The notes below the pieces were generated by a model. That model saw only the letters and a list, made by a program, of their open reading frames with translations. It did no database searches and was not told the DNA's origin. Below, piece after piece: positions 1 through 64,000 of a stretch of 64,000 nucleotides of DNA. The DNA comes from Deltaproteobacteria bacterium (GTDB lineage Bacteria > Desulfobacterota > Binatia > UBA9968). Where the stretch lies: contig JACQUW010000155.1 of assembly GCA_016210115.1 (NCBI GenBank), positions 1 through 64,000 on the forward strand, written 5' to 3'. Made by a program: the position numbers and the translations under genes. Position 1 is the stretch's first letter. The number at the start of each line of letters is the position of its first letter.

Positions 1-860
1 ATGGACCCGACCTGCCAGTCGCACTTGATCATGTCGGAGCGGTCTTCCTTGGTCCAAACCAAAGAGTAACCGGCGGTGCCGCTGAGCAGCACCAGGTGCG
101 CGCCCGGACCGTGGCGGTGCGCCTTCTTGTACGTGCCCACAGGAAACTCCGAGATGTGGCTTTTCGTGTTGTTATTGGCAATCTCCAGCATGGCGTTGAT
201 GCCGCCGGCGCCGCGCTCTTTCCAGCCATATAACAGCATGTCCGGGGCGTTGGCGATGAAGTTGGACTCCCATATTCGTCGCTTGAAGAGCTTGCCCTTG
301 CCGCTGAAGTAGTCTTCCTCGCCCGAATAGCGGGAGCGGAATACGAAATCGCAGTTGAATATGAAGTGGTTGTCCCCAAAAAGACGCATCATGGGTGGCG
401 CGTTGGTCACGGCGATATAGCGGGCAAGCTCGTCGCCGCTGCCGTTGAAGTTCTGGTACCAAGCGTTGAGGGGAATCGAAAAAAGGCTTCCGGCGTGCCA
501 TTCAAAGCTCTGCTTGCGCTTTTCACCGCCATTTTGCCAAATCGTCGTCGCGCCGCGGCCCGAAACCACATAGATCGTCAGCTCGTACATATGGTGCTCC
601 GGCTCGGACTTGCCCCTTGGCTTGATCTCGACCACGTGACAATCGTTGGGCATGTGACGGTTGGCGATGTGAATGACTGCGCCGTCGCCCCCTTTGCGTC
701 GCCATGGGCCCAGCTCGAGATTCGCTAAGCTTGGAAAGTAGAACTCCTCATAGACTCTCACGCCTTCCTTCTTCAGCCATTCGACGTAAGCATCGATTTT
801 CGTGTAGTCTTTAAGCCCGTCCTTCGGGGTCTCGGCGACTTTCATGTCAGTGCCTGGCAT
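1..860 (-). CDS. Cupin-domain protein (3' end beyond window; absent from ORF track because no stop is in the window)
   Basis: Minus-strand translation is open from ATG at complement(858..860), after a GAGGAGG-like SD, to the window edge: MPGTDMKVAETPKDGLKDYTKIDAYVEWLKKEGVRVYEEFYFPSL...HVVEIKPRGKSEPEHHMYELTIYVVSGRG...FPVGTYKKAHRHGPGAHLVLLSGTAGYSL; two cupin-like motifs (EPEHH, KKAHRHGPGAH). Confidence 0.8.
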   Translation of the reverse strand, partial: MPGTDMKVAETPKDGLKDYTKIDAYVEWLKKEGVRVYEEFYFPSLANLELGPWRRKGGDGAVIHIANRHMPNDCHVVEIKPRGKSEPEHHMYELTIYVVSGRGATTIWQNGGEKRKQSFEWHAGSLFSIPLNAWYQNFNGSGDELARYIAVTNAPPMMRLFGDNHFIFNCDFVFRSRYSGEEDYFSGKGKLFKRRIWESNFIANAPDMLLYGWKERGAGGINAMLEIANNNTKSHISEFPVGTYKKAHRHGPGAHLVLLSGTAGYSLVWTKEDRSDMIKCDWQVGS

Positions 861-1147
861 CACCACGGTTGAGATCCTCCTCTAATGAGATTGATACAGA
901 TTCGCATTCCAGCGCCGGGCCTCCGCGCGTTTTTGGAGTCCTTGTACGTAAAACACCCACGCCGGAAATACCAGCTTCTGCAATTCTGAGTTTCCGAACG
1001 AAAAATCGAGGCAACGCTACATCATACCCCATCTGATGTCCAGGGAGGTGGAAAATTAAAGAACCTTCCAATACCCACCGAACTGAGCTAATAACGGAGT
1101 TGCCGTCGTAGTCCGCAGGCCAATTAAGGCAAAACAGGAGGTCCCCC

Positions 1148-2233
1148 ATGATTAGGATGCCGTTACCATTCATCGGTTGGCTGGGCCGGTCGTCTGCTCT
1201 GCTCGTTGTCTTACTCTTGCTCATGCTGTCCTTTCCTTCGACCGGAGCTTGCATGGCGAACGCCGGCGAGCCGCCTGCACGCCTTCCCGATAGTTCCGTA
1301 AACCTCTTGGTCGGTTTTCGGCGTGGCGCTGCCTATGATCTCTACGCCCGTTTGACCGCGCGTCACATGCTCCGCTACCTCCCGGGCAGGCCGGCATTCG
1401 TTGTCGAAAACAAACCTGGAAACGCCCTTGAGACCGTTAGGCGCATCTATAGAGCCAATCCGGACGGGACCACGCTCGCCGCGTTGATTCCCGCGCTTTA
1501 CCTGGCGCAGCTTTCCGCCAAAGGCGACCCCGGCTTTGATCTGGCCAGGCTCAGTTGGATCGGCAGCCCGACCAAGTCCCACTACTTGCTTTACATGAGC
1601 ACTAAGGCGCCATTCAAAACCATGCGCGACATTCGGGACTCTTCCACGCCGCCGCTATGCGGGGCGGGAACCGTGACAACCACCGGTTACTATTTGCCGA
1701 AACTATTCGAAGAGATCCTCGGCACAAAGTTCAATATTAAAATGGGCTTTCAGGAAGGCCCGGACACGGACGCTGCGGTAGAGAGAGGCGAAGTTCAATG
1801 CCGGGCCCTCACCATCGACGGTTTTTTTTCTCACGAACCTTACCCGACCTGGATCAAGAACAATGTCGTCCGCATCGTGCTGCAAACCGGCGGCAAGCGG
1901 GACGCGCGATTGCCGAACGTTCCAACGATCCATGAAGTGATGGACGAGTTTAAGACCTCCGCTGCCGACCGTAGTCTGGCGAAGCTGGTCCTCGCTTCCA
2001 GCGACTTCGGGCGCCCCATTGTCGGACCGCCGGGCCTTCCCGTAAGTCAGGTGCAAACGTTCCGTGATGCCTACAACAAAGCGATGAAAGATCCGTCTCT
2101 TCTGCTAGAGGCCAAGAATACGCCTCTGGCAATCAATCCGACCACGGGCCAGGAACTTGAAATGTTGGCAAAGGAAGTTTTATCGCAGCCCAAAGAGATC
2201 GTAGCTCGAATGAATAAGTTGATGGGCAAATAG
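1148..2233 (+). CDS. Tripartite tricarboxylate transporter (Bug/TctC-type) substrate-binding protein
   Basis: Signal peptide, then VNLLVGFRRGAAYDLYARLTARHMLRYLPGRPAFVVENKPGNALETVRRIYRANPDGTTLA, typical of Bug proteins. Confidence 0.8.
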   Translation: MIRMPLPFIGWLGRSSALLVVLLLLMLSFPSTGACMANAGEPPARLPDSSVNLLVGFRRGAAYDLYARLTARHMLRYLPGRPAFVVENKPGNALETVRRIYRANPDGTTLAALIPALYLAQLSAKGDPGFDLARLSWIGSPTKSHYLLYMSTKAPFKTMRDIRDSSTPPLCGAGTVTTTGYYLPKLFEEILGTKFNIKMGFQEGPDTDAAVERGEVQCRALTIDGFFSHEPYPTWIKNNVVRIVLQTGGKRDARLPNVPTIHEVMDEFKTSAADRSLAKLVLASSDFGRPIVGPPGLPVSQVQTFRDAYNKAMKDPSLLLEAKNTPLAINPTTGQELEMLAKEVLSQPKEIVARMNKLMGK

Positions 2234-2384
2234 GAAAAAGGCCTTAGCCCGTGAGCGACAGATCAAAGGCTGGAGTCGGAGGAAGAAGGAGGCATTGATG
2301 CGTGGAAATTGGGCTGCGTGTCTCGGTTAGTTAGCACGCCGAGGTCATCCTTCGAGAGTCTCAGAGCTCCCCTGAGTGATGTTC

Positions 2385-2406
2385 GTCCTTCGACGAGGCT
2401 CAGGAC
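2385..2406. repeat. GTCCTTCGACGAGGCTCAGGAC-type intergenic palindrome
   Basis: GTCCT...AGGAC arms; resembles a widespread bacterial interspersed palindrome. Confidence 0.5.
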
Positions 2407-2528
2407 CAACGGGTCGAATGGCTGACCGGTTTGCTGCTACCCACACTGAAGCCGGAAGAGCTAGATTTGATGATGCCGTTGGTTGGGGGAATTTTCCGAA
2501 CCCTTTCCCTTAGTTGGACGCACGATGC

Positions 2529-3617
2529 CTAACGCGCCGGCAGCGGCTCTGGCCCGACCATCTTTTTCATGAGCTCGACAACTTCACCCTCCCGTAGAAG
2601 CTCCCTTAGGGCCTTCTCCTGCGCTTCCCCGCTGAGAGGCGTGGGCTCGGCGCCGACAAGCTTTTTATGTTGCGCGTGAAATTCGGGATCCCGGAAGGTC
2701 TTGCGCATCGCCTCACGTAGAATCCCAACCCGGTCCGCCGGGGTTCCCGGAGGAAGGAAAAACGGCGCGCCCACAAGGCGGAAAGCCCGCTGCATTCCGA
2801 TGAGCTTTCGCTCCCTGTCGGATTTAGCGAACGTTTCCAGATCGAGGAGGTGGGGGAACTGCGGATGCTTTTCGCCCTTCGGGACCTCGATCACTGCATG
2901 GAAGTCCACCAGATCCTTTTCGATCCAATCCCGATTCCGCGTCAGGAGCGTGGCAATGAGAGTCGTCCTGGTATCGACTTCTCCTTGGATAAAGGCGAGA
3001 TCGGCCTCCTGGCCCGAATAACCGACAACAAACCTTGGCTCTTTCAGACCCAGGACGTAGGCAAAAATCCTCGCTTCATTGTACGTGGTGAACCCCACGG
3101 ATTCGCCTCCGATTCTGATCCCGGTGGCGGCCCGGAGTTTTTCCAGACTGCTAAAACCGGCGGCCTTTCTGGTTAAAAACAGGGGGTGCGCAACGCTATA
3201 GGTGGATCCAAGATAGATAAACCTTTGCAGGTCGTACTTAGTGCCGACCTCCCCCAGGACCCCGCTCGCGATGATACCGCCCGGTCCGGCCCCGATGGTC
3301 AGCCCATCCGGCCTGGCGGATCCGTAGATGTGATTTGCGAGCTTTCGACCTCCGCCGCCCGGCATATACTCAGGGACGATGGATGGATTCCCGGGAATGT
3401 ATTTCTGAAGAAAAGGCATGACGGATCTCACGTACATATCTCCCGTCCCGCCCGCGCTCCGGCCCTGGATGATCGTGATCGTTTTACCCTGGTAAAAATG
3501 AGCTTGTGCGGAAGCGATTCCCGGAAAGAGAAAAAAGAGAACCCCGATGCAAAACAGGAAACGCGGCAACAGCCTTTGCGTCTCCTCGACTTCGTCATTA
3601 CTCAAAATAAGTGTCAT
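2529..3617 (-). CDS. Bug/TctC-type solute-binding protein
   Basis: FYQGKTITIIQGRSAGGTGDMYVRSVMPFLQKYIPGNPSIVPEYMPGGGGRKLANHIYGSARPDGLTIG. Confidence 0.8.
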   Translation of the reverse strand: MTLILSNDEVEETQRLLPRFLFCIGVLFFLFPGIASAQAHFYQGKTITIIQGRSAGGTGDMYVRSVMPFLQKYIPGNPSIVPEYMPGGGGRKLANHIYGSARPDGLTIGAGPGGIIASGVLGEVGTKYDLQRFIYLGSTYSVAHPLFLTRKAAGFSSLEKLRAATGIRIGGESVGFTTYNEARIFAYVLGLKEPRFVVGYSGQEADLAFIQGEVDTRTTLIATLLTRNRDWIEKDLVDFHAVIEVPKGEKHPQFPHLLDLETFAKSDRERKLIGMQRAFRLVGAPFFLPPGTPADRVGILREAMRKTFRDPEFHAQHKKLVGAEPTPLSGEAQEKALRELLREGEVVELMKKMVGPEPLPAR

Positions 3618-3621
3618 AGAT

Positions 3622-3969
3622 CTATCTCCTTAACCACGTCCGCGGTTGCGGAACAGGTTCAATAGACGCGCCCTTCAAAGCCGCCCCGATGACGGCGCTG
3701 GTTGCGGCCAATCCCGCGTGGAGGTCGCCGCCCAAGAGCGCCTGCACCACAATCGGTCCACTGGAGATAAAAATAAGATCGGCGTCTATTCCATGCCGCT
3801 CGAATGCTCCAACTTCCTTGGCCATCCAAAGGCCGTGCATCATCGGGCTGATCGACGAATAGCCGAAAGCGATATTTTTAACTTCGGCTGCCGCGACAGG
3901 AGAGCCCAGGAACATGAGCGCCGACAAGAGGACGATCGCATCGCTTATTCCCGCTTTGAGACGTTTCAT
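3622..3969 (-). pseudogene. N-terminal fragment of an NMT1/SsuA-like ABC substrate-binding protein
   Basis: 115 aa with signal peptide and first SBP lobe (IAFGYSSISPMMHGLWMAKEVGAFERHGIDADLIFISSGPIVVQALLGGDLHAG); ends about 200 aa short of full-length paralogues in this window. Confidence 0.7.
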
Positions 3970-4054
3970 ATCAGCCCCTTTTTCTGAGGGTCTTATGTAT
4001 CATGGATTCGCGCAGAATCGACCCGTACCACTCAAGCTGTGCGGGATCGTGCCG

Positions 4055-5389
4055 TCATGCAGTTATCTCCTGCCGGGTCCGGGTGCAGATATTCAAAGCA
4101 ACCGCCACGTAGATCTTCGCCGCGGATACCAGATCTTCTATGCTCAAGCGTTCACCTTCATTCTGCAGCTCTTCGGCGCCGGGCGGCACTTTGCCTCCTG
4201 AGGGACCACATTTGACCGCCGGGATACCGTGCCAGCGAAAAACGTTCGTGTCATTATAAGCGGTCCCTTGTCCAAGAGGAAACTTTTCCTGCTTTTTTCC
4301 CAGCACCAGCTCTTGTGCTTTCAGGCAGGTCTGAACAAGATAGTGATCGGACGGCGTAGAGGTGGATGGTACATTTGAGCCAAACACTTCAATGTCGTAC
4401 TTCAGCTGGGGGTCCTGGCCGGCGAGTTTCTTTAATTCCGCCGCAAGCTCATCGATCGTCTCGCTCGGGTTCATGGCCGGCGTCAGGCGCAAATCAAGAT
4501 AAAGATTGCAGATGCCCGAAGCGTAGGAGGGCTTGAAAGGCCATCCTCCCTCGATGGCGCCGATATTCACATGGGGTTCAATGATTCCCATTCCCGAGTC
4601 GTAACGGTTCTTCTCAGCGTACTCCGCGTCCCAGTCTTGGAGTCTCTTCACGATGGCATACGCCTTTTCGATAGCGTTGACGCCCCTGTATTCGGGCCCC
4701 CTTCGAGCCGTGTATTCGGCTTTTCCCTTCACGGTTATCTTTACAAAGAAATATCCCGCTTGAGCATTGATCACGTAACAGCCGCTCGGCTCGCACACCA
4801 CGGCATAATCAGGGACGGGGCCGCGGCTCATTAGGTGCTTTGTGCCGAAGCCGCCGCCCTCATATTGGGCCCCACGATAGGAGCGTATGGCGCCTTCGAC
4901 GGGGCTTTTCTCACTTTCCCCGGCCACCCCGGCGATGATGACGTCTCCTTTCAATTTCACGCCCGACTGCAAAAGAGCATCCAGGGCTGTAACCGCGGCG
5001 GCGACTCCTCCCTTCATGTTGTTGGCGCCCAGACCGAAAATAAACCCGCTTTTCATGTATGACTTGGGTTTGTAGCCCGGCGCAATCGGCCCGCCCAGAG
5101 CCGCATAATCCTCCTCTTCGCTTCCCGACCTCCCGGTATCCAGGTGCCCGTTGAACATTAGAGTGGGGCCCTCACCCGAGCCTCTAATGATGCCGATGGC
5201 GTTGGCTCTGGTTTCGGTTATCGGTTGAAGTCTCGCTTCGAGACCTATCTTCTTCATGTGACTCACCAGAAACTCGGCGCATTCCCTCTCGTCCCCCGTG
5301 TTACTGGGGATATCCACAAGCGCGCGAGCGAGCTTGACTGCCCTTTCCTGATTCACCTGTGACATAGCCGTGTTTATCAGATCTTGCAT
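4055..5389 (-). CDS. M20 family metallopeptidase (ArgE/DapE-like)
   Basis: LMFNGHLDTGR...GLGANNMKGGVAAAVTALDAL...AGVAGESEKSPVEGAI...YNDTNVFRWHGIPAVKCGP. Confidence 0.85.
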   Translation of the reverse strand: MQDLINTAMSQVNQERAVKLARALVDIPSNTGDERECAEFLVSHMKKIGLEARLQPITETRANAIGIIRGSGEGPTLMFNGHLDTGRSGSEEEDYAALGGPIAPGYKPKSYMKSGFIFGLGANNMKGGVAAAVTALDALLQSGVKLKGDVIIAGVAGESEKSPVEGAIRSYRGAQYEGGGFGTKHLMSRGPVPDYAVVCEPSGCYVINAQAGYFFVKITVKGKAEYTARRGPEYRGVNAIEKAYAIVKRLQDWDAEYAEKNRYDSGMGIIEPHVNIGAIEGGWPFKPSYASGICNLYLDLRLTPAMNPSETIDELAAELKKLAGQDPQLKYDIEVFGSNVPSTSTPSDHYLVQTCLKAQELVLGKKQEKFPLGQGTAYNDTNVFRWHGIPAVKCGPSGGKVPPGAEELQNEGERLSIEDLVSAAKIYVAVALNICTRTRQEITA

Positions 5390-5563
5390 AGGACACCTCG
5401 TTTGTCAGCTAGACAATAGTACGAAATCGCTTTTGAGACTTAGCCGCCGCGAACTCGAGCTGGGAAGCCCCTCTCGAATCGTCTTCGGACATGACTCGTG
5501 TCGCACGTGTTGTCCGTTGGAACGACTATGGAGCAGCTTTCCTCATTTCAGCTTATCTCGCTC

Positions 5564-6202
5564 TTACGAGGCTCCCCTCTTTAATATTCTAATGTTCTCG
5601 AGACGCTCGACGTGTCGCACGAACGAATACTTGTTTTCCCTCGTGTCCTGTCCCGGGCCTCTATCCTCCCGAAAAACCTTGGACTCCCGCAAATCCACCT
5701 GGTCTACCTTCGCTACGATGAATGAGGGACCATCGCCTTTGAGCGCCTTCTCCACAGCGGTTTTAAAGTCAGCTTCGCTCCTGACGGTAGTTGCCTCGAT
5801 GATCCCGCAGCCCCTGGCTACAGCCTCCAGGTCCATGTTTCCAGCGGTTGCTGTTGGCATCCCCGGCTTTCCTTTGCCCGGACCCCCGGATAAATAATTC
5901 CCATTGTCGAAAACGACGATGGTTAAATTACGCGGCTTTTCATTCCCAACCGTTCCCAAACCACACAGATTAAGGATCAGGTTTCCATCGGAATCCAACG
6001 CTATCACCTTCCTATGCGGAAGAGCGAGGGCGAGTCCAAGAGCCGTCGGCGTGCACATTCCCAAACTAAGCGATGTCAAACTGGTGCTGCCTCGCCCCGT
6101 CTGTTCCCAAAGATTCGATGTGGCGCCGATCGGTGTCAGCACCAACATATCGTCAGTGACCATGGACGCGAAGATTTTTATAAGTTCTGACCTCTTTACC
6201 AT
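5564..6202 (-). CDS. TPP-dependent decarboxylase, PP-binding subunit (sulfopyruvate/phosphonopyruvate decarboxylase beta-like)
   Basis: LTSLSLGMCTPTALGLALALPHRKVIALDSDGNLILNLCGLGTVGNEKPRNLTIVVFDNGNYLSGG: TPP-binding DG-N motif. Confidence 0.8.
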   Translation of the reverse strand: MVKRSELIKIFASMVTDDMLVLTPIGATSNLWEQTGRGSTSLTSLSLGMCTPTALGLALALPHRKVIALDSDGNLILNLCGLGTVGNEKPRNLTIVVFDNGNYLSGGPGKGKPGMPTATAGNMDLEAVARGCGIIEATTVRSEADFKTAVEKALKGDGPSFIVAKVDQVDLRESKVFREDRGPGQDTRENKYSFVRHVERLENIRILKRGAS

Positions 6203-6726
6203 AACGCCTCTCCTGTTATCAGCACGGCCACTGGCTTAAGCCATGTCTCTGTGCATTCCTGACACCCTACAATCGTTTTCTTTATCTCCGCCGGCTGCCT
6301 TACAACCTCGTAGGGTATATCCATCGTCTTGAGCATCGGCTCTGTAACCTTTTTGTAAATACCCATCCAACGCGGGTCTCCCAGATCGCCGCGATAAGGG
6401 ATAACCATGAGTAAAGGCACCTCCTTAAGATGTAAACGCGCGAGTGAAAACGTCGCCACCAAGAGGCCAGAGGTTGCGATCAGCAAAACCGGCTTCTTGC
6501 CGCCAAACCATGCCCCCATGGCCACTGCCGGCCCTTCTCCCTCGTTTCCTACTCCCACGTACTTAAAGAATGGGTCTTGAGTTATCAGCTCATAAACCTC
6601 ATAGAACTGTGAGTCAGGGAGTCCGACAGCAAAGTTCACGCCGGCTTCCTTGAGGCCATCAACGACCGCGCGGGCCTTTTCTATCTCCATATACCTCTCC
6701 TTTTGTATGATTTCGGTTGCCAACAA
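6196..6726 (-). CDS. TPP-dependent decarboxylase, Pyr-domain subunit (sulfopyruvate decarboxylase alpha-like)
   Basis: VVDGLKEAGVNFAVGLPDSQFYEVYELI...VGVGNEGEGPAVAMGAWFGGKKPVLLIATSGLL; overlaps the beta subunit start. Confidence 0.8.
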   Translation of the reverse strand: MLATEIIQKERYMEIEKARAVVDGLKEAGVNFAVGLPDSQFYEVYELITQDPFFKYVGVGNEGEGPAVAMGAWFGGKKPVLLIATSGLLVATFSLARLHLKEVPLLMVIPYRGDLGDPRWMGIYKKVTEPMLKTMDIPYEVVRQPAEIKKTIVGCQECTETWLKPVAVLITGEALW

Positions 6727-6739
6727 CCGCAGGTGCGTA

Positions 6740-7726
6740 TTAACGCGCTTTGATTCCTATCTCCTGGTTTACTTCCCGTTGGAGTGAAAAGTCAAAGGCC
6801 TGGGAGATCGGAACGGGTTCTTTCAATTTCAACCGCTCAGCATCGCTCTTGAGATAGTCCAAGGCTTCCTTTTCAGATACGATTCCATTCTGCGTAAAAG
6901 CCTTTTTGGAAAGCAGGTAGGTCTCTCTAGCCGTTTGCTGATCAACATGCAAGATTCTTGAAATCACCTCGATCGGTGCCTGAGGGTTTTCGTGGAACAA
7001 GCGACTCGCCCTTGCCCTAGCCCGTAAAATAGCCTGGATGGATCTTCGCCGCTCCACAAGCGCCCTCTCAGGAACAGCAACGCCGTTTTGAATCGTGGGA
7101 TAGTCCTCCATGACGCTCGACAGGATATTCATTTTGAACCGGTCCCGTGCCACGATCACGGTAGGAGGAGACAGCGCAGCCGCCTGAATGGAGTTGCTCG
7201 CCAACGCCTGAAGCTGGGTCGGGACATCCCCGGCCAAGATTGTAGTCACCTCGGTATCCGGATCGACTCCTCCCTTACGCAGCATGTGTCTTAACGCGGT
7301 GTGCTGCGCGCCTCCAATGCTGACAACGCCCAAAACCCTCCCTTTGAGTTCCGAGGTGTTTTTAAATTCCGGCCGCGCGACAAGCCAAAAAAGCGGCCGA
7401 TAAAGGGTTACGGCTAAGACCTTTATTGGAGCGCCTTTCTGGATTGCGCTGATCGCGCTCGTGATAGATCCCAATACATCCACATCTCCTGCAAGTGTGG
7501 CCGCAATGGCCACGCTTGCTCTAATCTGAACTAGCCTCACATCAAGATTTTCAGCCTTGAAATAGCCAAAATGCTCCGCCAAGAAGTAATCAATAGGCGC
7601 AATGCTCCGGCTCGAGTACGCGACAGTTAATCTTGGGGATTCCTGTGATTCGCTGGTTTCTGGGACGCCGAACAACGAGAGGAAGAGCAAGAGGGATGCA
7701 AAAATTACGAACGGATGATATGACAT
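6740..7726 (-). CDS. ABC transporter substrate-binding protein, NMT1/SsuA-like
   Basis: LTVAYSSRSIAPIDYFLAEHFGYFKAENLDVRLVQIRASVAIAATLAGDVDVLGSITSAI. Confidence 0.85.
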   Translation of the reverse strand: MSYHPFVIFASLLLFLSLFGVPETSESQESPRLTVAYSSRSIAPIDYFLAEHFGYFKAENLDVRLVQIRASVAIAATLAGDVDVLGSITSAISAIQKGAPIKVLAVTLYRPLFWLVARPEFKNTSELKGRVLGVVSIGGAQHTALRHMLRKGGVDPDTEVTTILAGDVPTQLQALASNSIQAAALSPPTVIVARDRFKMNILSSVMEDYPTIQNGVAVPERALVERRRSIQAILRARARASRLFHENPQAPIEVISRILHVDQQTARETYLLSKKAFTQNGIVSEKEALDYLKSDAERLKLKEPVPISQAFDFSLQREVNQEIGIKAR

Positions 7727-7920
7727 TTTTCCATCACCTTTCTCTCATCAGAATTCTGGCTTCCGGTTTAGACGCCGCAACTCCGGCGAGCTATCCCGGA
7801 GAGCATGGACCAGCCGATCAAGAGGGTGGATCAACACTATTCGACATTCGAGATGTGCCGCTGTCTCAAGATTTGAGCGGTTCCTACTCACATTGATGCC
7901 GCTACCCTTCAGACGTTCTC

Positions 7921-8910
7921 TCAGGGCCAGGAGAGTTCTTTTCGAACCTCTCTCAGCAGGCGAAAATCAACGACTTCGCCGGGCGAAATATCTTTTTCAA
8001 TTTTTCCGGTAATCTTTGCGAACTCCATGCTGAGGAGAATTCCCTTGTCGCTGACCTCTCCATTTCGGCTGTAAGACTTCATGGCCAGGTCATAGGCCGC
8101 TGAGGCAATTTCTCTATCTATCCGTAACCAGCTCTGGATTACATCGACGGTCCCTGCTTTATTTTCTTGCACATACCGGATCCCCTTCAATCCAGCGCGC
8201 AGGACCCTTCTTAGCTGCTGCGGATTATCCTTGGTCTTAGTGAGGGTTGTCGCGAGCCCGGCAAATGGAAGACCCTCAATAACATCCGCCGCCGCGACAA
8301 TCATTCTGAGGCCTTCCTTCTCTCCTTGAATCACTCCTTGCGACCCCAACAACGCGGCCTGGATGAGCCCGCTTCCGAGCGCCTGTAATCTTAGCCCTTC
8401 ATCACCCACAGCCCTGATCGTTACGTCCTTATCGGGGTCCAATCCTACGGCCTTGAGGACGCGTAGGGTAAGAAAATGAGTCGCGGTCCCCAGCGCGCTG
8501 ATCCCGACGACTCGTCCTTTGAGGTCCTTGGCAGTCCTGATTCCTTTGGCTCCGAGCAGGAAATCCGTTGGCTTGTCCGAGAATACTTGAACAATCACCA
8601 GGGGCGCGCCACGCATTCTGGCGCCAATGCTACTCCCGAGGGCGGTGGTGAAGTCGAGGCTGCCAATCGTCAGGCCCGGGACCGCAACGGCTGGTCTAAC
8701 CTGAACAAGCTCGGGCTGGATGTTTTCTGGGTCGAAGAATCCTTTCCTTTGCGCCACCACAAGAGGCAAATAACTGGCGGACGGACTGGGGTAGGCAAAA
8801 ACGATTGTTTCCGTAGCGGCAGATCGCGGCAAGAGAAAAGAAGGGGAGCAAACAAGCGGCAGGAGCAAAGCGCTGCGGACAAAAACTCTCTTATAGTGCT
8901 TCAGAAACAT
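7921..8910 (-). CDS. ABC transporter substrate-binding protein, NMT1/SsuA-like
   Basis: IVFAYPSPSASYLPLVVAQRKGFFDPENIQPELVQVRPAVAVPGLTIGSLDFTTALGSS. Confidence 0.85.
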   Translation of the reverse strand: MFLKHYKRVFVRSALLLPLVCSPSFLLPRSAATETIVFAYPSPSASYLPLVVAQRKGFFDPENIQPELVQVRPAVAVPGLTIGSLDFTTALGSSIGARMRGAPLVIVQVFSDKPTDFLLGAKGIRTAKDLKGRVVGISALGTATHFLTLRVLKAVGLDPDKDVTIRAVGDEGLRLQALGSGLIQAALLGSQGVIQGEKEGLRMIVAAADVIEGLPFAGLATTLTKTKDNPQQLRRVLRAGLKGIRYVQENKAGTVDVIQSWLRIDREIASAAYDLAMKSYSRNGEVSDKGILLSMEFAKITGKIEKDISPGEVVDFRLLREVRKELSWP

Positions 8911-9352
8911 GTTACCTCCTTCACGATCCTGAGATGCCGCACCTTTTACTGTCTCGCCTCTGGGAGAGGGGGTAACCCTCGCCTTTGGGTGACGCGTTCA
9001 AGGTTAATGGTCCGGTCGCTCCCCCAGCTGAAGATGGGGGCTTAGAGGAAACGGTTGAACGAATTCGATGCCACGGTCAGTTCTCGCTGCGTGTTTTAAA
9101 CTCTAACATTTCGGTCCTGAAGCATCAACGCGGAAAGTTGCGGATGCACATCACCTGTTTGCAGAAACTCGCAGGCGATTACTTTATGTCCATACCTTAA
9201 TGCGGCTTATTCTCTGCGAAGCGCTTTTGAATATTTATGATCGGGGATAAATCCTTTCGATCAAGATTGTCGAGAGATCCAGGCCCTGCTAGATTCTGCA
9301 GTTCTCCCCACTTAAATCCACTCAAAAGCAGTCCCTTTCGCGATTTGAGGTT

Positions 9353-10648
9353 TCACTTTCTCGGAGGCCGGAGAAAGAGACTTAGGACGGCCGAGACGAT
9401 CAGCATTCCGATGAAGAGGCTGAAGGAAAGGAGGTAGCTTTGAGTGGCGTCGAAAAGTAGCCCGAAAAAGGGCGGTCCGCCCGCGGCGAAGGCATGGGTG
9501 AGGAGCGAGCCCATGCCGCGGATTTTTCCGAGCGAGATGCGGCCGAAGTAATTGGCCCAGATCATTTCCGAGAGGATGGAGGTTGCGCCCATCCCGACGC
9601 CGTATAGAAGAAAGCCTCCATAAAGGGAAAGAAGTCCGGGGGTAAAGAGGGCCCACAAAAGCCCGCCCGCTTGAATCAGGAACTTGGCCATGATGAGCCT
9701 GCCAATATCAGAGCGCTCGGCGAGCAGCCCCCAAACGATGGGGGTGCTCAACTGCATGAAAGCTATGATGCTCATAACGAGCGCTGCCACCATCGGCGGA
9801 TGGCCCTGATCGCTTACGAACGAAAATACGTGAAGGTTCAGCCCGGTCACGCCGACGCCCGCTACGCCGAAGGTGGTGACGATGAGCCAGAAGGCCGGAG
9901 TGCGAAGTGCTTCGCGGCGGCTCCAGGCAACGTCGGCGATGGCGGTCCGGCGCGCTCTGGAGGAAGCGGCCTTGTCCGCAGATGTTCCGCTCTCATGTTG
10001 AGCGCGGGATCTTCCATCCGGCAGCAGCCCCATGTCCTCCGGACGACGGCGCATAAAGAGCAACGAAGGGCCAACGACCAAGCCCAGTGTCACAAGGCCG
10101 AATACAGCCCAAGCCGTGCGCCAGCCCGTGTGTACGATGAGCGAGGCCGCCAGAAGAGGCATTCCGACTTTGGCCACGCCATGGCCCATGCCGGCGAGGG
10201 CAAGCGCTCGACCGCGCATGCCAATGAACCAGCGCGAGATAGAGACGTTCACGACCATCGAGCCCATAAGCGAATCGCCGGGACTCACCAGGAGCCAGCG
10301 AACAAGCAGGAACTGCCAAAAATCTCTTGCTTGGCCGAGGAGGAGAAAGCCCGCTCCTGAAACCAAACCGCCGGCGGCCATGAGCCACTTTCCCCCGTGC
10401 CGGTCAATGAGAGAGCCGATGATCGGCGCCGCGACCGCGCCGATGAGAATTTCCCCCGAGCGGACTAGCGAAAACACGCCACGCGAGATTCCCAGATCGT
10501 TCGAGAGCGGCTTCAGAAAGACACTCAGCGTGCTCGATATCGAGAACGCGGAGCAGATGTTGGCGAGAAAGCCGACGGCTACAATGGTCCAACCGTAGAA
10601 AAACTTTGACTCCCGGGTTGCTTGCTCCGCACGGCTCGAGGATCGCAC
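9353..10648 (-). CDS. MFS transporter
   Basis: 12-TM-like hydrophobic protein: FYGWTIVAVGFLANICSAFSISSTLSVFLKPLSNDLGISRGVFSLVRSGEILIGAVAAPIIGSLIDRHGGKWLM. Confidence 0.85.
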   Translation of the reverse strand: MRSSSRAEQATRESKFFYGWTIVAVGFLANICSAFSISSTLSVFLKPLSNDLGISRGVFSLVRSGEILIGAVAAPIIGSLIDRHGGKWLMAAGGLVSGAGFLLLGQARDFWQFLLVRWLLVSPGDSLMGSMVVNVSISRWFIGMRGRALALAGMGHGVAKVGMPLLAASLIVHTGWRTAWAVFGLVTLGLVVGPSLLFMRRRPEDMGLLPDGRSRAQHESGTSADKAASSRARRTAIADVAWSRREALRTPAFWLIVTTFGVAGVGVTGLNLHVFSFVSDQGHPPMVAALVMSIIAFMQLSTPIVWGLLAERSDIGRLIMAKFLIQAGGLLWALFTPGLLSLYGGFLLYGVGMGATSILSEMIWANYFGRISLGKIRGMGSLLTHAFAAGGPPFFGLLFDATQSYLLSFSLFIGMLIVSAVLSLFLRPPRK

Positions 10649-10806
10649 GCCCTTTGTTGTAGCAAGGATTGGATTGAGACTACAAGATGGTGCGATTTGG
10701 AGTCCGATGCTACATAGGAATGGGAGCCGGCCCGCAAAGACATTTTTGTTGGCCGGCTCCCGCAGAAAAGCCGATATTATTGTTCACGCCTGTTCACTGC
10801 CTTGGG

Positions 10807-11748
10807 CTAGTTATCGCCGGGGCCAAACACAGACGGGTGGAGCCCATGTCCGCGATTTTCTCCCAGGTTGCGTGAAATATCATTCACGGCATCGAGACCG
10901 TCAGGGGTCAAATCAATTTGCAACGCGGTACCACGCAGATCGTTGAAGCCAATAGCATTGTCAAAGATCACGGGTGAAGGGGCCGCAACTCCTCTCGTAT
11001 CGGTTAATTCTATGGCCACCACGTCAACAACCTGCGGCGTGTCACTTGTCAGTGCGATCTTATTTTTGATGATCCGGTTGTAGGCAAGCTCTTTAGCACC
11101 GGCTGCCCCCCAGCGAAAATCGGCGTACAGGACGATTCCGCTACCATTGTAGTCTCCGCAATCACCAGAGCTAACGTGAAGTGTTCCGGTTATTGTGTTG
11201 TGAGCAACGACGTTGTCGGAGACGGATCCACCAGCCAGATCCCCAACTAAAACCCCTATGCCTCCACCGCAGCGCGTCCGCAGATCGACTATTTTGTTAT
11301 GGGTGATTTGCCAACCATCCCCACGCCAATTGGTTACTGCCTGCACGGCATTCACGAATGTGTTTTGAGTAATGGTCACGTCGTTGACCGCGGCACCGTT
11401 CATAATTACAAGATCCACTTCAAATCGAAGATGGCTGATCGTCGCGCCATCACTACCTGCCAAAAATCTGAACCCTTGAACAAGTCCGGACCCGTGAGCC
11501 GGACCACTGTTTATGACCGCCCCATCCTCTCCTTTGATCTCTACCGACTTCGTCACAACCGCCCCAGCGTGTGCGCCGGCTCCTACTAAGATCCTGTCGG
11601 CCACTACCACCGCTGAACTGTTTATCGCTTCCTGGATAGTTGCGAAATCTCCGGGAACCCGCCAGTCCGCCGCCGACCCTATCGAAGCCAGAGAGACGAG
11701 CGTGAGCAGACACAATGCGCCTACGATGCTCAACCTTGATGTGTTCAT
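10807..11748 (-). CDS. Secreted right-handed parallel beta-helix (pectate lyase-fold) protein
   Basis: Signal peptide; DWRVPGDFATIQEAINSSAVVVADRILVGAGAHAGAVVTKSVEIKGEDGAVI, then N-rich repeated strands. Confidence 0.75.
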   Translation of the reverse strand: MNTSRLSIVGALCLLTLVSLASIGSAADWRVPGDFATIQEAINSSAVVVADRILVGAGAHAGAVVTKSVEIKGEDGAVINSGPAHGSGLVQGFRFLAGSDGATISHLRFEVDLVIMNGAAVNDVTITQNTFVNAVQAVTNWRGDGWQITHNKIVDLRTRCGGGIGVLVGDLAGGSVSDNVVAHNTITGTLHVSSGDCGDYNGSGIVLYADFRWGAAGAKELAYNRIIKNKIALTSDTPQVVDVVAIELTDTRGVAAPSPVIFDNAIGFNDLRGTALQIDLTPDGLDAVNDISRNLGENRGHGLHPSVFGPGDN

Positions 11749-12245
11749 TTTTATTCTCCCCTTCCAGATTTTTCGATTTGCCTCAGCAACCTGAGCTGAC
11801 CAGAACGCTCGAAACCCCCCCTTCGCCCTCTATTCGGACCCCATATCCGCCACCTCCTTCCAGAGCCAGGCAACAATGACCGCGAAACGTTAATGGAAAC
11901 TGAACCTACCGCCGGCTTATTTGTTTGCACGCTCGGCGTCCTCAAATGACGTTCAGTTAGATCACGGGTCTTTTAGAAACGTTCCAGACGCTGTCGCCCA
12001 GCAGCAAGTTGTCTCGCACTCTTTTACGGGGGATCTACCTTGAGGGGTCAACCGGCGACGGTAGGTCATCCAACCACAGGCCCCGCCTAATGCTGGGAGC
12101 GGACTACCACAAACAAGAGATATTTGTCAAATACTTTTCTTATCTGTGCCTGATAACGTTTTGACTAGCGCTGATGAGTCGCGCGTTGAGTTGATCCGCA
12201 CAGGCGAGGATGGTCGGGAATGCTTGGGATAGCAAGTGAACGGTT

Positions 12246-13259
12246 CTAGCGGAGCGCCTCGCTGGCTTTATGTGCAAAGCTGAAGTCGAAAACCCGCTCG
12301 GGTGAAATCGGCTGCCCGGGCTTGATTCGCCGGGCCGCATCCGCGATCATCTCGCGCTGAAGCTTCTCGTCCACCGAGCCGGAAGGCAGGTAGCCCTGTA
12401 CCGCCGCTTCATACACGCGCTCCGCCAATCGGTGGCGCTCCCGCCCGATGTCCAAATGGGGTCCTTTGAAAAATTCGATGCCATATTTCCTGTCGTTTTT
12501 GAGCAACTGTACCGCCCGAAGACTTGCGCGAATCACCTTGGTCACAACGTCGGGTTGCTTGGATATGAGCATCTTAGTGGTCGCCAGCCCGCCGTTCACG
12601 GTTCGATAGACATCGCCTCCGGCGGCCAGCTTGCGAAAACCCTCATCTTGGGCGATGAAAGTCAAAGGCATCGTGGCCATGATTGCGTCCAGAACTCCGG
12701 CTTTCAAAGACGCGTACGTGAAGTGGCTCTGGCCCAATGAAAGGATCGTCACTTGATCCGGAGGAACGTGGTGCGCAGACAAAATCCGGCGCGCGAGAAT
12801 CTCCCCCAAGGATCCAGCGGCGGATACGCCGATTTTCTTCCCGCGCAATTCCTGGACGGTTGTGATGTTCGGCCGCGCAATTAAATCAAAATCGGGTTTG
12901 TCATTTAAGGCCAGGACGACCCTGACGTCGGCCCCGTTCACGGCAGCGCTCACGGCCGTACCCGTTGAAGCGCCGAAATCGATGCTTCCCCCCACCAGCG
13001 ACTGAATCACCTGAATCGCCTTCATGAGAATGATTTCCGGCTCCAACCCCTCTTCACGGAAGAATCCTCGCTCCAGCGCTACAAAATAGGGCATCGGATT
13101 GGGGCTCCTGGAGGCAATACCAATGCGGAGCGGAGTGAGTTTGGCGGGCGCGTCAGCGGAAGATGAAGCTGTTGCCATGGCTGCAGCGATCGGCACCGCA
13201 ATTAAAAGCGAGGCAGCAATCCGTTTCATCCTGCTCATCATATCCTCCTCATCATCCAT
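12246..13259 (-). CDS. ABC transporter substrate-binding protein, NMT1/SsuA-like
   Basis: LRIGIASRSPNPMPYFVALERGFFREEGLEPEIILMKAIQVIQSLVGGSIDFGASTGTAVSAA. Confidence 0.85.
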   Translation of the reverse strand: MDDEEDMMSRMKRIAASLLIAVPIAAAMATASSSADAPAKLTPLRIGIASRSPNPMPYFVALERGFFREEGLEPEIILMKAIQVIQSLVGGSIDFGASTGTAVSAAVNGADVRVVLALNDKPDFDLIARPNITTVQELRGKKIGVSAAGSLGEILARRILSAHHVPPDQVTILSLGQSHFTYASLKAGVLDAIMATMPLTFIAQDEGFRKLAAGGDVYRTVNGGLATTKMLISKQPDVVTKVIRASLRAVQLLKNDRKYGIEFFKGPHLDIGRERHRLAERVYEAAVQGYLPSGSVDEKLQREMIADAARRIKPGQPISPERVFDFSFAHKASEALR

Positions 13260-13296
13260 TGGTGAACAGTGACAGGCGCAAGAGGTCTTTGGATCT

Positions 13297-13479
13297 TCAG
13301 TTTTTTGTATAGAGCTTTTCGATGCAGCCCTCGGTCACGAGGCGGTCGATTATTGAGTTGTCGGCAAAGGATTCCAGCGAAACATCCTTCTGATCCATGA
13401 GTTCAAGAATCGGAGCGACAGCGGTCTTTTCCACGCGCGGCACGCGCATATCGCTTATTCCCGCTTTGAGATATTTCAT
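13297..13479 (-). pseudogene. Internally deleted NMT1-like substrate-binding protein: leader start joined to a C-terminal tail
   Basis: MKYLKAGISDM matches the leader start of 3622..3969 (MKRLKAGISDA); it is followed at once by an SBP C-terminus-like tail ...SFADNSIIDRLVTEGCIEKLYTKN. Confidence 0.6.
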
Positions 13480-13676
13480 ATTAGCCCCTTTTCTGAGGAG
13501 GCTTCTTTATCATAGATCCAGACGGAATCGTAGCTTTCAGCAGCCCGACTACGATCAGCGGGCAACTTCCGAACCGCCCGCGCTCAAATTTACCTGCAGG
13601 GGGATAGACGCCGCTCTTCAATTATCTGGAAAATAAATTTATGATTTTTCCACCTGATGTGATAGGAAGTCGCTCC

Positions 13677-13895
13677 ATGACGTTTTCAGACTGGCTCACC
13701 GCGCTTGGCCTGCTGCTGGATATTCTCGGCTCTTACTGTCTCCTCGTGGCGAGCCGGTTCTGGGAAGGCTGGCCGGAATCTATTAAATGGATGGGAACAC
13801 TCTTCGAGTTGAACATATCGCGCCCTTCGCTCTGGGGTCTGTTCAGCCTTTTTTTCGGATTTCTATTGCAGTTCATCGGCCTGTTGGCAAGGTAA
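13677..13895 (+). CDS. Small membrane protein (two predicted TM segments)
   Basis: MTFSDWLTALGLLLDILGSYCLLVASRFWEG...SLWGLFSLFFGFLLQFIGLLAR; SD-like GGAAG upstream. Confidence 0.55.
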   Translation: MTFSDWLTALGLLLDILGSYCLLVASRFWEGWPESIKWMGTLFELNISRPSLWGLFSLFFGFLLQFIGLLAR

Positions 13896-13967
13896 GATAG
13901 AATCACTTCGGTGCCGGCCGATGAGCTTGCCGAGCTTCTCTGCTGCTGAGAATCTTTTCTTGACGAG

Positions 13968-14807
13968 TCACCGCGCGTGCAGCGTGTAGGTGACGGTCAT
14001 CCGATCAGCCCGGTAGAAGTGTTGCAAGAACTCTTCCTGGCTGCCGTAGGACCGATCAGGCACAAGCCTCGCCGGGAATGACACGACAAGAGGATCCACG
14101 TCGAATGGGTAGGGTCTTACGATCGCATGACTTCCGTCTTGAACGTCCACGGTTAGCGTTGTATCGCTTCTCCCGAGTTCTACGGGGACGGGCGTATTGC
14201 TCAGCGTGTTTGATGGGCCGTTCTTCCGATCCTTGCTGTCGAATGGGTAACGATTGCAGAGGAACTGGGCAAACTGGTCAAAGACTTCCATCATTTTAAA
14301 GTTCGTCCATAGATGCTCATCCGACGCCCTAGTCCTATATTGGTCATTCCGGCGCAGATCCTCTAATAATCGCGCGCGAAGTGCCTTCTGGCCGCGAATA
14401 AACTCCTGCACGTCGGGATCGCCCGAATAATCGGGCATATACGGCAAAAGCCCCATTCCTTGCGTGAGCAGCCCTTCGCCGTGCATGGAAATATTATAAG
14501 CGGCGTAGGGATCGACTTCCGCCACTCGCTCAATTCCATGACGATAGAAGTCCAGCCAGATGCGGCCAAGATGCTTCGAGCTGCCGATATAGTCCAGCGG
14601 GAAACCCTGCGCATTTAACGTTGGCTTGATCTCCCACTCCCACCAACCGCTGTCATGCTCCTGAGCTGCCAAAACCATCGACGCATAGGGCTGAGGCCTG
14701 GCAAACTCGTTGTTTCCCCAATGGGCGGCAAGCAACCCGGCCGCTCGAGAATGGTCGGTCTGCATGACGAGCAAAAGGCGAGAATCATCGAACCGGCAAA
14801 CTATCAT
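13968..14807 (-). CDS. DUF3891 family protein
   Basis: MIVCRFDDSRLLLVMQTDHSRAAGLLAAHWGNNEFARPQPYASMVLAAQEHDSGWWEWE. Confidence 0.75.
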   Translation of the reverse strand: MIVCRFDDSRLLLVMQTDHSRAAGLLAAHWGNNEFARPQPYASMVLAAQEHDSGWWEWEIKPTLNAQGFPLDYIGSSKHLGRIWLDFYRHGIERVAEVDPYAAYNISMHGEGLLTQGMGLLPYMPDYSGDPDVQEFIRGQKALRARLLEDLRRNDQYRTRASDEHLWTNFKMMEVFDQFAQFLCNRYPFDSKDRKNGPSNTLSNTPVPVELGRSDTTLTVDVQDGSHAIVRPYPFDVDPLVVSFPARLVPDRSYGSQEEFLQHFYRADRMTVTYTLHAR

Positions 14808-15036
14808 GGAGGCACCCCCTTAATTGAGCCGGGAATCGGCGATCGTTTTGCCCAAACCATTCTTGTCTGTATGTATAGACCTGTCAAGATAGCCGCGTGA
14901 CCAGACACAACCCTTTTCCTCGTGGCGAGCCGGTTCCGGGAAGGGCTGGCCGGAATCAGTTCACCTGGGTCCGCCCTTGCGGGAGAGGCTGAAAAATGAT
15001 CTCCTTTTTGAAGAATATCACTGGATGGGAGCGCTT

Positions 15037-15660
15037 ATGCAAGCTCAAAGTATTTTGAAGCTGTTATCGGCAATCGCGGTGATCTTTGTCGCTGGAGGCA
15101 ACCTGAGTTACGGCGGTCAGAGCGCTCCGGCCCCGCAAACGGCCAAAGCAACTTTTGCCGGAGGCTGCTTCTGGTGTATGGAACCGCCTTTTGACAAGCT
15201 GGACGGAGTCTCATCCACGATTTCAGGCTATATGGGCGGCACGAAGAAAAACCCGACGTATGAGGAGGTCTCATCCGGCACCACGGGGCATGCGGAAGTC
15301 CTCCAGGTGACTTACGATCCGAAAAAAATTTCTTACGCGAAACTGCTGGAAGTTTTCTGGAGAAACATCGATCCGCTCACGCCTAACAGGCAGTTCTGCG
15401 ACGTGGGCAGCCAGTATCGTTCAGCCATTTTCTACCACGATGAGAGCCAGAAGCGCCTTGCGGAAGAATCGAAAAAGGCCCTGGCGAAGCGCTTTAGAGA
15501 ATCGATCGCGACTGAAATCGTTTCCGCCTCAGAGTTCTATCCGGCGGAGGATTATCACCAGGATTATTATAAGAAAAACCCGCTGCGCTATAAGTTTTAT
15601 ACGTATTCCTGCGGCCGCGAGCAGCGGCTCAAAGAAGTTTGGGGGGCCGAGCAAAAGTAA
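15037..15660 (+). CDS. msrA: Peptide-methionine (S)-S-oxide reductase MsrA, exported form
   Basis: ATFAGGCFWCMEPPFDKLDGVSSTISGYMGG...SSGTTGHAEVLQVTYDP...FYPAEDYHQDYYKKNPLRY; N-terminal signal-like segment. Confidence 0.93.
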   Translation: MQAQSILKLLSAIAVIFVAGGNLSYGGQSAPAPQTAKATFAGGCFWCMEPPFDKLDGVSSTISGYMGGTKKNPTYEEVSSGTTGHAEVLQVTYDPKKISYAKLLEVFWRNIDPLTPNRQFCDVGSQYRSAIFYHDESQKRLAEESKKALAKRFRESIATEIVSASEFYPAEDYHQDYYKKNPLRYKFYTYSCGREQRLKEVWGAEQK

Positions 15661-15689
15661 AGCACCTCCCAAGTCTCTTTTATACCTGA

Positions 15690-15896
15690 AACCCTTTTTA
15701 TCTGCCTGCCCGATTGAGCAAGGCGGTCCGGCGGCGGTCCAGCCGCACTTCTCAGCTCCGGTAACTTGGTTGCTGATGAACTCCGCGACGTACAGGTTTC
15801 CCGCGCCGTCGGAAGTGATGGCGTAGGCTCCGGTCTTTGGATAGGAAAGAGATGTGAACTCTTTTTGCTCCAACGTCTTCGGGTAGCTTATGGGCC
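15690..15896 (-). pseudogene. Fragment resembling a Vgb/NHL-type beta-propeller
   Basis: Minus-strand frame: EWPISYPKTLEQKEFTSLSYPKTGAYAITSDGAGNLYVAEFISNQVTG; preceded in frame by stops, no adjacent propeller repeats. Confidence 0.35.
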
Positions 15897-15992
15897 ATTC
15901 TCATCATGTCAACAGAATCATGGATCGGCCATTGCATAAGGCGAGGGGCTCATAGTATTAATAGGTATAGCATTCAAGGAGGCTTCAGGATT

Positions 15993-16601
15993 ATGATCAA
16001 ACTTTACCACTACCCCCTGTCAACCAACTCCCGGAAGGTAAGAATTGCTTTGATCGAGAAGGGGCTCGAATTCGAGCGTATCAATATTGACCTTTCAAAA
16101 AAGGAACAGAAGAACCCCGACTATCTAAAGATTCACCCTTTCGGACAGGTGCCGGCCCTGGATGACGAAGGCTTCATTGTCTACGATTCCACGATCATCA
16201 ACGAGTACCTGGAAGATGAATACCCCTATCCTCCGCTCCTCCCCGGCGACTCCGAGGGACGAGCCCGGGCAAGGCTTATGGAGGACTTCCGCGACAACCA
16301 TTTCAACCCTCATTTCATCGAGATTATTCACGAAACCCGGTACAAGCCGGAAAACCAGAGAGACCAAAAAGTTATCGATCAGGCCGTTGCCCAGATCGTC
16401 AAGTGCTTTGACCGGATTGAAAAGGAACTTGAAGGACGAGAGTATCTCGCCGGAGCATTCAGCCTCGCCGACATTGCCTTCATGGCCAACTTCGAATTGA
16501 TGGAACGCTTCAATATCCCCGTTGACTCCAAGTACAAGAACGCGCGCGCCTGGATCGAGCGACTGAAAGCAAGGCCGAGCTATGCCGCATCGGCGACGTA
16601 G
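15993..16601 (+). CDS. Glutathione S-transferase family protein
   Basis: MIKLYHYPLSTNSRKVRIALIEKGLEFERINIDLSKKEQKNPDYLKIHPFGQVPALDDEGFIVYDSTIINEYLEDEYP. Confidence 0.92.
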   Translation: MIKLYHYPLSTNSRKVRIALIEKGLEFERINIDLSKKEQKNPDYLKIHPFGQVPALDDEGFIVYDSTIINEYLEDEYPYPPLLPGDSEGRARARLMEDFRDNHFNPHFIEIIHETRYKPENQRDQKVIDQAVAQIVKCFDRIEKELEGREYLAGAFSLADIAFMANFELMERFNIPVDSKYKNARAWIERLKARPSYAASAT

Positions 16602-16609
16602 CTAACGGG

Positions 16610-17305
16610 ATGTCCTCCAGCCTCGCCGCGGCTTGGGCGGTGCACCTTTACACGGCCCTGGGTGCCCCCCTGGCTTTCCTCGCTTTGCTCCTCATCAATA
16701 ACGAAAAATACCAGGAGGCCTTTTGGGTCATGTACCTGGCGGTCGTAATCGATGCGACGGATGGGACTCTGGCGCGCGCCGCGCGGATCAAGGAGCGGTT
16801 GCCATGGTTCGATGGAGATCGTCTGGAGGACATCGTCGATTACCTTAACTATGTTTTGGTCCCTTCTTTTTTTCTTATTCGCGCCGCGCTCCTTCCGCAG
16901 GGAGACGCCCTCTGGATTGTCGCCGCACCGCTTCTCGCCAGCGCCTACGGCTTTTGCCAGAAAGAAGCCAAGACAGCGGATCACTTCTTTTTGGGTTTTC
17001 CTTCGTACTGGAATATCGTCGCGTTCTACCTCTATGTCATGGAGACGCCCCGCTGGCTCAACGCCTTCATCATCCTGACCCTTTCGGCGCTCGTATTCAT
17101 TCCGATCAGATATCTTTATCCCAGCCGAAGCCCCTCCCTGCGGGGACTGACGGTCGCTCTGGGAATTATCTGGGGAATCATGCTTGTGATCATCATATAC
17201 CTCCTGCCACAGCCTCCTTCTTATCTGGTTTTCGGTTCGCTTCTGTTTCCGGCATACTATTTCATTCTCTCTTTTTGGTTGGAGACCCAAAAAAACCGTC
17301 GGTGA
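16610..17305 (+). CDS. pcs: CDP-alcohol phosphatidyltransferase, phosphatidylcholine synthase-like
   Basis: IDATDGTLARAARIKERLPWFDGDRLEDIVDYLNYVLVPSFFL: CDP-OH-P motif in the Pcs-type context; multi-TM. Confidence 0.82.
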   Translation: MSSSLAAAWAVHLYTALGAPLAFLALLLINNEKYQEAFWVMYLAVVIDATDGTLARAARIKERLPWFDGDRLEDIVDYLNYVLVPSFFLIRAALLPQGDALWIVAAPLLASAYGFCQKEAKTADHFFLGFPSYWNIVAFYLYVMETPRWLNAFIILTLSALVFIPIRYLYPSRSPSLRGLTVALGIIWGIMLVIIIYLLPQPPSYLVFGSLLFPAYYFILSFWLETQKNRR

Positions 17306-17309
17306 AATC

Positions 17310-18740
17310 ATGAAAAAAAAGACTCTGTTTCTGCTGCCGGTCCTGACGGCAGTCTTGGGGGCCTATCTCGCCTCAAATCCGCCCTGGCCCGGTCAAACCG
17401 AAGCGGCATCGTCTCCGGTTCCAAAATATATCTTCATATTTCTTGCCGATGGGGCCGGCATCACTCACATGGAAATAACAAGACAGTACAACCGCACCAT
17501 CCACAATGAAGGCTTGACGATTGTTGACAGGATCCTCAAGGAAGGATTTCTGGGGCTCCTCACGACCCATCCTGCGGATTCGCTTTCCACCGACTCGGCG
17601 GCCGCGGCCACGGCCCTGGCCTGCGGCTGTAAAGCCAAAAACGGAATGATCGGAATATGCGAGGACGGTCACGTCCCGAAAACCGTTATGGAAATCGCCA
17701 GAGAGAAAGGAATGCGCATCGGCCTGGTGACGAATTCAACAGTCTATGACGCCAGCCCTGCGGCATTCGTCTCTCATCTCTCTAACCGAAGACTCTACAG
17801 CTCCATTATTGACCAATATCTGAGGCTCGAACCGGAAGTTTTACTGGGGGGAGGAAGAGACCGGTTTCTGCCTCAGAGCCAAACGGGAAGTCGTAGAAAC
17901 GACGAAATCGACATGATCGTTTCATTTCAAAAACGCGGCTATAGCTATGTCTCAACCAGGAAGGAGCTGGCGGAAACCAGCGGGCCGAAGGTCCTTGGTC
18001 TTTTTAGCTTGCAAGAAATGAGCTTCGAGATCGACCGGAATAAGGAACTTGAGCCGTCCATCTATGACATGACGGATGCGGCTATCCGGATACTCCAACA
18101 GGGAAACCGCAACGGTTTTATGCTTTTTCTCGAAACTGAAAATGTTGACTCCGCTGCGCATCTGACTGATGCTGCCTCGCTGATCCGGGATTTTCGGGAA
18201 TTCGATCGCGCGGTGGCTTTGGCGTATGAGTTTTATCGCAGGCACCCCCGGGAAACACTGATCCTGGTTACTTCCGATCATGAGACCGGCGGGCTTGCTT
18301 TTACTCTGGCGCTTAAAGATCTAAGCTCCAAGGCGGGCAAGAACCAGGTTGCGGGAACGGAAAAGGACCTTAAGAAAATCCAATCGATATCGATCTCTCT
18401 AAAAAAGGCAGGCGAAATCCTTGGTCCAAACCCCACCCCCGAGTCGATTGACCGATTGATGAAGGATCATTTCAAGGAATTCTCGATCGCACCGGAGTTC
18501 AAAAAGGCGATTCTGGAAAAGACCCTGATCTCGCGGACCATCTTTAGCGACCCGACGGCCAATGCCCTCGGTATGATAGTTGCGAACAATACCCAAGGCT
18601 ATTGGCTGACGACAGCCCATACCAATCACCCGGTATTTGTCGGAGCCATGGGAGTAGGGGCGGAGAAGTTCCGCGGATATCAAGACAACACCGATTTTGC
18701 CAGGCACCTAAAGGTTTTGCTCGGCGAAAAACCTTCATAG
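17310..18740 (+). CDS. Alkaline phosphatase
   Basis: IFLADGAGITHMEITRQYN; active-site STDSAAAATALACG; VTSDHETGGLAF; signal peptide. Confidence 0.92.
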   Translation: MKKKTLFLLPVLTAVLGAYLASNPPWPGQTEAASSPVPKYIFIFLADGAGITHMEITRQYNRTIHNEGLTIVDRILKEGFLGLLTTHPADSLSTDSAAAATALACGCKAKNGMIGICEDGHVPKTVMEIAREKGMRIGLVTNSTVYDASPAAFVSHLSNRRLYSSIIDQYLRLEPEVLLGGGRDRFLPQSQTGSRRNDEIDMIVSFQKRGYSYVSTRKELAETSGPKVLGLFSLQEMSFEIDRNKELEPSIYDMTDAAIRILQQGNRNGFMLFLETENVDSAAHLTDAASLIRDFREFDRAVALAYEFYRRHPRETLILVTSDHETGGLAFTLALKDLSSKAGKNQVAGTEKDLKKIQSISISLKKAGEILGPNPTPESIDRLMKDHFKEFSIAPEFKKAILEKTLISRTIFSDPTANALGMIVANNTQGYWLTTAHTNHPVFVGAMGVGAEKFRGYQDNTDFARHLKVLLGEKPS

Positions 18741-18914
18741 CCGGGAAGGAACCCCATTCCATCCCAAGCCGTACCATCAGGGCAGGGGAACGTTTTTCGT
18801 GCTCGTTTCGCGCTGCCGGGTCCCGCTACGGAACGTACATTTCGGAAGAAATATCCATGAAATTTTCACCGTTAGCGATGAAAACTCTGACCGATGGGGC
18901 GAGAGAAATCCGTC

Positions 18915-20726
18915 CTACGACGTTTTGGCCTGTTGCCTGAACTGATGACAATCGCGGCATATCCCCTGAGGGTTGTGATCCTTTTTGTCCTGATGGCATC
19001 CCAGGCAGTTCTCCCTCTTTGCCGCCGTCCACTGATGAGGCATGTGGCATGCAGTGCAGTCGGCGGCAGCGTGCGCCGGCCTGAGATGAAGCTCGCCGCG
19101 GTTTGGATGGCAACTTAAGCAACTCTTCAACGGCTTTACGCTCTGCTCTTTTAGATGGCACTGATCACAAGAGAAAGCCATGGGAGCGTCTGCAGGGCGC
19201 AAATGACACGTGGAGCAGTCTCCCACGAGTCCACGGCCGCGCCAGTGACACTGGTTGCAACTGAGCGTGGCATGCTTTCCACGAAGCGGCCATGGATGGG
19301 CGAATCTCTCCGCGGCCGCGACCTCGGTAGGTCTCAAAACCGTGGTTTCCTGGGCGATGATGGTATGGCAGAGCTGACAGTCCTTTCGAATAACCTTTCC
19401 GTCCCGGCTGACGTGATTCCCTTCGTGACAGCGAAAACAACCCGGATATAGGGTGTGGCCGATATTATCGGGGTGTGTGCGCCAGTCCACCTTCATCTCG
19501 GGAAAGATGTTGGTCTGGTAGATCTTCTGGACCTCCGAAATCGCCTTTTTGATCGCTTCCCGCTTGGTAGGGTAGAGCTTGGGATAGTGAGTGACGTAAA
19601 AACTGTCGAGCGCGGTCGCGATGCCTTCCCTGGCTTTCTCCTTTGTCTGATACGTCTGGCTCAGAGCCCGCACGGCCTCTCTCTTGATGTAGGGCAGAGT
19701 TCTATCGATGAGGCCGGTCAGCAGGGCCAGGTCCACGGCGCCGTCCGGGTCGCGAAAAATATGGCTGGGCCGGTTGTGGCAATCCATGCAATCCATTCTT
19801 CGAATCTCAAGCTTTTTGATCTGCTCCGGCGTCATGGAAACGGAGCGATCGAAATACTCGCTGACCCTTCCCTGGCTGTCTTTCATTCTGACCCATGGGA
19901 TCTTTTGCCGTTTGGGATCGGTGGCGCCGTACCACACTTCATTGGCAATATTCATGTGCCAATGGATTCCGGCGGTGATGCCGGTAGTGGGACTTCCCCC
20001 TCCGGTTCGAATGAGGCTGCTGACCTGGCGCACGCTGTTCTTCTCGTCATGGCCGAAACGGGTCACCACCTTGAGCTGCGCGCCAAAAAATTTCTCCGGC
20101 CAATGGCACTGCTCGCAGGTTTCCTGCGCCGGGCGAAGACTCTCCACGGGAGTGGGAATCGGACGGGGATATTTTTTAAAGAGCACGGAATAAATCTGAT
20201 AGGCCCCGGCCAACTTTGATCGGACATACCAGCCGGCGCCCGGTCCCACGTGGCATTCGGCGCAGGTCACCCGCGCATGAGGCGAGGCCTGATAAGCCTT
20301 GTATTCCGGCTCCATCACCGAGTGACAGAGAGCGCCGCAAAACGTGACCGACTCTGTAAAATGGTAGGCCTGATAACTCACCGTCGATACCAGGCCAAGA
20401 AAAACAACGGAGGAGAAAACAACTAACAAAAGCACTCCGCGCGTCCTGCGTTCGTTGAGATCGATGCGTGGATAGGGAGGCAGACCCTCTCCCCTGGCCC
20501 GCCGGCGCCGCTCCAGAAAAGCTCCGAGGGGAATGAGCAAAATGCCCATCAGCAGAAGCGCCGGATAGATCATGTAGACGAAGATCCCGATATAAGGATT
20601 GCCTCTCCCCAAAATCGCTTCAATCACCAGTAAGAAAACGATGGCAAGCAGGCTTAACAGGCTCAATCCGAGGCCTACGAGGCTTACAGGATGGCGCAGC
20701 AAACTGCGTATGTGACCGTCAGGCAT
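18915..20726 (-). CDS. NapC/NirT-type multiheme c-type cytochrome with C-terminal multiheme extension (12 CXXCH + 1 CX3CH)
   Basis: N-terminal TM helices; FCGALCHSVMEPEYKAYQASPHARVTCAECH...; motifs counted by eye: CGALCH, CAECH, CEQCH, CMDCH, CFRCH, CQLCH, CNQCH, CSTCH, CDQCH, CLSCH, CTACH, CLGCH, CRDCH. Confidence 0.9.
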   Translation of the reverse strand: MPDGHIRSLLRHPVSLVGLGLSLLSLLAIVFLLVIEAILGRGNPYIGIFVYMIYPALLLMGILLIPLGAFLERRRRARGEGLPPYPRIDLNERRTRGVLLLVVFSSVVFLGLVSTVSYQAYHFTESVTFCGALCHSVMEPEYKAYQASPHARVTCAECHVGPGAGWYVRSKLAGAYQIYSVLFKKYPRPIPTPVESLRPAQETCEQCHWPEKFFGAQLKVVTRFGHDEKNSVRQVSSLIRTGGGSPTTGITAGIHWHMNIANEVWYGATDPKRQKIPWVRMKDSQGRVSEYFDRSVSMTPEQIKKLEIRRMDCMDCHNRPSHIFRDPDGAVDLALLTGLIDRTLPYIKREAVRALSQTYQTKEKAREGIATALDSFYVTHYPKLYPTKREAIKKAISEVQKIYQTNIFPEMKVDWRTHPDNIGHTLYPGCFRCHEGNHVSRDGKVIRKDCQLCHTIIAQETTVLRPTEVAAAERFAHPWPLRGKHATLSCNQCHWRGRGLVGDCSTCHLRPADAPMAFSCDQCHLKEQSVKPLKSCLSCHPNRGELHLRPAHAAADCTACHMPHQWTAAKRENCLGCHQDKKDHNPQGICRDCHQFRQQAKTS

Positions 20727-21246
20727 TACTCTCTTCTCCTCGTCCGAATTATATTAGTGCTTTTCCCTAACAACTAAGCACTTCTTCTCCGCTTTCCAGG
20801 GCATCTTCCGAAAGTTTTCTTCCGCCTCTCGCCTGATATTCTCACCGAAAAGCAAAAATGGAATCGGCCATAAGGAGCATAAAACAATGGCGCGATGTGA
20901 TGGCGGCAATTCGGTGAAACCGGTTTTACTGGAACCCCATAAGATGGGAGATCACCACCGTCATAAAAGATGGCGGCGCCCTCCCGGGAGGTGAGAACTG
21001 AGCTACTACCGAATCCCCCTACCCTTCATCCTTTTGCTCGGTCCCCTAATGCGAGCGGCGCACGTGATCTTTCTTCCATTGGTTGGTTTCGGCCTCTTCT
21101 CGGCTTTCTCGGCAAAAAGGTGTTGCCCTATCTCAGCAAGGCCGCCGCCTGCGAGGCGCCTGGCTGCTGTGCCGCCTGATACGCAGTGCGCATAAGCGAG
21201 GCATTAAAGCGCAAGGAAGTAAACGGATTTTTGGACCAGGCCGTCA

Positions 21247-21906
21247 TCAAGTAACGATTCCTTTCTGGAGAGCCAGCTTGACCAGCTCTGCCTTGTTATG
21301 GACGCCGAGTTTCTCGGCCATGTGTGCCCGGTGAGCCATCGCCGTCTTCACGCTGATCCCCAGGATCTCAGCGATCTCCTTGTTGGTCTTTCCTTCCGCA
21401 ACCAGCTTGAGTACTTGCTTCTCCCGGTCCGTCAGGCTTTCATACGGATCCTCCTGTTCCGCTGGCTTAATTCCACCGAGATAGCCTTCGATCACCGCGG
21501 GGGCAACTTCGGGGTGGAGAAAAGTTCCGCCGTGATAAACCGCTTTGATGGCGGCGACCAGTTCTCCCGCCGCAGCCCGCTTTAACACGTATCCCGAAAC
21601 TCCCTCCTTGAGAAAGCGAAAGAGATACTCTTTGTTCGCATACTGAGTTAAAATTAAAATCTTCACTTCAGGAGCAAGCTTCTTCAGCTCCAGCGTTGTT
21701 TCAAGCCCTCCCAGCCCTGGCATGGCGATATCCAGGAGAACAATATCCGGATGAACCTTTTTGACCTGCTCGATCGCCTCAGACCCGTCCGCTGCCTCTC
21801 CCACAACCTCAAGATCGTTGTGCGCGGCAAGAAGAGCCCTGATTCCCTCGCGAAAAAGGGCATGATCATCGACGATGAGAAGCCTTATCTTCCCCACAGC
21901 TCGCAT
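21247..21906 (-). CDS. NarL/LuxR-family response regulator
   Basis: IRLLIVDDHALFREGIRALLAAHNDLEVVGEAADG...DIVLLDIAMPGLGG...LTDREKQVLKLVAEGKTNKEIAEILGISVKTAMAHRAHMAEKL. Confidence 0.95.
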   Translation of the reverse strand: MRAVGKIRLLIVDDHALFREGIRALLAAHNDLEVVGEAADGSEAIEQVKKVHPDIVLLDIAMPGLGGLETTLELKKLAPEVKILILTQYANKEYLFRFLKEGVSGYVLKRAAAGELVAAIKAVYHGGTFLHPEVAPAVIEGYLGGIKPAEQEDPYESLTDREKQVLKLVAEGKTNKEIAEILGISVKTAMAHRAHMAEKLGVHNKAELVKLALQKGIVT

Positions 21907-21913
21907 TCACCTC

Positions 21914-23743
21914 TCAATGGCCGTCAACTGGAATCTTGATCGTCAGCCGCGTTCCCTTTCCCGGCTCCGAATCGACCCCAAAGGCGCCGTCGAAGAGCGT
22001 CGTCCGTTCCTTCATCCCAAGAAGTCCAAAACTCCCGTCCGTGGTTACTTTTGGATCAAAACCTTTCCCGTTATCCTCAACCTCGAGGCAGATATGTCTA
22101 TCGCCGAATTCAATTGCAATTGCAACGCCGTTAGCCTCTGCGTGTCTGGCGATATTGGAGATAGCCTCCTGGCCTATTCTGAAGAGCGTAGTCTCGATCT
22201 CCGGCTTTAACCTCCGCTCTGTGCCCAGAACCTTAAAGGTCAGATCGATTCCCAGCGGCTCGAGCCGGCTTTCCGCAACCCAACGGATAGCCGAAGTAAG
22301 ACCCAGATCATCTAGGACAGAAGGTCTGAGGTCCAAGATCAGGCGGTGGATGCTGTCAAGCGTGCGGTCGGCCATCGCCTTCATATGCGTGAGTTTTTTC
22401 TTCAGCTCTTCGGGAGCGCTTTCGGCCGTCGTCTCTATCGACAAAAGCAGGGCCGCTAGATCCTGGCTCGTCTCGTCATGAAGTTCGCGAGCGATTCTTT
22501 TCCGCTCCTCTTCCTGGACCCCGATCACCTTCTTCAAAAGCTCCCCGCGGATTTCCTCTTTTCGTTGAACTTCGCGATAGAGATCCTCTAACTCTCTCGT
22601 ACGCTCCTGAACTCTCTGCTCCAGATCCCGCTTCCCCTCAGCAATGATTTCCAATGAGGCTTTCAATGTGAGTCGCATCTGATCGAGTGATTGCGCAAGA
22701 AACCCGATCTCGTCTTCGCCTAATGGAGGAATGGGACCATCCAGGTCTCCCTTCGCAATCCGCTTCGCCGCCTCGGTCAAGGTTCTAACGGGCTTCGTTA
22801 CGCTCCCGCCCACTCCGCCGGCAAAAAGGAGCGCCACCAGGATAGTCGAAGACCCCAGAAGCAAGAAGCGTCTTTCCATAGCGAATGACGGAGCGAGAGC
22901 TTCTTTTTCCGCCTGCCGGATGCTCAGCCCCCAGGGGGCGTTTTTTAAGGGCGCAAACGCGATGACCTCTCGCTCACGCTCGGGGAAACCCTTCTGTTCG
23001 TGACACGTATGGCAAGCTCCCACTACAGACTTTTTATCGCGAATTAGGCCGGCCAGGAAACGGCCGTGATCGCTATCGATGAAAGCGCGGCCCGTTTTAG
23101 TTGAGGCGAGCACAATCCCGCGGCCGTCGACGAGTTCCAGATACGTCGTATCACCCAGCCGAATGGGGTGGAGGAGAGAATGAAAACGAGGATTTTGCGG
23201 GTCCAGTTCTCCTCCCACCGCTCCGCTGAGCTCGCCACGCGAGTCGCGAATCGGCACCACCGCAAAGATCCGTTTCTTCCCATCGATAATCAGGTTCGAC
23301 ACCTCCGGCCTGCCGACTTCGAGGACCTGCCGGATCGGGGGCAGCAACGAGAATTCCTCGTCCGTCCGTAAAGGGCGTTGCGGTTCAATCCAAACCATCT
23401 TCCCTGTTCGGTTAATGAGGAAAACTCCCTCGGTGAAAATCGATTGGAGATAGGCTTCGCGCAGCGCCGCGCGCAAAGCTTGCCCGGCGTCTCTTTCCAC
23501 GCCGAAACGGGCAAGCAGCGCCACCTCCTGTAGGAGCACCAGGTTTGATTTAAGCAGATAATCCAGATTATCCACCAGCGCCTGAACGAGATGCCGGCGT
23601 TCGTTTAACGCACGGTCGGAAAGTTCCTCGCTGCCCCAGTGATTGGAGACGAGGAGAATGCCCGCCAGAGCCACCATCCATAGTCCAACCAGAAAGATGA
23701 TGCGCCCCCAAAGATTTTTTCTAAGGAAACGCAACGGGTTCAT
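21914..23743 (-). CDS. Sensor histidine kinase (Cache-like periplasmic domain with CXXCH, HAMP, HisKA_3, HATPase_c)
   Basis: Two TM segments flank a sensor domain containing ACHTCHEQKG; HAMP KPVRTLTEAAKRIAKGDLDGPIP; ERKRIARELHDETSQDLAALL; DNGKGFDP...GSFGLLGMKERTTLFDGAFGVDSEPGKGTRL. Confidence 0.93.
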   Translation of the reverse strand: MNPLRFLRKNLWGRIIFLVGLWMVALAGILLVSNHWGSEELSDRALNERRHLVQALVDNLDYLLKSNLVLLQEVALLARFGVERDAGQALRAALREAYLQSIFTEGVFLINRTGKMVWIEPQRPLRTDEEFSLLPPIRQVLEVGRPEVSNLIIDGKKRIFAVVPIRDSRGELSGAVGGELDPQNPRFHSLLHPIRLGDTTYLELVDGRGIVLASTKTGRAFIDSDHGRFLAGLIRDKKSVVGACHTCHEQKGFPEREREVIAFAPLKNAPWGLSIRQAEKEALAPSFAMERRFLLLGSSTILVALLFAGGVGGSVTKPVRTLTEAAKRIAKGDLDGPIPPLGEDEIGFLAQSLDQMRLTLKASLEIIAEGKRDLEQRVQERTRELEDLYREVQRKEEIRGELLKKVIGVQEEERKRIARELHDETSQDLAALLLSIETTAESAPEELKKKLTHMKAMADRTLDSIHRLILDLRPSVLDDLGLTSAIRWVAESRLEPLGIDLTFKVLGTERRLKPEIETTLFRIGQEAISNIARHAEANGVAIAIEFGDRHICLEVEDNGKGFDPKVTTDGSFGLLGMKERTTLFDGAFGVDSEPGKGTRLTIKIPVDGH

Positions 23744-23770
23744 TTGACTTCCACTCCGGCCCCGGGAAAA

Positions 23771-24571
23771 TCAGCCACGATGACTCCGACGGGACGGAGT
23801 TTCGATCTCTTCCTGCTCCTCAATGTTCTCTTCTTGTTTTCCTTTGCGACCAGCGTTCTCGGCCCCTTCCCCGTCAAAGGAAATCTCCGTTTCCCCGCCA
23901 ATGAGACGCGCGTATTCCAACGGATGCTCCTTCTCCATCCTCTCTTCACTAATCTTACCGGTAAAAATGCTGGTATCGAACGGAAACACGTCGGGATTCA
24001 GGTGGGCGTTATAGATGTGCCAGATAATGACAATCAGAAACGCCAGCAACCCCTCACTCGAGTGCGCCACGTTCGCCGCCGGGACGACTTCACCGGGAAG
24101 AACACTCGTCCAGGCAATTGGGAAATAAAGAATAAACCCGGTGAGAATCATGATCGCTCCGCCCAAAATGAGACCCCAGTACTCGAACTTCTGCCGGTAT
24201 TCATAGCGATCAAACTGGGCCTGCTCCTCTGAAACGCCCAGGTAGTAGCGCAGTGTGATGATGGCGTCCCGGAAATCTTTCTTTGTCGGGATCATGTTCA
24301 GCTCGACCCGCTTCATCATGGCCAGTGACAGCACCACGGCCAGGTGTAAGGCCGCAATCACGGCGAACAGAATACCCGCGAGGCGGTGAAGCGAGCGCAC
24401 TCGATCAATACCGCCGAGATGAACAATAAGCCACTGGGCCCATCCCATATCGAAAAATTTCTGCGGGAAACCGGTCACGGCAAGAAGGAGAAACAGCACC
24501 ATAACCAGGAAATGCTCAAGCCGCTGTCTCGGGCTAAACCGCGTGAAAAATTCCTGCTTTGCCTTTTCCAT
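23771..24571 (-). CDS. Cytochrome b subunit (formate dehydrogenase gamma/cyt b561-like)
   Basis: RFSPRQRLEHFLVMVLFLLLAVTGFPQKF...LHRLAGILFAVIAALHLAVV...HSSEGLLAFLIVIIWHIYNAHLNPDVFPFDTSIFTGKISEERMEKEHPLEYARL. Confidence 0.85.
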   Translation of the reverse strand: MEKAKQEFFTRFSPRQRLEHFLVMVLFLLLAVTGFPQKFFDMGWAQWLIVHLGGIDRVRSLHRLAGILFAVIAALHLAVVLSLAMMKRVELNMIPTKKDFRDAIITLRYYLGVSEEQAQFDRYEYRQKFEYWGLILGGAIMILTGFILYFPIAWTSVLPGEVVPAANVAHSSEGLLAFLIVIIWHIYNAHLNPDVFPFDTSIFTGKISEERMEKEHPLEYARLIGGETEISFDGEGAENAGRKGKQEENIEEQEEIETPSRRSHRG

Positions 24572-24576
24572 CTCAA

Positions 24577-25656
24577 TTACCTGTTAACGACCACTCGCCA
24601 GATATGGAGAAGAATCTGCAGAACCAAGCCCGCAATGACGAAAGGAATAAAAATCTGGTAGAAGAGTTTGACGTAGTAGACGAGAGGCGCTTTTTGCGGG
24701 CTCGGCTCATAATGGGAGAGCCAGGCGGCCGGGAAGTTTTCAGTGGCCCCCGCGTGGCACTTGGCGCAAACTCTTACCAGGTTGGCCTTCATCACGGCGG
24801 ATCTTGGATCCTTCACCGAGAGTATATCGTGCACCCCATGGCAGTCCGTGCAAACGGCAGTGACGGCCGCAGGCGTGATCTGCTCCTTCCTGTGAGAAGA
24901 GGCCGTCATGCCGTGGAAGTCCTTGAGGTAAGTTTGAAGAACCATGGTCGAGAGACCGTATTTTTTCATCAGCTTCTCGTCCGTATGGCAGCGCGCGCAG
25001 AGTTCCGGTGTCCTCAACCGAAACGAAGCTGTCCTTGGATCCTCGATGTTGTGGGCCCGGTGGCAATCCGCACAGACCGGGGCGTCGGCGTTCCCCTCCT
25101 GCAGAAGAGCTTTGCCATGAACGCTTCGGGAATACTGCTGGTAAATTTCCTGATGGCATCGGGAACAGGTCTTTGAGATGCGAGACTTTGGAACACCCGG
25201 GCGCGCCACGTCGTGAGCGCCGTGGCAATCGACGCAGAGCGGAGCCTTCAGATTTCCGGCCGCGAGGATCACGTAGTGAACGCTGTCAAGCGTTTTTGTG
25301 TAATTGTCGAAGTGGCAGCCCTTGCAGATCTCATAATAGGCCAAAGTGAACTCGCGCAGGTTCTTGAACGATCTCGCCGGATGGGGGTAGGTGGTTACGT
25401 CAGAGTGGCAGTCGGTGCAGCGCAGTTTGTCTCCGTGTACGGAGCGGCCGAAGCGCTCCACGTCGACGAAAAGGGAGCGCTTCTCGCCGCTCGGCAGGAC
25501 GAGCTCCAACGCGCTGTTGCTGTGGCAAGTCAGGCAAAACTGCACGTCGGGCGAGACAGTCTCGGCAGCGGGCGAGCGCTGCGCCAGCAGAAGAAACATG
25601 CCCAAAACTCCTGCGGCAAAAAACCATAAAGTCGGCTGGTGTCCTGGCTTATTCAT
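24577..25656 (-). CDS. Nine-CXXCH multiheme c-type cytochrome with C-terminal TM
   Basis: CLTCH, CTDCH, CKGCH, CVDCH, CSRCH, CADCH, CARCH, CTDCH, CAKCH; signal peptide; C-terminal FYQIFIPFVIAGLVLQILLHIWRVVV. Confidence 0.9.
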   Translation of the reverse strand: MNKPGHQPTLWFFAAGVLGMFLLLAQRSPAAETVSPDVQFCLTCHSNSALELVLPSGEKRSLFVDVERFGRSVHGDKLRCTDCHSDVTTYPHPARSFKNLREFTLAYYEICKGCHFDNYTKTLDSVHYVILAAGNLKAPLCVDCHGAHDVARPGVPKSRISKTCSRCHQEIYQQYSRSVHGKALLQEGNADAPVCADCHRAHNIEDPRTASFRLRTPELCARCHTDEKLMKKYGLSTMVLQTYLKDFHGMTASSHRKEQITPAAVTAVCTDCHGVHDILSVKDPRSAVMKANLVRVCAKCHAGATENFPAAWLSHYEPSPQKAPLVYYVKLFYQIFIPFVIAGLVLQILLHIWRVVVNR

Positions 25657-26488
25657 GCAAAAATGCCAACAGCGTCAGACCAAAAAGAACAAAGCCCGTG
25701 ACGACCGCGCAGAAACCGATGATTCTACCGAAGTTCCTCAGCCAAAGAGGCGGCTGATCCGTTCGGATGCTCTCTAGGGTCCCTTCCTGCAGGAGCCTTT
25801 GATATTCTAAAGGGCGTTCTTCCTGGAGCTCCTTTTCACTCACTCTCCCGGTAAAGATAACGAGATCCATCGGAAATTTATCCGGACGGAAGTGGCTGTT
25901 AAAAAAATGAATCGTGAAGATAAACCAAACGGCCAATAGGGCTTCTTCGGCATGGATTATAAGGGCGATGTTGAACAACCATCCGGGAAGATGGCTGCCA
26001 AAAAAGGCGGAAAACCACATCACATAGCCGGAGATACCGATCACCGCCATGCCCCAAAAGACGGCCCAATAATCGAATTTTTCCCAGTAAGTGAAGCGAC
26101 CGAATTGCGGCTTTGCTCCCAATCCAAAAAACCAGCGAAAGTGCTGGAGCATTTCGAGAAAATCTCCAGGCTGGGGAACCATGGAGTCAGGTCCCCAGAG
26201 GATTCCGACTTCTCCCCTGATGAAGGCCCGGTAAAAGCCCGCGCCGAGATGAAGCACAAAGCAGAGCGTCATCAAAAAAGCAAAGGTCTTGTGAAAAAAA
26301 AGGACCGCGCCGAAGCCGCCCATGGCATTGGCCAGCTCGCTGGCCCAGGCCGATTGGTTGAACCTGAGCGGCATTCCCGAAGCAGCCAGCCCTAAGAAAC
26401 TTAACATCAACAGGCCGTGGAGCAGCCGGTGATAGAGGTTGAACCGCAGATAATATGCCGGCGTTTGGTCAAGAGCCTGGAGGTTCAT
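25649..26488 (-). CDS. Cytochrome b subunit (second copy)
   Basis: MNLQALDQTPAYYLRFNLYHRLLHGLLMLSFLGLAASGMPLRF...HKTFAFLMTLCFVLHLGAGF...FTIHFFNSHFRPDKFPMDLVIFTGRVSEKELQEERPLEYQRL. Confidence 0.85.
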   Translation of the reverse strand: MNLQALDQTPAYYLRFNLYHRLLHGLLMLSFLGLAASGMPLRFNQSAWASELANAMGGFGAVLFFHKTFAFLMTLCFVLHLGAGFYRAFIRGEVGILWGPDSMVPQPGDFLEMLQHFRWFFGLGAKPQFGRFTYWEKFDYWAVFWGMAVIGISGYVMWFSAFFGSHLPGWLFNIALIIHAEEALLAVWFIFTIHFFNSHFRPDKFPMDLVIFTGRVSEKELQEERPLEYQRLLQEGTLESIRTDQPPLWLRNFGRIIGFCAVVTGFVLFGLTLLAFLHE

Positions 26489-27734
26489 CCTTGTTTTCCT
26501 CTTCGTCGGAATCTTCGGTCGCCTGACGACGCTTTCTTCCGCCCCAAATCTCGATCGTTGAGCGCAGCAGCCAGAGGAACGTATGCAGGCCAAAGAAGGC
26601 AAAAACTCCGATCAAGAGAGTTTTCATGAAGATGGCGGCATAATAGAGGCCCGGGTTTCTCTCTTTATCGGTGAAATCCGCGTGGGGAGAGAACTGGGCA
26701 AAGTTGGCGTTCGCCTTGGGATGACACTTCTGACAGGTCGAGACCAGATTCTTGGGCGATATGGAAGAGAGAGGATCCGAAGCCCGAAGAATTCGATGAG
26801 AACCATGGCAATCGGAGCAGCGGGCCACACGGATAAACCCCAGAGTCGTTACCTGTCCATGGAAAGTGTCCCGGTAGGTCCGCAGCGACTCCCGATGGCA
26901 GGTTCCGCACTCTTTGACGATCTCCAATTTCCAGAGGGGTGTTTCGACGCGGCGAATCTCATGTGTCGTGTGGCAATCGACGCAAACAGGAGCCACGGCG
27001 CTTCCATCTTTTACCGCCTGGCCGTGAACGCTCCCGAAATACTCGGCGAGGACGCCTGCATGGCAAGTTCCACAGGTCGACGGCACGTTGGTGCGATTAA
27101 CCTTCGACTCCGGATCGCGCTTGGGCCTGATCTCGTGTGAGCCGTGGCAACTCGAGCAATGGGCAGCGACGAGGAGGCCGCTCTTCGACAAGGCCCGACC
27201 ATGAATTGAATCCATGTAAAGCTGATAGGCGTTCACCACCGGGATCCGATGCCGCTTGGCCAGCTCTGGATCTCCGTGGCACACACCGCAGGTGCGCGGA
27301 AGATTTAACGGGTAAACGCGCGAATCCGGGTTGTTGATGGGGAAGATATCGTGGGTCCCGTGACAATCATCGCAAGTGGCCGCGTCTTTGTCCCCTTTCG
27401 AGCTGGCCTTGCCATGGATGCTCTGGGCGTAAACTTTATACGGTTCGGCGTGACAAAGCCCACATTGGACACGTTTGACCTCGGGGCCGTGGGGAATTTC
27501 CTTGATACCACTGTGGCAGGAGAGACATCCGAGCGGCCCATGCACGGATCGGGAGAACCGGCCGGCGTCAACGTGAAGCGGAATGGTCTTGCCGTCGCGC
27601 TTTTTTTCTAGTCCGGGGGCTCCGTGGCAGGAAAGACAGATTTCGTTAGAGAGGGACTGGGCTGAATAGGACTCGGGAGCGAAAACAACCATCGCGAGCA
27701 ACATCCCAACCCATCCAACAACCCCCTGCTTCAT
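26469..27734 (-). CDS. Eleven-CXXCH multiheme c-type cytochrome with C-terminal TM
   Basis: CLSCH, CLSCH, CGLCH, CDDCH, CGVCH, CSSCH, CGTCH, CVDCH, CGTCH, CSDCH, CQKCH; signal peptide MKQGVVGWVGMLLAMVVFAPESYSA; start at 27734 preferred over track start 27830. Confidence 0.88.
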   Translation of the reverse strand: MKQGVVGWVGMLLAMVVFAPESYSAQSLSNEICLSCHGAPGLEKKRDGKTIPLHVDAGRFSRSVHGPLGCLSCHSGIKEIPHGPEVKRVQCGLCHAEPYKVYAQSIHGKASSKGDKDAATCDDCHGTHDIFPINNPDSRVYPLNLPRTCGVCHGDPELAKRHRIPVVNAYQLYMDSIHGRALSKSGLLVAAHCSSCHGSHEIRPKRDPESKVNRTNVPSTCGTCHAGVLAEYFGSVHGQAVKDGSAVAPVCVDCHTTHEIRRVETPLWKLEIVKECGTCHRESLRTYRDTFHGQVTTLGFIRVARCSDCHGSHRILRASDPLSSISPKNLVSTCQKCHPKANANFAQFSPHADFTDKERNPGLYYAAIFMKTLLIGVFAFFGLHTFLWLLRSTIEIWGGRKRRQATEDSDEEENKDEPPGS

Positions 27735-27863
27735 GACCAGCAATCTATAGCTCAATCGTCGGCTTTCTTTCCAGCTCCCATCGCCGCGAGCCGGGTGCCA
27801 CCCGCCGGTTCGCCAAAAGTGATCCGGCACGGCTCGCGGGATAAATCCGCCTTGCTAATGAAA

Positions 27864-29237
27864 TCAGGCGGCAGTCGCGTCCCGGGACGGCACTCCCTGC
27901 CGCGCGCGCCAGTTAAAAAATTCCCTTGCGATTTCAGGAAAAAGCGCGTAGGAGAGAACGTCCTCTTCGCTTCTCGCTACAGAGCCAATTTCTTTTCTTG
28001 CCATTTCCAGCCCGGGTTTCAGAAGATCCGCCGGCCGACAAGTGATCGGCTCCTTTTTTCCCAGTACCTTTTTCTTGATTTCGTCGCTGATCGGACCTGG
28101 CGGCTCGCCGTAAAGACCCATCACATAATTCCTGGTCTCCAAAGCCACGACCGAGTAGCGTTTACCCGTCATCACGTTAAGGGCCGCTTGCGAGCCGCAA
28201 ATTTGACTCGTCGGCGTGACCAAAGGAGGATACCCGAGATCCTTCCTCACCTCCGGCATCTCCGCCATGACCGCCTCCAGTTTGTCCTCTGCTTTTTGCT
28301 GCCGTAACTGCGCCACCAGATTTGACAGCATCCCGCCCGGAACTTGCGATATCAAAATATCGGTCTTCACCTGATTGTTGACGGGGCTGTCGAACTCCGC
28401 GTACTTGCGGCGGACAGCGTAAAAGTGCTGGGCGATCTCTCCCAGAAGCCCAAGGTCCAATCCAGTGTCCCGCGGGGTGCCTTTTAGCGCAGCCACAATC
28501 GACTCGGTCGTGGGTTGCGACGTTCCTTGTGATAACGGGGACAGCGCCGTGTCCAGAATATCTACCCCAGCCTCTATCGCCATCATGTAGCTCATCGGTG
28601 CCAACCCGGCCGTACAGTGAGAATGCAAATGCAACGGTAAAGCAACACGAGACTTTAAGGCTCTGACCAGCGCATAGGCCGCATAGGGAGCAAGCAGTCC
28701 GCCCATATCCTTTAAGCAAATCACATTAACTCCCATATCGGCCAATCGCTCCGCCAAACGCACAAAATATTCCAACGAATGCACGGGGCTGATTGTATAG
28801 CAGATGGCCCCCTCCACCGTCTTCCCCACCTTGCGCGCCGCCTCAATCGCGGCCTTCATATTGCGCGGGTCGTTCATCGCATCGAAAATGCGAAAAACAT
28901 CGATACCGCCGGCCGCGGCCCGGTCGATGAAGCGCTCAACGATATCATCGGGATAATTGTGATATCCGACGAGATTTTGGCCCCGCAGGAGCATCTGGAA
29001 ACGAGCGTTTGGCATTGCTTTTCGAAGCGTGCGCAGCCGTTCCCAAGGACACTCCTTGAGATAACGCAAGCACGAGTCAAAAGTTGCTCCACCCCACATT
29101 TCCAACGACCAATATCCGACCCGATTGAGCTTATCCGCTACGGGGATCATATCTTCCGTCCGCATCCGCGTCGCTAAGAGGGATTGATGGCCGTCGCGCA
29201 AAATCGTCTCCGTAACGTGAACTTTACCTTGATTCAT
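27864..29237 (-). CDS. Carboxyltransferase subunit (pyruvate carboxylase subunit B/oxaloacetate decarboxylase alpha-like), no biotinyl domain
   Basis: VTETILRDGHQSLLATRMRTEDMIPVADKLNRVGYWSLEMWGGATFDSCLRYLKECPWERLRTLRKAMPNARFQMLLRGQNLVGYHNYPDD. Confidence 0.9.
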   Translation of the reverse strand: MNQGKVHVTETILRDGHQSLLATRMRTEDMIPVADKLNRVGYWSLEMWGGATFDSCLRYLKECPWERLRTLRKAMPNARFQMLLRGQNLVGYHNYPDDIVERFIDRAAAGGIDVFRIFDAMNDPRNMKAAIEAARKVGKTVEGAICYTISPVHSLEYFVRLAERLADMGVNVICLKDMGGLLAPYAAYALVRALKSRVALPLHLHSHCTAGLAPMSYMMAIEAGVDILDTALSPLSQGTSQPTTESIVAALKGTPRDTGLDLGLLGEIAQHFYAVRRKYAEFDSPVNNQVKTDILISQVPGGMLSNLVAQLRQQKAEDKLEAVMAEMPEVRKDLGYPPLVTPTSQICGSQAALNVMTGKRYSVVALETRNYVMGLYGEPPGPISDEIKKKVLGKKEPITCRPADLLKPGLEMARKEIGSVARSEEDVLSYALFPEIAREFFNWRARQGVPSRDATAA

Positions 29238-29560
29238 CTCCTACTCCTTGACTCGGTGCTAAAAAGGATCCGGGGGCTTATCTTCCCAATCGCGCGAATT
29301 CATCAGCCACGGCAAGTGCCTGTACTAGAGTCACCGCTAATTACCTATTTGGGACGCATCCTTATGCATTTCTTATGCCACTGATGACAATTAGTAGTAA
29401 ATCTAATGCCAGCCACTGCGAATGCAGAAGTTTACTCACAATTAACTTCGCAGATAATAATGGAATTTATGAGTGACGAGCGAAACTCGGTAATGAAAAC
29501 GGGCCACCGCGGCATTAGACGCGCGTTTTAAGAGCTCCAAATATATTTACTAACATTGCG

Positions 29561-29603
29561 AAAAAAACCGGGCCGCCTGTTTCACGAATGGAAAAGGCGG
29601 CCC
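29561..29603 (-). terminator. Rho-independent terminator downstream of the cytochrome c7 gene (minus strand)
   Basis: Minus strand: GGGCCGCCT-loop-AGGCGGCCC stem followed by GG and TTTTTTT. Confidence 0.8.
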
Positions 29604-29674
29604 TGAGCTCCTAGAGGGAAATAAAAAGGGAGGCGGAAAATGATTCTTGTATCAAGGCAGAGTATTTCTCCGCC

Positions 29675-30013
29675 TTATTTTTTTGCATGGCACTTGGAAC
29701 AATCCTTAGCTTCCTTCGTCGAAAAGGCCTTGCCTCCGTTGTGGCATTTGCCGCAGAACTCGCCCTCATTCAAAACTTTCATCGTCATCTTGGGCGCGGC
29801 CACCTTTTTCATCTCAAAAATTTTCGTGTGGCAATCCGGGCACTGAAGCTTCTTATCGGTCACGTGGATTTTGTGACTAAAAGTAACCGGCCCCATCGGC
29901 TTCGTCTCTTCATACTTAAAATCTTTGGGAACCTGGCTCCATACTGGACCCGCCCCAACCCAAAAAATCGCCGCCAAAACGACAGCGCTTAGCGCAACAC
30001 ACAGTTTCCTCAT
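29675..30013 (-). CDS. Cytochrome c7/c3-like triheme protein
   Basis: Signal peptide; PVTFSHKIHVTDKKLQCPDCHTKIF...EFCGKCHNGGKAFSTKEAKDCSKCHAKK. Confidence 0.88.
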   Translation of the reverse strand: MRKLCVALSAVVLAAIFWVGAGPVWSQVPKDFKYEETKPMGPVTFSHKIHVTDKKLQCPDCHTKIFEMKKVAAPKMTMKVLNEGEFCGKCHNGGKAFSTKEAKDCSKCHAKK

Positions 30014-30321
30014 CTGCTGTCTTCTCCTTTCTTCCTAAACACTCTTTGTTCCACCCAATGGTTAGACGCTCGCGTTGGAAAAATATTCTGTAACACACAG
30101 CCTCCGCTCCATTCACCTTCCAGGCCTCTCGTCCGCTAACTTGATGATCTCTCTCGCGCATCACCTCCCCGAGCCGGACATGCCACAACAGGCTTCACCG
30201 TAATACTGGAGCCCGCGTCGCATTGAAGGCAAGAATAATTCATTTCGCTTCCGGCGTCCTGGACTGACGTACAAAACCGGTATCATGACAGCCGAAAAAC
30301 ACCAATCGGCACCGTTCTCCC

Positions 30322-30948
30322 TTACTTCTTTTTAAGATCGAGATCGATGGCCAGCACTTCACCTTCTCGCGCCATGTTGAACGACACAGGCTTGACTCCC
30401 AGGTCAGGGTGCCAGACTTCAAGCCGGTACTTCCCGGGAGGAATCCCGCCGATCTGATAATTTCCCCTTTTATCGGTAGCGGAGAAAAATGGATGCTCTT
30501 TTACAACGACAAAAGCCTCCATATTCGGATGAACGTTGCACAAAATCCTGACCACACCGGCCTTATCAAGGGTTACACTGCGAGTTTTTCCAGGCGCGTA
30601 GAGGCCCAGATCAAACTTTTTTGCCTCGGAAGCGGAAAAAACGTTATGCCAGCTCTTGTCGTTGTTCGGGAAATCCACAGTCGTCCCGACGATAACCGGA
30701 AGGACCCGGGGAATGAATTTCACGTCCCTCTGGTCAATGACGGCCTTTTTAGGCTTGGCACCCGCCGTTTGAGCTTTCAGATAGTCACCAGGCAACCCTT
30801 CCACCGATACAATCGCATCGGCTGTCGGTCTTCCCGATACAACGATCACTCCTTTGACGATTCCCGCTTTACGACTGTCCGCCCCAAAAACTATGGCGGG
30901 AAGAAGAGCTCCCATCAGAAAAAAAGGCCAAACTCGGTAGCGCCTCAT
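30322..30948 (-). CDS. Cupredoxin-like plus carboxypeptidase-regulatory-like domain protein
   Basis: VDFPNNDKSWHNVFSASEAKKFDLGLYAPGKTRSVTLDKAGVVRILCNVHPNMEAFVVV...NYQIGGIPPGKYRLEVWHPDLG; His plus C-X2-H-X2-M type-1 copper ligand pattern. Confidence 0.8.
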   Translation of the reverse strand: MRRYRVWPFFLMGALLPAIVFGADSRKAGIVKGVIVVSGRPTADAIVSVEGLPGDYLKAQTAGAKPKKAVIDQRDVKFIPRVLPVIVGTTVDFPNNDKSWHNVFSASEAKKFDLGLYAPGKTRSVTLDKAGVVRILCNVHPNMEAFVVVKEHPFFSATDKRGNYQIGGIPPGKYRLEVWHPDLGVKPVSFNMAREGEVLAIDLDLKKK

Positions 30949-31685
30949 TTCTTTACCCCCTTGGGAGCCGCAAGCGTAAAATCGACCTTCGAAATTGCCC
31001 CACCCTTGACCTCCACGGTTTTCTCCTGGGTTCCCAGCAATTCATGCCACAACTTCAAGCGATAATTCCCTGGAGGGATATCGGATATCTCATACTCGCC
31101 ATATACGTCGGTCACCGCATGGTAGGGGTGGTCGGTTACCATGATATAGGCGCTCATCCAGGGATGAACCTCACAGCGAATCTTAACCAGGCCGGCACCC
31201 ACGAGAGGTTTGCGGCTGACCTTTCCGGGATAAAGTCCGACATTGAACTGGGGCTGGCTATCCTGAAAATAAGCGTGAGCAGTATGAAGAATTGGATCGC
31301 TGTTCTTGACCACGACAAACTGACCCACACTGGCAGCCTGCACGTGTGGGACGAATCGACACTTCACGTTGTCGAGCTCATGAACGACCTCTTTCTCAAC
31401 CGGTTTACCCTTAGCGATGCCCTCCAGGATCACCACGCCATAACGGATTCCCTCACGAGGGCCAACGACGAGTGATTCGTTGGGCACGTTTTTGCAAACG
31501 TCCTTGAACTTGAGAACTTCCAATAAGGGAAGCTTTGGAGCCGGACCCTGAAGCTTGACAGTTCCACGTATGCTTCCCCCATTGCTTACAACTATCTCTT
31601 CATAGCCACTCGCGAAGGCGGGAAAAATTAGAACCAGCCAAACGGTCCATAGAAAACCAAAATTCCTCTTCATCTGCATATTCAT
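30945..31685 (-). CDS. Cupredoxin-like plus carboxypeptidase-regulatory-like domain protein (paralogue)
   Basis: VVVKNSDPILHTAHAYFQDSQPQFNVGLYPGKVSRKPLVGAGLVKIRCEVHPWMSAYIMV...EYEISDIPPGNYRLKLWHELLG; 4-bp overlap with 30322..30948. Confidence 0.8.
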   Translation of the reverse strand: MNMQMKRNFGFLWTVWLVLIFPAFASGYEEIVVSNGGSIRGTVKLQGPAPKLPLLEVLKFKDVCKNVPNESLVVGPREGIRYGVVILEGIAKGKPVEKEVVHELDNVKCRFVPHVQAASVGQFVVVKNSDPILHTAHAYFQDSQPQFNVGLYPGKVSRKPLVGAGLVKIRCEVHPWMSAYIMVTDHPYHAVTDVYGEYEISDIPPGNYRLKLWHELLGTQEKTVEVKGGAISKVDFTLAAPKGVKK

Positions 31686-31952
31686 AGGCGAAAATTCGGA
31701 CCTCCATAAAGCAAGCCCCATGCCAGGAGACCTTACCTGCTATTGTCGGCAGTGAGGCAACCTGTGATTCTAATAATTGGGAATGGCACATAAGTATCAT
31801 AGCAAAGGTGAGAAGAAAACCGTCAGATCAAGAGATCGGCTTTACAGGCTGTCCGGCTTGGCGAGTAACTCATTGCTGCCGTCATCGATGATTTAATTCC
31901 TTTCCAGTGGCACAGTTCGTGCGTGTTATTATGGAAAATCAGGAGGAATGGT

Positions 31953-32417
31953 ATGAACAAGATCAAAAAGATCCTTGCACCGACCGATCTTTCCGAGCTC
32001 TCGCAAGTAGGGATTCGCTACGCTCTGGAAATGGCCAGGGACACAGGCGCTGAAGTAACCGTTTACCATGTGGTGGATCGTGAGGAATTTGTTCATTATG
32101 GTGAGGCACTTCAGGAAAAGGCAAGCCCTGAGCAAAGTCCTAACCACCCGGAACATCTACTGCAAAAATGTGAGCAGGCGCTATCCCGATTTATCAACGA
32201 TCATTTTTCTGAACTGACTCCCGGCTTGCAGATCCGGGAGTTGGTTGAGATAGGTACCGCCGACGATAACATCGTAGAGCAGGCAAAGAAAGATGGCGCA
32301 AATCTTATCATCATCTCCACTCACGGAAGGACGGGTATTTCTCACATCCTGCTCGGGAGCGTCACCGAAAAAGTGGTGCGGCGCGCGCCCTGCCCGGTGC
32401 TCTCAATCCACCCATAG
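31953..32417 (+). CDS. Universal stress protein (UspA family)
   Basis: MNKIKKILAPTDLSELSQVGIRYALEMARDTGAEVTVYHVVD...LIIISTHGRTGISHILLGSVTEKVVRRAPCPVLSIHP; AGGAGGA SD. Confidence 0.93.
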   Translation: MNKIKKILAPTDLSELSQVGIRYALEMARDTGAEVTVYHVVDREEFVHYGEALQEKASPEQSPNHPEHLLQKCEQALSRFINDHFSELTPGLQIRELVEIGTADDNIVEQAKKDGANLIIISTHGRTGISHILLGSVTEKVVRRAPCPVLSIHP

Positions 32418-32510
32418 GCCGAAGAAAAGGAACCGCCGTTGTCACTCATTATGAGCCTCTTCGCAGTGTCATTTAAGGCGAAGCCGAAGAATCCCGATTC
32501 GCTCAAGGCA

Positions 32511-32546
32511 GGCTAGCGCGGCTAGCGAGGCTAGCTCGGCTAGCTC
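32511..32546. repeat. Four-copy 9-bp tandem repeat (GGCTAGCNN), abutting the trmO stop codon
   Basis: ggctagcgc ggctagcga ggctagctc ggctagctc read directly. Confidence 0.9.
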
Positions 32547-33027
32547 AGATGTGGCCCTGTGAGTTCATGAACTTCAGGTACCATTCCGGAAGAGTAGATT
32601 CATCTGTTCTGTATTCGGGCCTGTATCCTTTGATGTCCAGGATGGGTGTTCCATCAAAGTAGTCCAAGCCAGAAACAATCAGCCGGCACCCTTCGCGCCG
32701 AACCAACCGGACCAAAGTCAGTCCGATCGGGTTCGGGCGAGTGGGAGAATCCAAAGCGAAAACCCCAAGTACGGGCAGGTCCTCTAATCTGAAGCCGCGC
32801 TGCACCAGCCTCTTCGGCTTTACCTGCAGTGGGCCGATCTGGTCCGGCCGCAGCTCATGAAAGTAGGAGATCACAAACAAGTGCGAGTAGCCTTCCAAAC
32901 CTTCCAATGCGGGCTCAAACTCAGGGTAGATTTCCAGGACTCCCTCAACCTCCCGGCTTTCAGTTTTGATTTCTTGCTCTGTGGCCTTGATCCGCACGAC
33001 TCCCACAGGCTTAAACAGTATTTCCAT
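32545..33027 (-). CDS. trmO: tRNA (N6-threonylcarbamoyladenosine(37)-N6)-methyltransferase TrmO
   Basis: MEILFKPVGVVRIKA...VEGVLEIYPEFEPALEGLEGYSHLFVISYFHEL...GVFALDSPTRPNPIGLTLVRLV...YFDGTPILDIKGY. Confidence 0.9.
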   Translation of the reverse strand: MEILFKPVGVVRIKATEQEIKTESREVEGVLEIYPEFEPALEGLEGYSHLFVISYFHELRPDQIGPLQVKPKRLVQRGFRLEDLPVLGVFALDSPTRPNPIGLTLVRLVRREGCRLIVSGLDYFDGTPILDIKGYRPEYRTDESTLPEWYLKFMNSQGHI

Positions 33028-33039
33028 AGTCGGCCGTAC

Positions 33040-33534
33040 TCAGCTCTTGAAAGCTTCCGCTGCGGCGATCGGAGGACAGGGATAGGCCGGAGTCTGGTTA
33101 CTGTAAATTTCCGGCTCCAGCCTTACCTTCGTCTTGACCGAATTCGAGATCAGGCAATTCTTCTCGGCTTTTTGGAGAATAGCGGCAGCTCTCTCAAGAT
33201 CCCGGCTAGAACTGACAACCAGTCTTGGGGTCAGAACAATTTCGGTTACCTGAAAACCAACGCCTGCGATCCTGTCCAGCCTGCCCTTTGCGAGCACGGT
33301 CAGACTCACGACTGCAAGTCTGGAAACCTGAGCGATAGCAAGAAATGTAGTCATGAAGCAAACCCCAACCGAGGCAACGTACAGATGTTCGGGTGTCCAA
33401 CTGCCTTCTTCACCGTCAAATTCAGGTGGCGCTGCGACCTGGAGAACCGGCAAATTGGGCCCGCTAACAATACTCTTTCGCTTTCCCGTCCACCCGACTT
33501 CCACATTGTAATAATACGGCAATTCTTTTTTCAT
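33040..33534 (-). CDS. OsmC family protein
   Basis: VGWTGKRKSIVSG...PPEFDGEEGSWTPEHLYVASVGVCFMTTFLAIAQVSRLAVVSLTVLAKGRL. Confidence 0.85.
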   Translation of the reverse strand: MKKELPYYYNVEVGWTGKRKSIVSGPNLPVLQVAAPPEFDGEEGSWTPEHLYVASVGVCFMTTFLAIAQVSRLAVVSLTVLAKGRLDRIAGVGFQVTEIVLTPRLVVSSSRDLERAAAILQKAEKNCLISNSVKTKVRLEPEIYSNQTPAYPCPPIAAAEAFKS

Positions 33535-33562
33535 CTCAGTTCTTCAACAATCGCCTTTCGAG

Positions 33563-34510
33563 TCAGAGTTTTCTGGCGATAAACTCGCGCAGCAGATCCG
33601 TATAAGTTATGATGCCGGCCAATGAGCCTTTCTGGTCGACTACAGGAAGCCCGCCAATTTCCCAGCGGAGCATGAGCTCGGCAGCCTGTTCCAGCGGAGC
33701 ATCGGGTTGGATGGTCACGGGGTCAAATACAGCGGCTTGACGGACAGCGGTGGACCAGAGCTGTAGGGCCGCATCTTCGTGGGAGACAAAGGCAAGCGAC
33801 GGGCGGACAAGCCGGATGTCGCGGTCTGAAAGCATACCGATGAGTCTGCCGCGATCATCAACTACCGGGAGGTGGCGAAAGCCGCCTTTTTTCATCTTTT
33901 CAATCGCGTCGTGGATCGACTGCAACGGTTTGACCGTAACCGGGCGGACGGTCATGCGCTCCCTCACCCGAACGCTTGTCGGCCCATTGGCTAATTGCGT
34001 GGTGGGAGAAGCCGGCACATGCTTCCCGTACTCCCTTTCGAGGCTCTCATGCTCGAAGACCTGCGTCATGCTTTCGGCAAAAATCTTTTTGACATTATCT
34101 TCAACCCGTCCTTCCTCAACCCAAAATGCCTTGGCTCTCTTTGCAACAACTTCACGCGCGAGCGCCTCAATGTCCAGGCTATCGTCCAAATAGACCTGCA
34201 CGATATCAATCTGTCCGGGAACGTCGCTCAAACGGCGATAACAGCGCATCCCCAGATAAGTGTGGCAGCCGGGAAGCACTGGAACAACCTCGATCCCCAA
34301 ACCGAGCAGTTTCTCCGTGCGCACAAAGCTTTCGCTGGTTGGATCCGGGCTTAATCCAATCACCGCGACCCTGCAGCACTTCGCAACGACCTCTTTCCGT
34401 TGTCTTCTGAGAAGATTTTCCTCTCTGGCTACCGCTGCTTTACGATATCTTTCCAGAACTTCTTCTCTGCGTTCCCTATAGAGATGTCCCTCTTTCAGTT
34501 CTTGAGACAT
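33563..34510 (-). CDS. CoA-binding (Rossmann) plus paired CBS-domain protein
   Basis: CCRVAVIGLSPDPTSESFVRTEKLLGLGIEVVPVLPGC...VYLDDSLDIEALAREVVAKRAKAFWVEEG; CBS pair RERMTVRPVTVKPLQSIHDAIEKMKKGGFRHLPVVDDRGRLIGMLSDRDIRLV ... GGLPVVDQKGSLAGIITYTDLL. Confidence 0.85.
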   Translation of the reverse strand: MSQELKEGHLYRERREEVLERYRKAAVAREENLLRRQRKEVVAKCCRVAVIGLSPDPTSESFVRTEKLLGLGIEVVPVLPGCHTYLGMRCYRRLSDVPGQIDIVQVYLDDSLDIEALAREVVAKRAKAFWVEEGRVEDNVKKIFAESMTQVFEHESLEREYGKHVPASPTTQLANGPTSVRVRERMTVRPVTVKPLQSIHDAIEKMKKGGFRHLPVVDDRGRLIGMLSDRDIRLVRPSLAFVSHEDAALQLWSTAVRQAAVFDPVTIQPDAPLEQAAELMLRWEIGGLPVVDQKGSLAGIITYTDLLREFIARKL

Positions 34511-34949
34511 AAACCGCTCCTTACTGGCCACGCTTCAAATCGGTTGACGATTGTGCCCATGGTCGCGCTGCGTTGCGCATTCAGGACTTAATCCTTTGAA
34601 TTCGGCAGTCGTCACGGCAGCTTTCTCTCATGGGAGATAGCCGACACCCGGATTTTTTGTTGCAGCAATACTTGTGCCAGTAATTTTTTCCCATTTGTCC
34701 TAGGAAGTCGCGCCAGACGTGTCACGATTGCGAAGAGAGAAATCAAGAAGAGTCGCAACAGCGCGAACAATCCCTGCCTGACGCGGATTAGACGAGGAAA
34801 GACTACAACACGCTGGCTAACGGACGAGCAGCACAGGAGATTCGCTTTACGGGGTCTGGTTTGAAACGAGATGCGATAACGAACTCTTGACTTTTCATGA
34901 CGGATCACGTTGGTAGTTATACTCGGAGACAGGTGATGGAACCGAACTG

Positions 34950-36566
34950 ATGGAGAACATTCTCCAGCAACTGGTGAGTCTGGCAGAAAAAGGCACTGTC
35001 GAGCAGCGCTGCGCGGCGCTGCTGGTCATGGGGACTCTCAATTTGCAGAATCCCCGCATATTGAAAACAGTGGCGACGGTACTGGATCATTCCAATCCCG
35101 TGCTGAAAGACTACTGCCTGCGTTATCTTGAAGGCGTCGACCCGAAGCCAGCGGTTTCGCTGCTCGTCGCGTTTCTCGATGATCCGGACAAAGAGATACA
35201 AGAACGGGTGATTCAGTTGCTGGTCCGAGCGGGTCAGGCAGCCGTTCAGCCGGCGCTGGAACGCGTGCCAGAGGCCTCGCGATTGTGCCAGTTGAATGCG
35301 GCTCGCGTTCTCTGCGCTGTGCAGGGAAAGGCGGCGTTGAAAGGATTGCTGCGAATGCTCCTCTCCGGCACGGATGAGTTCAATAAAGCCGTCTGTGATT
35401 TGATGATGCCGATGATACGCGAAATGCGCTCCAAAGAACAGGAGTTGCTCTACAATGAGGTTGAAGGGTTTGCCACGAGTCTGGAGGTGACCCAGCAAAG
35501 GCCGGCAGTGGTCTCCGCAATCCGTTTGTTGGGACAACTCGGTCGCCCGGAGTCCCGGCGCTGGCTGTTTGGTTTGCTTGGACCTGAGCACCACCCCAGT
35601 GTCCGCGCCCATGCGCTGGTCGCATTGCTCCGTTGTCTACGGGAGCAGCAGTTGCGAAAGGACGAATACGCCAGGTTGTTTTCCTTGCTAGAAGAAGCCG
35701 AATTCTCGGAGATAACGCGGCTGGCGCTGGAGCTTCTCGATGCCCATCCGCTTCCGGAACAGTTTCAGCCGGTGCTCTCTCGCTTGCTCGAAAGTCCTCA
35801 TGGGGCCGTGCAGAAGTTTGCCCTGCGCAAGATGGGAGATCTCAGCTCCCCGGCGACGGTGCGCACCCTGATTCAACAATTGGGCGATCCAGACTACAGG
35901 TTACGGGATACCGCTGTCCGGTCTCTGCACAAAATTCCGGAGGCTCGCGCCGCGCTGATCAGGGAGCTTTTGGCATGCGATAATCCGAGCAAGGGCTGGA
36001 CGATTGCCGAGCTTTTGCCCTCCTACGAAGGAAAGTGGAGACGGGACACTTTGGATGCGCTTTGGAAACGACTGCAAGCGGCCATTGCAGACGAAGATCG
36101 CATTCAGGCTGCCTTTCTGCACGTGCTCAAGAATGCCAATGCAGATTACGTCTATCAGGAGCTTGCGACCCATGGAGCGCGCCTTGTCGCGGCAAAAAAG
36201 TTCAAAGAGGCGATCGCCTTTCTGACATCCCTTAAAGAGTTCCCTGAGTTTAAGCCCGAGGACAAATTCCAGCTCGCTCTGGCGCAGCTTAAACTCCGTC
36301 GTCACACGGTAGCCAGCCATCGGGAGGAGCCTGTCCTGGAACTGCTCAGCGATCTTTACCGCGCCTCGACATACCCGCTATTTGAGGCGCTTAAGAAAGA
36401 AAAGAAGCTTACCCCCGAGGAGCTTTTTTATCTCGGGTTTAGTTTAGTCGAGCGGCCGGGAGAGGAGCGCGGTTTGGGAAAAAACTTATTGGAGCACCTC
36501 GCTGCCCGTTTCCCGCGAACGAAAATTGGTAAGAGCGCAAAGAACAAACTAAAGCTCCTCGGTTAG
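34950..36566 (+). CDS. HEAT-repeat protein
   Basis: Repeated alpha-helical units e.g. GAVQKFALRKMGDLSSPATVRTLIQQLGDPDYRLRDTAVRSLHKI. Confidence 0.75.
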   Translation: MENILQQLVSLAEKGTVEQRCAALLVMGTLNLQNPRILKTVATVLDHSNPVLKDYCLRYLEGVDPKPAVSLLVAFLDDPDKEIQERVIQLLVRAGQAAVQPALERVPEASRLCQLNAARVLCAVQGKAALKGLLRMLLSGTDEFNKAVCDLMMPMIREMRSKEQELLYNEVEGFATSLEVTQQRPAVVSAIRLLGQLGRPESRRWLFGLLGPEHHPSVRAHALVALLRCLREQQLRKDEYARLFSLLEEAEFSEITRLALELLDAHPLPEQFQPVLSRLLESPHGAVQKFALRKMGDLSSPATVRTLIQQLGDPDYRLRDTAVRSLHKIPEARAALIRELLACDNPSKGWTIAELLPSYEGKWRRDTLDALWKRLQAAIADEDRIQAAFLHVLKNANADYVYQELATHGARLVAAKKFKEAIAFLTSLKEFPEFKPEDKFQLALAQLKLRRHTVASHREEPVLELLSDLYRASTYPLFEALKKEKKLTPEELFYLGFSLVERPGEERGLGKNLLEHLAARFPRTKIGKSAKNKLKLLG

Positions 36567-36740
36567 TCACCTGAGCCCACGCACTTCGTCGCAGCTCAGG
36601 TTCGTGCCCGACCCTACCGCGCTGGCCTACCCGTACAACAGTAGGACGTTCGATCCAGGTTGAATTCTGTAGAAGGGATCGTCTATTGTCGATCCGTAAG
36701 TTATCGTTCGGTGATCATCAAGAATTATTAAGGGATTTTC

Positions 36741-37301
36741 ATGTCCCGTGAATTGAAACGAACGCCAAAAACTAACCTGAGACGATGGGTAAGGAGATCC
36801 ATGGATATATCCGCCTTGCTGATGATCGCACTGGCTGGTTTGCTTATGATTGTGGTTTATCTTAAGTCGCCCGATTCGGTAGGCAGGGGGCTGAACTCTT
36901 CTTTCATGCTTATCATCGAGATCGCCCCGCGGTTAATTTCTGCGTTCATTATCGCGGGTCTCATTCAAGAAATCGTCCCGCCGGAACTGATCGCCCGATT
37001 GATGGGAAAGGAATCCGGCTTCAAGGGAATCGTGCTCGGCACGGTCATCGGCACTTTCACTCCGGGCGGCCCGATGACCAATTTCCCGATTCTTGCTTCA
37101 CTCTATAAAACCGGAATCGGAATAGGACCGACGGTCTCCTTTCTCACGGCCTGGCTTCTATTCGGCCTTCACCGCATCATTGTGTGGGAGCTTCCTTTTT
37201 TAGGAATGAGCGTGGTTGTCGTGCGAGTCGTATCGAGCCTTTTCTTTCCATTTGTGGCTGGAATATTTGCGCAATTTCTGTGGAATAAATTCAACCTTTG
37301 A
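36741..37301 (+). CDS. Permease of the ArsP_1/DUF318 (YraQ-like) family, half-size
   Basis: RLISAFIIAGLIQEIVPPELIARLMGKESGFKGIVLGTVIGTFTPGGPMTNFPILASLYKTGIG; 186 aa. Confidence 0.7.
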   Translation: MSRELKRTPKTNLRRWVRRSMDISALLMIALAGLLMIVVYLKSPDSVGRGLNSSFMLIIEIAPRLISAFIIAGLIQEIVPPELIARLMGKESGFKGIVLGTVIGTFTPGGPMTNFPILASLYKTGIGIGPTVSFLTAWLLFGLHRIIVWELPFLGMSVVVVRVVSSLFFPFVAGIFAQFLWNKFNL

Positions 37302-37360
37302 AAACAGCGGTACCTCGAAGGTGAACCGGTGAGTTCCTTAGCGGAATCTGATATTGACGT

Positions 37361-37518
37361 CTAGCAGGTTGCTGAAAAACTCTGTCGCAGGCTGCTCAAA
37401 AAGATCTCAGAGGCAAGGCGCGCGAAAAATCGACGAGCGGAAGCGTACTTAGCGAGTACGTTGTAGCGAGGCGATTGAGCGCAACGAAGCATATGAGTCT
37501 TTTTCAGCAGTCTGCTAG
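37361..37518. repeat. ~158-bp imperfect palindromic interspersed element (MITE/REP-like)
   Basis: Ends CTAGCAGGTTGCTGAAAAACTCT ... AGTCTTTTTCAGCAGTCTGCTAG are inverted repeats; internal ...gcgtacttagcgagtacgt... symmetry. Confidence 0.75.
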
Positions 37519-37546
37519 AGGCCAGCGGGGGGCTAAGGGAGGCGTT

Positions 37547-39312
<1,766 letters not shown>

Positions 39313-39316
<4 letters not shown>

Positions 39317-40305
39317 TCCGAGATACAAGACCGGCCCTGGATCGCGCCCGCACGCTCCACCTGCTGCGAGAGATGCTGCGCATCCGAAGATTCGAAGAAA
39401 AATGCGTGGAACTCTATAGCGCAACCAGGATTCGCGGATTTCTCCACCTTTATATCGGCGAGGAGGCGGTGGCGGTCGGTGTCATGCAGGGCCTTCAGCC
39501 CGACGATGCCATCGTAGCGACCTACAGGGAACACGGTCACGCGCTCGCCCGCGGCGTCTCCGCCAACGCGATCATGGCGGAGATGTACGGCAAGATCGAA
39601 GGATGCAGCCGCGGTCGCGGCGGTTCCATGCACATATTCGATGCTGCCACGCGTTTCTACGGCGGCAACGCCATCGTCGGCGGTGGATTACCTCTGGCTG
39701 TCGGCCTGGCCTTAGCCGATAAGATGCTGGGCCGCAGCCGGGTCACTGCCTGCTTCTTCGGTGAAGGCGCCGTCGCTGAAGGTGAGTTTCACGAGTCTTT
39801 GAACCTCGCCGCTTTGTGGGACCTTCCCGTCCTGTTCTGTTGCGAAAACAATCTCTACGCAATGGGGACAGCCCTGGGGCGCTCTGAATCAGAAACCGAC
39901 CTCTGTCTTAAAGCGGCGAGTTTTGAGATTCCGGCCTGGCCGGTAGACGGTATGGACATCATGGCGGTGGAAGCCGCCGCTCAAAAGGCGACTGTCTCCG
40001 TGCGCTCGGGTGGGGGTCCGCACTTTCTTGAATTTCGCACCTACCGATTTCGCGCCCATTCGATGTATGACCCCGAACTTTACCGGACCAAGGAAGAAGT
40101 CGAAGTCTGGAAAAAGCGCGATCCAATCCCGAATTTTGTCGATTTACTCAAGCAGGAGGATCTGTTGCGTGATGAGGATCTGAAGCAGTTGGAAGTAGAG
40201 GTCGAGAGTGAAATCGCTAAGGCGGTCGAGTCTGCCGAAGCCGGGACATGGGAACCGGAGGAGAATCTTACAAGATTCGTTTATTCTGAGGAAACCAAGC
40301 GATGA
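39313..40305 (+). CDS. 2-oxoacid (pyruvate/acetoin) dehydrogenase E1 alpha
   Basis: [35 protein letters not shown]...[21 protein letters not shown]...[39 protein letters not shown]. Confidence 0.93.
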
Positions 40306-41303
40306 GCGAGGAAGGCAAAACGATCCGGACGACCTACCGGGAAGCGATCAGGGCCGCCCTGCGAGAGGCGCTCCAGCGCGATGAGAGAGTCTTTCTGATG
40401 GGGGAAGATGTGGGCCGCTACGGCGGCTGTTTTGCAGTGAGCAAGGGGCTCCTTGATGAGTTTGGCCCGGAGAGAATCCGGGACACTCCGCTTTCGGAAG
40501 CAGCTTTCGTTGGAGCCGGAATCGGGGCCGCTATGGGCGGAGTGCGGCCGATCGTAGAGATCATGACCGTAAACTTCAGCCTTCTCGCTCTCGATCAGAT
40601 CGTAAACAATGCGGCCACGATCCTTCACATGTCAGGGGGACAGTTCAACATCCCCTTAGTCATACGCATGACCACGGGAGCCGGGAGACAGCTTGCCGCG
40701 CAGCATTCCCACAGTCTCGAGGGTTGGTACGCCCACATTCCGGGAATCAAAGTGCTCACCCCCGCGACACTGGAGGACGCTCGAGGCATGCTATGGACCG
40801 CGCTTGAAGACCCGGATCCCGTGCTGATCTTCGAACACGGATCGCTTTACAATATGGAAGGTGAACTGGCGGTTGATGCGGGCCCCGTCGATATCAGCAA
40901 GGCGGCCATTCGGCGACAGGGGAAAGATATTAGCCTGATCACTTACGGCGGCACACTGGGTAAGACGCTTCAAGCCGCCGAAGAAGTTGCTCTTGAGGGA
41001 ATCAGCGCCGAAGTCTTGGACCTGCGGACACTTAGACCCCTTGATACTGAAGCGATTGTGGGGACCGTCGCCAGGACTCACCGCGCGGTGATTGTTGACG
41101 AAGGCTGGCGCAGTGGCAGTATCTCAGCCGAGATCATAGCGCGCATCATGGAAAACACCTTCTATGAGCTTGACGCGCCTGTGGCGCGCGTCTGCAGCGC
41201 CGAAGTGCCCATGCCCTACCCAAAGCACCTGGAGGATGCAGCGATTCCACAGGTGCCTGGAATCATTGCGGCAATTCATAAGGTGCTGGGAAGAAATGTC
41301 TGA
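40302..41303 (+). CDS. 2-oxoacid dehydrogenase E1 beta
   Basis: [78 protein letters not shown]. Confidence 0.93.
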
Positions 41304-42480
41304 GTTTCGGATGCCTTCACTCGGAGCGGACATGGAGGCGGGTAAGCTCGTCGAGTGGCGCATTCGTCCGGGTGATAGTGTCAGGCGCGGCGATATCGTG
41401 GCCGTCGTCGACACAGAAAAGGCTGCCATTGAGATCGAGATATTCGAGAATGGGACGGTCGAGTCTCTCGTTGTAAAACAAGGAGAAAGAGTCCCGGTCG
41501 GCGCGGTCCTGGCTTTGATTCGCCCTGAGGCTGCGGCCCGACCCTCAGAAACTGCGGCCGCAAAAGAAGAGCCGCCCGTACGCAAGAAAGAAGAAGCGCC
41601 GATTCCGAGAGCGGCTCCGGTCATCTCCCCTGCAGCGATCCCGGCCGCGCGTGGCCCACGCGTCTCACCGCTTGCGCGAAAAAGAGCGGAAGAGCTGGGC
41701 GTGGATCTTTCGGACGTAAAAGGGACAGGAGAAGGAGGCGCCATTACCAAGGACGACGTGGAGCGAGCTGCAGCGCAGAAGCCTCGTCCGGCCGCTCTCG
41801 GGGCTCCGGAGGAGCGACAGGCTGGTCTTCGTCGGGTGATTGCCGCCGCCATGGCGCGATCCAAGCGCGAGATTCCGCACTACTACCTCGGGACCGACAT
41901 TGACATGAGCGGCGCCACAGCCTGGCTCGCTACGGAAAATCTCAGGCGATCGGTGACCGACCGTCTGCTCTATTCGGTGCTCCTCATCCGGGCGGTGGCG
42001 CTTGCCGTGCGCGAGGTGCCGGAGATGAACGGCTTTTGGAAAGGTGGCGCGTTCAGTCCGAGCGCGGCCGTACACGTGGGGATGGCCATTTCTCTACGAC
42101 AGGGCGGGCTGGTCGCGCCGGCAATTCACGACGTCGACAAAAAGAGCCTGGATGAGATCATGCGCGACATGCTCGACCTGGTGAAGCGCGCGCGCGCCGG
42201 AGTCCTTAGGAGCTCGGAGTTTACGGACCCAACGATCACCATAACCAGCCTCGGAGAGCGGGGAGTTCAAACGATTTTCGGCGTGATCTACCCGCCACAG
42301 GTCGCCCTCGTAGGCTTCGGCAAGATCACCGAGCGTCCGTGGGTTGCCGGCGGAATGGTAGGGGGAAAACCGATCATTTCAGCTGGCCTCTCGGCGGATC
42401 ACCGCGTGAGCGACGGCCATCGTGGCGGCCTTTTTCTCTCGGCAATCGATCGCCTCCTGCAGGAGCCGGAAAATTTATGA
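41296..42480 (+). CDS. 2-oxoacid dehydrogenase E2 (lipoyl domain, E3-binding domain, acyltransferase)
   Basis: [103 protein letters not shown]; start corrected from 41164. Confidence 0.92.
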
Positions 42481-42740
42481 CATCCGAGCAAATTCGTCAG
42501 ACCGTGTTGAGCGTCCTTGGCTCGATCGCCCCTGAAGCAGACCTTCAGTCGCTCGATCCTCACGTCAGTCTTCGTGACCAGCTTGACATCGATTCCGTCG
42601 ATTTTCTAAATTTCGTAATCGGCATCCACAAGGAACTTGGGATTGATATTCCCGAAGCGGATGCGCCCAAGCTCGCGACTATCGACAGTTGCGTGACCTA
42701 TCTACGATCCAAGAGCGAAGCGCAAGGAGGAAAAAAATGA
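42477..42740 (+). CDS. Acyl carrier protein
   Basis: [80 protein letters not shown] phosphopantetheine serine; ATGA overlap with E2; start corrected from 42339. Confidence 0.88.
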   Translation: MTSEQIRQTVLSVLGSIAPEADLQSLDPHVSLRDQLDIDSVDFLNFVIGIHKELGIDIPEADAPKLATIDSCVTYLRSKSEAQGGKK

Positions 42741-43702
42741 GAACGGAACTGTGGACCGTTATCACGATGTTGAGCCCACTGGTGCTTCTCGCCGCAAGTG
42801 CTGGCGCCCAGGAAAAGCAGTTACGGCAGCTTCGGCTAAACGTCTTTAGGATTGACGCCGCCACCGTCGCCGCCCGGGCGCGCGGGCTCTTCGCTGCAGA
42901 GGGATTGGACGTCAGGATAACCGCCACACCCAATTCTACGGAGCAGATGCGCGGCATAAGCAAGGGAACTTTCGACATCGCCTCCTCGGCCTTTGACAAT
43001 GTTCTGGCCTGGTCTGGCAAAGAGGGCGCTGATATTGTCGCGATAGCGCAGGTCTCGGACAGGACCGTGCTCCCAATCTTTGTGCGACCGGAGATCCGTG
43101 ATTGGAGCGACCTCAAGGGCAAAAAACTGGCCGTGGATGCCGTCGATACGGCCTTTGCCCTCGTCCTCAGGCGTGTTCTCCTGGCGCACGGGCTCGATAT
43201 GAACCGTGGCGATTACGCGCTCGTGCCGGTCGGCGCAACGGGTCATAGACTCGAATCGATGACCAAGGGGGAAACCTTCGCCGCCATTCTCAACGCGCCC
43301 TTTGACCAGAAAGCCCTGGAGGCCGGTCTGCGTCGAATCGGAGATTCCAAAGACGTCCTGCCGGATTATCCCAACACGATCTTTGCCGTGAACCAGGAAT
43401 GGGGAAAGAAGAATCGGGAGATTTTGGTAGCCTTCCTGCGCGCCTGGCTCGCTGGAATGCGCTGGGTCAAAGATCCCGCCAATCAGGAGGAAGCAATTAA
43501 GCTCGTGGGCGCCGATCTGAAGCTGAATCCCAAAGCGGCTGCGGGAAGCGTGAACGAGCTCTCCACCACCGGCTCGCTCAATCTGCCCGGGCTCGAAAGC
43601 GTGCTGAGCCTGCGCACCCAGTTCGGCTTCAAGCTCCTGAAGAGAAATTCACTGGCGTCTTATTACGATGAGTCCTACTACCGCGTAGCGACAGGCAAAT
43701 AG
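42737..43702 (+). CDS. ABC transporter substrate-binding protein, NMT1/SsuA-like
   Basis: ATGA overlap with ACP; signal peptide; ARARGLFAAEGLDVRITATPNSTEQMRGISKGTFDIASSAFDNVLAW; start corrected from 42689. Confidence 0.85.
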   Translation: MRTELWTVITMLSPLVLLAASAGAQEKQLRQLRLNVFRIDAATVAARARGLFAAEGLDVRITATPNSTEQMRGISKGTFDIASSAFDNVLAWSGKEGADIVAIAQVSDRTVLPIFVRPEIRDWSDLKGKKLAVDAVDTAFALVLRRVLLAHGLDMNRGDYALVPVGATGHRLESMTKGETFAAILNAPFDQKALEAGLRRIGDSKDVLPDYPNTIFAVNQEWGKKNREILVAFLRAWLAGMRWVKDPANQEEAIKLVGADLKLNPKAAAGSVNELSTTGSLNLPGLESVLSLRTQFGFKLLKRNSLASYYDESYYRVATGK

Positions 43703-43764
43703 TCAATGCCAGCATTGATGCCTTGCTTGAACAAGCGTGTATCTACGATAATCCTAGCGCTCAT
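43703..43764 (-). pseudogene. Truncated 5' end of a PIN-domain toxin
   Basis: ATG at complement(43762..43764), overlapping the antitoxin stop by 11 nt: MSARIIVDTRLFKQGI..., resembling PIN N-termini (M-ARIVVDTS-L); homology then stops at the solute-binding protein gene. Confidence 0.5.
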
Positions 43765-44029
43765 AGAGACGCCTTTTGTCTTTCACGGCATCACCGCCCA
43801 AACGGATGAGGCCGGTTAGCTTGTCGGATGAGCTGGCTGGGACTCCGCCGAGCCGAAGCCGAGTTACCGGACGCGGGCGAAGAACCAAGTCGCCGTCTCG
43901 GATTTGAATCTCTATAAGATCGCCGGCCCGTAGGCCAAGGCGCTCGCGGATGGCTTTCGGAATGATAATTGCTCCTTCTGTTCGCAGAGCCACGACCGGC
44001 GGCCCCTCTCTGCTGATAACCCGCGCCAT
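43754..44029 (-). CDS. AbrB/SpoVT-family antitoxin
   Basis: MARVISREGPPVVALRTEGAIIIPKAIRERLGLRAGDLIEIQIRDGDLVLRPRP; GGAGGTGACC SD. Confidence 0.85.
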   Translation of the reverse strand: MARVISREGPPVVALRTEGAIIIPKAIRERLGLRAGDLIEIQIRDGDLVLRPRPVTRLRLGGVPASSSDKLTGLIRLGGDAVKDKRRLYER

Positions 44030-44372
44030 TGTCTGGTCACCTCCTGATACAAGATACAAGGATATTGCAATCTTGTTACCTTGTCACGGGCACCCGCCGG
44101 GGGAGGGCCAACCGAGCCGACTCACAAATCCTCGCTCTGCTGCAAACAGTTCCCCGCGGCCTGCCTACAGCCCATGGGCTCTCAGCAACGCTCCATTGAG
44201 CTCATACACCCGCGGGCGAATATCCTCATACACTGCGGAGTTAGCGGCGTTTGTGGGAATCAACAGCCTTGACAAATTCTTCGTAAAAGGAAGATATTGC
44301 TCATAGTTTTGTGTTTATAGCGTCGAGAAGCTTGAGGCTAATACACTGCCGGAAGACACGAAGGAGGTCCCC

Positions 44373-44594
44373 ATGAAGTGCGCGGTCTGCGGCGCTAGCA
44401 TGAATCCGATCAAGACCGACCTGCCGTTTAAGCTGTCGGAAGACCGCATCGTCATCTTCAAGCAACTGCCGGTCTTGCAGTGTGTAGCCTGCCGCGAGTA
44501 TTTAATTGAGGACGCGGTTATGGCGTGCATTGACACTGTGCTTGGGCAAGCCGACAGTACGGCTGAACTGGAAGTGATCCGATACGCCGCGTAA
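44373..44594 (+). CDS. YgiT-type zinc-finger protein (MqsA-like antitoxin N-domain)
   Basis: MKCAVCGASMNPIKTDLPFKLSEDRIVIFKQLPVLQCVACREYLIEDAVM; CX2C...CX2C; GGAGG SD. Confidence 0.82.
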   Translation: MKCAVCGASMNPIKTDLPFKLSEDRIVIFKQLPVLQCVACREYLIEDAVMACIDTVLGQADSTAELEVIRYAA

Positions 44595-44715
44595 GAAGCA
44601 CGTAGAATGCACTACACCCGACTGCGGCGATCTAACGGTTTGGGGCGAAAGCGAGATGTCGCGTTTGGGCCGCCACGGGTGAGCGCCAACATTCAGCATT
44701 ACTCAGAGTCCTCCA

Positions 44716-45273
44716 ATGCGTACCAAGCGTAATCACTCCGAGACCTTGACTCGGCAACTGCGCGGGTGTCAGGTGTCCCATGTGTCTGTTCCGGACGAAC
44801 AGCATCTGCTCGTCCACTTCAGCAACGGACTCGTTCTCGCCATCGAGCGCGGTAGTCAGGCCCTCACCGCGTCTGTCGACTCGAGCTGGCCGACCGGTCG
44901 GAAGGCAGAGCAGGCTCGTCCTACTCAGCGTCAGCTCGAGTACCTCCGGTTCATCACACGATACATTGGGCGATTCGGCAGAGCGCCAGCAGAATCGGAC
45001 ATTCAGCGGCACTTTCTGGTATCAGCGCCCTCGGTGAACCAGATGATGCAGACCCTCGAACGCCTTGGTTTCATTAGCAGGCAGCGTGGTATTCCACGCT
45101 CCATTCGCGTCAACATCACGCTTCCTGACATCATGGGGACAACATCGGGAGCCGCACTGCCCGAGGATCGCGCCCTGACCAATGTAAGACCGGAACAAGG
45201 CGCTCCGCCCGATGGCGAGGTTGGGGCGACTCAGGCGAACGTCAGGCGCGTTTCCCGGCGTAGGTTGAGGTAA
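44716..45273 (+). CDS. Putative regulator: N-terminal unknown domain plus LexA-like winged helix
   Basis: PTQRQLEYLRFITRYIGRFGRAPAESDIQRHFLVSAPSVNQMMQTLERLGFISRQRGIPRSIRVNI. Confidence 0.65.
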   Translation: MRTKRNHSETLTRQLRGCQVSHVSVPDEQHLLVHFSNGLVLAIERGSQALTASVDSSWPTGRKAEQARPTQRQLEYLRFITRYIGRFGRAPAESDIQRHFLVSAPSVNQMMQTLERLGFISRQRGIPRSIRVNITLPDIMGTTSGAALPEDRALTNVRPEQGAPPDGEVGATQANVRRVSRRRLR

Positions 45274-45442
45274 GCGTTCGGCTGATGAGAGACAATGCCA
45301 TATGAACACAAACACCATGGCAAGACGCGGCAGTAGACTCAATAGTTGGGCGTGTCAAACCGTGGAGGCAGCGTTGTTGTCTTTTTCCAGTTTTTGCTAT
45401 TATACCCAGTGACACCTTGCTTCGTGTTTCTCCGGAACATGC

Positions 45443-45691
45443 ATGCCTTTAAAGCTTCATCCGAACGTCTATGCGTCCGGCTCGGTGCCCCAGGGCTGGA
45501 CGCCAAGCCGAGGTGCCACCCTCAAGTACCCGGTGCGAAACCGTGCTGTACTTCGGGAGCTGCGGCGTTTACGGGTCGGCCTGTGGAAAAAGGTCATCAA
45601 GCAGAGAAATGTCGGAGAGGTGCATTACTTTGAGCATGAATCCGGGACTGTTGCTGGTGTTAAATTCTTTTCCAGGGCAGTGACTCCATGA
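45443..45691 (+). CDS. Hypothetical small basic protein (82 aa)
   Basis: 4-bp ATGA overlap with the next ORF supports translation coupling. Confidence 0.45.
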   Translation: MPLKLHPNVYASGSVPQGWTPSRGATLKYPVRNRAVLRELRRLRVGLWKKVIKQRNVGEVHYFEHESGTVAGVKFFSRAVTP

Positions 45692-46059
45692 AACAGCGCC
45701 ATCTATCCCGTATGCTTCTCTCGGAGGTACCCGGCAATCCTCCTCAGCAGTTGGAACTCTTTGCGCTCGTGAATCTGGGCCTTGTACAATCATTGGCAAG
45801 CGGGATTCTAAGTCCCGCCGAAGCGGTGGAACGTTTCTACCATTCCGATAATTGCCTCTATGTCCAGAGACATCTTCGGAAAAGGGAGGCCAACGAGATT
45901 ATGAGTCGTGGGGTCCAGCTACCGGATCTTTTTGAGTGTTTGGCGGCGGAGGAGGCACGGCGCGAGTTTTACCACGAGCTGGAGACGATACGCGCTCTCT
46001 GTTTGAAGCTCTTAGGCGACAAACGATCGCGAGGGCTTGCTGACCGCGCAGTGGCATAG
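45688..46059 (+). CDS. Hypothetical protein (123 aa, acidic/helical)
   Basis: MKQRHLSRMLLSEVPGNPPQQLELFALVNLGLVQSLASGILSPAEAVERFYHSDNCLYVQRHLRKREANEIMSRGVQLPDLFECL; overlaps the previous ORF. Confidence 0.5.
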   Translation: MKQRHLSRMLLSEVPGNPPQQLELFALVNLGLVQSLASGILSPAEAVERFYHSDNCLYVQRHLRKREANEIMSRGVQLPDLFECLAAEEARREFYHELETIRALCLKLLGDKRSRGLADRAVA

Positions 46060-46077
46060 GACTCGAAGCAACCGTTC

Positions 46078-46141
46078 GCCTAACAAACGGGTGGAGACGG
46101 GCGCGGTAAACAATCGCGCCGCTCACGCTTGGACGTTAGAT
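46078..46141 (+). other. Integron attC-like recombination site
   Basis: GCCTAAC (RYYYAAC, 46078-46084) ... GTTAGAT (GTTRRRY, 46135-46141), 64 nt apart, with imperfect palindrome GGCGCG-GTAAACAAT-CGCGCC at its centre. Confidence 0.6.
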
Positions 46142-46160
46142 GCAACGAGTTGCAATTCCG

Positions 46161-46805
46161 ATGAAGACAATCTATCGACTCGACCTCTCAGCCCAAAAGC
46201 GTAAGTTGACCGCGCAAGTGAATGCCGCGATGGGAGCGGATCGTGCCGACGGCTACGTTATCTGGGACGATCAGAACTACCCAGATCACCCCAACCCTCT
46301 CTATCGAAAGAAGGCCTATCACATAAACGTGGCGTGCGGTGGAGTGGAAGAAGTCAGCCCCAACCACATTCTGAACCTGATGGAGCAACCGGACTGTAAA
46401 CACCTCATCTGGATCTCGCGTGACATCGGGGAGGCAGAGCCTATTCGTACGGTCTGGGTATATGCTCACGAGATGACGCATCTTGTGCAGGATCTAGACG
46501 TTCCGCTCCTTTCAAGCCTGACGAACTTTCTCAGGCTGGCTTATCCCCGAGTTGAACCTCCTAAACGTCAGATAGATATTCCAGGTGAGTTCGATGCAGA
46601 ACTTACCGCCAGGGAGCTTGTTGTTAAGTTGTTTGGCCGCAACGAGTACCAGGCGTACGTCAACCGGCAGGTTCAGGAGTGTACGGAAGGAGGGGTGTAT
46701 TTTCGGCGTTTCGAGGCTGTGCGGTTTCTTCCTTCTGTTCCTCGGATTCGTCGCTCAAGCGGTTGCGGTCGTCATCTATGTTTCGTCCGCCCAATCAATG
46801 GTTAA
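46161..46805 (+). CDS. Putative zincin-like metallopeptidase (HEXXH)
   Basis: TVWVYAHEMTHLVQDLDVPLLSS; upstream in-frame ATG at 46140 lies within the attC-like R' box. Confidence 0.5.
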   Translation: MKTIYRLDLSAQKRKLTAQVNAAMGADRADGYVIWDDQNYPDHPNPLYRKKAYHINVACGGVEEVSPNHILNLMEQPDCKHLIWISRDIGEAEPIRTVWVYAHEMTHLVQDLDVPLLSSLTNFLRLAYPRVEPPKRQIDIPGEFDAELTARELVVKLFGRNEYQAYVNRQVQECTEGGVYFRRFEAVRFLPSVPRIRRSSGCGRHLCFVRPING

Positions 46806-46835
46806 GTAGCTTTCCACGAAGAAAGGAGAGTCGCT

Positions 46836-47327
46836 ATGGCGGTAATTATCGGAATTCTGGCGCAGCTGAGCCTCACGCTGTTCGGGATTACGAGCACGGC
46901 CCGTTCGGAGGTAATCCATGCTGCCGAGACAGGGCGCGGCGAGTACGAAAGGGGCGTGTTTACCCCGGGCAAGCCCGAGTTTCGCTACCGCTTCGATGTC
47001 GATACGAAAACAGGCAAAGCAAAATTGACCGAGCTTATTCGCCTAAAAAACAATGAGATTATCCAACTGGCAGTAGATTACGTCATTATCGCTGCAGAAG
47101 ACGGCACAGATTTGAGCAGCCTCCTCACAAGTCCCACTAGGAGAAAGCAAAAAATTCTCACGCTTGTTGGTAAGCCTGGTTCTCTGGCGACAGAAATAAT
47201 TCTGCTTGGAGAGGATTTCTTTGAGTATTGTAAGGCTACCTCAGGAAGATTCTATCTAGCGACCGGTACTGTGAGACGGGCCGTATCAGTTGAAGAGGAT
47301 ACCTCTCGACAATTCCAGCAACGGTAA
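46836..47327 (+). CDS. Hypothetical protein with N-terminal hydrophobic segment
   Basis: 163-aa ORF with AAAGGAG SD; no recognised domain. Confidence 0.45.
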   Translation: MAVIIGILAQLSLTLFGITSTARSEVIHAAETGRGEYERGVFTPGKPEFRYRFDVDTKTGKAKLTELIRLKNNEIIQLAVDYVIIAAEDGTDLSSLLTSPTRRKQKILTLVGKPGSLATEIILLGEDFFEYCKATSGRFYLATGTVRRAVSVEEDTSRQFQQR

Positions 47328-47594
47328 ACGAAAGAGGGTCTGAGACTCCCGCTACCCCTCCTACCGGCTTGCGGTAGTTTATCCCAGCCCTTGAGTCGTA
47401 CAGGAAAACCCCCAACAACTCTCGCTGTGGGTCTCTTCCCACAAGGGAGCCAGTCATCCGTTTCACTGTCGTTGGCTTTTCCCTTTACAACATCTATCCC
47501 TGATGCCTATGAGCAAAGAGATTTAGACAGCCGAATACCGCTTGTGGTATAAGCGCTATGCACTAAATCAACACGACACGCCTCGGAACCGGCC

Positions 47595-48005
47595 ATGGGT
47601 CGTAGCGGAAGGAAAGAGCCACTGCGGGAGGTGAGTTTTGACGTGCCGACCATCATGCGCGAAGTGGACTACATCGTGGGCCGCACCTTGGAACAGGACT
47701 CCCGTGTCGTGACGTTTGGACCTCTGGTTTTTTTCTCTACCCAAACAGGAGATGCCTGGGTGCTGGACCCTGCCGACAGCTTTGGGACTTGTCTTGCCCG
47801 GGGCGGTTCACGCTTGCCCTTTCGGGTGAAGGACCAACGTGACCGTGTGGAGCTTCAGTGGGGCGGCGCGTATTTCATTGAAAGAAACAGCTTCAACTTC
47901 GTGGACCACAAATCGGGGCGGATTACCACGGTCGATGGTTACCCGGTCCGAGAGATAGCTCGCGCCGCCTCCAGGGTTACGGGGGCCCCAAAAGTCGATC
48001 TATAG
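47595..48005 (+). CDS. Hypothetical protein
   Basis: 136-aa ORF, MGRSGRKEPLREVSFDVPTIMREVDYIVGRTLEQDSRVVTFGPLVFFSTQTGDAWVLDPADSFGTCL; composition looks protein-like. Confidence 0.5.
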   Translation: MGRSGRKEPLREVSFDVPTIMREVDYIVGRTLEQDSRVVTFGPLVFFSTQTGDAWVLDPADSFGTCLARGGSRLPFRVKDQRDRVELQWGGAYFIERNSFNFVDHKSGRITTVDGYPVREIARAASRVTGAPKVDL

Positions 48006-48030
48006 TGACGGTTATAAATAGGTTTACATA

Positions 48031-48076
48031 CCCCTCACCCTAGCCCTCTCCCGCAAGGACCCGCAAGGGGAGAGGG
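48031..48076. repeat. CCCCTCACCCTAGCCCTCTCCCGCAAGG...GGGGAGAGGG interspersed hairpin
   Basis: CCCTCTCCC / GGGGAGAGGG arms with duplicated CCGCAAGG in the loop; resembles a common bacterial intergenic repeat. Confidence 0.65.
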
Positions 48077-48583
48077 AACCTAAGAAATCTCCCCGCCCTT
48101 GACGAGAGAGGATTGGTGAGAGCGATTTATGTCAACATATTTATTCCTTTCACTATAATATTCGGTGCCCCGGCGCCGTTTCCGAGAGTGCCTTTGGTGC
48201 CGTAACTTTTCGGCGGCTGATGAGCCTGAACGTTAAGGCTGTAGAAAAGCACAGCTTTACACTCCCCCTAGGAGCAGTTAAATTTGCGCCTGGCAGCTTA
48301 GTCCAACCTGCCGGAGACGAAGCTGGATGTTATCTCAAGGTGTGGCGAGCCTGATTTAAAGGAAGTTGCCTCCGCTGATTCATTTGGCCAAACCGAAAGA
48401 TCAACGTTCAGAGCAACCACTTTGCTTGTAGAGGTCTGGCACTACAACTGCGGCGAGGGCAGGTTCAATAAGAGTCTATTTTTCGAGGGCGGCACGCTCG
48501 CATTGGTGAAAAATACCGGCAATTATGGAAACGGCCCAGAGAGATGTAACTAAGCGGGCAAGACCGCAGGAGTGAAATATCAA

Positions 48584-49768
48584 ATGTCGTCCCCTGAATC
48601 AAAAACCTACAAGAACCTCCGCATCGATCACGTCGGAAGCTTGGTCCGGCCCGCAGGACTGCGAGAGGCTTTCGCAAAGTGCGATACGGGATTGACACTG
48701 GAAGCGGAGCTGCGCGAGGCTCAGGATCAAGCGATCCGCCGCGTCGTGGCCGAGCAGGAGCGGCACGGCCTGCTCGCTGTCAACGACGGCGAATTTCGAC
48801 GGCGCAATTTCCAGGAGAGCTTTTCCGCGTCGGTAAGCGGTTTTGATGAGCCGAAAGACGCCCGGCTTTATTATCACCGGCGGCAAAAACCGACGGATCC
48901 GATGCAACGCAACGAGCAGGATTTCGATGCGCCGGGGCCAGCCATCCTGACGCGCCGGCCGGTCGTCGCGCGTCTTCAGTTGGTGCGAAATGAGCCCCTC
49001 GAAGAAGTGATGTTTGTCCAGAGCATTGCCACGCGGCCGGTCAAAGTGACGCTCATCGGTCCAGATCGGATTTCGCAGCGTTTCGCCTGGGAGAGATCGC
49101 GGCCTATTTACGCCGATCTCGATGAATTTGTCGACGACGTGGTCGCCATAGAGCGTCGAATCATCAGCGAGCTGATTCAGGCCGGCTGCCGCTACATTCA
49201 GATCGATGCTCCGAGTTATACCGCTTACGTGGACCAGGTCTCTTTGGAGCGGATGCGCGCCCGGGGTGAGGATCCCACAAAAAATCTGGCACGTGCCATT
49301 AAAGCGGATAATGCCGTCATCGCGGGATTTTCCGGCGTGACCTTTGGGATTCACATATGCCGGGGCAATGCGCGCACCGTGGATCCCACGACGGGAAAAC
49401 TCATGCCTCAGTGGAAACGGGAAGGAAGCTATGAAGCGATCGCCGAGCGCCTGTTTCAGACTCTTAACCACGACCGTTTTCTCCTGGAATACGATAGCCC
49501 GCGCGCCGGCGGTTTTGAGCCCCTGCGCTTCGTGCCGAAGGACAAGTTCGTCGCGCTCGGGCTAATAACCACAAAGGAGTCCAGGCTGGAGACGGTGGAT
49601 GAGCTTAAACGGCGGATCGATGAAGCCTCACGTTACCTCTCAACGGATCAGATCGGAATCAGCCCGCAGCGCGGTTTCGGAGGGCTGGCAAACAATAGCA
49701 TGAGCGAAGATGAACAGTGGCGCAAGATCGACCGTATGGCGGAGGCCGCAGATCATATCTGGCGATAG
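48584..49768 (+). CDS. Cobalamin-independent methionine synthase (MetE C-terminal domain)-like protein
   Basis: NLRIDHVGSLVRPAGLREAFAKCD...AVNDGEFRRRNFQESF...VKVTLIGPDRISQRF...CRYIQIDAPSYTAYVD...FGIHICRGNARTV...LLEYDSPRAGGFEPLRF. Confidence 0.85.
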   Translation: MSSPESKTYKNLRIDHVGSLVRPAGLREAFAKCDTGLTLEAELREAQDQAIRRVVAEQERHGLLAVNDGEFRRRNFQESFSASVSGFDEPKDARLYYHRRQKPTDPMQRNEQDFDAPGPAILTRRPVVARLQLVRNEPLEEVMFVQSIATRPVKVTLIGPDRISQRFAWERSRPIYADLDEFVDDVVAIERRIISELIQAGCRYIQIDAPSYTAYVDQVSLERMRARGEDPTKNLARAIKADNAVIAGFSGVTFGIHICRGNARTVDPTTGKLMPQWKREGSYEAIAERLFQTLNHDRFLLEYDSPRAGGFEPLRFVPKDKFVALGLITTKESRLETVDELKRRIDEASRYLSTDQIGISPQRGFGGLANNSMSEDEQWRKIDRMAEAADHIWR

Positions 49769-49844
49769 AGCGGGATGCTTCTCGGGTTGCGCGGCACGAG
49801 AGCGCTCAGCGCGCGCTGAAACGAGTGCCGCCGGCGCGATAAAT

Positions 49845-50846
49845 TCATCGTCCTGTAGCCTTTAGAAACCCGGCAAAAAAACCCTCCTTTTCCAGCTCGT
49901 TGATGACGCTCTCATCAAAATACTGTTCGGGATCGGCGCTCGCTGCTGCCTTGAGGCTTCGCTGGGGAATGAGAGAAAGAGCGTTGCGTAAGCCTTCGCG
50001 GTCGAGGCGCGGAGGAAAGGAAAATTTCGTCGCAAAATAGTTGCAGGTCTCCTCGACGACTTTGGTGTCCGTCTGCCTCAGCCTCTTTGCATAAACTTTC
50101 ATAGCTTTGTCTTTGTTTGTTCTCAGCTCATAAATACCCTCCGTGTAGGCCCGCATAAATCGCTTAACCGTCTCCCGGTTTTTTTGCAAAAAGGAGCGCC
50201 GCGTCCCGATGATGATTTGCGGGAATGCAGCTTTCATCTCGCCTAAATGAGCCAGCGTGCTCATCCCCAATTCCGCCGCCTTAAGCGTTTCTGGAGGCGA
50301 AAGGATCGTTGCATCGAGCGCGCCGTTTGCTACAGCAACGAGCCGAACAGCCGCCTCACCGGCAGGCATGAGCGTAACCGATTGGCGCGGGATGCCCCAT
50401 TCTTTCAACGCGAGGACGACCGCCAATTCATTGCTGCCGCCAAAATTCACGATGCCTATCTTCTTTCCTTGTAGATCAGAAGGTTTGCGGATCTCCTTCT
50501 GCGCGACGATACTATAAGGGAATTTATTGAGAGCGGTAGCCACCATGACAACGTCCGCGCCTCCCACGACCGCGGAAATCACGGCAGGGGCTCCTCCCTG
50601 CTGAAAGTGGATAGCCCCCGACAGTAGAGCCTGGATGCTGCGGGAACCGCCGGGTATCATCAGAACCTCCGCATTGAGGCCATGCTTCTCAAAGAGTTCG
50701 AGATCCTTAGCTGCCCAGATCGGCGCTTGGAAGCCTCCGAAGCCAGCATAGCTGATCATAATTTGCTCCTGCGCCAGTGCCTCCCCGTAAAGCGCGCTGA
50801 AGGCTAAAAGCGTCGCAAGAATAAATTGTGAACATGTCCTCGACAC
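49845..50846 (-). CDS. ABC transporter substrate-binding protein, NMT1/SsuA-like
   Basis: IMISYAGFGGFQAPIWAAKDLELFEKHGLNAEVLMIPGGSRSIQALLSGAIHFQQGGAPAVISAVVGGADVVMVAT. Confidence 0.88.
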   Translation of the reverse strand: MSRTCSQFILATLLAFSALYGEALAQEQIMISYAGFGGFQAPIWAAKDLELFEKHGLNAEVLMIPGGSRSIQALLSGAIHFQQGGAPAVISAVVGGADVVMVATALNKFPYSIVAQKEIRKPSDLQGKKIGIVNFGGSNELAVVLALKEWGIPRQSVTLMPAGEAAVRLVAVANGALDATILSPPETLKAAELGMSTLAHLGEMKAAFPQIIIGTRRSFLQKNRETVKRFMRAYTEGIYELRTNKDKAMKVYAKRLRQTDTKVVEETCNYFATKFSFPPRLDREGLRNALSLIPQRSLKAAASADPEQYFDESVINELEKEGFFAGFLKATGR

Positions 50847-50883
50847 CTGTCACGCTCCTTTCTTAAGGCAGCTGTTGTCGTTG

Positions 50884-51843
50884 TTAGCTGATTTCGCCCA
50901 GCGGCCGCCCTTTGAATTGGAACAGCTCCTCCGGTGATATGCGCCGGCTGACGATTCCCTGATTGAACGCATAGGCAATCAGAGCCTTGAGCTCCTTACG
51001 GTTTGCCTCCACACCGGCCGGCCAGGGATAAGGCCCCAACGACTTTTCCTGCTCTGACCAACTCAGTGCCGGCCAGAGGACGCTTTTTCCGTTCGTCGAG
51101 CGCCGCCGTTCCAAAAATCCATCCAACGCCGCCTGAACCGCATGCGAAATCAGTTTTCCGATTCCTGGATGCGCTCCGAGCAAGTCATTCTTGATAACCA
51201 TCACGTGCATAATCGGAAACAGACCCGTCCGAGCGCGATACTCCTGCTCGACCGTAACGTAGTCGGCGAAAAGCCTGCGGACGCCCTGAATCTCGTCGGG
51301 TAAAAGCTCAGGCGGCCTCGGCAACATCATCGCCGCAATCTCGCCCGTTGCCAGCATCTGATCCAGAGATTGTCCCTCAGGTTTTCGGCTGAAGCGCGCC
51401 CATACTGGCCCGTGCTTTTCTTCCTGGATTTCTCGCACCCATTCGATCGATGTCAACTCCAGACTGTACTCCTGCTGGAGAAGCCCCCGCTGCCATACCC
51501 CCGCCGTGTTGACCCAACTCTGGATGCCGATCCGTTTACCCGCAAGCTGCTTCGGCTCGTCGACTCCAGATTTTTTTGAGACCCAAATGTCACGGTGTCT
51601 AAACACCCGGTGAGGAAAAATCGGGATCGCGGTGAACGGCAGGCCCTGCTCAAAACCATGGAGATAGTCGACGAGGGAATACTCACAGATATCATAGGCC
51701 AAGGATTGCGCCATCGTCCTGTGCCGTTGCCGGGGATGGACCCGTTGAATCTCGATCTCCAGCCCGTCAAAACTGGCAGTGCCTTCCTCAAGGAGCGCCA
51801 ATTCCGGCGCATCGCACGCCATCACGAGTTGATTTGAAGCCAT
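50884..51843 (-). CDS. 4,5-dihydroxyphthalate decarboxylase-like (periplasmic-binding fold) protein
   Basis: MACDAPELALLEEG...GLEIEIQRVHPRQRHRTMAQSLAYDICEYSLVDYLHGFEQGLPFTAIPIFPHRVFRHRDIWVSKKSGVDEPKQLAGKRIG. Confidence 0.75.
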   Translation of the reverse strand: MASNQLVMACDAPELALLEEGTASFDGLEIEIQRVHPRQRHRTMAQSLAYDICEYSLVDYLHGFEQGLPFTAIPIFPHRVFRHRDIWVSKKSGVDEPKQLAGKRIGIQSWVNTAGVWQRGLLQQEYSLELTSIEWVREIQEEKHGPVWARFSRKPEGQSLDQMLATGEIAAMMLPRPPELLPDEIQGVRRLFADYVTVEQEYRARTGLFPIMHVMVIKNDLLGAHPGIGKLISHAVQAALDGFLERRRSTNGKSVLWPALSWSEQEKSLGPYPWPAGVEANRKELKALIAYAFNQGIVSRRISPEELFQFKGRPLGEIS

Positions 51844-52235
51844 TTCTCCTCCTTCGTTCTCTCTCTCTGAGCCGGTTGTGAATTATCGCAAAGCGGGGGC
51901 AATGTCCATCTCGCACCTCGAATTTGGCAGTTTGACAGAATAACGGGCCATCGGATACGGTGAATGCCACCCAAAGCACAAGCACCGTTGGATTGTCGAA
52001 CGACTTTCGGAGGAATATCGATGAATTTTTCTTTCTCCCGAACCAATGAAAGCCGTGACCGAAGGGGCAGACCTGTAGGCCGCAGACGCAGGACCGTGCA
52101 GATCCAGGGAGCCATAGATCGGGCAATAATCGAGTCGGAGCCTCGAGGTATGGACCCATCGGCTGCGGCCGGAAGGCCTGCCCCTGAGCGAACTCCCCCA
52201 CCACCTCATGATGCCCTTTCCGGAGAAAAACCTGG

Positions 52236-52255
52236 GTTCCCGCGTTCGCGGGAAC
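52236..52255. repeat. GTTCCCGCG-TT-CGCGGGAAC palindrome (dRS3-like)
   Basis: 9-bp perfect arms separated by 2 nt, just upstream of hyuA. Confidence 0.75.
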
Positions 52256-52312
52256 GACGGGGGTAGAGAGCTGCGTTTTGAAACACCGAAGGGTACTTTC
52301 GGGAGAATAGTC

Positions 52313-54379
52313 ATGTATCGCGTTTGCGTGGATGTGGGCGGAACGTTCACCGACGGTCTCGTGTTGGACGAGATGGGAGAGCTCAGGCAATTCAAGTCGG
52401 CAACCACGCCGCAGGATCCCTCCCTGGGATTTCTCGCCTGCCTGGAAAAAGCAGCCGGATATTATCACCGTTCGCTCGCGAGCTTTCTTGCTGACGTGGA
52501 CCTTCTCATTCACGGGACAACCCTCGCCACCAACACTTTGATCAACGAAAACGGCGCTAAAACAGGTCTGATCACGACGGAGGGATTCCGCGACATCATC
52601 GAGATTCGCAGGGGGTACAAGAACATCCGCGCTTCGATGTATAACGTCTTCGTTCCTCCCTATAAGCCGCTGGTGCCGCGGCGCCATCGACTCGAAGTCC
52701 GGGAGCGCGTTTTGGACTCGGGAGAGAGGTTGACGGCCCTCATCGAAGAAGACGTGCGGGCGGCAACATCGAAGCTCAAGGAAGCGGGAATGGAGTCCCT
52801 GGCCATCTGCTTTCTCCATTCGTATGTCAATCCTGAGCACGAGCGGCGGGCTGCCGGAATTGCGAGAACTCTTTTCGACGGCGGCTATGTGACGTCATCC
52901 CATGAGATCCTCCCTGTCTGGAGGGAGTTCGAGCGATTCTCCACGACAGTCGTCTCCGCTTACGTGGGTCCCGTCGTGGAGCGATATTTGAGGGCTCTGG
53001 TCAACCGGCTGCAAGAGTCGGGCTTTAAGAAAAATCTCTTGCTGATGCTCTCCAGCGGGCTTGTCGAAACAGTGGAGCACTGCAGCCCGCGCGCCGTCTT
53101 GCTGATCGGTTCGGGGCCCGCCGCCGCTCCCGCCGGAGCCGCCTATCTCGGCCGGTCTGTAGGCCACCAAAATCTCCTGTCCATCGATATGGGCGGCACC
53201 TCGCTGGATGTGTGCCTGATCCGCAACGGCGAGATCCCCACGAGCACGGAGAACTGGGTCGGCGAGGAGCGAGTGGCCACGAAGATGGTGGACATCCATT
53301 CTGCGGGGGCAGGCGGCGGTTCGATTGCCTGGATCGATTCTCTCGGTCTTCTGCGAGTCGGTCCCCATTCCGCCGGGGCGGAACCCGGTCCCGCCTGCTA
53401 CGCCAAAGGCGGCAAAGATCCGACCGTCACGGACGCCGACCTCCTCCTCGGCTACGTGCCCGCTGACTATTTTCTCGGCGGCGAGATTGAGCTTTCTTCC
53501 CAAAGCGCGGAAGAAGCCATGAAAAAAGTAGCTGAGCCCTTGGGCATGACAACCACACAGGCGGCGCAGGCCATTTTTACGGCTGTCAACTCCTTTATGG
53601 CCGATCAGATCACCGAAGTCTCAACCAAGCGGGGCTATGATGTCCGCGACTTTGCTCTCGTGGTCGGAGGAGGCGCCGGCCCGGTGCACGCCGCCGCCAT
53701 TGCCGACCTCCTGGGTATTCCGTCGGTCGTCATTCCGTCAGTCGCCGCCACCTATTCAGCCTTCGGAATGTTCGCCATGGACGTCGGGCGAAACTACGCC
53801 CGTTCTTACATCTGCGGCGCAAAAAATATCGATATAGAAAAAGTGAACCGGCTTTACCGGGAAATGGAAGCCGAAGCGTTGGAAGGATTCCGATTCAGTG
53901 GCATTGCCGCAGAGCAGGTGATTTTTTCCCGCACCGCCGAAATGCGCTATGGCGGACAGTTCCACGAAGTTGAGGTCGAGCTCAGTGGCGCCACTTTTAC
54001 CGCGGGGGAGCTTGAAACCACACTGGCCGAATTTCACAAACAGCACGAAAAACTCTACACGTTCAATATGCCCTGGAAGTCTGTCGAGTTCCTCACCTTC
54101 AGACTCCGGGCTTCGGCAGCCAGGGCTCCTTTTCACTTGCGCCAGATCGACCCGGCGGGGCCGGACAGCGCGGTCGCGCTCAAAAGACACCGGCCCTGCT
54201 GGTTCGAAGGACATGAGGTGGACACGCCCGTGTACGATGGCAGCCGGCTTCGTGCAGGCTGCCGGTTCGAGGGCCCGGCTATCATCGAAGAAGTCACGAC
54301 CACGGTCCTCGTGCCTCGGAGTTTTCGCTGCACCGTAGACCAGTGGAAAAATTACCTTCTGACCCGCGTGGAGGAATAA
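52313..54379 (+). CDS. Hydantoinase/oxoprolinase A subunit (HyuA-like)
   Basis: MYRVCVDVGGTFTDGLVLDEMGELRQFKSATTPQDPSLGF...IHGTTLATNTLINENGAKTGLITTEGFRDIIEIRRG; start corrected from 52208. Confidence 0.92.
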   Translation: MYRVCVDVGGTFTDGLVLDEMGELRQFKSATTPQDPSLGFLACLEKAAGYYHRSLASFLADVDLLIHGTTLATNTLINENGAKTGLITTEGFRDIIEIRRGYKNIRASMYNVFVPPYKPLVPRRHRLEVRERVLDSGERLTALIEEDVRAATSKLKEAGMESLAICFLHSYVNPEHERRAAGIARTLFDGGYVTSSHEILPVWREFERFSTTVVSAYVGPVVERYLRALVNRLQESGFKKNLLLMLSSGLVETVEHCSPRAVLLIGSGPAAAPAGAAYLGRSVGHQNLLSIDMGGTSLDVCLIRNGEIPTSTENWVGEERVATKMVDIHSAGAGGGSIAWIDSLGLLRVGPHSAGAEPGPACYAKGGKDPTVTDADLLLGYVPADYFLGGEIELSSQSAEEAMKKVAEPLGMTTTQAAQAIFTAVNSFMADQITEVSTKRGYDVRDFALVVGGGAGPVHAAAIADLLGIPSVVIPSVAATYSAFGMFAMDVGRNYARSYICGAKNIDIEKVNRLYREMEAEALEGFRFSGIAAEQVIFSRTAEMRYGGQFHEVEVELSGATFTAGELETTLAEFHKQHEKLYTFNMPWKSVEFLTFRLRASAARAPFHLRQIDPAGPDSAVALKRHRPCWFEGHEVDTPVYDGSRLRAGCRFEGPAIIEEVTTTVLVPRSFRCTVDQWKNYLLTRVEE

Positions 54380-54472
54380 CCATGATTCGCCTGGCATCAC
54401 CCTGCAGGATGGAAGCCTCCGCCCGCTCTCCGAGCCCGCGCAATGGGTCAGTGTTTATTCCAACCGCTGGTA

Positions 54473-54494
54473 ACCTGCCTGCCGGCAGGCAGGT
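54473..54494. repeat. 22-bp perfect palindrome ACCTGCCTGCCGGCAGGCAGGT
   Basis: Self reverse-complementary, in the hyuA-hyuB intergenic region. Confidence 0.9.
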
Positions 54495-54643
54495 CGGATG
54501 TGCAGGCTCTCCGAATGGGCAGCAGCTTTCACCTCTCAGATTTCAAATTTGCGATTTGAGATTTGCAATCTGCTATCCCGTAGGGCTTGGCCGCGGCCCG
54601 GAACCTTGCGCCCGGAGGCTGCGCGGCTTTCGGAGGAATGTTC

Positions 54644-56425
54644 ATGAATAAAGGCAGCGTGGACGCGATCACTCTCTCGACGGTCTGGCATACGTTCCAG
54701 AGCACCTGCCGCGAGATGCGCCACGTGCTGGATCGGACGGCGCAGAACTATCTCATGGCCCAGCTCCATGATGTCGCTGCCGGCATCTGGGACGCTCAGG
54801 CTCGGACGCTCGCGGTTCCCGCCGGCCCGACATCCCAGCTCTTAGGCCAGAAATTCTCGGTTCGCTACATCCTGGACAAGTTCGGCGACAATCTTTACCC
54901 GGGAGACGTCATCCTCAACAACGATCCGTATCACGGCTACTGCAATCACCTGCCCGATTGGGGCTTCTTTCGTCCGATTTTTTACAAGGACGAGCTTTTG
55001 TTTTTCACTTTGGCTCGCGGCCACCAAATGGACACCGGCGGCTCTTATCCGGGAGCTTATTTTCCGGACGGCTACGATATTCACGCCGAGGGCTTGTGCA
55101 TTCCGCCGATCAAAGTCTTTGAAAAGGGCATCGAGCGAAAAGATGTCTTCGAGCTGGTGTGGAACAACGTCCGATGGCCGGAAGCGGTGCGGGTCGACAA
55201 CTACGCGCTCATCGCCGCCACTCAGATCTGCGAGAATCGACTTTTGGCTCTGGTCAAACGATACGGCAGAGATACGGTCTTGGATTGTGTCGAGGAAATG
55301 TTGAGCCGGACGGAGCGAGCCATCCGCGCGCAGATCGCCGAAGTTCCCGATGGAACCTACCATGGTGAATCCGCTTCCGACGATGACGGAACGGAGCACG
55401 ATGTCCCGGTGTGGGTGCGCTGCGAAGTCACCGTTCGAGACGACGAGATGACGATCGATTTCTCCAGGAGCGAAAAACAGCGAAAGGGATTCGTCAACAA
55501 CACGCTTCCTTCAACCTACAGCAGGGCCATCGCCGGGAGTTTTCTGTTTTTCGATTCGTCCCTCGCCGATTTTCATAATGAAGGAAGTATGAAGCCGGTT
55601 AAAGTCGTGGCTCCGGAGGGAAGCGTCGTAAACGCGAAATACCCCGCAACGGTCGGCGGCTCTCCTGTGAGCGTGGGCGCCCAAATTCTCGAAGCGACCG
55701 TCATGGCCCTTTCTCGGGCGATGCCACACAAGGCGATCGCTTGCTGGGGGCGGCATCGCGGTCATTATATCTTCGGCACCGACCCGCGAAACGGAGAACG
55801 CTACGTGCAGACGACCTTTGACTCTGACGGGGGCGCCGGAGCGGTTTGGGGGTATGACGGCTATGAGGGCGCCTGTACTTTTCCCACTTTGGGGTCCGTG
55901 CAAAGAGGAAACGTAGAAGAAGTAGAAATCCGATTTCCATGGCGGATCGTTCGCTACCATATGGTTAAGGACCTCTCCGGAGCAGGCAAATGGCGTGGCG
56001 GGTCCGGGATGCACTGGGAAGCATTAAACGTGGGAAGTGACGGCGGGATGGCTACCGGCAGCTCTGATGGTGACCAGACGCAACCTCCGGCGGCAGCCGG
56101 TGGAATGCCGGGGCCGCTGTGCAAGGCTTATCTCGAAAGAGACGGCGAGCGGATTGTCGTCAAGCCCCACCGGATGTATCAGATCCGTACCGGCGATCTT
56201 TTGGTGAAAACCAGCGGCGGCGGTTCGGGTGTGGGAAACCCGCGGGAGCGAGATCCTGAAAAAGTGCTGAACGACGTTATCGACGAGTTCATCAGCCTGG
56301 ACGTTGCTGAGAAAATCTATCGTGTTGCCATTGATCCGAACACGATGGAAATAGATTGGGACAAAACGCGGGCATTAAGAGACGACCCGAAAAGGAGTCC
56401 GTTAGATGAAACGGATTTGCTTTGA
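54644..56425 (+). CDS. Hydantoinase B/oxoprolinase subunit (HyuB-like)
   Basis: DAITLSTVWHTFQSTCREMRHVLDRTAQNYLMAQLHDVAAGIWDAQARTLAVPAGPTSQLLG...VILNNDPYHGYCNHLPDWGFFRPIF; start corrected from 54587. Confidence 0.92.
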   Translation: MNKGSVDAITLSTVWHTFQSTCREMRHVLDRTAQNYLMAQLHDVAAGIWDAQARTLAVPAGPTSQLLGQKFSVRYILDKFGDNLYPGDVILNNDPYHGYCNHLPDWGFFRPIFYKDELLFFTLARGHQMDTGGSYPGAYFPDGYDIHAEGLCIPPIKVFEKGIERKDVFELVWNNVRWPEAVRVDNYALIAATQICENRLLALVKRYGRDTVLDCVEEMLSRTERAIRAQIAEVPDGTYHGESASDDDGTEHDVPVWVRCEVTVRDDEMTIDFSRSEKQRKGFVNNTLPSTYSRAIAGSFLFFDSSLADFHNEGSMKPVKVVAPEGSVVNAKYPATVGGSPVSVGAQILEATVMALSRAMPHKAIACWGRHRGHYIFGTDPRNGERYVQTTFDSDGGAGAVWGYDGYEGACTFPTLGSVQRGNVEEVEIRFPWRIVRYHMVKDLSGAGKWRGGSGMHWEALNVGSDGGMATGSSDGDQTQPPAAAGGMPGPLCKAYLERDGERIVVKPHRMYQIRTGDLLVKTSGGGSGVGNPRERDPEKVLNDVIDEFISLDVAEKIYRVAIDPNTMEIDWDKTRALRDDPKRSPLDETDLL

Positions 56426-57413
56426 GCGTCTCGTCGTCCATCTCGCGGGCTTGATGCTCGCAGTGGTTCCGGTCAAGGCGGCAGAACAGAGGAGCGCCAC
56501 ATTGGCCACTCATGCCGTCGGAAGCCTGTACAACGCCTTGGGAACAGGCATTGCGACCGTTATCAGCCGCCATACGCCGATGACGGTCCGGGTTCAGCCC
56601 TTTGCGGGACCTCCCGCCTGGCTTCCGTCAATGAATACAGGGGAGACAGACATGGGAGTTCTCACCAGCGCCGATGCGGTGATCTCCTACAAAGGCATCA
56701 TTCTCTATAAGAAGTCTTATAACAATACCCGTCTTTTAATCGTCGGAGGCGTTCTCCAACTTTCCTTTTACGTTCCGAAGAACTCACCGATCGAGACGGT
56801 CGCTCACCTGAAGGGCAAGCGGATTCCGGCGGATTATCGCGCGACGCCAATCGTGAGGCTTAGCAGCACCGCCGCACTCGCGACCGGCGGCCTTACCTAC
56901 AATGACATCGTGAAAGTGCCGGTATCCGATTTGCAGGCCGGCGCTCAGGCTTTCATGGAGGGTAGAACCGATGCCGGCTGGCACTCTCTCGGCAGCCCGG
57001 CTGTCGAGGAAGCCAACGCCAGAAAAGGAGGCGTGAAGTTCGTATCAGTAATATCCACCCCCGAAGGCGAGAAGAGAATGGCGGATGTTTATCCGGGGAG
57101 CTATCCGAGTATTGTCAAGGCAGGCTCGGCAACCGGCATCGTGAAGGACACTGCGGTTCTAACCAATGACATCTACCTGGTGGCCTCCAAAGATCTCAGC
57201 GAGGAAGCGGCTCATGACGCAGTACGAGCCCTATGGGAGTTCAACCAAGAACTCGGGGCGGCATACCCGGCTCTCAAGGCCTGGCGGCGCGAGCGTATGG
57301 TCGCCCAAAATGCCGTGATACCCTATCACCCTGGGGCCGTGAAGTTCTTCAAGGAAAAGCAGATATGGAACAAGGAGATGGAGGCTATCCAGACAAAGCT
57401 CTTGACCCGATAG
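56406..57413 (+). CDS. TAXI-family TRAP transporter solute-binding subunit
   Basis: TLATHAVGSLYNALGTGIATVISRHTPMTVRVQPFAGPPAWLPSMNTGETDMGVLTSADAVISYKG. Confidence 0.85.
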   Translation: MKRICFERLVVHLAGLMLAVVPVKAAEQRSATLATHAVGSLYNALGTGIATVISRHTPMTVRVQPFAGPPAWLPSMNTGETDMGVLTSADAVISYKGIILYKKSYNNTRLLIVGGVLQLSFYVPKNSPIETVAHLKGKRIPADYRATPIVRLSSTAALATGGLTYNDIVKVPVSDLQAGAQAFMEGRTDAGWHSLGSPAVEEANARKGGVKFVSVISTPEGEKRMADVYPGSYPSIVKAGSATGIVKDTAVLTNDIYLVASKDLSEEAAHDAVRALWEFNQELGAAYPALKAWRRERMVAQNAVIPYHPGAVKFFKEKQIWNKEMEAIQTKLLTR

Positions 57414-59398
57414 GGAACGACTCGCAACCAGATCAGTTATCGAAGCTCGAAGGGCTACCTCGCCTGAGAAAGCTGAAGCATCCGGGGATGCGGCTGTTTC
57501 AGCGCTCGATGCTTTGGTGTATTCCGCTTTTTGTTCTTTTCTTTAATTTCGACGTTCCTTCCCGTCTGGGGCTCGCCATCCTCCAGGAGCAGTACCTCGG
57601 AGTCGTTCTCATTCTGGTATTGAGCTCCATTTTCCTCTCTAAACCCGCCCACCCCAGCGCTTCTAGAAAAAGAGCGCCATGGTATGACGTTCTGCTGGCT
57701 CTACTAAGCGTTGGGGTCGGCAGCTATCTGGTTCTGTTTTATCCCCAGATGGTGAATGAGCTGGGAGAACTGACCGCAGATAAAATCATCCTGGGAACGA
57801 TCGCCATCCTCCTCGTCATGGAGGCTTGCCGGAGGATGAGCGGCTGGGTGCTGGTTATCCTTGCCGCCCTGCTGATTTTCTACGCCCGTTACGCCTATCT
57901 GTTTCCTGGTCTTCTGAATGCCAAGGGAATTTCGTGGTCGAAGTTGGCGGTCCATCTTTTTGTTGACCCCAATTCCCTGCTGGGAATTCCGTTGGCCATT
58001 GCGGCCACCACTGTGGCTTCGTTTATCGTCTTCGGCCAGTTCCTCTACGCGTCAGGCGGCGGTGATTTCTTTACGGAAGTGGCGATGGCTCTCATGGGAA
58101 GGTTCCGCGGCGGAGCGGCGAAGATTTCCGTCCTCGCGAGCGCCCTCTTCGGAACGATCTCCGGGAGTCCGGTGGCGAACGTTGTTGTCGATGGCGCCAT
58201 CACGATCCCCATGATGGTGCGCGCGGGATACAAGCCCCACGTGGCCGCGGCCGTGGAATCCGTCGCTTCCAACGGCGGGCAGCTCATGCCTCCAGTCATG
58301 GGAGCTGCGGCTTTCGTCATGGCGGAGTTTCTCGGCATGCCTTATTCGCAGGTGGCTTTGGCCGCCGCCATCCCCGCCATTCTTTATTACCTGGCTCTCT
58401 TTGTCCAGGTTGACCTCGAGGCGGGAAAAACGGGAATCAACCGTATCTTACCTGCGAATATCCCTCATTTGGGGAAAGTTTTAGCCAGGGGATGGATTTT
58501 TATTATTCCGATGGCGCTGATCATTTACATCCTGTTCATTCTGAATCTAAGCGCCGCCAAGGCGGGTTTCTACGCCGCCGGGGTTGCTTTGCTGGTTACT
58601 TTTTTTCGCCCCGAGGCGCGCATCAACCTCAAGAAGTTCATGTGGATTCTCGAAGATTCAGGGCTGGCGATGCTGGAGGTCGTGATCGTCTGTGCAGTTG
58701 CGGGAATCGTCATAGGGGTGCTCACGTTGACCGGGCTTCCCTTCGTCTTTACACTTTTCGTCGAACGATTCGGCCCGGACAATATCTTTTTTATCCTTGT
58801 GGTGACGGGGTTAATCGCTCTGGTTCTTGGCATGGGAATGCCGACCACCGCGGTTTACGTCATCGTCGCTTTGACGCTGGCGCCAGCCCTGACCAAGCTC
58901 GGAATTCTTCCCCTGGCGGCTCATCTCTTTGTTTTCTACTGGGCGATGCTCTCCATGATTACGCCACCAATTTGTATCGCAGCTTATGCGGGAGCCGCGA
59001 TAGCGGGCACAAGTCCCATGCGCACCGGATACGCCTGCATGCGATTGGCTATCATTGCTTATGTGGTTCCGTTTGTCTTTGTCTTTGACCCGCTGCTCCT
59101 TCTTCAAGGGCCTCCGTCGCTGGTGATCCTGGCCGTGGGAACCGCAGCCGTCGGGACGATAGCGATCGGCATTGCCATGGTCGGCTATTTTGTCCGCCCG
59201 GTACATTGGATCAAGCGTATGTCGCTGCTTTGCGGCGGCATCGCTCTCTTAGTCCCTCCGGGGGGGACGGTCTCTTTTAGCTGGGCGATCAATGCGTTCG
59301 GCGGCCTCACCTGCTTTGCGATTGTTCTTCATGAGTGGGGCCGCCGGAAACAAAAAGTCGCCCCAGTAGATTCTGTGGCGGTGGTTGAGCAAAGATGA
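57365..59398 (+). CDS. TRAP transporter fused permease (DctQM-type)
   Basis: Polytopic; SVLASALFGTISGSPVANVVVDGAITIPMMVRAGYKPHVAAAVESVASNGGQLMPPVMGAAAFVMAEFLGMPYSQV; start position uncertain. Confidence 0.88.
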   Translation: MEQGDGGYPDKALDPIGNDSQPDQLSKLEGLPRLRKLKHPGMRLFQRSMLWCIPLFVLFFNFDVPSRLGLAILQEQYLGVVLILVLSSIFLSKPAHPSASRKRAPWYDVLLALLSVGVGSYLVLFYPQMVNELGELTADKIILGTIAILLVMEACRRMSGWVLVILAALLIFYARYAYLFPGLLNAKGISWSKLAVHLFVDPNSLLGIPLAIAATTVASFIVFGQFLYASGGGDFFTEVAMALMGRFRGGAAKISVLASALFGTISGSPVANVVVDGAITIPMMVRAGYKPHVAAAVESVASNGGQLMPPVMGAAAFVMAEFLGMPYSQVALAAAIPAILYYLALFVQVDLEAGKTGINRILPANIPHLGKVLARGWIFIIPMALIIYILFILNLSAAKAGFYAAGVALLVTFFRPEARINLKKFMWILEDSGLAMLEVVIVCAVAGIVIGVLTLTGLPFVFTLFVERFGPDNIFFILVVTGLIALVLGMGMPTTAVYVIVALTLAPALTKLGILPLAAHLFVFYWAMLSMITPPICIAAYAGAAIAGTSPMRTGYACMRLAIIAYVVPFVFVFDPLLLLQGPPSLVILAVGTAAVGTIAIGIAMVGYFVRPVHWIKRMSLLCGGIALLVPPGGTVSFSWAINAFGGLTCFAIVLHEWGRRKQKVAPVDSVAVVEQR

Positions 59399-59542
59399 GA
59401 TTCCGTTTGCTTGCAAGAGTCACTGAAGGCCGCTAATATCGCGCTCACAAACATTCAGGAGGAAAGACTCCTCTTCTTTCGCAATGCGGCTATTTTTCTG
59501 TTACTTGCCTTCCATGCTTCCGCAAATGCAGAAGAGATCCGG

Positions 59543-59562
59543 ATTCCTGCCTGCGCGGGAAT
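59543..59562. repeat. ATTCCTGC-CTGC-GCGGGAAT dRS3-like palindrome
   Basis: ATTCC...GGAAT arms; second family member in the window. Confidence 0.6.
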
Positions 59563-59797
59563 GACCATGAATTGTTTCACCCTGAAGCATGAAAGCCGCA
59601 CACGAGCCCAAGGGGCGGGAGGAAGAGGGCCGCGGACGTCCGATGAGCCCGGTTCGACTCATGGCACCTGCCCATCGGCCGCGGCCCGAAGCCTTTCGCC
59701 CCGAGGCTCGCTTTCGGGGGAATGACGACAAACCGGGGCACCGATGTTCTCATCGATACTCCCAGACAGAAGATTTGGCGGGTTAGGAGGTTTTGCG

Positions 59798-60547
59798 ATG
59801 CGACTTAAAGATCAAGTAGCGATCGTTACCGGCGCGGCCCAGGGGATCGGCGCGGCTTATGCACGGGGTCTTGCCAGAGAAGGCGCGGCCGTCGCTGTCG
59901 TGGATATCCTGGATCCAAATCCGGTCGCTAAAGAGATCGTTGACAGCGATGGCAGAGCGCTCCCCATGGTCGTGGATGTCTCTGACGAAAAGCAAACTCA
60001 GGAGATGGCGCGAAAAGTCAAAGAGACCTTCGGCCGCATCGACATTCTCGTCAACAACGCCGCGGTTTACGGCACGATCGTGCGGAAGCCGTTCGAAGAA
60101 ATCAACGTAGAAGAGTGGGACAAGGTCATGGCCGTGAATGTCCGCGGCATTTTTCTCTGCGTTAAGTCGGTAACGCCCTACATGAAAGCGCAAAAGCGGG
60201 GAAAAATCATCAACGTCACCTCCAGCACTTTCTTCAAAGGCAACGCCAACTTTCTCCATTACGTAAGCTCCAAAGGCGCCGTCGTCGCCATGACCCGTTC
60301 GCTGGCCCGCGAGCTAGGCAGCCACAACATTAACGTCAACGCCATCGCCCCCGGGCAAACCATGAGCGAAGCGAATTTAGCGCGGGGCGAGGGTACGGAT
60401 GCTCATTCGACACAAAGTCGCCTGCTCAAAGGGAGGCGGTTATTTCCCGAGCATCTGGTGGGGACAATTATCTATTTGAGCTCTTCGGATAGCGATATGA
60501 TGACAGGGCAGGTTCTTCTGGTGGACGGCGGGACGGCTTTCCACTGA
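59798..60547 (+). CDS. SDR family oxidoreductase
   Basis: MRLKDQVAIVTGAAQGIGAAYARGLAREGAAVAVVDI...INVTSSTFFKGNANFLHYVSSKGAVVAMTRSLARELGSHNINVNAIAPGQT; start corrected from 59744. Confidence 0.93.
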   Translation: MRLKDQVAIVTGAAQGIGAAYARGLAREGAAVAVVDILDPNPVAKEIVDSDGRALPMVVDVSDEKQTQEMARKVKETFGRIDILVNNAAVYGTIVRKPFEEINVEEWDKVMAVNVRGIFLCVKSVTPYMKAQKRGKIINVTSSTFFKGNANFLHYVSSKGAVVAMTRSLARELGSHNINVNAIAPGQTMSEANLARGEGTDAHSTQSRLLKGRRLFPEHLVGTIIYLSSSDSDMMTGQVLLVDGGTAFH

Positions 60548-60605
60548 CCTCTCTCGGGCGCGAATTTAAACGCAGAAATGCAGATGATCCCACGGCGTGG
60601 ACTTT

Positions 60606-62255
60606 TCAGCGACTAGACTCGCCCGACTTTCCCTCGGTCACTCGCACGAGTGTCATGGCCGTCCGCCGGCCGAGAATGCCATCTTCGGAAAGCCCGGTCT
60701 TGCGCTGGAAGCGCCGCACCGCGCGCTCGAATCGGTCGTCATAACTGGTAGGAATCGGATGTCTCAAATGCCCCAACTCGCGCAGCCGCGCCCCAAGCAG
60801 GGTAATTAAGCGCCGGCTCCACTCGTTCGCCGGGATTTCAGACCAGCCGTCCGGATTGCGCCAAATAATCCAGGCCGACTGCGCCCTGCGGGAGTCCAAC
60901 TCCGCCAGGGCAAGCGTGGACTCTTGTCCGTCCGCCGACAAAAGACGCAGGCGCTCGCCTTCGAGCCGAACCAGATATTTCTGAGGCTCGTTCTTCCACT
61001 TCAGGATTGCCGGCAGCCCAATCGCCTTGAGATCAGACCAGGGGGGGGATACCAGGAAATCCGCCTCAAGCCCATGGCGAGCGGCGATTAGGCGGAAATC
61101 CAGCGAGCCTTCAGGGTTGCTGGGCCAGCCCGCGCTCTCTTCCCTGGAGATTCCTTTCACCCTCCAAAGCTCGAGCAGTTTTCTTAGGAGCGCCCTCTCG
61201 CTCGCCTCTGTCACTTTTGAGAGATCGGGTTCCGCCTGCGACTGAGCTTCACGCAAAGTCAAAACCGGCTTTGCGTGAACGGCCGAAACCGTGGCGGCTG
61301 GAGGCGCAGGATAGATGAGCCGGCCAATCCATTCGCCGCCACCATTGCGCGCGAAGAGGGCGACCCCGCCCAAGAGCGTCGCGGCAAGACCGGCGGCTGC
61401 AACCGATGGCCTGATGAAGAAACTTGACGGCCGAGGAGTTCCGCCTCCCAGGCTCTGGATCGCTGCATCCGCGATCGAGCCGCTGATGTTGGGCGCACCG
61501 GCGGCAAAGCCCATCGATAACGCGCGGTCACATGCCAGGTTGATCAGCCGCGGGAAGCCTTTCGAATAGACCCAGATTTTTTTCACTGCGGCCCGGGTGA
61601 ACGGCGAGTTTCCCGCTTGGCCCGCGCGGTGTATCCGATGTTCTATATAGGATTGGCACTCGCTGTAGGAAAAGGGCCTGAGATAACATCGGACTCCAAC
61701 CCGCTGATTCAGTTGCCGCAACTCGTGTCGCTGAAGCCTTTCCTCCATCTCCGTCTGAGCAACAAGCACGATTTGCAGAAGCTTGCGGGTGGGGGTTTGA
61801 ATATTCGAAAGAATGCGGATTTGTTCCAGAAGCGTGACAGAGAGGCGCTGCGCTTCGTCCATCAAAACGACAACGCATTCTCCGCGTCCTCCACATTCCA
61901 GCAGATATTTTTCCAAAGCCCGCATCAGAAAAGCGTAAGTCAGCCGCTCCGTAACAATTCCAAGGTCTTCGGCGATGGCTCGAAGAAGGCCAACCACTGT
62001 CAGATGAGGATCCAGAACGAGGGCGGTCTTGTATTTCGGCGCAAGGACCTCCAGGAGCGTGTAGCAAAGGGTGGTTTTGCCCGTACCGACCTCGCCGATA
62101 ATGGTGATGACCCCTTTTTGGGTTTCCAATCCGTGCAGCACGGACTGGAGCGTGTCCTGATGCTGGCGGCTCTGAAAAAGAAAGCGAGGATCGGGAGTGA
62201 GGGCAAAAGGAGTTTCTGTCAGATTATAGAAACGTTCGTACGGCTGCAGCGTCAT
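60606..62255 (-). CDS. ExeA-like AAA ATPase with C-terminal peptidoglycan-binding domain
   Basis: MTLQPYERFYNLTETPFALTPDPRFLFQSRQHQDTLQSVLHGLETQKGVITIIGEVGTGKTTLCYTLLEVL...VVLMDEAQRLS; C-term DDRFERAVRRFQRKTGLSEDGILGRRTAMTL. Confidence 0.9.
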   Translation of the reverse strand: MTLQPYERFYNLTETPFALTPDPRFLFQSRQHQDTLQSVLHGLETQKGVITIIGEVGTGKTTLCYTLLEVLAPKYKTALVLDPHLTVVGLLRAIAEDLGIVTERLTYAFLMRALEKYLLECGGRGECVVVLMDEAQRLSVTLLEQIRILSNIQTPTRKLLQIVLVAQTEMEERLQRHELRQLNQRVGVRCYLRPFSYSECQSYIEHRIHRAGQAGNSPFTRAAVKKIWVYSKGFPRLINLACDRALSMGFAAGAPNISGSIADAAIQSLGGGTPRPSSFFIRPSVAAAGLAATLLGGVALFARNGGGEWIGRLIYPAPPAATVSAVHAKPVLTLREAQSQAEPDLSKVTEASERALLRKLLELWRVKGISREESAGWPSNPEGSLDFRLIAARHGLEADFLVSPPWSDLKAIGLPAILKWKNEPQKYLVRLEGERLRLLSADGQESTLALAELDSRRAQSAWIIWRNPDGWSEIPANEWSRRLITLLGARLRELGHLRHPIPTSYDDRFERAVRRFQRKTGLSEDGILGRRTAMTLVRVTEGKSGESSR

Positions 62256-62307
62256 TTTCCTATTGAGAAAAACCGCGGCGCCGGTTTGGATTCCAGACGA
62301 GACTTGG

Positions 62308-62655
62308 TCACGATTTCCCGGCTTCTTTTTTTGCCTGGAGCTCTCTCTTCCACCCCAGGGTTCTGGCCTTGGCGCTGATATGCTCCGCCTCCGCAATCAA
62401 CCCCTTGCGCTGATAAAAAATCGAAAGACTCGTATAGGCCAGCTCGTCTTCCGGGCTCACTTCGATGAGCTTCTTTGCCACTTCTATCGCTTCATCCAGC
62501 CGGTCCTTGTTGGCATAGGCCACAGCCAGCGCGTGGAGCGCATCCGCATAATTCGGATCTTCCCGCAAAGCTTTCCGGTAAGCGTCGATGGCCTCGTCCA
62601 GCCTGTCCTCGGAGAAAAATTCCATTCCCTGGTTGTAGTAATCTTCCTTGGTCAT
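62308..62655 (-). CDS. TPR-repeat protein
   Basis: YYNQGMEFFSEDRLDEAIDAYRKALREDPNYADALHALAVAYANKDRLDEAIEVAKKLIEVSPEDELAYTSLSIFYQRKG. Confidence 0.88.
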   Translation of the reverse strand: MTKEDYYNQGMEFFSEDRLDEAIDAYRKALREDPNYADALHALAVAYANKDRLDEAIEVAKKLIEVSPEDELAYTSLSIFYQRKGLIAEAEHISAKARTLGWKRELQAKKEAGKS

Positions 62656-63809
62656 TGACGGCTTTCCTTGCCAGCGAGAGGAGTCTCACCGGACCCTGTT
62701 GGACACAATCTTGGACCATCGGGAAGTATTCCGCTGCATTGATCAAGAATGGTCTTCTTAAGTCGCGCCGGGTCGATCGGCTTTTTGAATATCACCGTCT
62801 GGAGTCCTTGCTGGCAGCTTCGTTTGATCACGTGATCCTTATCATAGTAGAAGGCTGTCATAAGAATGACCGGCAGGTGCGGGCTCTTCTGCTTGACCGC
62901 CCGGTAAAGTTCGTAGCCGTCCATGTCAGGCATAACCACATCGCTCAGGATCAAGTCAAAGGGCTGCTTTTCCACAAGCTCCATGGCTTTTCTCCCGGAG
63001 GCGGCCGTTTCCACTAGACAAGCTTCCCGTGTCAGGAGTTCCCTGAGCGAATGGCATACGCCGAGGTCATCATCAACCACCAGCAGCCGCAACCCTTTCA
63101 GAGAGACGCGTTCTTCTTTTTGGTCGTCTCCGTCTGCCGCGGCAGCGCCTACGATCCCCAGATCCGCCATCATCTTGCCGCCAAAGTATTCCTTAGTCCC
63201 GTATTGTCCCCCTTCTGCCATTTCACCGATGCGACGGGTTATGTCCTGAATCTTCTTCACGTGACGATCCACGGAATCCAACCGCTCCGACTCTACAATG
63301 TAGTCCTCATCGGTCGCGACTTTGCCGACGTATTGTTGCAATAAGCTGAGGTGATTGACGAGCACCTCCAGAGAGTTGTTGATTTCGTGAGAAAGGCCGA
63401 TCGCAATCTCGCAAAGGGTGGCGAGCTGATCTCGGCGCCGGATCTCCCGAATGTCCTTGGCGAAACCGATGGACCCGATCTCGGCGTCCTGGTCATCGTA
63501 TATAACTGACGCGGAAATCGTTACGGGGATCTGGTCTCCTCGTTTGGTCCTGAAAGTTGTCTCGAAATTGCTGAGCTTTCCTTTTTCTCCGACGTCCCCG
63601 CGGCGCATTGCGGCCATAACTTTCCTGGCCTCGTCCAGACTCGGATAGATCTCAAGCACGCTCTTTCCCAACATCTCTTCCTGTGTGAAACCAAGGTTAT
63701 TTCTCGCGCCGTCGTTGTAAAATACTATGATTCCTTGCCTGTTTACGGCGACGATGATATCAGGGCAGCTCTCAACCAGCTTCTGAAAGTATTCGGGCGG
63801 GAGAAACAT
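62652..63809 (-). CDS. PAS - HisKA (DHp) - receiver protein lacking an HATPase_c domain
   Basis: PDIIVAVNRQGIIVFYNDGARNNLGFTQEEMLGKSVLEIYP; CEIAIGLSHEINNSLEVLVNHL; LRLLVVDDDLGVCHSLRELLT...FDLILSDVVMPDMDGYELYRAVKQKSPHLPVILMTAF. Confidence 0.85.
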   Translation of the reverse strand: MFLPPEYFQKLVESCPDIIVAVNRQGIIVFYNDGARNNLGFTQEEMLGKSVLEIYPSLDEARKVMAAMRRGDVGEKGKLSNFETTFRTKRGDQIPVTISASVIYDDQDAEIGSIGFAKDIREIRRRDQLATLCEIAIGLSHEINNSLEVLVNHLSLLQQYVGKVATDEDYIVESERLDSVDRHVKKIQDITRRIGEMAEGGQYGTKEYFGGKMMADLGIVGAAAADGDDQKEERVSLKGLRLLVVDDDLGVCHSLRELLTREACLVETAASGRKAMELVEKQPFDLILSDVVMPDMDGYELYRAVKQKSPHLPVILMTAFYYDKDHVIKRSCQQGLQTVIFKKPIDPARLKKTILDQCSGILPDGPRLCPTGSGETPLAGKESRQ

Positions 63810-63914
63810 AAGGGTCCTATTATCTTTCTAGCATAAGTCCTTACGCGGGTCGAGTTGATTGAAAGGCAAAGTTGTCCTTGACTCCGTTCCGCGTCAAACC
63901 TAAGATTTGTTCTC

Positions 63915-64000
63915 ATGCCTCTGCGGCCCACACGAGATACAAGACAACTCAACTGGTTCCTGGCCTGGGCGGTGGTATTCTGCGACATCGGGACCTCGGT
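63915..64000 (+). CDS. N-terminus of an APC-type amino-acid permease-like protein (truncated by window end; absent from ORF track)
   Basis: ATG at 63915: MPLRPTRDTRQLNWFLAWAVVFCDIGTSV. Confidence 0.55.
   Translation, partial: MPLRPTRDTRQLNWFLAWAVVFCDIGTS

Follow-up and report, generated by a model that had tools for sequence, protein, structure and literature searches.

Gene content of the locus

Positions 18915-31721 of the window, the whole stretch of 64,000 nucleotides that was analysed, were re-read from the raw sequence. From the first gene transcribed to the last, the minus strand carries cupA, cupB, c7, a pyruvate carboxylase B-like gene, mhc1, cytb1, mhc2, cytb2, HK, RR and the gene of an ImcH-like protein. 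The features are:

30945..31721, minus strand: cupA, exported cupredoxin-like protein with a C-terminal carboxypeptidase-regulatory-like domain (motif CEVHPWM)
30322..30948, minus strand: cupB, plastocyanin-like cupredoxin with a C-terminal CarboxypepD_reg-like domain (motif WHN...CNVHPNM)
29675..30013, minus strand: c7, periplasmic triheme cytochrome c7 (PF14522; TIGR04257, 74.2 against a cut-off of 40)
27864..29237, minus strand: pyruvate carboxylase B / oxaloacetate decarboxylase alpha-like gene (from reading the sequence; relatives sit at other positions)
26469..27830, minus strand: mhc1, 11-heme c cytochrome with a C-terminal membrane anchor (heme motifs, orthologues in relatives)
25649..26602, minus strand: cytb1, FdnI/HydC-type cytochrome b (PF01292, 44.9 bits; clade support 98/96)
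24577..25656, minus strand: mhc2, 9-heme c cytochrome with a C-terminal membrane anchor (9-heme orthologues in most of 66 loci)
23771..24571, minus strand: cytb2, FdnI-type diheme cytochrome b (PF01292, 49.4 bits)
21914..23743, minus strand: HK, sensor histidine kinase with a double Cache carrying CHTCH (residues 244-248), HAMP, HisKA_3 and HATPase
23000..23014, minus strand: CHTCH codons of HK, predicted covalent heme c site (motif invariant in 26 sensors)
21247..21906, minus strand: RR, NarL-type response regulator (PF00072 and PF00196)
20924..21156, plus strand: remains, broken by a frameshift, of the gene of the small membrane protein TM141 (tblastn E 1.4e-14, two frames with a stop)
18915..20726, minus strand: ImcH-like quinol dehydrogenase with three N-terminal TM helices, one CX3CH and 12 CX2CH

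From mhc1 (27830) to RR (21247), neighbouring genes overlap or are separated by a few up to about 30 bases, a spacing expected of a single transcript, and the true start of cytb1 is probably an ATG near 26491. The pyruvate carboxylase B-like gene lies inside the stretch but probably does not belong to the electron hub. The TM141 protein, of which a remnant persists here, accompanies the module in 33 loci.

Recounting the heme motifs yields 13 in the ImcH-like protein (12 CX2CH and one CX3CH), 9 in mhc2, 11 in mhc1 and 3 in c7, which add up to 36 and agree with the numbers given by the sequence-only reading. That reading overlooked a 37th motif, the CHTCH at residue 244 of the histidine kinase. 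Since CXXCH is expected only about 0.001 times per 100 amino acids in shuffled residues and no other frame with two or more CXXCH occurs in the 64,000-nt window, these counts are not due to chance. Several further assignments of the first reading hold as well. Indeed, the two cytochrome b subunits, each placed right downstream of a multiheme c gene, both match PF01292; the multiheme proteins preceding them each end in a hydrophobic helix, the presumed C-terminal TM anchor; both cupredoxins carry a CxxHxxM motif; and the two-component system, described as NarL-type, consists of a dCache_1-HAMP-HisKA_3 kinase and a NarL-type regulator. A reductase of the NrfA or octaheme type within the locus can be ruled out, as the cytochromes contain no CXXCK and the window has no further multiheme frame.

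Among the putative periplasmic carriers, c7 is similar to the repeat units of 3ov0, a multi-domain c7 cytochrome (E 3.4e-47). CupB matches PF00127 (27.5 bits against a cut-off of 21.2) and a plastocyanin of the PDB (E 1.7e-4), and orthologues of cupA are found beside the same system in genomes G014 (72%) and G025 (73%).

Cytochrome b/multiheme c units and the ImcH-like protein

In Geobacter, ImcH, CbcL and CbcBA are used at successively lower acceptor potentials (PMC12307469). ImcH-like and CbcL-like enzymes adjoin at the present locus, and in many uncultured lineages the gene of a probably heme-bearing kinase accompanies one of the two. Judged by gene architecture, both b/c pairs follow the plan of CbcL in split form. 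They share with the bc-type quinone oxidoreductases CbcL, MtrH, MtoC and CbcBA an anchored multiheme c arm beside an FdnI/HydC-type diheme cytochrome b. In CbcL, MtrH and MtoC, the c part and then the multi-TM b part are joined in one polypeptide whose membrane part has conserved b-heme His residues, whereas b and c are separate genes in the window; alignment indicates that cytb2 retains all four heme-ligating His of FdnI, which we take to be His 18, 57, 155 and 169. CbcBA has separate b and c genes, and the gene plan of the window, which alone was compared, fits it. The window differs from both CbcL and CbcBA by having two units in tandem and a linked two-component system. As for the gamma subunit of formate dehydrogenase-N, FdnI, the likeness lies in the four His ligands, but the partner of cytb2 is a multiheme c protein instead of a molybdoenzyme.

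Scanning GTDB genomes with cytb2 as query identified 66 loci, all in metagenome-assembled genomes (MAGs) and spread over about ten phyla (Acidobacteriota, Rokubacteria, Chloroflexota, Nitrospirota, Binatota, Dadabacteria, Planctomycetota, Armatimonadota, Deferribacterota, Myxococcota and others); genes in the GC-rich relative loci were called by tblastn-guided frames. In complete loci, the multiheme gene mostly precedes cytb2, with the kinase and regulator genes after or flanking the pair, and the multiheme partner of cytb2 typically has 9 hemes (7-13 in some phyla). The four-gene unit mhc2-cytb2-HK-RR is present in most of the 66 loci, which is in line with the earlier description of the two-component system as dedicated; an mhc-cytb-HK-RR unit was not found described in the literature searched, which comprised open-licence papers only. 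Synteny also answers whether b and c genes co-occur elsewhere: they do so widely, and they are even fused in one ORF, as in CbcL, at L012, L092, L039 and L044. The AF2 model of the fused protein of L092 is weak (pLDDT 69). On the tree, cytb1 and cytb2 fall in separate clades, each spanning phyla, and the fused protein of L012 (Dadabacteria) belongs to the cytb1 clade. The window thus joins two old paralogous b/c units, as the proposal of two paralogous modules had anticipated, and the age and breadth of the two clades, each found over several phyla, rule out a recent tandem duplication.

The 13-motif protein has three N-terminal TM helices (hydrophobic stretches 12-44, 44-73 and 94-120), an atypical CX3CH (CGALCH) at residue 130, directly after the third TM stretch, and a NapC/NirT-like core (PF03264, 34.8 bits against a cut-off of 24.1; match to NrfH 2j7a, E 2e-4). 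The earlier label of NapC/NirT protein is correct for this core, but the type of the protein is ImcH-like. Indeed, a 2018 survey describes ImcH homologues, which are 31-49% identical to Geobacter ImcH, by three N-terminal TM helices, a CX3CH, a NapC/NirT-like core and 5-9 CX2CH (PMC6295460). The window protein has in common with Geobacter ImcH, an inner-membrane quinol dehydrogenase, the three helices, the adjoining CX3CH, the NapC/NrfH-like core and a C-terminal heme string, and differs by its 12 CX2CH, a number outside the 5-9 range of the survey, which is descriptive. The additional hemes form a C-terminal extension, as the orthologue at L012 (48% identical) carries only six CX2CH. We therefore regard the protein as ImcH-like and NapC/NirT-related, an assignment based on architecture.

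The heme motif of the sensor kinase

Geobacter has many kinases whose roles in extracellular respiration are little known (PMC5585712). Here, adjoining ImcH-like and CbcL-like enzymes together with a probably heme-bearing kinase make the latter a direct candidate for a redox sensor. The AF2 model of HK (pLDDT 88.8) adopts a dCache fold, and a fold search relates it to dCache ligand-binding domains, for example those of PctA and Mlp24. The CHxCH lies in the membrane-proximal Cache module, in the loop that precedes the last two strands. Across 26 aligned kinases from several phyla, the C, H, C and H are invariant, and a DH pair (rarely DY or EH) about 18 residues upstream is a candidate for the distal heme ligand. 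The heme motif is missing from 18 of the 44 sensors compared. It is clustered on the sensor tree, where its presence and absence require at least five changes, and the heme-less lineages are mostly long branches; this pattern fits an old motif that would have been lost repeatedly.

Heme is reported as the first cofactor known to be bound covalently by Cache domains, and solely for the single-Cache DUF3365/Tll0287 family (2026 preprint, PMC12889525). HK shares with this sCache_heme family (DUF3365/Tll0287, GSU0582/GSU0935) an extracytoplasmic Cache with CXXCH in the loop before the last strands, and differs by its double Cache (PF02743) and by a CHxCH with an invariant inner His. Membership of HK in sCache_heme is ruled out, since PF11845 is matched by 0 of the 26 aligned heme-type sensors and dCache_1 by 25 of them. 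The literature searched, open-licence papers only, yielded no account of a double Cache that bears heme. HK is likely an undescribed heme c double-Cache sensor, which makes it the most novel element here, and heme-bearing Cache sensors, if this is true, would extend past the single family described in 2026.

From these features, HK would be a covalent-heme sensor of redox state or of NO; we favour the redox role, given that a redox complex is encoded along with the kinase. That the heme senses NO and not redox state is the chief alternative, though rather unlikely: sCache_heme domains fused to signalling modules do bind NO (PMC12889525), but HK belongs to another Cache family and is encoded with the redox complex in most loci. 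Much less credible still is a CHxCH that holds no heme and serves as a metal site or a disulfide, for although the heme is predicted from sequence and the loop after the motif is the least confident part of the model, the exact heme-attachment motif stands on the exported side of the membrane and its four residues never vary among the 26 kinases. Returning to the redox role, a more specific proposal seems to us evenly balanced, namely that these kinases constitute an undescribed family of double-Cache, covalent-heme-c sensors that arose independently of sCache_heme and are hard-wired to a CbcL-like quinone/cytochrome complex in several phyla; by reporting how reduced or oxidised the pool of periplasmic cytochromes is, they would let the cell pick among its quinol dehydrogenases.

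The acceptor side and the direction of electron flow

The sequence-only reading had noted that no terminal reductase of a known class is encoded in the locus and had left the acceptor or donor blank. The first part is true of the window; on the other hand, the acceptor side is not blank, given a cluster in G025, a genome of the same family, and a block in the window's own genome. In G025, every part of the window but the pyruvate-carboxylase-like gene lies in one cluster of about 30 kb with MtrAB, in the order cupA-cupB-HTH-MtrA-MtrB-pentaheme-ActB-FeS-ActC-tetraheme x2-nonaheme-Rieske-cyt b-c7-mhc1-cytb1-mhc2-cytb2-HK-RR-ImcH-octaheme-FeS-NrfD; the cluster also includes two small cytochromes c, its MtrA has 10 hemes and its heme motifs total about 79. 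The block from MtrA to cyt b is missing between cupB and c7 in the window; the same assembly carries it on two other contigs, C43 and C85. These two contigs adjoin, since a single ActC gene is cut by their facing ends (residues 1-216 and 227-442). C43 encodes a DmsE/MtrA decaheme protein (257.5 against a curated cut-off of 192.2) and an MtrB/PioB porin (262.1 against a curated cut-off of 240.05). This assembly, a MAG, has 8.9% contamination, and its contigs C43 and C85 are separate from C83, the contig that bears the window. An MtrAB/PioAB conduit with ACIII-like and Rieske/b genes, located outside the window, is thus present in the same assembly and contiguous with the hub in G025.

Other relatives show comparable arrangements. 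In G016, MtrB is succeeded by the ActB/FeS/ActC block, then bc genes, then a fused b/c protein and ImcH, and in G014 an OmcA/MtrC decaheme gene (438.9 against 209.3) stands directly before mhc1-cytb1-ImcH. A count over 35 genomes of the order finds ImcH in all 8 that have the module and in 1 of the 27 that lack it (Fisher 3.8e-7). The corresponding numbers for MtrB are 4 of 8 and 3 of 27 (p = 0.033), both values ignoring shared ancestry, and MtrB is present in all three genomes where mhc2 has a close orthologue (G000, G025 and G031). Taken together, the gene order in G025, G016 and G014, the C43/C85 block and the co-occurrence point to extracellular electron transfer. Since MtrB is found in just half of the genomes that have the module, the hub may deliver electrons to other sinks. 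One could argue further that it serves a soluble periplasmic reductase or oxidase of nitrogen, sulfur or metalloid compounds and that the link to MtrAB is incidental, the more so as ActB-, FeS- and NrfD-type genes near the hub in relatives resemble subunits of such enzymes and as the unit of Nitrospirota and Deferribacterota instead lies beside tetraheme c, FeS and NrfD genes. We consider this unlikely, because the window locus has no catalytic reductase and because, in the three relatives named above, the hub directly adjoins MtrAB or OmcA/MtrC genes.

Thus, by its predicted gene products, the whole is a hub for extracellular electron transfer of the ImcH/CbcL type that has a conserved two-component system of its own, and the proposed quinone-coupled electron conduit is supported. 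We find it fairly probable that the locus supplies the part of a chain for extracellular electron transfer that lies in the inner membrane and periplasm, together with a dedicated redox switch. Quinol in the membrane would be oxidised by the ImcH-like 13-heme quinol dehydrogenase and also by the two split CbcL-like complexes, in which electrons would pass from two membrane b hemes to the anchored periplasmic arm with its 9 or 11 hemes. Transport over the periplasm to the MtrA-MtrB conduit, encoded elsewhere in the genome, would fall to the triheme c7 and perhaps to the cupredoxins. HK would read the periplasmic state via heme c in the Cache module nearest the membrane and would use the NarL-type regulator to control the expression of the b/c unit encoded beside them; from such a heme-bearing sensor the cell could learn which electron acceptor is at hand. 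The sequence itself provides the genes, their motifs and co-conservation, the order of genes in relatives and the predicted sensor fold; from these we infer quinol oxidation, heme attachment in the sensor, the direction of electron flow and the target of regulation. The module could serve as a marker for extracellular electron transfer in uncultured lineages.

Electrons might also flow inward, as in the direction of MtoC, with Fe(II), Mn(II) or another outside donor being oxidised and quinone being reduced. CbcL/MtoC/MtrH homologues are found in both reducers and oxidisers (PMC6295460), the genome of the window has an MtrAB pair with no OmcA/MtrC over the cut-off, and it encodes several terminal oxidases (seven COX1 matches). 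Inward flow nevertheless appears improbable, as quinol oxidation is the only role in which ImcH has been implicated to date (PMC6295460) and RuBisCO is absent from this genome. The best fit would be a facultative heterotroph that turns to outside acceptors when oxygen is short.

Additional genes inside the respiratory locus of the window

20924-21156, plus strand: TM141 small membrane protein, frameshifted remnant
27864-29237, minus strand: pyruvate carboxylase B-like gene, between c7 (triheme cytochrome) and mhc1 (11-heme cytochrome)

The TM141 family flanks the module of nonaheme cytochrome (mhc2), cytochrome b (cytb2), kinase and regulator in 33 loci, and the gene is intact in loci L010 and L008. 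The pyruvate carboxylase B-like gene of relatives also lies near the system but in another position, namely at the locus start in L008 and at the locus end in L104, where a citrate synthase-like gene precedes it.

Variants of the module in other phyla

L012 (Dadabacteria), 10784-12407: gene for a peptidase-like membrane protein with a HEIAHL motif (M56-like), together with a partner of ~184 aa

Several phyla have this pair, also found in L033, L036, L038 and L040, between cytb2 and the kinase gene; in Nitrospirota it lies upstream of the unit. The Nitrospirota/Deferribacterota form of the unit (L056, L058, L059, L067, L069 and L071) has tetraheme c, FeS and NrfD genes followed by a 13-heme mhc2 and cytb2, after which kinase and regulator are usually present.

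Other electron-transfer genes in the same genome and family

L094, 6608-8599: OmcA/MtrC-family decaheme (438.9 bits)

Two contigs of the window's own assembly, C85 (L074) and C43 (L075), share one ActC gene divided between them, and encode MtrAB, an ActB-like molybdoprotein, a nonaheme cytochrome, Rieske and cytochrome b proteins, as well as class I tetraheme cytochromes containing MWNH repeats. In L094, whose genome belongs to the same family as that of the window and is without MtrB, the decaheme gene is immediately followed by mhc1, its cytochrome b partner cytb1 and the ImcH-like quinol dehydrogenase gene.
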